DNA of 21,573 nt from positions 1 to 21,573 of IMG/VR virus record IMGVR_UViG_3300009703_000125. One strand, given 5' to 3'. The number at the start of each line of letters is the position of its first letter. Positions within the stretch are counted from its first letter, which is position 1. The stretch is from a virus. Below the pieces are notes generated by a model. It ran no database searches. It had not been told where the DNA came from and saw only the letters and a list, made by a program, of their open reading frames with translations. The position numbers and the translations under genes were made by a program. Below, piece by piece: positions 1 to 21,573 of the stretch.

Positions 1-1
1 C

Positions 2-528
2 CGGCCGCCTGTGAGCCGCCAAGGAGCCAAGACTGGGTATGCACATGCAATCCTGGAAGTCCTCGGATTGAGGTCCGGACAAGGGTGCGACTCGGCGCTC
101 CTCTGCGAGCCCGACGACGGCTGTAGAGCACTGCTCCAGGCCTACCCCCAGCCCGCGGTCCTCCGTGAAGCCGCGGAGATCATCCGGTCATGGGCCGACG
201 AGGACCCCCGGGCGCTGTGGGAACGGCTGCGGGCTGAGGGTCCGATTCGGGGGGCTGGTGGGGGTGAGGTTGCGCGGTGGACCTACCTGACAAGCACGTC
301 ATACGACACCGCCACGATCGGCGCGGGGTTTGTCCATCCTGAGACTGGCGGAAGGTATGGGGCCTCCAGGGCCGATCAGGCCAGACGCCTCGCCGCCCTC
401 GCCGCCTACGAGATCGCCCGCTGGGCCCGGATCACCACCAGCAACCGCCTGATCAACCTCGACCCGCAGACCTGGCGCAACACGGGCCAGGGCGGGACCA
501 CCCACGGCGGGGAGGACTTCTCAACGGG
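2..528 (+). pseudogene. Truncated phage protein, possibly D12-class adenine methyltransferase N-terminus
   Basis: The frame is open from the window edge; a GTG lies at 11 but the gene may start outside. The product begins with a GAKTGYAHAIL segment followed by a short EPDDG stretch and an Asp/Trp/Arg-rich helix (AAEIIRSWADEDPRALWERL). A conserved-looking tail reads TSNRLINLDPQTWRNTG. The start resembles the GGK..ha.ILe N-terminal AdoMet-binding region of D12-class (Dam-like) N6-adenine methyltransferases, which should be followed by a catalytic DPPY box. No DPPY is found: protein-like sequence ends near 523, just where a convergent minus-strand gene ends (529). The frame stays open to 1228, but from there it is antisense to two minus-strand genes. 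I read this as the left part of a gene whose catalytic half was replaced. The family assignment is from memory and weak; a non-enzymatic protein is possible. Confidence 0.4.
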
Positions 529-699
529 TCAGGCCTTGCTTGAGGCGGACCGCGCGAGCTTCTCGTCAATTGCCTCCCGGACCCAGGGCCCGAAGTCGCG
601 GGGGCCCAACGACTCAAGCGCTGACTCCTGCTTGGGGGTCAGTCGCACAGAACGGGGCTTGCCGAGCGCCTCGCCTGGCGGGAGCTTGCGCCTACCCAT
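529..699 (-). CDS. Small ribbon-helix-helix-like (CopG/Arc-type) DNA-binding protein
   Basis: A 56-residue protein. After a basic N-terminus (MGRRKLPPGE) comes a beta-strand-like SVRLTPKQ segment, then two predicted helices (ESALESLG and GPWVREAIDEKLAR). This is the spacing of ribbon-helix-helix proteins, in which the strand pairs in a dimer and contacts the DNA major groove. The ATG overlaps the stop of the upstream minus-strand gene by 8 bases (ATGGGTAG), so the two are one translationally coupled operon. The stop at 529-531 abuts the broken plus-strand gene to the left. It could be a transcriptional regulator of this small operon or of the phage, or an accessory protein of a mobile element. 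The coupling and compact domain make the gene believable; its target is unknown. Confidence 0.6.
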   Translation of the reverse strand: MGRRKLPPGEALGKPRSVRLTPKQESALESLGPRDFGPWVREAIDEKLARSASSKA

Positions 700-886
700 T
701 GAGCAACTCAGCCGCCATGCGGTCGTACTCGCCCCGGCCGATCAGAGCGCCCCAGGTGTGGAGGACCTCGCCGTTCTCGATGACGACGGTGCCGAGGTAG
801 CGCCAGCCCTCGAGGACCGTGTAGCCACCCTCGCCGCCGTTGCTCTTCAGGGTCGCCTTGCTGCCGTTGCGGAGGGTGATCATCAT
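692..886 (-). CDS. 64-residue conserved-looking small protein, unknown function
   Basis: The minus strand has a textbook ribosome site (AAAGGAG) six bases before ATGATG at 886; the second ATG at 883 would also serve. The product opens with MMITLRNGSKATLKSNGGEGGYTV and continues with alternating hydrophobic strands (EGWRYLGTVVIENG, VLHTWGALIG), ending in GEYDRMAAELLNG. It looks like a small all-beta protein with one C-terminal helix. A longer open frame continues to 1237 on this strand, but the part upstream of the ATG is arginine-rich shadow sequence without a ribosome site. It is first gene of a two-gene leftward operon with a ribbon-helix-helix-like partner. I do not recognise the family. 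The strong start signal makes it real with good confidence. Confidence 0.65.
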   Translation of the reverse strand: MMITLRNGSKATLKSNGGEGGYTVLEGWRYLGTVVIENGEVLHTWGALIGRGEYDRMAAELLNG

Positions 887-899
887 GCCGGGCTCCTTT

Positions 900-937
900 C
901 TTGTCATACAAGTTTGGCACCGTCCCCGCAGGGTCAA
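900..937 (-). promoter_or_regulatory. Candidate promoter/operator of the leftward small-gene operon
   Basis: A perfect inverted repeat CTTGT-CAT-ACAAG lies at 900-912, directly upstream of the ribosome site of the leftward gene at 886. A second partial copy (CTTGT-ACG-AC) is at 946-955. On the minus strand the repeat contains TTGTAT, -10-like, and TTGACC (complement of 932-937) is -35-like, but the 20-base spacer is longer than the usual 17. The arrangement suggests a self-regulated operon with a dimeric regulator. This is inference from sequence only. Confidence 0.3.
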
Positions 938-946
938 GGACTTTTC

Positions 947-1228
947 TTGTACGACGCGAAAAAGACTTCGTGTGACTGCGGCCTCGCTCTGATCTACGGC
1001 CACTGCTTCGCCTGTGACGACCCCCGCGACCCGACAGCGACCGGGGGCTGCCAGGCACAGAGCGCCACGGAGATGCGCTCGGGACACCCCCACGGATCTG
1101 GCCCGCCTGCTGGTCTCGTGGGGGGTCCTTCTCCTCTTCCTGCCCCGCTCAATGCAGTTGTTGTGCAGGCCGTCCGCAGATCTGTAGCTCAGGCCCAGGA
1201 CGGCGGGCCGACCCGGGAGAACGGATGA
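947..1228 (+). CDS. Putative small Cys-rich (zinc-knuckle-like) protein, doubtful
   Basis: This reading starts at TTG 947, which follows AAGGA at a six-base spacing, and gives 94 residues. The N-terminal third has KKTSCDCGLALIYGHCFACDD: a CxC then CxxC set that could bind zinc. The stop (TGA at 1226-1228) overlaps the next gene's ATG as ATGA, the usual coupling in this genome. Third-codon-position GC is high from 950 to about 1085 and again near the end. It falls in between, where a different frame (1014-1187) looks better. The two frames therefore compete, or a +1 frameshift joins them. Function unknown. Confidence 0.35.
   Translation: MYDAKKTSCDCGLALIYGHCFACDDPRDPTATGGCQAQSATEMRSGHPHGSGPPAGLVGGPSPLPAPLNAVVVQAVRRSVAQAQDGGPTRENG
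1014..1187 (+). CDS. Putative 57-residue single-span membrane protein, doubtful
   Basis: From GTG 1014 to TAG 1187 this frame has a basic, Arg-rich N-terminus followed by one hydrophobic span (ARLLVSWGVLLLFLP) and a short tail. Third-position GC is high from about 1074 onward, better than in the overlapping frame that ends at 1228. No ribosome site precedes the GTG. It may be a real nested membrane protein, the frameshifted end of the Cys-rich frame before it, or chance. Small membrane proteins next to phage replication genes are common, so it is kept as a low-confidence candidate. Confidence 0.27.
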   Translation: MTTPATRQRPGAARHRAPRRCARDTPTDLARLLVSWGVLLLFLPRSMQLLCRPSADL

Positions 1229-2106
1229 GCCTGCCATGGTTCAAGGCCCCGACCGCAGACACTGTCGCCGGCATGATGAAACACAGGTGGACAAGGGAGA
1301 ACCCCTGCCCCGTCTACGTGGCTCAGCTTGAGCTGATGGCGCTTCACGCGGACGGCAAACGCACCACATACTCGGTGCGCGACCTGGCCGGCCGTTGGGG
1401 GTGGTCAACGACTCGGACGCACAGGTGGCTCAAGAAGCAGGAACAGCCCGAAGCGGAACAGCAGCGGAACGCAAGCGGAACAGCAGCGGAACAGCAGCGG
1501 AACACTAAGCCTAAGCAATCACGGGGCCTTAGCTCCACGAACGGAACAGAAGCGGAACCCAATGCGGACGCCTCGCGCGCGCACGCTCCTCTTGAAGAGA
1601 AAGAGGGAGATGGAGATAGAGAGAACAACAAGCGGGAAGTGCCTTCCTGGGTCCCGTCCGGAAAGCCTGTTGGCCTGACCCGGGAGGAGGTCCATGCCCT
1701 GACCCTCCAGGCCCAGGCTCAGATGCTGAAGGACTACCGGGCTCGGAAGGGTGAGCGAGCAGGGCCACGAACATGGACCGGCCGCATCAAGGGCCGGGGA
1801 AGCACTACCCGACAACGGGCCCTCGCCCTGCTCATCGCCACCGAGGGCGCCACAGACGCGATGTCGGCCTGGGGCTGGTACCTGAGCGAGCGGCTGGACA
1901 AGGGCTACGGCGGCGACGGGATCGACACGTTCCTGGAGAAGGGAGAGACCTACGCCGCCAAGATCCGAGAGAAGCCCACACCCAAGACCAACGGCCAGAA
2001 GCGACACGCCGGCCACGACTGGTTTGGAGTCGCAACAGGCGGACATCAGCAACAGCAACCAAGGCGACGGGTCGACCCTGACGCCAGATCCGAGGAGGCA
2101 TCGTGA
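1225..2106 (+). CDS. Phage replication initiator-like protein with embedded iterons
   Basis: A 293-residue protein with ATG at 1225, GGGAG upstream. Residues 1-72 form a winged-helix-like N-terminal domain; the helix-turn-helix is about 49-70 (YSVRDLAGRWGWSTTRTHRWLK). This is the layout of phage replication initiators (lambda O / DnaD-like N-termini), which bind origin iterons and recruit the helicase loader. Residues 75-93 are low-complexity because they translate an 11-bp DNA repeat. Residues 110-135 are very acidic and charged. The C-terminal half (about 150-260) is helical with an SAWGWYLSERLDKGYGGDGIDTFLEKGETYA segment and ends in a basic tail. The next gene is helicase-loader-like and overlaps by four bases, supporting a replication role. 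No ATPase motif is seen, so it is not a helicase or primase. Confidence 0.65.
   Translation: MSLPWFKAPTADTVAGMMKHRWTRENPCPVYVAQLELMALHADGKRTTYSVRDLAGRWGWSTTRTHRWLKKQEQPEAEQQRNASGTAAEQQRNTKPKQSRGLSSTNGTEAEPNADASRAHAPLEEKEGDGDRENNKREVPSWVPSGKPVGLTREEVHALTLQAQAQMLKDYRARKGERAGPRTWTGRIKGRGSTTRQRALALLIATEGATDAMSAWGWYLSERLDKGYGGDGIDTFLEKGETYAAKIREKPTPKTNGQKRHAGHDWFGVATGGHQQQQPRRRVDPDARSEEAS
1453..1560 (+). repeat. 11-bp iteron array, candidate replication origin
   Basis: GCGGAAC starts at 1453, 1464, 1475, 1486 and 1497, exactly every 11 bases, with the unit GCGGAACAGCA (three perfect copies, two with changed last bases). After a 33-base gap with no match the array resumes in the same phase: ACGGAAC at 1541 and GCGGAAC at 1552. 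Since 11 is not a multiple of three, the repeat is conserved at DNA rather than protein level, and it puts each copy on nearly the same helix face. A purine-rich, A-rich stretch follows (about 1594-1630), which could be the unwinding element. Iterons inside the initiator gene are known from lambda O; function here is inferred. Confidence 0.6.
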
Positions 2107-2660
2107 CCCACGACGACATCCGGCGAGCATTCGCAGCACTCCAGATCGCAGGCATCCCCCAGCCGGCACAGTGGTCAGCCCTGGACCCTGACACGATCGT
2201 GAACTCCTGGGCAGGGATGCTCGATGACGTCCCACCGCACGCACTCGAGGCCGCTGTCATCGGCTACATCCGGTCAGGAGAGTCCTTCTGGCCCACCCCT
2301 GGAAAGCTGCTGAACCTGGCTCGGAAGGCAGCGCGAGGCCCAGGCCTGGACACCCACGCTGAGTTCCGGTGGCTGGTCGACACGGCCCACGCCTGCGGTA
2401 CCAAGGACTCCTTCAACCGCGCTATCGCCCGCAGGCACGGCACCGGTGTCCCGCGACAGCTCGCAGACGCAATCCGGGCCTTCGGGGGCTTCCACGCCCT
2501 GATCAACACCTTCCACACCCGAGACAGCCAGGGCCTCAAGGACTTTCACTTCAGGCTCAAGGACTTCCGGGCAGCCTACGCCGGTGCTGAGCAGCGCATC
2601 GAGGACGCCAAGGTGCTCCGGCTCGTTGACCGGGTGGCCCGGCGGGAGATCGAAGGCTGA
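2103..2660 (+). CDS. Helicase loader-like replication protein (G39P-type N-terminus)
   Basis: A 185-residue protein starting at GTG 2103 with GAGGAGG about seven bases upstream; GTGA overlaps the previous stop. Residues 32-70 read IVNSWAGMLDDVPPHAL, then AAVIGYIRSG and FWPTPGKLL. That pattern (Trp, short loop, helix of about 12, then W/F-P-P/T-P-G) is typical of the N-terminal domain of SPP1 G39P-like loaders and related primosome proteins. These deliver the host replicative helicase to the initiator-bound origin. The C-terminal part is helical and charged (about 130-185), as expected for a helicase-binding tail. It lies immediately after the iteron-bearing initiator gene, the same order as lambda O-P. 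No Walker motif is present, so it is not a DnaC-type ATPase loader. Confidence 0.6.
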   Translation: MTHDDIRRAFAALQIAGIPQPAQWSALDPDTIVNSWAGMLDDVPPHALEAAVIGYIRSGESFWPTPGKLLNLARKAARGPGLDTHAEFRWLVDTAHACGTKDSFNRAIARRHGTGVPRQLADAIRAFGGFHALINTFHTRDSQGLKDFHFRLKDFRAAYAGAEQRIEDAKVLRLVDRVARREIEG

Positions 2661-3031
2661 TGCGCAAGGAAGAACACAAGGGGTGCAAGATCTGTCAGGA
2701 ATTCGGCACGGTCAAGAGTGGCTGGGTGACCGTCTACAGGCCTCATCCGGCCCGGGAGGACCGAGAGCGCACGACCAGGGGCGCGACGACGAACCGGCTC
2801 AAGGTGCCGATCATCGTGTCCGGCGCCATCCGATGCCCATGCTGGCCCAACCCTGAACACGAGTCAGCCGAGGGCTTCGACCTCCGAGGCTGGCTCAAGG
2901 GCTGGCGCGAAAACATGGACTGGCACGAGTGGGCCATAGAGCACAGCACCAAGGCCACAAAGGACCTGGACGAGCTCAGGTTCCAGAGGCAACAGGTGCT
3001 CGCGGCTCAGGTACTGGGGAGGGTGGGGTGA
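2660..3031 (+). CDS. Zinc-ribbon-like phage protein, unknown function
   Basis: A 123-residue protein; its ATG shares one base with the preceding stop (TGATG). Cys9/Cys12 (CKICQ) and Cys59/Cys61 (CPC) form two Cys pairs about 47 residues apart, a likely zinc site. Between them is a basic, strand-like stretch (VTVYRPHP...RTTRGATTNRLKVPIIVSG). The C-terminal 50 residues are helical and rich in Trp, Lys and Glu. The close coupling to the loader gene puts it in the replication operon, where a DNA-binding accessory role would fit. No named family is recognised. Confidence 0.55.
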   Translation: MRKEEHKGCKICQEFGTVKSGWVTVYRPHPAREDRERTTRGATTNRLKVPIIVSGAIRCPCWPNPEHESAEGFDLRGWLKGWRENMDWHEWAIEHSTKATKDLDELRFQRQQVLAAQVLGRVG

Positions 3032-3264
3032 CGGTGCTCTATCGATGGCCGGGGTACCGGATCGTGAGCGGTGATGACGGTGTGGTCCTTGAGGAGACCG
3101 CAGGACTTGGGACGCCCCAGCCATGGCGCCGGGTCAAGGGCATCGCGCACGATGTGGCCGTGACGCTGCTTGCGTCGATGGCCAATGACCTCCCGATGAC
3201 ACCACCGCAACAGCAGGCGCCTCAGCACGTACACTCCCGGGACCAACCCGAGGAGGACCCTTGA
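3028..3264 (+). CDS. 78-residue hypothetical phage protein
   Basis: The chosen start is GTG 3028, which overlaps the previous stop as GTGA and follows a GGGAGG ribosome site; GTG 3034 is an alternative. The same frame is open back to 2929, but that part overlaps the zinc-ribbon gene in another frame. Residues 1-30 look like beta strands (TVLYRWPGYRIVSGDDGVVLEET), then one helix (RVKGIAHDVAVTLLASMAND), then a Gln/Pro-rich acidic tail ending EEDP. It is translationally coupled on both sides, being the last replication-operon gene before the lipoprotein. No function can be given. Confidence 0.5.
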   Translation: MTVLYRWPGYRIVSGDDGVVLEETAGLGTPQPWRRVKGIAHDVAVTLLASMANDLPMTPPQQQAPQHVHSRDQPEEDP

Positions 3265-3884
3265 TCGCCCTGCTGCTTGTCGCTTGTATGCCCCAGACCC
3301 CGGAGACCACCATCGAGGACACGGGCACAGCACCCGCCGTCACCGACACCGCAACCGAGACGGACACAGGGACCACGTCCACGGACACGGTCGACACCGG
3401 CTACCAGGCCGAGACCGGGGACACATCCACGGCCCCAACGGACACCGCTGTCACGGACACGCAGGACACGCAGGACACGCAGGACACGCAGGACACGGAG
3501 GCGCCCGAGGACACCGCGCCGACGGACACTGCACCCCCGCCGTTTGAGTGCACCAGCGAGTGGGGGAATGTGACTTTCAGCGACGGGGAGACGGAGCAGT
3601 CCAAGAGCTACACCGGGAGCTCTTCCTATCTGGCCGCTTACCCTCTCCAGGGATCTGGGGACCTGTGCTCCATGAGCAGCGACCGCCCCTGGCTCACATG
3701 CTGGGTCTCCACCCAAGGCGATTGCGACTCATCAGCCGTGATTGAACTTCCCGCCGAAGACGCAATGTCCGGCGACACGCTCCACTTCTGTCTGTCCATC
3801 GACTGGGACCCGGGCTCAGACCGTGGAGTCTGCACGCTGGATACGTCGAAGCAGTCCCTTACTTGGCAGGTCATCGCGTCATGA
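3261..3884 (+). CDS. Predicted lipoprotein with Asp-Thr repeat linker
   Basis: A 207-residue protein starting at TTG 3261 (TTGA overlaps the previous stop; GAGGAGG about six bases upstream). MIALLLVAC is a minimal lipoprotein signal with lipobox LVAC and Cys9 as the acylated residue; it lacks the usual basic n-region, so the signal is short. Residues 17-92 are almost only Asp, Thr, Glu, Ala, Gly and Pro, including a run of DTQ triplets. Residues 95-207 form a distinct domain with six cysteines (97, 136, 147, 155, 177, 191), enough for three disulfides, consistent with export. Asp-Thr-rich tethers occur in surface lipoproteins of myxobacteria and relatives. It may be a lysogenic-conversion or superinfection-exclusion protein; this is a guess. 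Confidence 0.6.
   Translation: MIALLLVACMPQTPETTIEDTGTAPAVTDTATETDTGTTSTDTVDTGYQAETGDTSTAPTDTAVTDTQDTQDTQDTQDTEAPEDTAPTDTAPPPFECTSEWGNVTFSDGETEQSKSYTGSSSYLAAYPLQGSGDLCSMSSDRPWLTCWVSTQGDCDSSAVIELPAEDAMSGDTLHFCLSIDWDPGSDRGVCTLDTSKQSLTWQVIAS
3456..3500 (+). repeat. Tandem 9-bp repeat in the lipoprotein linker
   Basis: The unit GACACGCAG occurs four times in a row at 3456, 3465, 3474 and 3483, followed by one variant at 3492. It encodes DTQ triplets. The period is a multiple of three, so the array can grow or shrink without breaking the frame; it is a likely slippage site that would vary the linker length. Confidence 0.8.
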
Positions 3885-3888
3885 CCCC

Positions 3889-3907
3889 GTATCGACCGTG
3901 ATACTCT
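3889..3907 (+). promoter_or_regulatory. Palindromic promoter/operator, copy 1
   Basis: GTATC (3889-3893), six bases, GATAC (3900-3904). The right half reads TGA-TACTCT, an extended -10 of the TGn-TAnnnT type. The ATG at 3916 is eight bases after the -10, so a transcript starting at the normal distance would have little or no leader, and no ribosome site is present. It is the most diverged right half (TCT instead of GGT). It sits in the 31-base gap after the lipoprotein gene and would drive the small genes and the terminase. Confidence 0.55.
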
Positions 3908-3915
3908 GACCAAAC

Positions 3916-4110
3916 ATGCCCACCGCACGACCCAAGCCCCCCCAGGTCAAGGACCACCGCGACGTGTCCAGGCTGAGGGACGCAGGAAAGCTGGAAGAGG
4001 CCACCGCGATGACTCGGGACATCCACCAGAAGGTGCAGGACCATCGGGTCTGGGAGGGGGAGAGGGACGCGCGGAAGGTCAAGCGGGCTGAGCGGAAGGG
4101 GGACAAGTGA
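3916..4110 (+). CDS. Small highly charged helical protein, unknown function
   Basis: A 64-residue protein, about half Lys, Arg, Asp, Glu and His. A Pro-rich basic N-terminus (MPTARPKPPQVKD) leads into one or two amphipathic helices (SRLRDAGKLEEATAMTRDIHQKVQ) and a basic tail ending KRAERKGDK. It is the first gene after the copy-1 palindrome and has no ribosome site, so it is probably read from a leaderless mRNA. The next gene overlaps by four bases (GTGA). A nucleic-acid-binding role would suit the charge but is not shown. Confidence 0.5.
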   Translation: MPTARPKPPQVKDHRDVSRLRDAGKLEEATAMTRDIHQKVQDHRVWEGERDARKVKRAERKGDK

Positions 4111-4322
4111 GACGCCGTGACTTCATCAAGGCCCTGGCTACCGGGACTGCTGCTGCTGTGCTGGGTGCTGCTCCGCGGCAGGTTGAGGGGGCTGTGACGG
4201 TTCCCCGCTCTCAGTACCTGCAGGCCCTCTTTCACGAGCCACAGACGGGGACTGGCGCACGCCTCAAGGCGGCATGGCTGCGTCGGCATGTGCCCGAGGC
4301 CATGTTGGTGGCGGTCCTCTGA
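4107..4322 (+). CDS. Small protein with Tat signal peptide
   Basis: A 71-residue protein from GTG 4107. MRRRDFIKALATGTAAAVLG is a canonical twin-arginine signal: RRxFIK, then a mildly hydrophobic Ala/Gly/Leu core, then a possible cleavage region around VEGA-V (about 27-29). Only some 42 residues remain after cleavage, ending in a hydrophobic VPEAMLVAVL. Tat exports folded, often cofactor-bearing, proteins; such a small mature part is odd. It may be the leftover 5' end of a host Tat gene captured by the phage, or a small effector acting in the envelope. It is coupled to the gene before it and, by TGATG, to the small terminase after it. Confidence 0.55.
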   Translation: MRRRDFIKALATGTAAAVLGAAPRQVEGAVTVPRSQYLQALFHEPQTGTGARLKAAWLRRHVPEAMLVAVL

Positions 4323-4768
4323 TGGGCCGTCCCCGCGGGTCTGGGTCCAAGTGCACGCCTGAGAACGTGGCGAAGATCTGTGAGTACGTGGCCCGCGGAA
4401 TCCCGTACCAGATGGCCGCTGCTTCAGTGCCCGTCACCCGGACCACAGTGCAGAACTGGAAGGCCCGGGGTGAGGAGGACGCAGCCGAGGGACTGGACAC
4501 GGACTACAGCCGTTTTCTGGTCGCAATTGCGCAGGCTGAGCTACAGCACGCATCCGAAGGCATGGACAAGTCCAAGTCAGACCCCCGCTATGCGTCGCAC
4601 TTCCAGTGGAAGATGGAGCGCCGGCACCGGGACCTGTTCGGCAACGTGCAGACCGTAGAGCACAAGGTCGAGCAGACCACCCCGGTTGACGACCTGACCG
4701 AAGAGGAGCGGGATGTCCTCGCAGAGATTGCCCTCAGGCGACAGCAGCGGGCAGCAGCCGTCCACTGA
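4322..4768 (+). CDS. terS: Terminase small subunit
   Basis: A 148-residue protein; ATG 4322 is taken because it overlaps the previous stop as TGATG, although the frame is open from 4274. The N-terminal 60 residues form a helix-turn-helix region (ENVAKICEYVARGIPYQMAA, then VTRTTVQNWKARG) as in small terminases that bind the packaging site. The middle is helical with DYSRFLVAIAQAELQHAS and DPRYASHFQWKMERRHRDLFG; the latter is the familiar segment of this family just before the C-terminal part that contacts the large subunit. The large subunit gene follows with a 56-base overlap. Confident on context and sequence. Confidence 0.85.
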   Translation: MGRPRGSGSKCTPENVAKICEYVARGIPYQMAAASVPVTRTTVQNWKARGEEDAAEGLDTDYSRFLVAIAQAELQHASEGMDKSKSDPRYASHFQWKMERRHRDLFGNVQTVEHKVEQTTPVDDLTEEERDVLAEIALRRQQRAAAVH

Positions 4769-6170
4769 GGCGCTCCAGGAAGAGCTCAGAAAGGCTGATG
4801 CCTGCCTCGAGGACCGATGCCGCAGGGACCTGCTCTTCCTGACCCGGTGGTCTCACCCGGGCTACCAAGCCGGGTGGGTTCACGACGACATCTCACGACG
4901 GCTTGAAGCCTTCTCTGAGGCTGTGGCGGCCAAGAAGTCACCGCGGCTGATCCTGTGCCTGCCACCGAGGCATGGGAAGTCCACCCTGCTCTGCACCCGC
5001 TTCCCGGTCTGGCACCTGGGGCGGAACCCGGACCATGAGGTGGTCATTGCCACCTACGGCCAGACCCTGGCTGACGACCACAGCAGGGCAGCCAGACGGG
5101 TCAGGGACCAAGCCCTTGGCCTGTGGGGGCACCTGAAGCCGCGCAAGGACGGGAAAGACGCCGCCAGCCTGTGGGAGACCAGCAAGGGCTCAGTCAATGC
5201 GGTGGGTGTCGGTGGCGGACTCACAGGCAAGGGCGCCCACGCGCTGATCATCGACGACCCGATCAAGGACGCCGAGGAAGCAGGCAGCCCCACCATCCGC
5301 CGCAAGGTCTGGGAGTGGTACATCACGACTGCCTACCCCCGGCTTGCTCCTGGCGGGGGCGTCGTCGTCTGCATGACCCGGTGGCATGAGTCTGATCTGG
5401 TCGGGCAACTACTGGAAGAGGCCAAGTCAGGCGGGGACCAGTGGGAAGTGGTCCGCTACCCGGCGCTTGCCGAGGAGGACGAGGAGCACCGGACCATCGG
5501 GCAAGCCCTGCACCCGGACCGCTACCCGGTGGAACGGCTCGAGCGCATCGCAGCCGCTGTCGGCTCCAGGGCCTGGGCCAGCTTGTACCAGCAGCGCCCG
5601 ACAGCGGCTGAGGGCGAGGTCTTCCTGAGGGATTGGTTCCAGTTCTACGGCACGACCCCGCAGCACCAGGCCGAGTTGTGTGACGAGGTGGCATTCTCCG
5701 TGGATTGCACGTTCAAGGGCGGGTCCAAGTCGGACTTCGTCGTGCTCCAGGTCTGGGGCAGGCGGGGGGCCTTCCGGTACCTGCTCGACCAGGTCCGGGC
5801 CCGGATGGAGCTCCCCGCGACTCAGGCCGCACTGAAGGCCCTGGCGGCCAAGTGGCCACAGGCCGGGCTGAAGCTGATTGAGGAGAAGGCCAACGGCGCT
5901 GCACTCATCCAGACGATGCGCAGCGAGGTCCCAGGGCTCATCCCGTACAACCCCAAGGCCAGCAAGGAAGCCCGAGCGCAGACAGCCGCGGTGCAGTTCG
6001 AGGCCCTGCAGGTGTTCCTGCCCCCGCCCGAGCACTGCGCCTGGGTCGGGGACTACTGCGAAGAGCTGGCCGCCTTCCCCAACGGCGCTAACGATGACCA
6101 GGTGGACGCCACCTCGCAGATCCTGATCCGGTGGGGCGCCGGGTCGGAGTTCGCGATCGCTGTGGCGTGA
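4713..6170 (+). CDS. terL: Terminase large subunit (packaging ATPase and nuclease)
   Basis: A 485-residue protein from ATG 4713, with GAGGAG five bases upstream, inside the end of the small-subunit gene. Walker A is LPPRHGKST (83-91); Walker B with the catalytic acid is ALIIDDP (177-183), preceded by the GGGLTGKGAH segment. The motif III/coupling region is VVVCMTRWHESDL (217-229). The C-terminal RNase H-like nuclease has candidate metal ligands Asp331 (FSVDCTFKG), Glu390 or Glu391 (KLIEEKANG) and Asp465 (DDQVDA). All motors parts are intact. This is the T4 gp17/Terminase_6 type. It packages DNA through the portal and makes the end cuts; which packaging mode (cos, pac) is not evident. Confidence 0.93.
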   Translation: MSSQRLPSGDSSGQQPSTEALQEELRKADACLEDRCRRDLLFLTRWSHPGYQAGWVHDDISRRLEAFSEAVAAKKSPRLILCLPPRHGKSTLLCTRFPVWHLGRNPDHEVVIATYGQTLADDHSRAARRVRDQALGLWGHLKPRKDGKDAASLWETSKGSVNAVGVGGGLTGKGAHALIIDDPIKDAEEAGSPTIRRKVWEWYITTAYPRLAPGGGVVVCMTRWHESDLVGQLLEEAKSGGDQWEVVRYPALAEEDEEHRTIGQALHPDRYPVERLERIAAAVGSRAWASLYQQRPTAAEGEVFLRDWFQFYGTTPQHQAELCDEVAFSVDCTFKGGSKSDFVVLQVWGRRGAFRYLLDQVRARMELPATQAALKALAAKWPQAGLKLIEEKANGAALIQTMRSEVPGLIPYNPKASKEARAQTAAVQFEALQVFLPPPEHCAWVGDYCEELAAFPNGANDDQVDATSQILIRWGAGSEFAIAVA

Positions 6171-6236
6171 GGTAGAATGGCGGGGAGCCGGTTGCAGCCG
6201 ACCCACCCGCCCGCACAAAGCCTGAAAGGAGGCCCC

Positions 6237-6413
6237 ATGCGCAACGACGACGCTACCACGACCGAGATCTGGAGGCCCATTCCGGGCTGGGAGGGCACGT
6301 ACGAGGTCAGCGACCACGGGTACAACAACAGGCTCTCGAATCTGAGATGGGCGACGCACATCGAGAACATGGCTGACCGGGAGCGCCACAAGGCGGAACG
6401 AAGCCAGGTGTAG
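6237..6413 (+). CDS. Collapsed NUMOD4-HNH homing endonuclease remnant
   Basis: A 58-residue frame with a strong ribosome site (GAAAGGAGG) before ATG 6237. EIWRPIPGWEGTYEVSDHG is the start of a NUMOD4 domain. It runs straight into YNNRLSNLRWATHIENMADR, the DNRxSNLRWxTxxeN end of HNH homing endonucleases. In full-length members roughly 80-100 residues separate these, holding the VHRLVA.aFi segment and the HNH catalytic histidines, and all of that is absent here. The deletion kept the frame, so a short protein is still made, but it cannot be a nuclease. It sits between TerL and portal, a common site for phage free-standing homing endonucleases. Confidence 0.75.
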   Translation: MRNDDATTTEIWRPIPGWEGTYEVSDHGYNNRLSNLRWATHIENMADRERHKAERSQV

Positions 6414-6418
6414 CCCCC

Positions 6419-6440
6419 ACCGTATCGAAAGTGATACGGT
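6419..6440 (+). promoter_or_regulatory. Palindromic promoter/operator, copy 2
   Basis: A perfect 8-base inverted repeat: ACCGTATC (6419-6426), six bases, GATACGGT (6433-6440). The right half gives an extended -10, TGA-TACGGT. The portal ATG (6447) starts seven bases after the -10, where transcription would be expected to begin, and there is no ribosome site. The palindrome fills most of the 33-base gap between the endonuclease remnant and the portal. Confidence 0.65.
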
Positions 6441-6446
6441 GCCCGC

Positions 6447-8516
6447 ATGGGTGCCCTCGTAGTCCGCCAGTCCTGGGTCAGTCGTCTGCTCTCGCGGATG
6501 GGCCTGCTGCGGGTCGAGGAGCACAACGCGGGCACGGACTTCGGCACCGGGGTGGCCCGGGAGCCTGGATACAGCGCAATCCAGGCCATGAGCGCATATG
6601 CGGCCTTCCCATGGGTCAAGGCCTGCGTGACCGCGAAGTCCGTTGACCTGTCCGGGCTGCCCCTCAAGCTGATCAGGGGCCGCGGTGACAGTGCCGAGAC
6701 CATCGACGAGCACGAGGTCTTGGACCTCATCGCCAACCCGTCCGAGCGCGTCCCTGGCTTGCTGTTCCGGCGGCAACAGTGGATTGACCTGGACCTGAGC
6801 GGAAACTGGTACGGGCTGATGCTGGGCATGAACCGCCCTCAGTCCCTGCTGCGGCTGCACCCCTACCGGATCCGCATCCAGTCCATGAGTGACGGACAGG
6901 TGGACTTCTACGATTACGACCAGCGCGGCGGGAACGTCCCGTATGACTGGTCGGTCATGTTGCACACCCGCGGTCCATCGTGGGAGGACGACCCGACAGG
7001 CCTCTTCGGGACCGGCCTGATCCGGGCGCTGCACAACGACCTCTCAGCGGACTTGGCCGCATCGAAGACCTCTGCCAAGTCTGCGAACAAGGGGCGCCCA
7101 GACGCAATCATCCGGCCCAAGGACTCGGCCCAGCCCTGGACAAAAACCCAGGTGGAGCTCATCAAGCAGTCCGTCAACCAGCGGCTGAGAGAGGCGGAGG
7201 GCGGCGCCCTGATCATGGGTGGAGCTGCGGACTACAGCCCCCTTTCGTGGTCGCCGAAGGACATGGAATTCCAGTCCCTGCGCATCCATGTCCGAGAGGC
7301 GGTCCTTGCAGCTGCAGGCGTCCCTCCCTCCCGGGTCTCGCTCCCGACCGCGAACTACGCGCAGTCCAAGGAGATGGAGCGGACCTACTGGCAGTCGCTG
7401 CAGGGTGAGGCAGCGCTTCTGGACAGCGAGTGGACCCGCCTGGCTCAGCGCTGGGACCCAAAGTTCCGGCTCGTGCACGACTTCTCCGCAGTGCCTGCGC
7501 TGCAGGAAGACCGGACCGCGCGCGTAGACCGCGTCCGGAAGTGGTGGGACATGGGGATCGCCCTCACAGATGCCGCCAAGTTTGAGGGGTTCGACGATCT
7601 GCCCGAACCCGAGACCGCTTACCGCCCGTCGTCGTCAGCCCCTGCAGACGAGTCGGCAACAGGCCCCACCAAGCAGACCCCCTTTGGGGCCTGGTGGCGG
7701 CGGGCATCCCTCCCGGACCTGAAAACGCCAGAGGGTCGAGACACCCGCTGGCGTGGCTTCCTGTCCAACGTGCACACCCCTGTAGAGCGCGGCCTGAACC
7801 TGACTATGCGCCGGTTCTTGATCGACCAGGGCCAGCGCTACGCCAGCCGGCTCGAGGGCGTGTTGTCCAAGGCTGCGAGCGCCACTTCTCGCAACCTGTC
7901 AGATCTCGACATGGCCCAGCTCTTGGCAGAGGCCGAGGAGGCCGCCTTGCTGGACCAGGCCATTGGGCCCCAGCTGATGCACGCCCTCGAGCGGGCCTTC
8001 GAAGCCGCCATGCTTGACCTCGCCTTGTCCGGAATGACGGGCGACAACTTGCGTCTGGCTGAGGCCACGATCAAGGCTGACCTGATCACGAACGTCAGCC
8101 AGACCACCAAGGACGCGGTCAGCTTCATCATCCGGGATGCGATCGTCAACGGTGACACCATCCGGGACATGCAGGCCGCCATCGCGCAGTCACCGACCTT
8201 CGCTCCGCCCCGTGCCCTGACCATCGCCAGGACCGAGACAACGGCCGCAGTTGGCCGTGGGACGGTCGAGAACTACCGGGAAGCCGTGCTGGAGGTCGAG
8301 AACCTGCGCATGGAGTGGCTCAGCGCTCGGGACGACAGGGCCCGCACGAGCCATTGGAACCCCGGCGGGGCTGACATGGATGGCGTCGTGGCAGAAGTCG
8401 ACGGGGAGTTCGTCCATCCGCTGACTGCCCGGCGTGCTGCCCACCCCGGCGGTTTCGGGCTCGCTGACGAAGACATCAACTGCCGATGCGCCGTGATCCC
8501 CCTGCTTGGAGCCTGA
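6447..8516 (+). CDS. Portal protein fused to MuF-type head morphogenesis domain
   Basis: A 689-residue protein. Residues 1 to about 400 are an HK97-type portal: conserved VKACVTAKSVDLSGLPLKL near the start, a DLDLSGNWYGL helix, VMLHTRGPS, the GALIMGGAADYSPL segment, and a VLAAAGVPPSRV loop typical of this family. After a Pro/Ser-rich linker (about 400-430), the rest is helical and ends in a MuF/SPP1 gp7 signature. That signature (589-689) has ARTETT, MEWLSARDDRARTSH and the terminal INCRCAVIP. Normally the two are separate adjacent genes; the portal ring sits at the capsid vertex and MuF proteins are minor head components injected or needed for assembly. The ATG at 6447 has no ribosome site and follows the copy-2 palindrome by six bases, suggesting leaderless translation. 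Confidence 0.88.
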   Translation: MGALVVRQSWVSRLLSRMGLLRVEEHNAGTDFGTGVAREPGYSAIQAMSAYAAFPWVKACVTAKSVDLSGLPLKLIRGRGDSAETIDEHEVLDLIANPSERVPGLLFRRQQWIDLDLSGNWYGLMLGMNRPQSLLRLHPYRIRIQSMSDGQVDFYDYDQRGGNVPYDWSVMLHTRGPSWEDDPTGLFGTGLIRALHNDLSADLAASKTSAKSANKGRPDAIIRPKDSAQPWTKTQVELIKQSVNQRLREAEGGALIMGGAADYSPLSWSPKDMEFQSLRIHVREAVLAAAGVPPSRVSLPTANYAQSKEMERTYWQSLQGEAALLDSEWTRLAQRWDPKFRLVHDFSAVPALQEDRTARVDRVRKWWDMGIALTDAAKFEGFDDLPEPETAYRPSSSAPADESATGPTKQTPFGAWWRRASLPDLKTPEGRDTRWRGFLSNVHTPVERGLNLTMRRFLIDQGQRYASRLEGVLSKAASATSRNLSDLDMAQLLAEAEEAALLDQAIGPQLMHALERAFEAAMLDLALSGMTGDNLRLAEATIKADLITNVSQTTKDAVSFIIRDAIVNGDTIRDMQAAIAQSPTFAPPRALTIARTETTAAVGRGTVENYREAVLEVENLRMEWLSARDDRARTSHWNPGGADMDGVVAEVDGEFVHPLTARRAAHPGGFGLADEDINCRCAVIPLLGA

Positions 8517-8517
8517 A

Positions 8518-9177
8518 ATGAGCAAGCCCATCCGCCGACTGTTCCGCTCGTCCACTGATGACAACGGGATCACCCGAGTCAAGGCCGCGACCGGCAACGA
8601 GCTCAGGTCCAAGGACATCGATGCAGGCCCGTGGCTAACCAACCACTACGACCGGAATCCGGTGATCATCTGGAACCACGACTACACGATCCCGTCCATC
8701 GGGCGCGGTCTCGATGTGGTGGCGGAAGGTGCAGACTTGGATGCCTCGATTGAGTGGGACATGGACGACCCGCTTGGTGCGCTGGTTGGCGGCAAGTACG
8801 CCCGAGGGATGCTCAGCGCGGTGTCGGTGGGCTTCATGCCTGGGCGGGTTCGGGCTCGTGCTGCCCTGGAGAAGACAGACACCCACTACGGGCCTCGCGG
8901 TCGAGTCCAGTACGACAACGAGCTGTGGGAGATCAGCGGGGTCAACATCCCAGACGACCGGGATGCGCTCGCTCCTCGCTCGGTTGGCGATGAGTCTGAC
9001 CCCGCGGTGATCGACCTGCTCCAGGACTGGACCAGGAACGGGCTCAAGGGAGAGGTTCGGACAGCGCTCCTTGACCTGTTCCGGGCCGATCCTGAAGTCC
9101 GGGGCGTGCTCGAGGCCATGATGCTGACATTCAAGGTCGAGAGCAGCGCCGAAGAGCTTGCGGCCTGGTGGGGCTGA
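8518..9177 (+). CDS. HK97-type prohead protease
   Basis: A 219-residue protein from ATG 8518, one base after the portal stop, with GGAG upstream (the frame is open from TTG 8506). Family marks of the S78/U35 prohead protease: NPVIIWNHD with the presumed catalytic His54, SAVSVGFMPG with nucleophile Ser103, and LWEISGVNIPDDRDAL with Glu138. The early segment GNELRSKDIDAGPWL matches the usual start. The tail (about 160-219) is helical. It would cleave the N-terminal delta/scaffold part of the capsid protein during head maturation. All key residues look present. Confidence 0.88.
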   Translation: MSKPIRRLFRSSTDDNGITRVKAATGNELRSKDIDAGPWLTNHYDRNPVIIWNHDYTIPSIGRGLDVVAEGADLDASIEWDMDDPLGALVGGKYARGMLSAVSVGFMPGRVRARAALEKTDTHYGPRGRVQYDNELWEISGVNIPDDRDALAPRSVGDESDPAVIDLLQDWTRNGLKGEVRTALLDLFRADPEVRGVLEAMMLTFKVESSAEELAAWWG

Positions 9178-9194
9178 AAGGTTTGTGGTTGCAT

Positions 9195-9215
9195 CCGTAT
9201 CAAATGTGATACGGT
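9195..9215 (+). promoter_or_regulatory. Palindromic promoter/operator, copy 3
   Basis: CCGTATC (9195-9201), six bases, GATACGGT (9208-9215), again with TGA-TACGGT as extended -10. It lies in the 86-base gap between protease and major capsid genes. Here the ATG is 48 bases beyond the -10 and has a normal ribosome site (CTGGAGAAATCGGG), so the transcript would have a leader of about 40 bases, fitting a strongly translated capsid gene. No terminator hairpin was seen in the gap. Confidence 0.62.
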
Positions 9216-9263
9216 CTGCGCGGGACCTGTAGAAGCCAGCTCGTCATCCCTGGAGAAATCGGG

Positions 9264-10745
9264 ATGACCGAAGACCACGACCTCACGACCGTTGAAGGCG
9301 CGAAGAAGGCGATTCACGATCTCAACGCCTCGCAGAAGCGCCAGGCGGCTGAGCACAAGGCCAGTCTGGCCCAGCGTGATGACGCCATCGCAGACCTGAA
9401 GGCCTCGGTCCGGACCCTGACGGAGGCCCAGAACCGGACCACTCTTCGGGCCCCGGGTGACGCCGCTGTCCAAGACTTCATCTACCAGCGCAAGAACGAC
9501 GGCTCCCCCGTCATTCGTTGGCAGTCCGGGCTTGACCAGGACGGTGACTGGCACGACGGGCTTCTCAACACCCTGACCGATGACCCCTGGATTACCAGGT
9601 GCCAGGAGTTGGTCGAGCAGCGGACCCTTGTTCGGGCAATGACCAAGGGCAAGGCGCACAAGAACGCCAACGACAACAGCCCCAAGACCGATGCGGCCCT
9701 GGCGCGGCACCTCCAGCGTGCCCCTGATCCCCTGAAGCGCCTCTTCTCGGACGCCACGTCCACCGGTGGCGAGTTCATCCCGGACGTCCTGAGCCCCCGG
9801 CTTGAGGAGGAGATGAAGCTCCAGCGCCGGGTTGAGGCCCTGGTCCCCGTCTGGCAGATGTCGGACAAGGAACTTCGGATCCCCTTCCTCGGCACTGAGC
9901 TCCGCCCCTACATCAAGGCCGCGATCACAACGGACGACCCGGCGCAGTACACCTCGAGCACCATCGTGAGTGCTCAGCGCTCCGTGACCGCGACCGGTCT
10001 CGCAGTCCGGGCCCAGTTGGACGAGGACACCACCGAAGACTCGATCATCGGCGGCCTGCCCCTGCACCGGCGCCTGGTTGTCTCCGGCCTGGGCGATGGC
10101 GTCGAAGACGCCATGATCAACGCAGACACCAACGCCACCCACGACGACACCGGACTCAACTCCTGGGACATCCGGTCGCGCTGGGGCACCACTGGCCTCG
10201 GCGGTTCTGCGGACCACCGGCGGGCTTGGATTGGCTGGCGGGCTTCCGCGGCTGACCGCTCCTCGACCGTGGACGGGTCATCCGCTGAGACGGCTGCGGG
10301 CCTCCTGTCCGACCGCGCGACCCTGGACAGCCCGCACGGTGTGGCCGGGGACCTGATCATGGTCGTCTCCCCTGAGTACTACCTGGCCAAGATGCTGGGC
10401 TGGTCTGAGGTCCTGACGGTCGACAAGTTCGGCCCGAACGCGACCATCCACGCCGGGCAGTTGGCATCGGTCCTCGGGATCCCGATCATCATCTCCGAGT
10501 TCGTGGACAAGGAGTACAACGCCTCCGGCGTCTTCGACAACACGACCAAGACGAAGACTGGGTACATCCTGGTCAACCGCCAGCGGTGGTTCATGGGTGT
10601 CCGTCGGGCGAACATGGTTGAGGTCGACAAGGACATCACTCGCGGCGTGATCAACGTCGTCTCCACGGTCCGCAAGCAGTTCTTCACGATCGACTCCACG
10701 ACCAAGAAGAACGTCATGTGGTCCTACAACCACTCGGTGAGCTGA
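9264..10745 (+). CDS. Major capsid protein, HK97 fold, with N-terminal scaffold domain
   Basis: A 493-residue protein. Residues 8-60 are a charged coiled coil (GAKKAIHDLNASQKRQAAEH and on), the delta/scaffold domain that the prohead protease removes. A linker runs to about 150. The HK97 core starts near DPLKRLFSDATSTGGEFIPD, where such proteins typically resume after cleavage, and includes LRIPFLGTE, the AQRSVTATGLAVRAQLDED region (E-loop/P-domain) and the VSPEYYLAKMLG and ILVNRQRWFMGVRR segments. It has its own promoter motif and a good ribosome site. Confidence is high from the protease-capsid pairing and the sequence; the exact cleavage point cannot be read. Confidence 0.87.
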   Translation: MTEDHDLTTVEGAKKAIHDLNASQKRQAAEHKASLAQRDDAIADLKASVRTLTEAQNRTTLRAPGDAAVQDFIYQRKNDGSPVIRWQSGLDQDGDWHDGLLNTLTDDPWITRCQELVEQRTLVRAMTKGKAHKNANDNSPKTDAALARHLQRAPDPLKRLFSDATSTGGEFIPDVLSPRLEEEMKLQRRVEALVPVWQMSDKELRIPFLGTELRPYIKAAITTDDPAQYTSSTIVSAQRSVTATGLAVRAQLDEDTTEDSIIGGLPLHRRLVVSGLGDGVEDAMINADTNATHDDTGLNSWDIRSRWGTTGLGGSADHRRAWIGWRASAADRSSTVDGSSAETAAGLLSDRATLDSPHGVAGDLIMVVSPEYYLAKMLGWSEVLTVDKFGPNATIHAGQLASVLGIPIIISEFVDKEYNASGVFDNTTKTKTGYILVNRQRWFMGVRRANMVEVDKDITRGVINVVSTVRKQFFTIDSTTKKNVMWSYNHSVS

Positions 10746-10747
10746 TC

Positions 10748-11125
10748 ATGAGCGCCCCCCAGCTTCTCCCCAAGGCCATCCACATTGGCGCCGTCACGGC
10801 GACCACGACCTACTACGCGTCCCTTGGTGGCGCTAGTGGCGAGTGGCTGCTGGACAGCGCTGAGCTGATGCCGGACGGTGCCTTCACCGCCGACACCACC
10901 AACTACTTCACCATCGCCATCAAGCAGGGCAGCAACACGATCGGGACCATCGATCTGAGCACCCAGACGCTTGCTGCAGGGACCTCGGTGGCGTTCTCGC
11001 TGACCAAGGATGTGAATGCTGAGTTCGACGGCGACGACCCCATCAGCGCAGTTGTCACCGAGACCGGTACCGCAACCATGGTTGCGTCACGCGTCGAGAT
11101 GGTCTTCCGCAAGATCCGCTCCTGA
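10748..11125 (+). CDS. Probable capsid decoration/head protein
   Basis: A 125-residue protein from ATG 10748, two bases after the capsid stop; the frame is open from 10718 but that part lies within the capsid gene. The sequence is rich in Thr, Ala and Ser with alternating beta strands (AIHIGAVTATTTYYASLGG, YFTIAIKQGSNTIGTIDLS, GTATMVASRVEMVFRKI) and no long helix. Size, beta content and position directly after the major capsid gene match head decoration or capsid-fibre proteins. No named family is recognised. Confidence 0.5.
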   Translation: MSAPQLLPKAIHIGAVTATTTYYASLGGASGEWLLDSAELMPDGAFTADTTNYFTIAIKQGSNTIGTIDLSTQTLAAGTSVAFSLTKDVNAEFDGDDPISAVVTETGTATMVASRVEMVFRKIRS

Positions 11126-11129
11126 GTCG

Positions 11130-11540
11130 ATGCGTGTTCGCTTCCTGGGCTTCGACCACACCGACAGCTACCGCAGTTCGCGACCTGGCTGCGAATCGGT
11201 GTGGTCCGCTCGGGTTGTGAGGGACGTTCCTTCGGAGACGGCTGACTACCTGACGGCGACCTTTCCTGGCGCGTTCAAGCGGGAGGGCGGTCGGCCCCGG
11301 AAGACGGCCCCAAGCGTCCCTCCTGTCAACCGGGCCATGACCAGCCCCCCCGGTCGTCCGTTGGTGGTCCCGGACCCCACAGACATCCTGGACGGCTCAG
11401 TGCCCTCCATCGTCGCTGCTCTCAGGACAGGGGCCTACGATGGGGACCTAGACGTGCTTGAGTCCGCGGAACAGGCGGGCAAGACCCGCAAGGGCGTGGG
11501 CAGGGCCATCGGGCAGCGCCGAGCCGCTGTTGGGGGGTAG
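11130..11540 (+). CDS. Small head-to-tail region protein with C-terminal helical domain
   Basis: The likely start is ATG 11130, four bases after the previous stop; the frame is open from 11016 but overlaps the previous gene. The 136 residues have an N-terminal part that resembles a small beta unit (MRVRFLGF... WSARVVRDVPSETADYLTATFP), a Pro-rich linker, and a C-terminal helical motif: VPSIVAALRTGAYDGDLDVLESAEQAGKTRKGV. This helical motif (a length-conserved turn with Asp-Leu-xx-Leu-xxx-E, then a basic RKGV) recurs at the end of many phage proteins of the capsid-to-connector interval. Its function is unknown. Confidence 0.5.
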   Translation: MRVRFLGFDHTDSYRSSRPGCESVWSARVVRDVPSETADYLTATFPGAFKREGGRPRKTAPSVPPVNRAMTSPPGRPLVVPDPTDILDGSVPSIVAALRTGAYDGDLDVLESAEQAGKTRKGVGRAIGQRRAAVGG

Positions 11541-11543
11541 CCC

Positions 11544-12152
11544 GTGGCACTCCTAACCAGCACAGAGGCAAAGGCCATCAAGCCGGACCTGACGGGGACG
11601 GCCCAGGACACCTTGACTGACACCCTGATCGGTCGTGCTGATGAGGTGCTGGCCACCTGGTGCGGCTACCCGGTGTACGACTCGAGCACGATCCCTTCGC
11701 TCACCCAGAAGACCTATACGCAGTACCTGGACGGTCCGACATGGGAGGACCAGAAGGTCCTTGCGGTGCCGTTCTTCCCGTTGGGGACCATCACGAGCAT
11801 TCACGACGACTTGGAGCGGGTGTACGGGTCTGACCGGCTGGTTGACTCAGGCGACTACGAAACCGACGACTACAAGGGCCTGGTCATCCTGAAGAACACG
11901 AGCACCCAGGGCTTCTGGTCCAAGGGCTTTCGGGCCCAGAAGATCATCACGACCGCGGGATGGTCGACCGTGCCTGAGGCGCTCAAGCACGCAGCGGCCG
12001 AACTGGTCTGGCACTGGTACCGGCTGATGCGGGAGCGGGGGAAGACTTCGGTGAACATCAACGGAGACTCGGTCTCGCTGTTGCCCCCGACCCTGCCCAA
12101 GCACGTCATGCAGCTTGCGTCGACCTATCGGATGCCGGGGGCCTGCCTGTGA
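11544..12152 (+). CDS. Head-tail adaptor/connector protein (gp6/gp15-like)
   Basis: A 202-residue protein starting at GTG 11544, three bases after the previous stop. The N-terminus (LLTSTEAKAIKPDLTGTAQDTLTDTLIGRADEVLATWCGY) is the helical start of head-tail connectors, and the middle has the typical FFPLGTITSIHDDLERVYG and ILKNTSTQGFW strands followed by TTAGWSTVPEALKHAAAELVWHWYRL. That GW.tVPe.lk.A...lv.w pattern is a hallmark of HK97 gp6/SPP1 gp15-like adaptors. These stack under the portal after packaging and hold the genome. Confidence 0.75.
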   Translation: MALLTSTEAKAIKPDLTGTAQDTLTDTLIGRADEVLATWCGYPVYDSSTIPSLTQKTYTQYLDGPTWEDQKVLAVPFFPLGTITSIHDDLERVYGSDRLVDSGDYETDDYKGLVILKNTSTQGFWSKGFRAQKIITTAGWSTVPEALKHAAAELVWHWYRLMRERGKTSVNINGDSVSLLPPTLPKHVMQLASTYRMPGACL

Positions 12153-12586
12153 CCTTCGACGACTTCCAGCAGCGGCTCGAGGAGGCCTCCACCGGCGGTC
12201 AGCTCAAGCTGTTGGTGAGGCAGACCCTTCACGGTGCCGCCAAGCAGGCCGAGCGGGCCGCAAAACTGCGCACGACTGGGGGCAACCCCCTGCACGTCCA
12301 GACGGGGCGCCTGAGGGCCTCCATCCGGTCCGGTGTGCGCGGTGGTGTCCGGGGTGGGAACAAGGGGGCGATCGAGGGTTGGTTGCGTGCCGGTGGCCAA
12401 GGCCGAAAGGGCCAAGTCAAGTATGCAGCCGTGCACGAGCTCGGGCTGACCATCCCCAACCCGTGGGGTGGGCTCACCCGGATGCCTAAGCGCCCGTTCT
12501 TGCAGCCCTCGATTGATGAGGCTGTGGACCAGTTGCCGGCCGCGCTGGCTCCCCTGTTGGCTGACGCCCTCAAGGTGGATGTTTGA
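12149..12586 (+). CDS. Neck/tail-completion protein, HK97 gp10-like
   Basis: A 145-residue protein from GTG 12149 (GTGA overlap). It contains the family marks of HK97 gp10-like minor tail/neck proteins in the right order: a helical N-terminus with Ala/Lys, VQTGRLRASIRSG, then a basic Gly-rich loop, KYAAVHELG and MPKRPFLQPSIDEA. These proteins sit between connector and tail. The loop around residues 60-92 is unusually Arg/Gly-rich (RGGVRGGNKG). Its position between adaptor and terminator supports the call. Confidence 0.75.
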   Translation: MTFDDFQQRLEEASTGGQLKLLVRQTLHGAAKQAERAAKLRTTGGNPLHVQTGRLRASIRSGVRGGVRGGNKGAIEGWLRAGGQGRKGQVKYAAVHELGLTIPNPWGGLTRMPKRPFLQPSIDEAVDQLPAALAPLLADALKVDV

Positions 12587-13041
12587 TGGCCTCCGCTCTC
12601 AAGGCAATCATGGCCCAGGTCGTGACCCAACTCCAGGTCGCGGACGGGACCGGGGTGTACAGCTACGACCTGAGCGCAACCGGGACCGTCATCCGTGGCG
12701 CGGTGCTGAACCCACCGCAGTCGCAGTTGCTCGTGAGCGTGTTCCTGGTCCCGATGGAGTCCAACCCGGGTGACCGGCTCGGGTACCACGAGCGGGTTCA
12801 GACCGTGAAGGTCATTGGGTGGGTGGCCCACGACGGGACCGAGGGCGATGCCGAGGACATGGCGGCAGACCTGCTGGACACCATCACCCGGGCCATTGGG
12901 ACCGACAGGACCCTGAGCGCGAAGGTGCGGGACGCGGTTGTCACGGGGTCCGTCTTCAGTGGCGGCACCTATGGGTGGGACGGATTCGGTGTCGTCTCCG
13001 CTGACCTGCGGATCAACTGGTCCCAGCAGGCGGGGGTGTAG
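12586..13041 (+). CDS. Tail terminator-like protein
   Basis: A 151-residue protein; ATG 12586 shares a base with the previous stop (TGATG). The first helix (ALKAIMAQVVTQLQ) is followed by beta strands including QLLVSVFLVPMESN, VQTVKVIGWVAHDGTEGDAEDMAADLLDTIT, and a C-terminal strand pair (GFGVVSADLRINWSQ). This helix-strand layout and the length fit the lambda gpU/tail-terminator fold, which stops tube growth and joins tail to head. The family is inferred largely from position between the gp10-like gene and tail genes. Confidence 0.6.
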   Translation: MASALKAIMAQVVTQLQVADGTGVYSYDLSATGTVIRGAVLNPPQSQLLVSVFLVPMESNPGDRLGYHERVQTVKVIGWVAHDGTEGDAEDMAADLLDTITRAIGTDRTLSAKVRDAVVTGSVFSGGTYGWDGFGVVSADLRINWSQQAGV

Positions 13042-13043
13042 CC

Positions 13044-13805
13044 ATGTCTTGGTACGGCACCTCGTTCAAGTACCGCGCATCGGTCAGCATCGACAACACG
13101 GCTGGAAGCGGGGGCTCCAAGGACTGGACCTTGACGATCCCGGCGGGATGGGACCACTTCTGGGACAACACCCTGAGCAACGGATTCGACACGGTCCTGG
13201 TCCAGGAGGACGGCCGCACCAAGTTGAACTTCGAGCGGCAGACCTGGACCCACGCCAGCCAGGCGGGGACGTTGAGGGTTGACTCGCACCAGTTGGACAC
13301 GGCGCAGATGCACCACGCGTGGCTCTACTACGGGGACCCAGCGGCATCGGCGGATCCGGCCACGTCCGTGACCATCACAAGCGCCCTGACGGCAGACCTT
13401 GAGCTCGGCCTTGCGTCAAGGGCCCGGCCCCAGGTCTTGTGCAGACCTGAGCGGCCAGGCCGGACTGCACCAACCCCCCAGATCTCCAAGCCATCGACGG
13501 CCACGATTCACCTTTGGTGGGACCTGGGCCGGGTGCTTCAGAACCGAACGACCGAGAGCAACGGAAAGCGGTTCTACGAAGAGATCGAGTACGCCCAGAT
13601 CGAGGTCTACGACGGGGCCATTGACCAGTCTGCGTTGTACGACGCGACCAAGACCCGGATCGTTGACGGCCGCTGGGTCCGCACACTCATCAAGGCCGGG
13701 ACATCCGGCACCGACTACACCCCCCGGTTGACCATCGGGACCACCCTGGACCGAGTGCTTGACTTTCGATGTCTGCTCCAGGTCCGAGACGTTGACGAGG
13801 ACTGA
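13044..13805 (+). CDS. Virion protein with DUF2341-like N-terminal domain
   Basis: A 253-residue protein. Residues 1-115 follow the pattern of DUF2341: W-Y near the N-terminus, KYRASVSIDNTAG, DWTLTIPAGWDHFW, GFDTVLVQEDGRTKLNFE, and HHAWLYYGDPAAS. That domain occurs in secreted or surface proteins and may be carbohydrate-binding. Residues 120-145 are Arg/Pro-rich and look like a linker, and 155-253 form a second beta-rich domain (TIHLWWDLGRVLQN, YEEIEYAQIEVYDGA, DYTPRLTIGTTLDRVLDFRCLLQVRDVDE). It sits between terminator and tail tube genes, where a collar or tube-decorating protein would fit. A baseplate or receptor role is also possible. Confidence 0.5.
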   Translation: MSWYGTSFKYRASVSIDNTAGSGGSKDWTLTIPAGWDHFWDNTLSNGFDTVLVQEDGRTKLNFERQTWTHASQAGTLRVDSHQLDTAQMHHAWLYYGDPAASADPATSVTITSALTADLELGLASRARPQVLCRPERPGRTAPTPQISKPSTATIHLWWDLGRVLQNRTTESNGKRFYEEIEYAQIEVYDGAIDQSALYDATKTRIVDGRWVRTLIKAGTSGTDYTPRLTIGTTLDRVLDFRCLLQVRDVDED

Positions 13806-13808
13806 TCA

Positions 13809-14768
13809 ATGGCACTTCCATTCCACGGACGCGGGGCCGCAATCGGCATCGGAGAAGAGTCCACGTACGGGACCGCCGTCAGCCGGACCAACTGGCGACA
13901 GACCGTCTCAGACGACGCCTACCGCAAGGTCACCCGGAACTACCGGCCGGGCCTGGTGGGCGTCGCTACGAGCTTCACCAAGCGCAACACGGTCTCTGGG
14001 GTCACCGAGTGCGGAGGCAAGTTCGAGCACGTCCTGACCTATGAGGGGATGGGGATGCTCCTCAAGCACGCCCTTGGGTCCCTGGCGACGACAGGAACGG
14101 GCCCCTACGTCCACACGTACAAGATCGGGGCACTGCCCACGGGCCTGACGGTTGAATTCATCGACAGCGGGGACTCAGGCAATGTCGCTCAGGTCGCGGA
14201 GGGCTGCAAGATCAGCCGCATGGCTCTGAAGTGGACCGACCCGAGCCAGGTCGCCATGGCGTCCTTCGACTTCCTGGCCGAGGACATCGGGGCGTACACC
14301 ACGGCAGGCAGCCCCGCCTATGGGACCGGCTCCAACCTGGACATGATCGGCCACCAACTCGGGGCCCTGTCCTTCAACAGCAACAACTATGACCTGTTGT
14401 CGCTGGAGATGATCATCGACAACAAACTGGGCCGTCGGTACAAGTTGGGCTCGAGGCTCACCAAGGAGCCGGCCCGCACCGACTTCTGCGAGGTGACCTG
14501 GCGGGCTGAGGTCGAGTGGGAGAACGGGAACGCCCTCACCGACTTCCGCAACGAGGTTCAGGGAGACGTGGCGGTGACCAGCACGGGCACGGGCAACGAT
14601 GCCTGCACCTTCACGCTCCACAACGCCCAGATCTGGGACGCACCCAAGCCGGTCAGTGGTCCAGGGCCTGGGCGGATCCGCATCGAGTGGCGGGGGCTGT
14701 CTGACGGCACAGACGAGGGCTTCCAGGTTGCCCTCACGAACGACGACAGCAGCGGAACGGCAAACTGA
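13809..14768 (+). CDS. Major tail (tube) protein
   Basis: A 319-residue protein, with GAGGA upstream of ATG 13809. The N-terminus (GRGAAIGIGEESTYGTAVSRTNWRQ) is the classic start of tail tube proteins of the long-tailed phage type: a Gly-rich strand, then the esTyGTaa motif. Other marks are TECGGKFEHVLTYEGMGMLLKHALG, the VEGCKISRMALKW segment, and a C-terminal LHNAQIWDAPKPVSGPGPGRIRIEWRGL, where strand and loop build the tube ring. It is the last gene before the chaperone pair and tape measure protein, as expected. The 319-residue length suggests one tube domain plus some insertion. Confidence 0.8.
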   Translation: MALPFHGRGAAIGIGEESTYGTAVSRTNWRQTVSDDAYRKVTRNYRPGLVGVATSFTKRNTVSGVTECGGKFEHVLTYEGMGMLLKHALGSLATTGTGPYVHTYKIGALPTGLTVEFIDSGDSGNVAQVAEGCKISRMALKWTDPSQVAMASFDFLAEDIGAYTTAGSPAYGTGSNLDMIGHQLGALSFNSNNYDLLSLEMIIDNKLGRRYKLGSRLTKEPARTDFCEVTWRAEVEWENGNALTDFRNEVQGDVAVTSTGTGNDACTFTLHNAQIWDAPKPVSGPGPGRIRIEWRGLSDGTDEGFQVALTNDDSSGTAN

Positions 14769-15259
14769 TGGCCGGATTCCTGCACGCGCTGAAGACGGCC
14801 GCTGTCCGAGAGATCACCATCGGTGGTGGTGAGTGGCGGATTCGTCGGGTCTCGTCGGCGGACCTGGCCAGAGCGTCGATCTCATCCCTCACGATCCTGC
14901 CTGTTGATGTCCTTGCTACCGCTGCCAAGGAGATGGTCAACGGGGAAGGGGATGTAGACCTGGAGGCCATCGCCCGGAAGGCGATCAAGGGCTTCGACCC
15001 TGACCAGGCGGCAAAGGCCTCGGACCTCGCAGACGGAATGGTGTGCGCCGGGGTCACCCATGTTCGGGCCGTTGGTGCAGAGGAGTGGGAGCCGGTCCGG
15101 TTCACGCTGGACCGGGCCAAGGGTGACGCGCCTGAGTGCATGTGGGTCGGGGATCTGACCCAAGACATCCGAGCCGGCCTGGCGAGGGCTGTCAGGGAGC
15201 ACACGACGGAGGACGGAGAGGCGGTAGAACGCCTCACCTCCTTTCGCACGGGAACCTGA
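14768..15259 (+). CDS. Tail assembly chaperone, first frame (lambda G-like)
   Basis: A 163-residue helical protein; ATG 14768 overlaps the tube stop as TGATG. N-terminal strands (REITIGGGEWRIRRVSSADLARAS) are followed by an Ala/Asp-rich helical body and a second strand pair (HVRAVGAEEWEPVRFTLDRAKGDAPE). It ends GEAVERLTSF-RTGT. Position (between tube and tape measure), size and a follow-on frame without its own start identify it as the G-type chaperone that coats the tape measure protein. A fraction of ribosomes is expected to shift +1 at Phe159 to make a longer G-T fusion (see 15228-15443). Confidence 0.75.
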   Translation: MAGFLHALKTAAVREITIGGGEWRIRRVSSADLARASISSLTILPVDVLATAAKEMVNGEGDVDLEAIARKAIKGFDPDQAAKASDLADGMVCAGVTHVRAVGAEEWEPVRFTLDRAKGDAPECMWVGDLTQDIRAGLARAVREHTTEDGEAVERLTSFRTGT

Positions 15260-15443
15260 ACTGCTGTTGATCCTGGACTGCCTCTCGCGGCGGTATGGGC
15301 GGCTCCCGCACGAGATCATGGAACTGACCCCCTACGAGCTAACCTTGGCGTGGCAGTGCTACCTGCAGGCCAACGCAGACACCGCCCGGCGCGTCAAGCA
15401 GTCTGACGGGATGGTGTTCCCCGTGCTGAACCTGGCCGGCTGA
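15228..15443 (+). CDS. Tail assembly chaperone, second frame (lambda T-like), made by +1 frameshift
   Basis: This frame opens just after a TAG (15225-15227) and ends with TGA at 15441-15443, sharing its last base with the tape measure ATG. It overlaps the end of the first chaperone gene and has no good start codon or ribosome site (TTG 15267 is the only near candidate). Its product contains LLLILDCLSRRYGRLPHEIMELTPYELTLAWQCYLQ, the short helical segment typical of the T domain (helix, P.ei..l...El). A +1 slip in TTT-C at 15242-15245 would join Phe159 to AREPELLLIL and give a 224-residue fusion. Most phages use -1; +1 is known for Listeria phage PSA. Confidence 0.68.
   Translation, partial: NASPPFAREPELLLILDCLSRRYGRLPHEIMELTPYELTLAWQCYLQANADTARRVKQSDGMVFPVLNLAG
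15236..15250 (+). other. Predicted +1 ribosomal frameshift site
   Basis: In the first frame the codons are ACC TCC TTT CGC ACG. A peptidyl-tRNA-Phe on TTT can re-pair with TTC one base on, giving GCA as the next codon in the chaperone T frame. The slip window is bounded by the TAG of the second frame (15225) and the TGA of the first (15257). A -2 shift would reach the same frame but has no clear slippery string. Not tested. Confidence 0.5.
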
Positions 15444-17275
15444 TGCCCAGCAACGACAAGACGATCGAGTTCCTGCTCCGGATCCGGGATGAAGCGTCCC
15501 AGGCGCTGAAGGACCTCGGAAAGGAGGCTGGCAAGACCGAGGAGGAGACCAAGAAGGCCTCAGGCGCAATGGACGACATGACGAAGTCCATCCTGAAGGC
15601 CGGGGTCATCTCGGACGCGTACCGGATGGCCCTTGGGCTCCTGAAGCAGGCGTTCATGGGCGTCTCCGTGGGCGCCATCGAGGTTGGGGCCCAGATGGAG
15701 CGCTTCGAGACCCAGCTTCAGACCCTCATGGGGCCGACTGGCGATGCGGCTGCAAGGCTTGAACGCCTATTCGAGATCGGCAGCACCACACCCTTCGAGC
15801 TCGATGGGCTGGTGGAGGCGGAAATCAACCTGCGGGCACTCGGGGTCAATGCCGAGGAGACCCTTCCCCTTGTGATGGACTTCGCTGGTGCGATGGGCGT
15901 CGACCTGGCCAGCGCTGCAGTCGAGGTCGGAAGGGCGATGCAATTCGGGGCTGGTGCTGTTGAGACCATCAGTGGACGCGCCCTCAGGGCTCAGGTGGAG
16001 CTCAGGACCGGAGCCGATGCGCTGAAGATGTCCACGGAGGAATTCCGGGAAGAGTTGATCGCGACCCTGACCGACTCCAACGGCATCTTTGCCGGCGGTA
16101 CTCAGAAGCTCGCCGCGACCTTCGGCGGGATGATGTCGAACCTGTCCGACTCGTGGTTCAAGTTCCAGAAGCAGGTTGCCGACGCGGGCCTGTTCGATGC
16201 GGCACAGGACACTCTGGTGCTGATCTTGGACACGCTTGGGGACAACGCCGAGGTGACGCAGCAGTGGGCGGAGGTGATCGCAAGCGGTCTGACCGGGGCC
16301 ATGCTGCTATTCGCTGAGGCTTTGGTAAAGGTCGGACAGGTCATCCTTGTTCCGTTCTCGGCCATTCAGAAGGTGGTCTTGGAGATCACCAAGATGGTCA
16401 ACAGCCTTCCGGACTTCGTGAAGGCTCAGACCGGGCTAGGCTTGTTCTTCGCGTCGGATGCAGCCGCAGAAGACGCCTTCCAACTGGTCATCGACACCGG
16501 CGCTGCACTGGCCCGCGCTGACGAGGACATCGACAACATCCAGGCCAATCTGTCGAACATGGGGACGGGTGGCCCGATCGGTCCGACGTCTGGCAAGGCT
16601 ACGGACGTGGGGAGCGTGGTCGATGTGGAGGGCACGGCGTCCAAGCCCATTGTGACGGAGTCCCCGACGGTGTCCGACGCCCTCAGTCAGATCGTGTCCA
16701 ATACCGCGAGCCTGGCGGATGGAACCATCCCAGGCGGGGCTTGGTGGGCTGAAGCGATCAACTTCCTCGCTCAGATCGGGGACACAGAGTACGATCTGAA
16801 CTGGTCGCTGCTTGGGGAAACAGTGCATGACGCATTCGTGGGCGCGATCCGGCTGACTCTTTCTGTCGAGGAGATGCAGAGGCTTGTTCGGCTCGCGATC
16901 TTCGACGGATTCGTCGACGCCATGCGGTTGCTCTTCAGCGGGTCTGACTCGGGCTTCGCTTCCTCGAGCAAGGAAGCCGGCACCTCGCTAGTGTCCCGGT
17001 CGGTCAACGAGTGGCTGAGTAACCAGGGCGTTCCTGGCTTCCAGACCGGCACCAAGTTCGTAGACCGTACCAGCCTGGCCCTGCTCCATCAGGGTGAGCA
17101 AGTGGTCCCGGCCAATGGCGCTCGCCCCAACAGCGGCGGCGGATTCGGTGGCGGTGGCGGCCTGGTGGTCAACGTCAATGCGCCTCTCGGCATCGGGCCG
17201 GGCACTGCCGAGCAGTTGGTCAGGGAGCTAAATGCCATCCTTGGGGCGCGTGGCCTCAACCTCTCGGTGACATGA
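15443..17275 (+). CDS. Tape measure protein
   Basis: A 610-residue protein; ATG 15443 overlaps the previous stop. The N-terminus is helical and charged (KTIEFLLRIRDEASQALKDLGKEAGKTEEETKK), and 80-200 has the conserved LMGPTGDAAARLERLFEIGSTTPFELDGLVEAE start of this family, then an SDSWFKFQKQVADAG segment. Hydrophobic, membrane-like helices are around 280-325. The C-terminus (about 535-560, GFQTGTKFVDRTSLALLHQGEQVVPA) is the FxtGt...v..tg.alLH.GE.VvP signature of tape measures, followed by a Gly-rich tail. It sets tail length; at about 0.15 nm per residue a tail near 90 nm would be expected. Confidence 0.85.
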   Translation: MPSNDKTIEFLLRIRDEASQALKDLGKEAGKTEEETKKASGAMDDMTKSILKAGVISDAYRMALGLLKQAFMGVSVGAIEVGAQMERFETQLQTLMGPTGDAAARLERLFEIGSTTPFELDGLVEAEINLRALGVNAEETLPLVMDFAGAMGVDLASAAVEVGRAMQFGAGAVETISGRALRAQVELRTGADALKMSTEEFREELIATLTDSNGIFAGGTQKLAATFGGMMSNLSDSWFKFQKQVADAGLFDAAQDTLVLILDTLGDNAEVTQQWAEVIASGLTGAMLLFAEALVKVGQVILVPFSAIQKVVLEITKMVNSLPDFVKAQTGLGLFFASDAAAEDAFQLVIDTGAALARADEDIDNIQANLSNMGTGGPIGPTSGKATDVGSVVDVEGTASKPIVTESPTVSDALSQIVSNTASLADGTIPGGAWWAEAINFLAQIGDTEYDLNWSLLGETVHDAFVGAIRLTLSVEEMQRLVRLAIFDGFVDAMRLLFSGSDSGFASSSKEAGTSLVSRSVNEWLSNQGVPGFQTGTKFVDRTSLALLHQGEQVVPANGARPNSGGGFGGGGGLVVNVNAPLGIGPGTAEQLVRELNAILGARGLNLSVT

Positions 17276-18132
17276 TGGGCAATACGACGGTCAGGTATTA
17301 CCCCGATCCGGATGGCTCGCTTGAGGAGGTCGATTTCGGCTCCGATCACATCTCCAGCGTGATCGAGATGCCCGTACGAGACGTCCGGGACTCCCACAGC
17401 CTCGGGGGCGCCTTCCACAGGAGCGTGCTGGGCGGGGGCCTGAAGGTCCGCCTGGTCTGTGAGCGGTTCTCTGGCCTGACCACGGCCGGCAAGTCGCTGG
17501 CCCGCAACCTGGCCAGCCTCGAGGCGCATCTGCACCGGGGTGGACTGGTCGCCTTCAGCGCAGACCGGGACAATGCCTGGTTTGGGGTCATGGAGGGGAT
17601 CCTGCTGCCCCTAAGGGGGGACACGAGCCTGACCACATTTGGGGGCAACCTGCTCTCGGTCTTCACGGCAACAGGGACGGCCGCAGCACTGGCCGCTGGC
17701 GATGAGCTCTTCCTGGAGTCCTTCAATCCGACCATGCACAGGGAACAACTGTTGGTGACGTCCGAGAGCAGCGGGGTCATCACCCTGGACACGAGCGACG
17801 GGAGCGCCGTCCGGTACGACTACCAGGACGAGGGGACAGCCATCGTCCGAGAGCGAAACTTCTACCCGGCGCTCCGGCTTCCAGAGGACCAGGTCGGGCG
17901 CCAGACGCTCATCACGGACCACCGGCACACCTGGACCTGGGACATCACGCTTGAGCTCGACTACCTGGCGATCGAGAGCCTGATTCCAGCCGCTGACGTG
18001 ATGGGCGGGACAACGATGGCTCAGGGGACCCTGAGCATCGAGTCCGCGCTCAAGCAGTACCGGTCAGGGAATGTGACCCGCTTGGGCTTCGACCCGACTG
18101 CGGGCAGCTCTCCTGGTGGGACCTTCAACTGA
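17272..18132 (+). CDS. Distal tail protein-like (Dit position)
   Basis: A 286-residue protein starting ATGATG; ATG 17272 overlaps the previous stop, and ATG 17275 is an alternative. It is beta-rich (NTTVRYYPDPDGSLEEVDFG, SLGGAFHRSVLGGGLKVRLVCERFSG, GDELFLESFN, LLVTSESSGVITLDTSDGS) with FYPALRLPEDQVG and a C-terminal TWTWDITLELDYLAIESL. Position immediately after the tape measure and before a baseplate-hub-like gene is that of Dit, which joins tube to baseplate. No specific Dit motif is recognised, so the call rests on gene order. Confidence 0.5.
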   Translation: MMGNTTVRYYPDPDGSLEEVDFGSDHISSVIEMPVRDVRDSHSLGGAFHRSVLGGGLKVRLVCERFSGLTTAGKSLARNLASLEAHLHRGGLVAFSADRDNAWFGVMEGILLPLRGDTSLTTFGGNLLSVFTATGTAAALAAGDELFLESFNPTMHREQLLVTSESSGVITLDTSDGSAVRYDYQDEGTAIVRERNFYPALRLPEDQVGRQTLITDHRHTWTWDITLELDYLAIESLIPAADVMGGTTMAQGTLSIESALKQYRSGNVTRLGFDPTAGSSPGGTFN

Positions 18133-19703
18133 TGGGCTGGTCCTCGGACTTCCTGGACGCCCTGCAGGACCGTACCCACATCCCGCGGTTCTACTTGGAG
18201 GTCTCCAAGGAGCCTGGAAGCCCCGGCGCGTCTGGGGTCACGATCTACAGCCACCAGAGCACCCAGGACAGCGACCCGGACTACGCGATCGACCGAAGTA
18301 GCGTGCGGGTCAGCTCCGGCGTCGTCTCGACCCTGACGTGGTCTCGGTCCTTTGGGGGGATGAGCATCGGTATCCATGGTGGATCTGATGCAGCCACCAA
18401 CGTGCTCCAGTCCGTGGTCAAGGGCTGTCTTGTGCGCCTGTTCGTCGGGTTCCAGGGATGGGACTATGGGGACTTCGAGCCCGTGTTTACGGGCCAGGTG
18501 ACGGGCCTGCGGGGCACCCCTACCCGCGGGTACACCCTGACGTGCTGGGACATCGTGAGGGCGCTGGGCTCGAGGTGGACCACCACCGCCGGGAATGCGG
18601 CGCTGTTCTTCAACCTGAGGGAGCTTGCGGCCACGACCGTGAAGACCGGGACTCCATACAGCATCGGGGCCACGACGCTGGATGTCACCGACGCATCAGC
18701 ATTCGAGCGCGAGGACGCTGGTAACTACATCGTCCAGGTTCGGGGGGACGCGGGGTCGGACTTCTATGTGCGGGCCACGGGCCTGACCGGTGCTCAGCTC
18801 ACGGGCTGCACCGCAGGCCACTACGGGACCACCGACGACGACGCAGCGGCCGGCAACGCGGTCACGCACATGGCCCTGCTTCAAGACCACCCGATCGACA
18901 TCGTAAAGAAACTGCTGCTCAGCACTGGCACAGCAGGGGCGGCACATGCGACGTTCGACAAGTACCCTGCCGGATGGAGTTGGGCCGTTCCCTTGGACTG
19001 GGTAGACCTGGCCGACATAGACGACGTTGCGAGCCGCTACCAGGTGAACACGACCTGGGACCTGGACGTGGTAGTCACCGAGGCCCAGACGGACCCATAT
19101 AGTTGGCTCGCGTCGGTCCTTGGGCCCTGCGGGGTCTGGCTTGTGCAGCGACAGGGCGCGATCAGCCTCAGGTACGCCCAGAACCCGTTCCTGACCAGCC
19201 CAGGGACCATCCCGCCGGACTTCAGCATCACGGACATGGAGATAGAGCAGGTACTGGACTGGCAGGCCTGGGACGGCTCCCGGCAGGTCGAGTATCAAAG
19301 CCTGGTGGTGAAGGACGGCAATGTCTCCCCGTACTCGCTTACCAGCAGCGAAGCGATCACCACGCTGCCCAGCGACAAGACCTACACCGTGACCCTGAAC
19401 CACCTCTGGGAGACCTCGGGAGCGAACAATCAGACCGGGGTTGCTGACGTGGACCGACGTACCGAGGTGTCTGCCCATCGAGTCCCTGAGCGGGTCTCCC
19501 TGGTATTGATCGGACTTGCATTCGCGGGCCTGTGTGAGGGCGACATCGGGCGCCTGACCACCGCCATGATTCCGTCGAGGGACCCGGAGGGCACCCAGTC
19601 GCGCACCTGTGTTGTGCTGTCCTGTGAGCCGGACTGGCTCAATGGAACGGTGCGTGTTGACCTGGAGATGTCGCCGGAGTGGGCCACCGAGTTCAAGACC
19701 TGA
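18132..19703 (+). CDS. Baseplate hub/tail-associated protein
   Basis: A 523-residue protein; ATG 18132 shares a base with the previous stop. Residues 1-150 contain PVFTGQVTGLRGTPTRGYTLTCWDIVRALGSRW, with the F.G.V..l......y.l...D.........W pattern of baseplate hub (gp27/Tal-like) domains. A middle insertion (about 165-250) is Thr/Ala-rich. The C-terminal part is beta-rich, with VLGPCGVWLVQRQGAISLRYAQN and a DIGRLTTAMIPSRD strand. No lysozyme or peptidase motif is seen. Its stop and the stop of the convergent sulfotransferase gene are adjacent (TGATCA). Confidence 0.6.
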   Translation: MGWSSDFLDALQDRTHIPRFYLEVSKEPGSPGASGVTIYSHQSTQDSDPDYAIDRSSVRVSSGVVSTLTWSRSFGGMSIGIHGGSDAATNVLQSVVKGCLVRLFVGFQGWDYGDFEPVFTGQVTGLRGTPTRGYTLTCWDIVRALGSRWTTTAGNAALFFNLRELAATTVKTGTPYSIGATTLDVTDASAFEREDAGNYIVQVRGDAGSDFYVRATGLTGAQLTGCTAGHYGTTDDDAAAGNAVTHMALLQDHPIDIVKKLLLSTGTAGAAHATFDKYPAGWSWAVPLDWVDLADIDDVASRYQVNTTWDLDVVVTEAQTDPYSWLASVLGPCGVWLVQRQGAISLRYAQNPFLTSPGTIPPDFSITDMEIEQVLDWQAWDGSRQVEYQSLVVKDGNVSPYSLTSSEAITTLPSDKTYTVTLNHLWETSGANNQTGVADVDRRTEVSAHRVPERVSLVLIGLAFAGLCEGDIGRLTTAMIPSRDPEGTQSRTCVVLSCEPDWLNGTVRVDLEMSPEWATEFKT

Positions 19704-20378
19704 TCACCACGAATCCGGCCAGTAGGTCCGCCAGTGCTCGCCATCCGCGGACCGGACCCAGCCGATCATCTCCTGGTCCCACTCACAGGCGATGCTCTTG
19801 GGGCTCCCGTTGGTGCGTCCGTCCCACTCCCACAGCATCCTGTGGTCCAGGGGCAGGCCGTGCCGCCGGAACAGGGACACCACACCAGGCCGGCTGTCGT
19901 CGGTGGCGTCGACCAAGGCGTGGGCCCGGAGCTCACCGCGAACCGTGAAGGTGTAGCGGTAGAACCATGACGCGAATCCGCCACCCTCAGCAGCCCATGT
20001 CGCGAACGTGTGTCCCTCGTGCTGCGGGACGATGGGGATGGGCTTGAGGATGTCGTGAGCCTCGAGCGGGTGCGTGGACAGGTAGACCCATCGCCTGAAA
20101 CTGATCGGGGCTGGGGTCCCGTCGGTAAAGCGGGTCAGCCCATCCACAGGCACGCCGGATCTGTAAAAGTGGCGGTAATAGGACTCGAGCCACCTAAGTG
20201 GGTGGCGGATGGTCCCCCAAACCAGGCGGGTGTCTCGCTGCTCTGTGGGGGTGTGCCGCACCCCGTCGTGTTGACGCTCCTGGCGCCTACCAAGTCCTGA
20301 CGTCTCGAAGTAGCGCATCCAGAACGACCCGCCTGACTTCGGGAGGTGCAGGTAGGTCCAGCCGTCTCCGACAATCAT
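19704..20378 (-). CDS. Sulfotransferase-family protein, phage accessory gene
   Basis: A 224-residue protein with ATG at 20378. Residues 11-19 (HLPKSGGSF) are the 5'-phosphosulfate loop of PAPS-dependent sulfotransferases with Lys14, and residues 55-68 (GTIRHPLRWLESYY) are the 3'-phosphate motif with Arg58 and Ser66. It is short but both cofactor-binding motifs are intact. A candidate catalytic region is around HDGVRHTP (38-44). It reads against all neighbouring structural genes, has its own promoter motif, and touches the hub gene stop, so it is an inserted accessory gene (moron). It may sulfate a host glycan or lipid, or a phage protein or glycan; no substrate can be inferred. Confidence 0.78.
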   Translation of the reverse strand: MIVGDGWTYLHLPKSGGSFWMRYFETSGLGRRQERQHDGVRHTPTEQRDTRLVWGTIRHPLRWLESYYRHFYRSGVPVDGLTRFTDGTPAPISFRRWVYLSTHPLEAHDILKPIPIVPQHEGHTFATWAAEGGGFASWFYRYTFTVRGELRAHALVDATDDSRPGVVSLFRRHGLPLDHRMLWEWDGRTNGSPKSIACEWDQEMIGWVRSADGEHWRTYWPDSW

Positions 20379-20386
20379 TCCGTCAT

Positions 20387-20406
20387 CGTGTCAGAAATGA
20401 TACGGT
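20387..20406. promoter_or_regulatory. Palindromic promoter/operator, copy 4, between divergent genes
   Basis: CGTGTC (20387-20392), six bases, GATACGGT (20399-20406). Rightward it gives TGA-TACGGT as extended -10, ATG at 20427 with a GGAGG ribosome site. Leftward the same element reads CCGTATC-N5-TGACACGAT with the sulfotransferase ATG seven bases on, the geometry seen at the portal, although the -10 here (CACGAT) is weaker. A single symmetric element could thus serve both genes. Confidence 0.6.
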
Positions 20407-20426
20407 AGGGCCATTGGAGGCCCAAC

Positions 20427-20768
20427 ATGGCCGAGGACTACAGCTCACAAGCAGCATTCCCGTTTGCGCAGCGCTTTGCCCTGAGCGGAACCGCGGACAA
20501 GGTGACTGAGATCAAGTTGCCCAAGGACGGGCGCAAGCTGACTGTCATCTTCGAGACCAACGCGGGCAAGTTCACGCACACCGGCACCGACGATACGGCG
20601 ATCGGTACTGAGTTCTTCACGGTGCCTGCTGACTCCGCATTCGAGGTGGTGTACGGGATGGGCGTCTCGGCCGCGGATCCCCTCTCTGTGTACGTCGGGT
20701 CTGGGACGGCGTCCACAAACGTCTGTGTGCTGCTCGAGGGCAAGGTCGATCTGGAGGACCGCAACTGA
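20427..20768 (+). CDS. Small beta-rich protein, probable virion surface component
   Basis: A 113-residue protein with a TTGGAGG ribosome site eight bases before ATG 20427. It is made of alternating strands (RFALSGTADKVTEIKLPKDGRKLTVIFE, EFFTVPADSAFEVVYGMG, LSVYVGSGTASTNVCVLLEGKV) with no helices, compact and without cysteine clusters. Coupling to the next gene and its own promoter motif place it in a short unit downstream of the tail genes. It could be a decoration protein or a tail-fibre accessory; no family is recognised. Confidence 0.45.
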   Translation: MAEDYSSQAAFPFAQRFALSGTADKVTEIKLPKDGRKLTVIFETNAGKFTHTGTDDTAIGTEFFTVPADSAFEVVYGMGVSAADPLSVYVGSGTASTNVCVLLEGKVDLEDRN

Positions 20769-21424
20769 TGGCCAGGTTCAAGGTCGCGTCGGCTGCAGCG
20801 GCCGGGATGACTACCGTTGACCTTTCGGCCGGGACCGAGGGCAACACAGGAATGAAGGGCGCCGGAACGTCCTTGGGGGGCACGTCGACCCTGCAGGTAG
20901 CCGCAACGCACGGTCTCCCTGACGCCGGACTAGACGCCTACTTCAATTTGACCCAGATCGACGCCAAGCCATCCGGGAAGCACCTGCTTCACGTCAAGCT
21001 TACGGTGGGAACGAAGCCCACCGAGTCATCCAATGGCAACGTGTTCTTGCACGCCTTGGTCGCTCCGAGCGCGGCCCTGTCGGGAACCAATGGCTATTAC
21101 GCCGGCTTCATGCGAACGTCGGGGGGCCTGGACCGCATCGGTTCCGCCAACAGGGTGGGGACCTCGCCTGGCGGGGGCACTCCGAACTTCGCGACGGAAG
21201 ACTTCATCGCCGACTTCTTCATCCAGTTCGACGGGACCACTGCCACCCACTGCACCGGCTATGCCACGGACTCGGCAAACGCTGAGAACTTCGGCAACAC
21301 CGCCAACGATGCCGGCGGCACGTTCACGAACGTCTTTGTCGGGGTCATGCTCAGCCAGGCCAACGCGTCCCCCTCGTCCGTTGTGACATGGGCAGGGGTA
21401 ACTCTTCAGTATGCGTGGGTCTGA
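20768..21424 (+). CDS. Beta-rich Gly/Thr-rich protein, possible tail fibre or spike component
   Basis: A 218-residue protein; ATG 20768 overlaps the previous stop (TGATG). The composition is Gly, Ala, Thr, Ser and Asn rich, with strands HLLHVKLTVGTKPTESSN, GYYAGFMRTSGGLDRIG, FIADFFIQFDGT and a C-terminal VTWAGVTLQYAWV. That composition and the strand spacing recall lectin-like/concanavalin-type jelly-rolls found in phage tail fibres, but no diagnostic motif is present. It lies at the end of the tail block, in the expected place for a receptor-binding protein. Low certainty on function. Confidence 0.45.
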   Translation: MARFKVASAAAAGMTTVDLSAGTEGNTGMKGAGTSLGGTSTLQVAATHGLPDAGLDAYFNLTQIDAKPSGKHLLHVKLTVGTKPTESSNGNVFLHALVAPSAALSGTNGYYAGFMRTSGGLDRIGSANRVGTSPGGGTPNFATEDFIADFFIQFDGTTATHCTGYATDSANAENFGNTANDAGGTFTNVFVGVMLSQANASPSSVVTWAGVTLQYAWV

Positions 21425-21493
21425 CCTCCAAACCTCCACCCCCAACCTGCCTGGGGCCCACAGCATGACGCACAAGACCAGCACGAGGCAGGT

Positions 21494-21573
21494 ATGGCAG
21501 ACGACACAGCACCCCCGAGCATCGACGAGGCCCACGAACTGGCGATGCACGAGCTCGCCGGCGTGGCTGATGC
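21494..21573 (+). CDS. Partial gene, start only
   Basis: ATG 21494 opens a frame that runs off the window (26 residues visible), beginning MADDTAPPSIDEAHELAMHE. It is acidic and Ala-rich with helical character. A weak GAGGCAGG lies upstream. A second frame from ATG 21465 is also open to the edge; I prefer this one for its residue composition. The 69-base gap before it has a short CCTGCCTGGGG-like self-complementary run but no clear terminator. Confidence 0.4.
   Translation, partial: MADDTAPPSIDEAHELAMHELAGVAD

Follow-up and report, generated by a model that had tools for sequence, protein, structure and literature searches.

An array of 11-bp direct repeats within the replication initiator gene of this phage is very probably its replication origin, a candidate of the SPP1 oriL type to which the initiator itself would bind. 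The window, by which we mean the whole stretch of DNA analysed, is a complete linear IMG/VR record of 21,573 bases with 65% GC, a contig of a small tailed phage whose left part carries the replication genes and whose right part those for terminase, portal, tail tube and tape measure; this 21.6-kb linear contig may be incomplete. An earlier note made from the sequence had placed an origin inside the initiator gene, and that proposal was strengthened by the HTH family of the initiator, by an anatomy like that of SPP1, by a DUE-like tract and by the adjoining gene for a loader of the G39P/lambda-P type.

The array, the initiator gene and the loader gene

Direct reading, TRF and a repeat search bore out the arrangement described in the earlier note, namely five contiguous units at 11-base steps, a 33-base gap and two more units in phase. 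Block A (1453 to 1507, plus strand) consists of GCGGAACAGCA at 1453, GCGGAACGCAA at 1464, GCGGAACAGCA at 1475 and again at 1486, and GCGGAACACTA at 1497; block B (1541 to 1562, plus strand) consists of ACGGAACAGAA at 1541 and GCGGAACCCAA at 1552, and the last bases deviate in units 2, 5 and 7. Because the spacer between the blocks (1508 to 1540, plus strand) is 33 bp long, block B lies in the same 11-bp phase as block A, and the GGAAC cores in phase fall at 1455, 1466, 1477, 1488, 1499, 1543 and 1554. A degenerate copy, CAGGAACAGCC (1438 to 1448, plus strand), contributes an extra GGAAC core at 1440, which precedes the first core of block A by 15 bp and does not share the phase of the array. 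TRF reported an 11-bp array at 1452 to 1504 with a score of 90, and the repeat search a family at spacings of 11, 11, 11 and 55. The self-match at lag 11 was 37/44 over 44 bp; with the exception of a 9-bp coding repeat at 3455, no lag anywhere in the 21.6-kb record gave a better one. The feature had been drawn as reaching from 1453 to 1630; its seven units extend to 1562, but 1563 to 1630 contained no further full unit. GC skew, whose cumulative form had been suggested as a check on the origin, showed no switch at the array and was uninformative.

Behind block B lies a DUE-like tract (1592 to 1635, plus strand), located by scanning the record in 40-mers for GC and purine content. The lowest-GC 40-mer of the entire record (GC 0.40) starts at 1592, about 30 bp behind block B, and the most purine-rich one (87.5%) starts at 1596, in agreement with the purine-rich, AT-richer stretch that had been noticed after the array.

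The initiator gene (1225 to 2106, plus strand), recognised as an open reading frame with an HTH profile hit, encodes 293 aa comprising an N-terminal HTH, a low-complexity linker and a C-terminal domain of unrecognised family. The codons of the HTH core (1366 to 1452, plus strand; aa 48 to 76, LAGRWGWSTTRTHRWLKK), placed by alignment to a wHTH HMM, specify the likely reader of the iterons. Of the window's ORFs only the initiator was matched by a profile built from protein-selected relatives (23.4 bits, E 7.7e-7, against 0.05 for the ORF that came next), the match being confined to about 29 aa of the HTH core, and comparison with Pfam, PHROGs and the wHTH HMM recognised neither a wing nor the C-terminal domain. 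Searches for homologues of the whole initiator among phages, plasmids, IMG/VR and the PDB gave nothing significant, and none of the 28 loci of terminase relatives of this phage carried an initiator homologue. The AlphaFold model of the initiator was poor (pLDDT 45).

The next gene (2103 to 2660, plus strand; 185 aa) overlaps the initiator gene by 4 bp and encodes a putative helicase loader with a G39P/lambda-P-like fold. In VIA-align comparisons its N-terminal 70 residues matched G39P (1no1) with a Z of 8.4 and an rmsd of 2.2 A over 67/67 residues, and the loader matched lambda P (9oa1) with a Z of 8.7, the next, unrelated row having a Z of 3.4; such Z values lie where chance helical matches can occur, and the two best rows were both phage helicase loaders. 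Foldseek alone gave no significant match for the loader, VIA-align having given its matches on the same candidates. At the sequence level the matches were weak (phrog_9804 at 5e-5 and phrog_2289 at 0.27), and BLASTP of the loader against G39P found nothing.

Three other regions of the window deserve mention. A small cysteine-rich ORF (CDCGLALIYGHCFACDDP) occupies 953 to 1228, and its stop overlaps the initiator start by 4 bp. Positions 895 to 960, which contain the operator-like sequences CTTGTCATACAAG and TTTCTTGTACGACG and rank with the stretches of lowest GC in the record (877, 936), lie upstream both of the replication operon and of ORFs on the minus strand and may be a divergent control region. 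Finally, a putative lipoprotein encoded at 3261 to 3884 has Thr-Asp-rich repeats, with a 9-bp tandem coding repeat at 3455 to 3501, and its style recalls surface proteins of Myxococcota, which we take to be a hint at the host.

Comparison with the origins of SPP1 and lambda

Two accounts of SPP1 (PMC6316719, PMC5499656) describe the binding of gp38 to direct repeats of oriL, which lie inside gene 38 beside an AT-rich unwinding element. Gene 38 belongs to the same wHTH family (50% identity over the wHTH), and the SPP1 DNA right behind its wHTH codons reads AGAAACGACAG AGAAACGACAC GAAAAAGACAC GAAAAAGACAC, an 11-bp array that matches itself at 29/33 positions at lag 11, where the 95th percentile of shuffles was 22; the AT-rich AACAATGATAACAATGAAAACAATGATAAC comes next. 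We infer that this array corresponds to the repeats of oriL for which Missich et al. 1997 reported binding by G38P. As in SPP1, an 11-bp array was found behind the wHTH in Staphylococcus PVL, Enterococcus EH-TP1, Vibrio F89 and Bacillus Page; the period was 12 or 8/12 bp in iA2 and A118, and 23 bp in SL25.

With the G38P/G39P system of SPP1 the window shares the HTH family, the 11-bp array behind the HTH codons, the tract behind the array and the loader fold, and SPP1 gene 39 overlaps gene 38 by 4 bp just as the loader gene overlaps the initiator gene here. The two differ in iteron word (AGAAACGACAC in SPP1, GCGGAACAGCA in the window) and in the melting tract, which is strongly AT-rich in SPP1 whereas the predicted one of the window, at 65% GC, is purine-rich. 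G38P has a wing and a Phg_2220_C domain (PF09524, matched at 2e-20), neither of which is recognisable in the window initiator. Unlike SPP1, the window yielded no phage helicase, none being found among the ten larger proteins scanned, and no second, oriR-like array was seen in it. Because only the HTH core aligns, and wing and C-terminal domain went unrecognised, we assigned the window to the SPP1-oriL kind as a divergent member; the predicted origin is a divergent, GC-rich, remote cousin of SPP1 oriL.

In lambda, too, the origin consists of iterons and an AT-rich tract and lies midway along the initiator gene, with the loader gene next (PMC7466680). Both features, together with an adjoining loader of P-like fold, recur in the window, but lambda has four iterons, and the window initiator appears to resemble wHTH proteins of the G38P type rather than O. 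The window initiator had no lambda O-family match in Pfam or PHROGs; some array-bearing relatives match O-like PHROGs. Lambda iterons are about 18-20 bp long, or about two turns, whereas the period in the window is 11 bp. Where the earlier note had pointed to lambda O, SPP1 G38P-oriL is the closer model.

An HTH protein and a cluster of sites would also be expected if the protein used the array within its gene chiefly for repression of its own operon, making the array a transcriptional operator or autoregulatory site, and iteron initiators often autoregulate as well. However, a scan of 850 to 1700 found no promoter-like site near the array, the only one (879 to 907) being on the other strand, and the low-GC tract conserved behind the array, the adjoining loader gene and the SPP1 precedent, which is an origin, all speak against a mainly regulatory role, which we consider unlikely.

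One-turn arrays among relatives of the initiator

The wHTH protein profile was the sole criterion by which relatives of the initiator were gathered; 20 loci came from bacterial genomes and 80 from IMG/VR, and 85 relatives were distinct. Base autocorrelation across the 200 bp that surround and follow the wHTH end of these relatives was strongest at lag 11 (z 28.8 relative to codon shuffles); lags 22 and 33 were harmonics of this peak, and 12/24 formed a second class. In this sample, which leans towards kin of array-bearing proteins because its query profile, A2, was built from such proteins, a one-turn array (11/12 bp, or doubled) lay in the linker of 76 of the 85 distinct relatives; control segments of the same genes had such an array in 0/88 and 0/31 cases. 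The arrays started at a median of 20 bp behind the wHTH. As ACA recurred on the coding strand in 58 of the 76 array-bearing relatives and TGT in none, the orientation of the iterons is fixed. The iteron word drifts among relatives (AAGGAACACTC, AAACGACACTG, AAAAGCCACAG, CGGGACACGGT and others), and similar words accompany similar recognition helices even when the rest of the domain is corrected for, a modest effect (partial r 0.21, Mantel p 0.002); WSIHKVSDF, for example, occurs with AAGGAACACT and WSNTK with AACGACA. In 40/46 relatives, where 8.2 were expected, the gene's most AT-rich 40-mer lay between +30 and +160 relative to the end of the wHTH. In L288, L336, L338, L343 and L345, and also in SPP1, a 9-bp repeat (AAGAATGAT / AACAATGAT) behind the iterons forms the AT-rich tract and is possibly a repeated melting element.

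The one-turn period, which the earlier note had thought unusual, is therefore the norm of the family, a hallmark of the SPP1-oriL-type origin and not an oddity. The note had also called for a comparison of repeat step and linker, and had named retention of the linker with loss of the repeat as the outcome that would speak against it; the relatives showed the reverse, the repeat being kept and its word changed.

A search of IMG/VR for three CGGAAC words at 11-bp steps found 107 stretches, and a control with 10-bp steps gave at least 120 matches; raw counts were accordingly rejected as evidence. Only genomic context separates the two kinds of array. Of 93 distinct CGGAAC 11-bp arrays, 28 lay in wHTH-family genes, on the same strand and mostly a few codons behind the wHTH; for 10-bp arrays the number was 0 (independent profile) or 1 of 107 among the matches listed. 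Arrays of a scrambled word gave 1/19, and that one lay in an initiator gene with another iteron word. When nine proteins encoded by array genes were compared with PHROGs, eight matched replication families, which differed from one relative to another (the DnaD-like loader phrog_2514, the O-like phrog_345, replication initiation phrog_12556/270 and others), and L132 matched none. CGGAAC 11-bp arrays were seen as well in L032, L036, L054 and L127, whose initiator-like genes have poor scores against the wHTH profile; L054 matches phrog_12556. Loci of the 10-bp control, among them L166, L168, L171 and L177, carry a short, apparently non-coding array that recurs in many contigs, consisting of TGCGGAACGGTGCGGAACGGTGCGGAACGGCGGAAC followed by the DnaA-box-like GTTATCCACAGG, which looks like another, 10-bp iteron origin.

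A distant twin of the window, L132/L386, is a 33-kb contig of an uncharacterised phage in IMG/VR, whose initiator is 30% identical to that of the window (BLASTP E 2e-9). The two have in common the linker peptide, CGGAAC iterons, the spacer, the purine tract and a loader-like next gene; L132 differs in having fewer units in block A and three in block B. From the last core of block A to the first core of block B the distance is 44 bp in both, AACACTAAGCCTAAGCAATCACGG (1501 to 1524, the end of the last unit plus spacer) matches AACACCAAACCTAAGAAATCTCGG of L132 at 20/24 positions, and the spacers share AACACYAARCCTAAGMAATCWCGG, with a GATAGAGATAGAGATA tract behind. A scan with an alignment of the window and L132 found L132's own contig and no other. 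As the L132 contig had no terminase match at E <= 0.001 yet keeps initiator, array, spacer and tract, the replication module probably travels as a unit.

These comparisons bear on the idea that the array arose by slippage, as a neutral tandem expansion without function in a disordered linker. The linker is of low complexity and the units are alike enough to be recent copies, but slippage would hardly produce the same position, period and orientation in so many diverged relatives with different words and in none of the control segments, nor hold block B in phase across a unique spacer that recurs, with the same core-to-core step, in L132. We regard it as very improbable.

Selection might instead act on the peptide, AEQQRN-x5 repeated every 11 residues, since contiguous 11-bp units crossing three frames necessarily yield an 11-aa peptide repeat. 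The units, however, occupy reading frames 2,1,0,2,1,0,2, and one DNA unit is translated variously into AEQQ, QRN, SGTA and so on. When 1441 to 1575 was recoded with synonymous codons at the phage's usage, the observed lag-11 match was reached in 1 of 5000 trials (p = 0.0002), and the six GCGGAAC words observed compared with a mean of 0.8 and a maximum of 4. Because the units span three frames and recoding rarely reproduces the match, it is the DNA that repeats and not the peptide, as had been argued beforehand, and a selected protein repeat is hard to credit. Least credible, to the point of being negligible, is a centromere-like partition site of the parC/ParR type: in plasmids, ParR can bind parC sites made of 11-bp direct repeats, but the gene that contains this array belongs to a replication-initiator family, and the neighbouring proteins scanned gave no ParM, ParR or ParA family match and revealed neither a ParM/ParR nor a ParA/ParB pair.

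Proposed mechanism and implications

At an origin of the SPP1 oriL type, the N-terminal HTH of the initiator would bind the 11-bp iterons within its own gene, one protomer per helical turn, with all protomers on one face of the DNA and in the same orientation. The nucleoprotein complex would point at the purine-rich, low-GC tract and melt it, and the G39P/lambda-P-type loader encoded next to the initiator would deliver DnaB helicase. Given the scan of the larger window proteins, DnaB is presumably that of the host.

For the family as a whole we propose, with confidence evenly divided, a rule that would hold across phages of several bacterial phyla. The origin would be written into the linker, with one-turn register, orientation and ACA conserved and the rest of the word co-evolving with the recognition helix, and the result would be a self-contained, readable specificity code that prevents cross-talk between replication modules. 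No description of the one-turn rule was found in the open literature, and the broader rule of a fixed period with a drifting word may be undescribed.

On this reading the origin of an uncultured, GC-rich phage becomes readable from its sequence, and the combination of wHTH initiator gene, one-turn array, low-GC tract and loader gene offers a recipe for locating origins in many unannotated phages. The approximately 80 natural pairs of helix and word make the DNA-recognition rules of the initiator directly testable, and they illustrate how the same DNA can serve simultaneously as the code for a protein linker and as a series of binding sites.

Follow-up and report, generated by a model that had tools for sequence, protein, structure and literature searches.

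The locus considered here raises the question of what is encoded by a reading frame that lies antisense among the tail genes of a phage, and what its product would act on. The window, i.e. the whole stretch of DNA analysed, corresponds to one complete IMG/VR virus record (21,573 bases) with a gene order of the head-tail phage type (terminase large subunit, portal, tail protein, tape-measure protein). The tape-measure gene is followed by a 286-aa gene, a 523-aa gene (18132 to 19703, forward strand), the reverse-strand ORF (19704 to 20378) and two small forward genes, which encode 113 aa (20427 to 20768) and 218 aa (20768 to 21424) according to the ORF list. Two other features of the window were noted. 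A 78-aa ORF between the terminase and portal genes (6177 to 6413, forward strand), in which a NUMOD4 motif (E 3e-6) is joined to the tail end of HNH_3, looks, judged from its sequence, like a homing endonuclease remnant with the middle deleted. A 207-aa lipoprotein-like ORF (3261 to 3884, forward strand) contains a long Thr/Asp-rich repeat (DTQDTQDTQDT) and has no Pfam match.

The reverse-strand ORF starts with ATG and encodes 224 aa; at 0.82, its GC3 is the same as in the neighbouring genes. The preliminary description had called it a sulfotransferase gene reversed against its structural neighbours and with no gap to the hub gene. Both positional statements hold: the structural genes are on the forward strand and the ORF is antisense to them, and its stop codon abuts that of the 523-aa gene, which is a hub-like tail gene by position (TGA directly followed by TCA, 19701 to 19706). 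A second phage contig (L002) carries a homologue that is 83% identical across the last 143 residues, where the contig ends. This homologue is likewise convergent with the counterpart of the 523-aa gene (78% identical to that of the window), with abutting stops and the identical TGATCA. In the comparison with L002, a dN/dS of 0.117 was obtained for the sulfotransferase gene, and values of 0.168 and 0.183 for two tail genes. The ORF is a genuine gene under purifying selection, constrained like the adjoining tail genes. The shared site and junction in L002, the dN/dS of 0.117 and the matching GC3 show that the lineage has kept this gene under selection for a long time, and that it is no recent stray.

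The preliminary description had also proposed to look for the gene at the same locus in related phages, which gave a divided answer. L002 has it there, while distant relatives of the 523-aa gene (approximately 25% identity) on three further contigs are followed by a different gene, encoded on the same strand as that relative (L004, 7623 to 8261; L005, 6463 to 7080; L006, 2556 to 3164). The one in L004, on which alone a family match was run, belongs to PHROG 3000 with weak endolysin similarity. No sulfotransferase was found when these three fragmentary records were searched with the profile of alignment A9. Because another gene is present there, the site after the 523-aa gene is regarded as variable.

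Other details given earlier for the surroundings were not recovered. The gene had been credited with a promoter motif of its own; a scan of 19300 to 20700, limited to the sigma-70 type, gave no consensus promoter (0.2 expected), and the 48-bp divergent spacer between its start and the next forward gene (20379 to 20426) is thus without a sigma-70 consensus. The flanking genes had been referred to as baseplate and receptor-binding-type genes. However, the 523-aa gene and the two small downstream genes have no informative family match in Pfam/PHROG-type searches, and their roles were therefore assigned from their position after the tape-measure gene.

It is highly likely that the ORF encodes a PAPS-dependent sulfotransferase, as the preliminary description had it; PAPS motifs, a homologous family and a fold match obtained with a low-confidence model agree, and together make this identity very probable. 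Both PAPS-binding motifs are present and intact. The 5'-phosphosulfate-binding loop HLPKSGGSF (residues 11 to 19; 20322 to 20348, reverse strand) contains the lysine and the Gly/Ser/Thr-rich turn expected of sulfotransferases (K14, the GG pair and S18), and K14, G16 and G17 are nearly invariant among the phage relatives described below. The 3'-phosphate-binding motif TIRHPLRWLESY (residues 56 to 67; 20178 to 20213, reverse strand), part of the region TIRHPLRWLESYY (residues 56 to 68), contains R58 and S66, likewise nearly invariant. These are eight residues apart and located at a strand-helix junction, as in sulfotransferases (strand 52 to 57 and helix 60 to 73 in the model). In the heparan sulfate 6-O-sulfotransferase 5t03, the first loop aligns with KTGG, and TIRHPLRWLESY aligns with LRDPVSRYLSEW, with R58 and S66 opposite LRDPVSRYLS. 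The window contains a single motif pair spaced in this way, and 500 third-order Markov simulations of it contained none; the pattern was drawn up after the motif had been seen. By analogy with carbohydrate sulfotransferases using a histidine base, H37 (20268 to 20270, reverse strand) is a likely candidate for the catalytic base; the relatives have a histidine in the same or the next column of alignment A9.

No sulfotransferase match was obtained for the window protein with the Pfam, NCBIfam and PHROGs models. This includes Pfam Sulfotransfer_2 (PF03567; nothing above the gathering score) and PHROG 3347 (nothing at E 1, and nothing at E 10 when the record was searched with the family). In tblastn searches, cultured phages yielded nothing beyond a chance match (E 0.6) and plasmids no match, and no relative was found by a protein-based scan of genome contigs, whose reach in bacteria extends to close relatives. 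The sole match of the protein among PDB sequences, a beta-xylosidase, was rejected as chance. Viral contigs scanned with motifs and profiles, in contrast, yielded several divergent phage relatives of 205 to 215 aa with HxPKxGG followed by RHPxxW, most of which came from motif-based patterns. One candidate from the first motif pattern (L008) was discarded because the match was fortuitous and ran antisense to another long ORF. The group defined here as phage RHPxxW sulfotransferases comprises L015, L017, L023, L025, L035 to L039 and gp5.1 of roseophage SIO1.

A profile built from six phage relatives, with the window and L002 left out, retrieved the window ORF with 37.5 bits (E 2.3e-10, residues 2 to 75); the best of 2000 shuffles reached 6.7 bits, and no other ORF of the window was matched. 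With both motifs masked, the ORF scored nothing against the relatives' profile. The significant similarity is therefore confined to the N-terminal, PAPS-binding portion; for the C-terminal two thirds, no sequence other than that of L002 is significantly similar. Four of the phage relatives match PHROG 3347, annotated as 'Galactose-3-O-sulfotransferase', at E 1e-4 to 2e-2 (among them L025 at 1e-4, L023 at 4e-4 and L035 at 8e-3). L035 also resembles Pfam Sulfotransfer_2 weakly (E 1e-3; 19.8 bits, below the 22-bit cut-off). In PDB sequences, the best match of the family profile was 5t03, weak (E 0.65) and with both motifs aligned. Another contig (L011, 2356 to 4416, forward strand) has two different sulfotransferase-like genes close by, the first of which matches Pfam Sulfotransfer_2.

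Structure prediction and a search for the PAPS fold had been proposed earlier as a check. Prediction from the single sequence was useless (pLDDT 35.6). AlphaFold2 with a ten-row alignment gave a model of low confidence (pLDDT 53, pTM 0.53), which is not fully independent of the sulfotransferase assumption, because the alignment consists of sulfotransferase-like proteins. The order of elements in this model is sulfotransferase-like (strand, P-loop, helix, strand, helix, helices and one late strand). In a second look at its PDB matches (VIA), PAPS sulfotransferase-fold proteins made up all 50 of the 50 rows shown, with the heparan 2-O-sulfotransferase 4ndz as best match (Z 9.3, rmsd 3.1, 170 residues). 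Foldseek matched the model to PDB entries with E 0.17 at best and none below E 0.001, and to BFVD entries with E 0.0018 at best; the top BFVD rows were mostly named viral sulfotransferases, and SIO1 gp5.1 was second. Within this low-confidence model, neither a fold lacking the PAPS pocket nor an unrelated P-loop protein, the outcomes named earlier as refuting the assignment, was found.

SIO1 gp5.1 (NP_064743; L040, 4688 to 5254, reverse strand), from a cultured roseophage, was thus first encountered by fold and not by motif. Labelled only 'gp5.1' in its record, it matches the family profile with E 5e-7 (E 2.5e-6 when the window is left out of the profile) and the modelled fold of the window protein with TM 0.54/0.63. 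Like the window protein, it has an R(N/H)PxxWxxSYY motif, and its gene is located beside tail-fibre genes, between these and a gene that we read as terminase-like. Profile and predicted fold place it in the same sulfotransferase family as the window protein. It differs from the latter in being shorter (188 aa), in its phage lineage (Cobavirinae, Siovirus), in having flanking genes on its own strand and in its first motif, PKTATIAI, which lacks the GG and makes its activity less certain. A sulfotransferase is not mentioned in the cobavirus paper searched.

As for the acceptor, no glycan gene was seen on the contig of the window itself, and a glycan is therefore argued from relatives at approximately 15 to 28% identity. 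In L015, L017 and L025, the gene lies within a conserved series of glycosyltransferase genes (in L017, this is read from sequence similarity to L015 and L025). The genes of L039 and L036 overlap one for an FkbM methyltransferase, which adjoins a PhyH-type oxygenase gene (family matches were run on L039), and that of L023 (record G006) is followed by a sugar epimerase gene. Since relatives are found beside glycosyltransferase, epimerase and FkbM methyltransferase genes, glycan sulfation is the best guess, and a change of host surface glycans, which the preliminary description had considered plausible, is favoured by these neighbourhoods, with the glycan as a putative acceptor. We infer an activity, a catalytic residue, a glycan acceptor and a benefit to the phage as follows. 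The product would be a compact PAPS-dependent sulfotransferase of the cytoplasm, and its gene an accessory one ('moron') within the tail region. Host-made PAPS would dock between R58/S66 and the HLPKSGGS loop (K14, S18) for transfer of its sulfate to a sugar hydroxyl, probably with H37 as base. The acceptor would most likely be a glycan of the host envelope or its lipid- or nucleotide-linked precursor, so that infected or lysogenised cells would carry a different surface charge and adsorption by rival phages might be altered. The chances that the enzyme acts on a host surface glycan are put at about even.

A somewhat unlikely alternative is that the enzyme adds sulfate to the virion of the phage itself, i.e. 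to a tail or fibre protein or its glycan, and thereby tunes receptor binding. This would account for the location in the tail region: the gene is situated between tail genes in the window and L002, SIO1 gp5.1 between terminase-like and tail-fibre genes, and the gene of L039 and L036 in the head module, downstream of a portal-type gene. However, the tail region commonly receives accessory genes, whatever their function, an acceptor protein is not known, and the gene is on the strand opposite to the tail genes, so that it is probably not expressed from the tail transcript.

Small molecules or host proteins inside the cell, for instance a metabolite used in signalling or part of a defence system, are unlikely as substrates sulfated in the course of host takeover. 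The fold matches include the small-molecule sulfotransferases SULT1/2, Teg12 and StaL, whose Z values are almost level, which would be consistent with such a substrate, but several relatives' neighbourhoods are glycan-related, and a carbohydrate enzyme ranks first among the solved structures, with the reservation that Z values within 1 of each other count as ties. It is very doubtful that the ORF encodes an inactive relic, or a P-loop protein, unrelated or degenerate, whose sulfotransferase motif arose by chance. The failure of all curated family models and the unmatched C-terminal two thirds would fit this, whereas the correct residues in both motifs, the profile match (E 2e-10), fold matches to sulfotransferases only and purifying selection argue against it.

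The region around the L023 gene (4148 to 7592) comprises, in a row, a ParB-like gene (read from the sequence), a gene matching Pfam TAGT, the TET-associated glycosyltransferase (E 2e-7), the sulfotransferase gene and the epimerase gene. Modification of phage DNA, with sulfate on the sugar or hydroxyl of a hypermodified base as a protection against restriction, was raised as a rival on account of this directly preceding TAGT gene, and the same record contains a cytosine-C5 methylase, but it is far-fetched, as the L023 record has no Tet_JBP hydroxylase match, TAGT is absent from the window, L002 and the other relatives' records searched, and a literature search pairing sulfotransferase with hypermodification returned no paper. 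That the phage's own products, tail or fibre components or a hypermodified DNA base, are sulfated rather than a host surface glycan is rather improbable; if true, it would be a type of self-modification for which no report was found in the literature searched.

With host surface glycan sulfation as the preferred reading, the enzyme can be compared to known systems. Phage sulfotransferases are already known. That they are uncommon in phages, as stated in the preliminary description, is partly right, but a phage family in PHROGs is named as sulfotransferase, several are found in the viral structure library, and published reports exist. PHROG 3347, a family of phage proteins (moron, auxiliary metabolic gene and host takeover), has the same two PAPS motifs and a similar length (219 positions); the family model, which matches four of the relatives, misses the window protein. 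The heparan sulfate 2-O- and 6-O-sulfotransferases (4ndz and 5t03; Pfam Sulfotransfer_2) resemble the low-confidence model with Z values of 9.3 and 7.5, and the motifs of 5t03 align residue for residue with those of the window protein, whereas sequence identity is approximately 9 to 13% and no Pfam match was obtained. In addition, the window protein has a shorter span between the motifs than these enzymes, and a Trp (RHPxxW) instead of the classical Arg/Tyr. Sulfotransfer_3 genes were reported in OM43 phages and in Synechococcus phage S-SRM01, their role in phages being unclear according to the authors (PMC10580990), and sulfotransferases are named among the auxiliary genes in virome papers. 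The OM43-phage and S-SRM01 proteins are, like the window protein, phage-borne PAPS sulfotransferases, but belong to another Pfam family, and were likened by description, not by sequence. The branch represented by the window is mostly missed by curated family models. What is new is the compact RHPxxW group, its fixed convergent place in the lineage of the window and L002, and, through gp5.1, a connection to the cultured phage SIO1, by which the question of what phages sulfate becomes testable in a laboratory phage.
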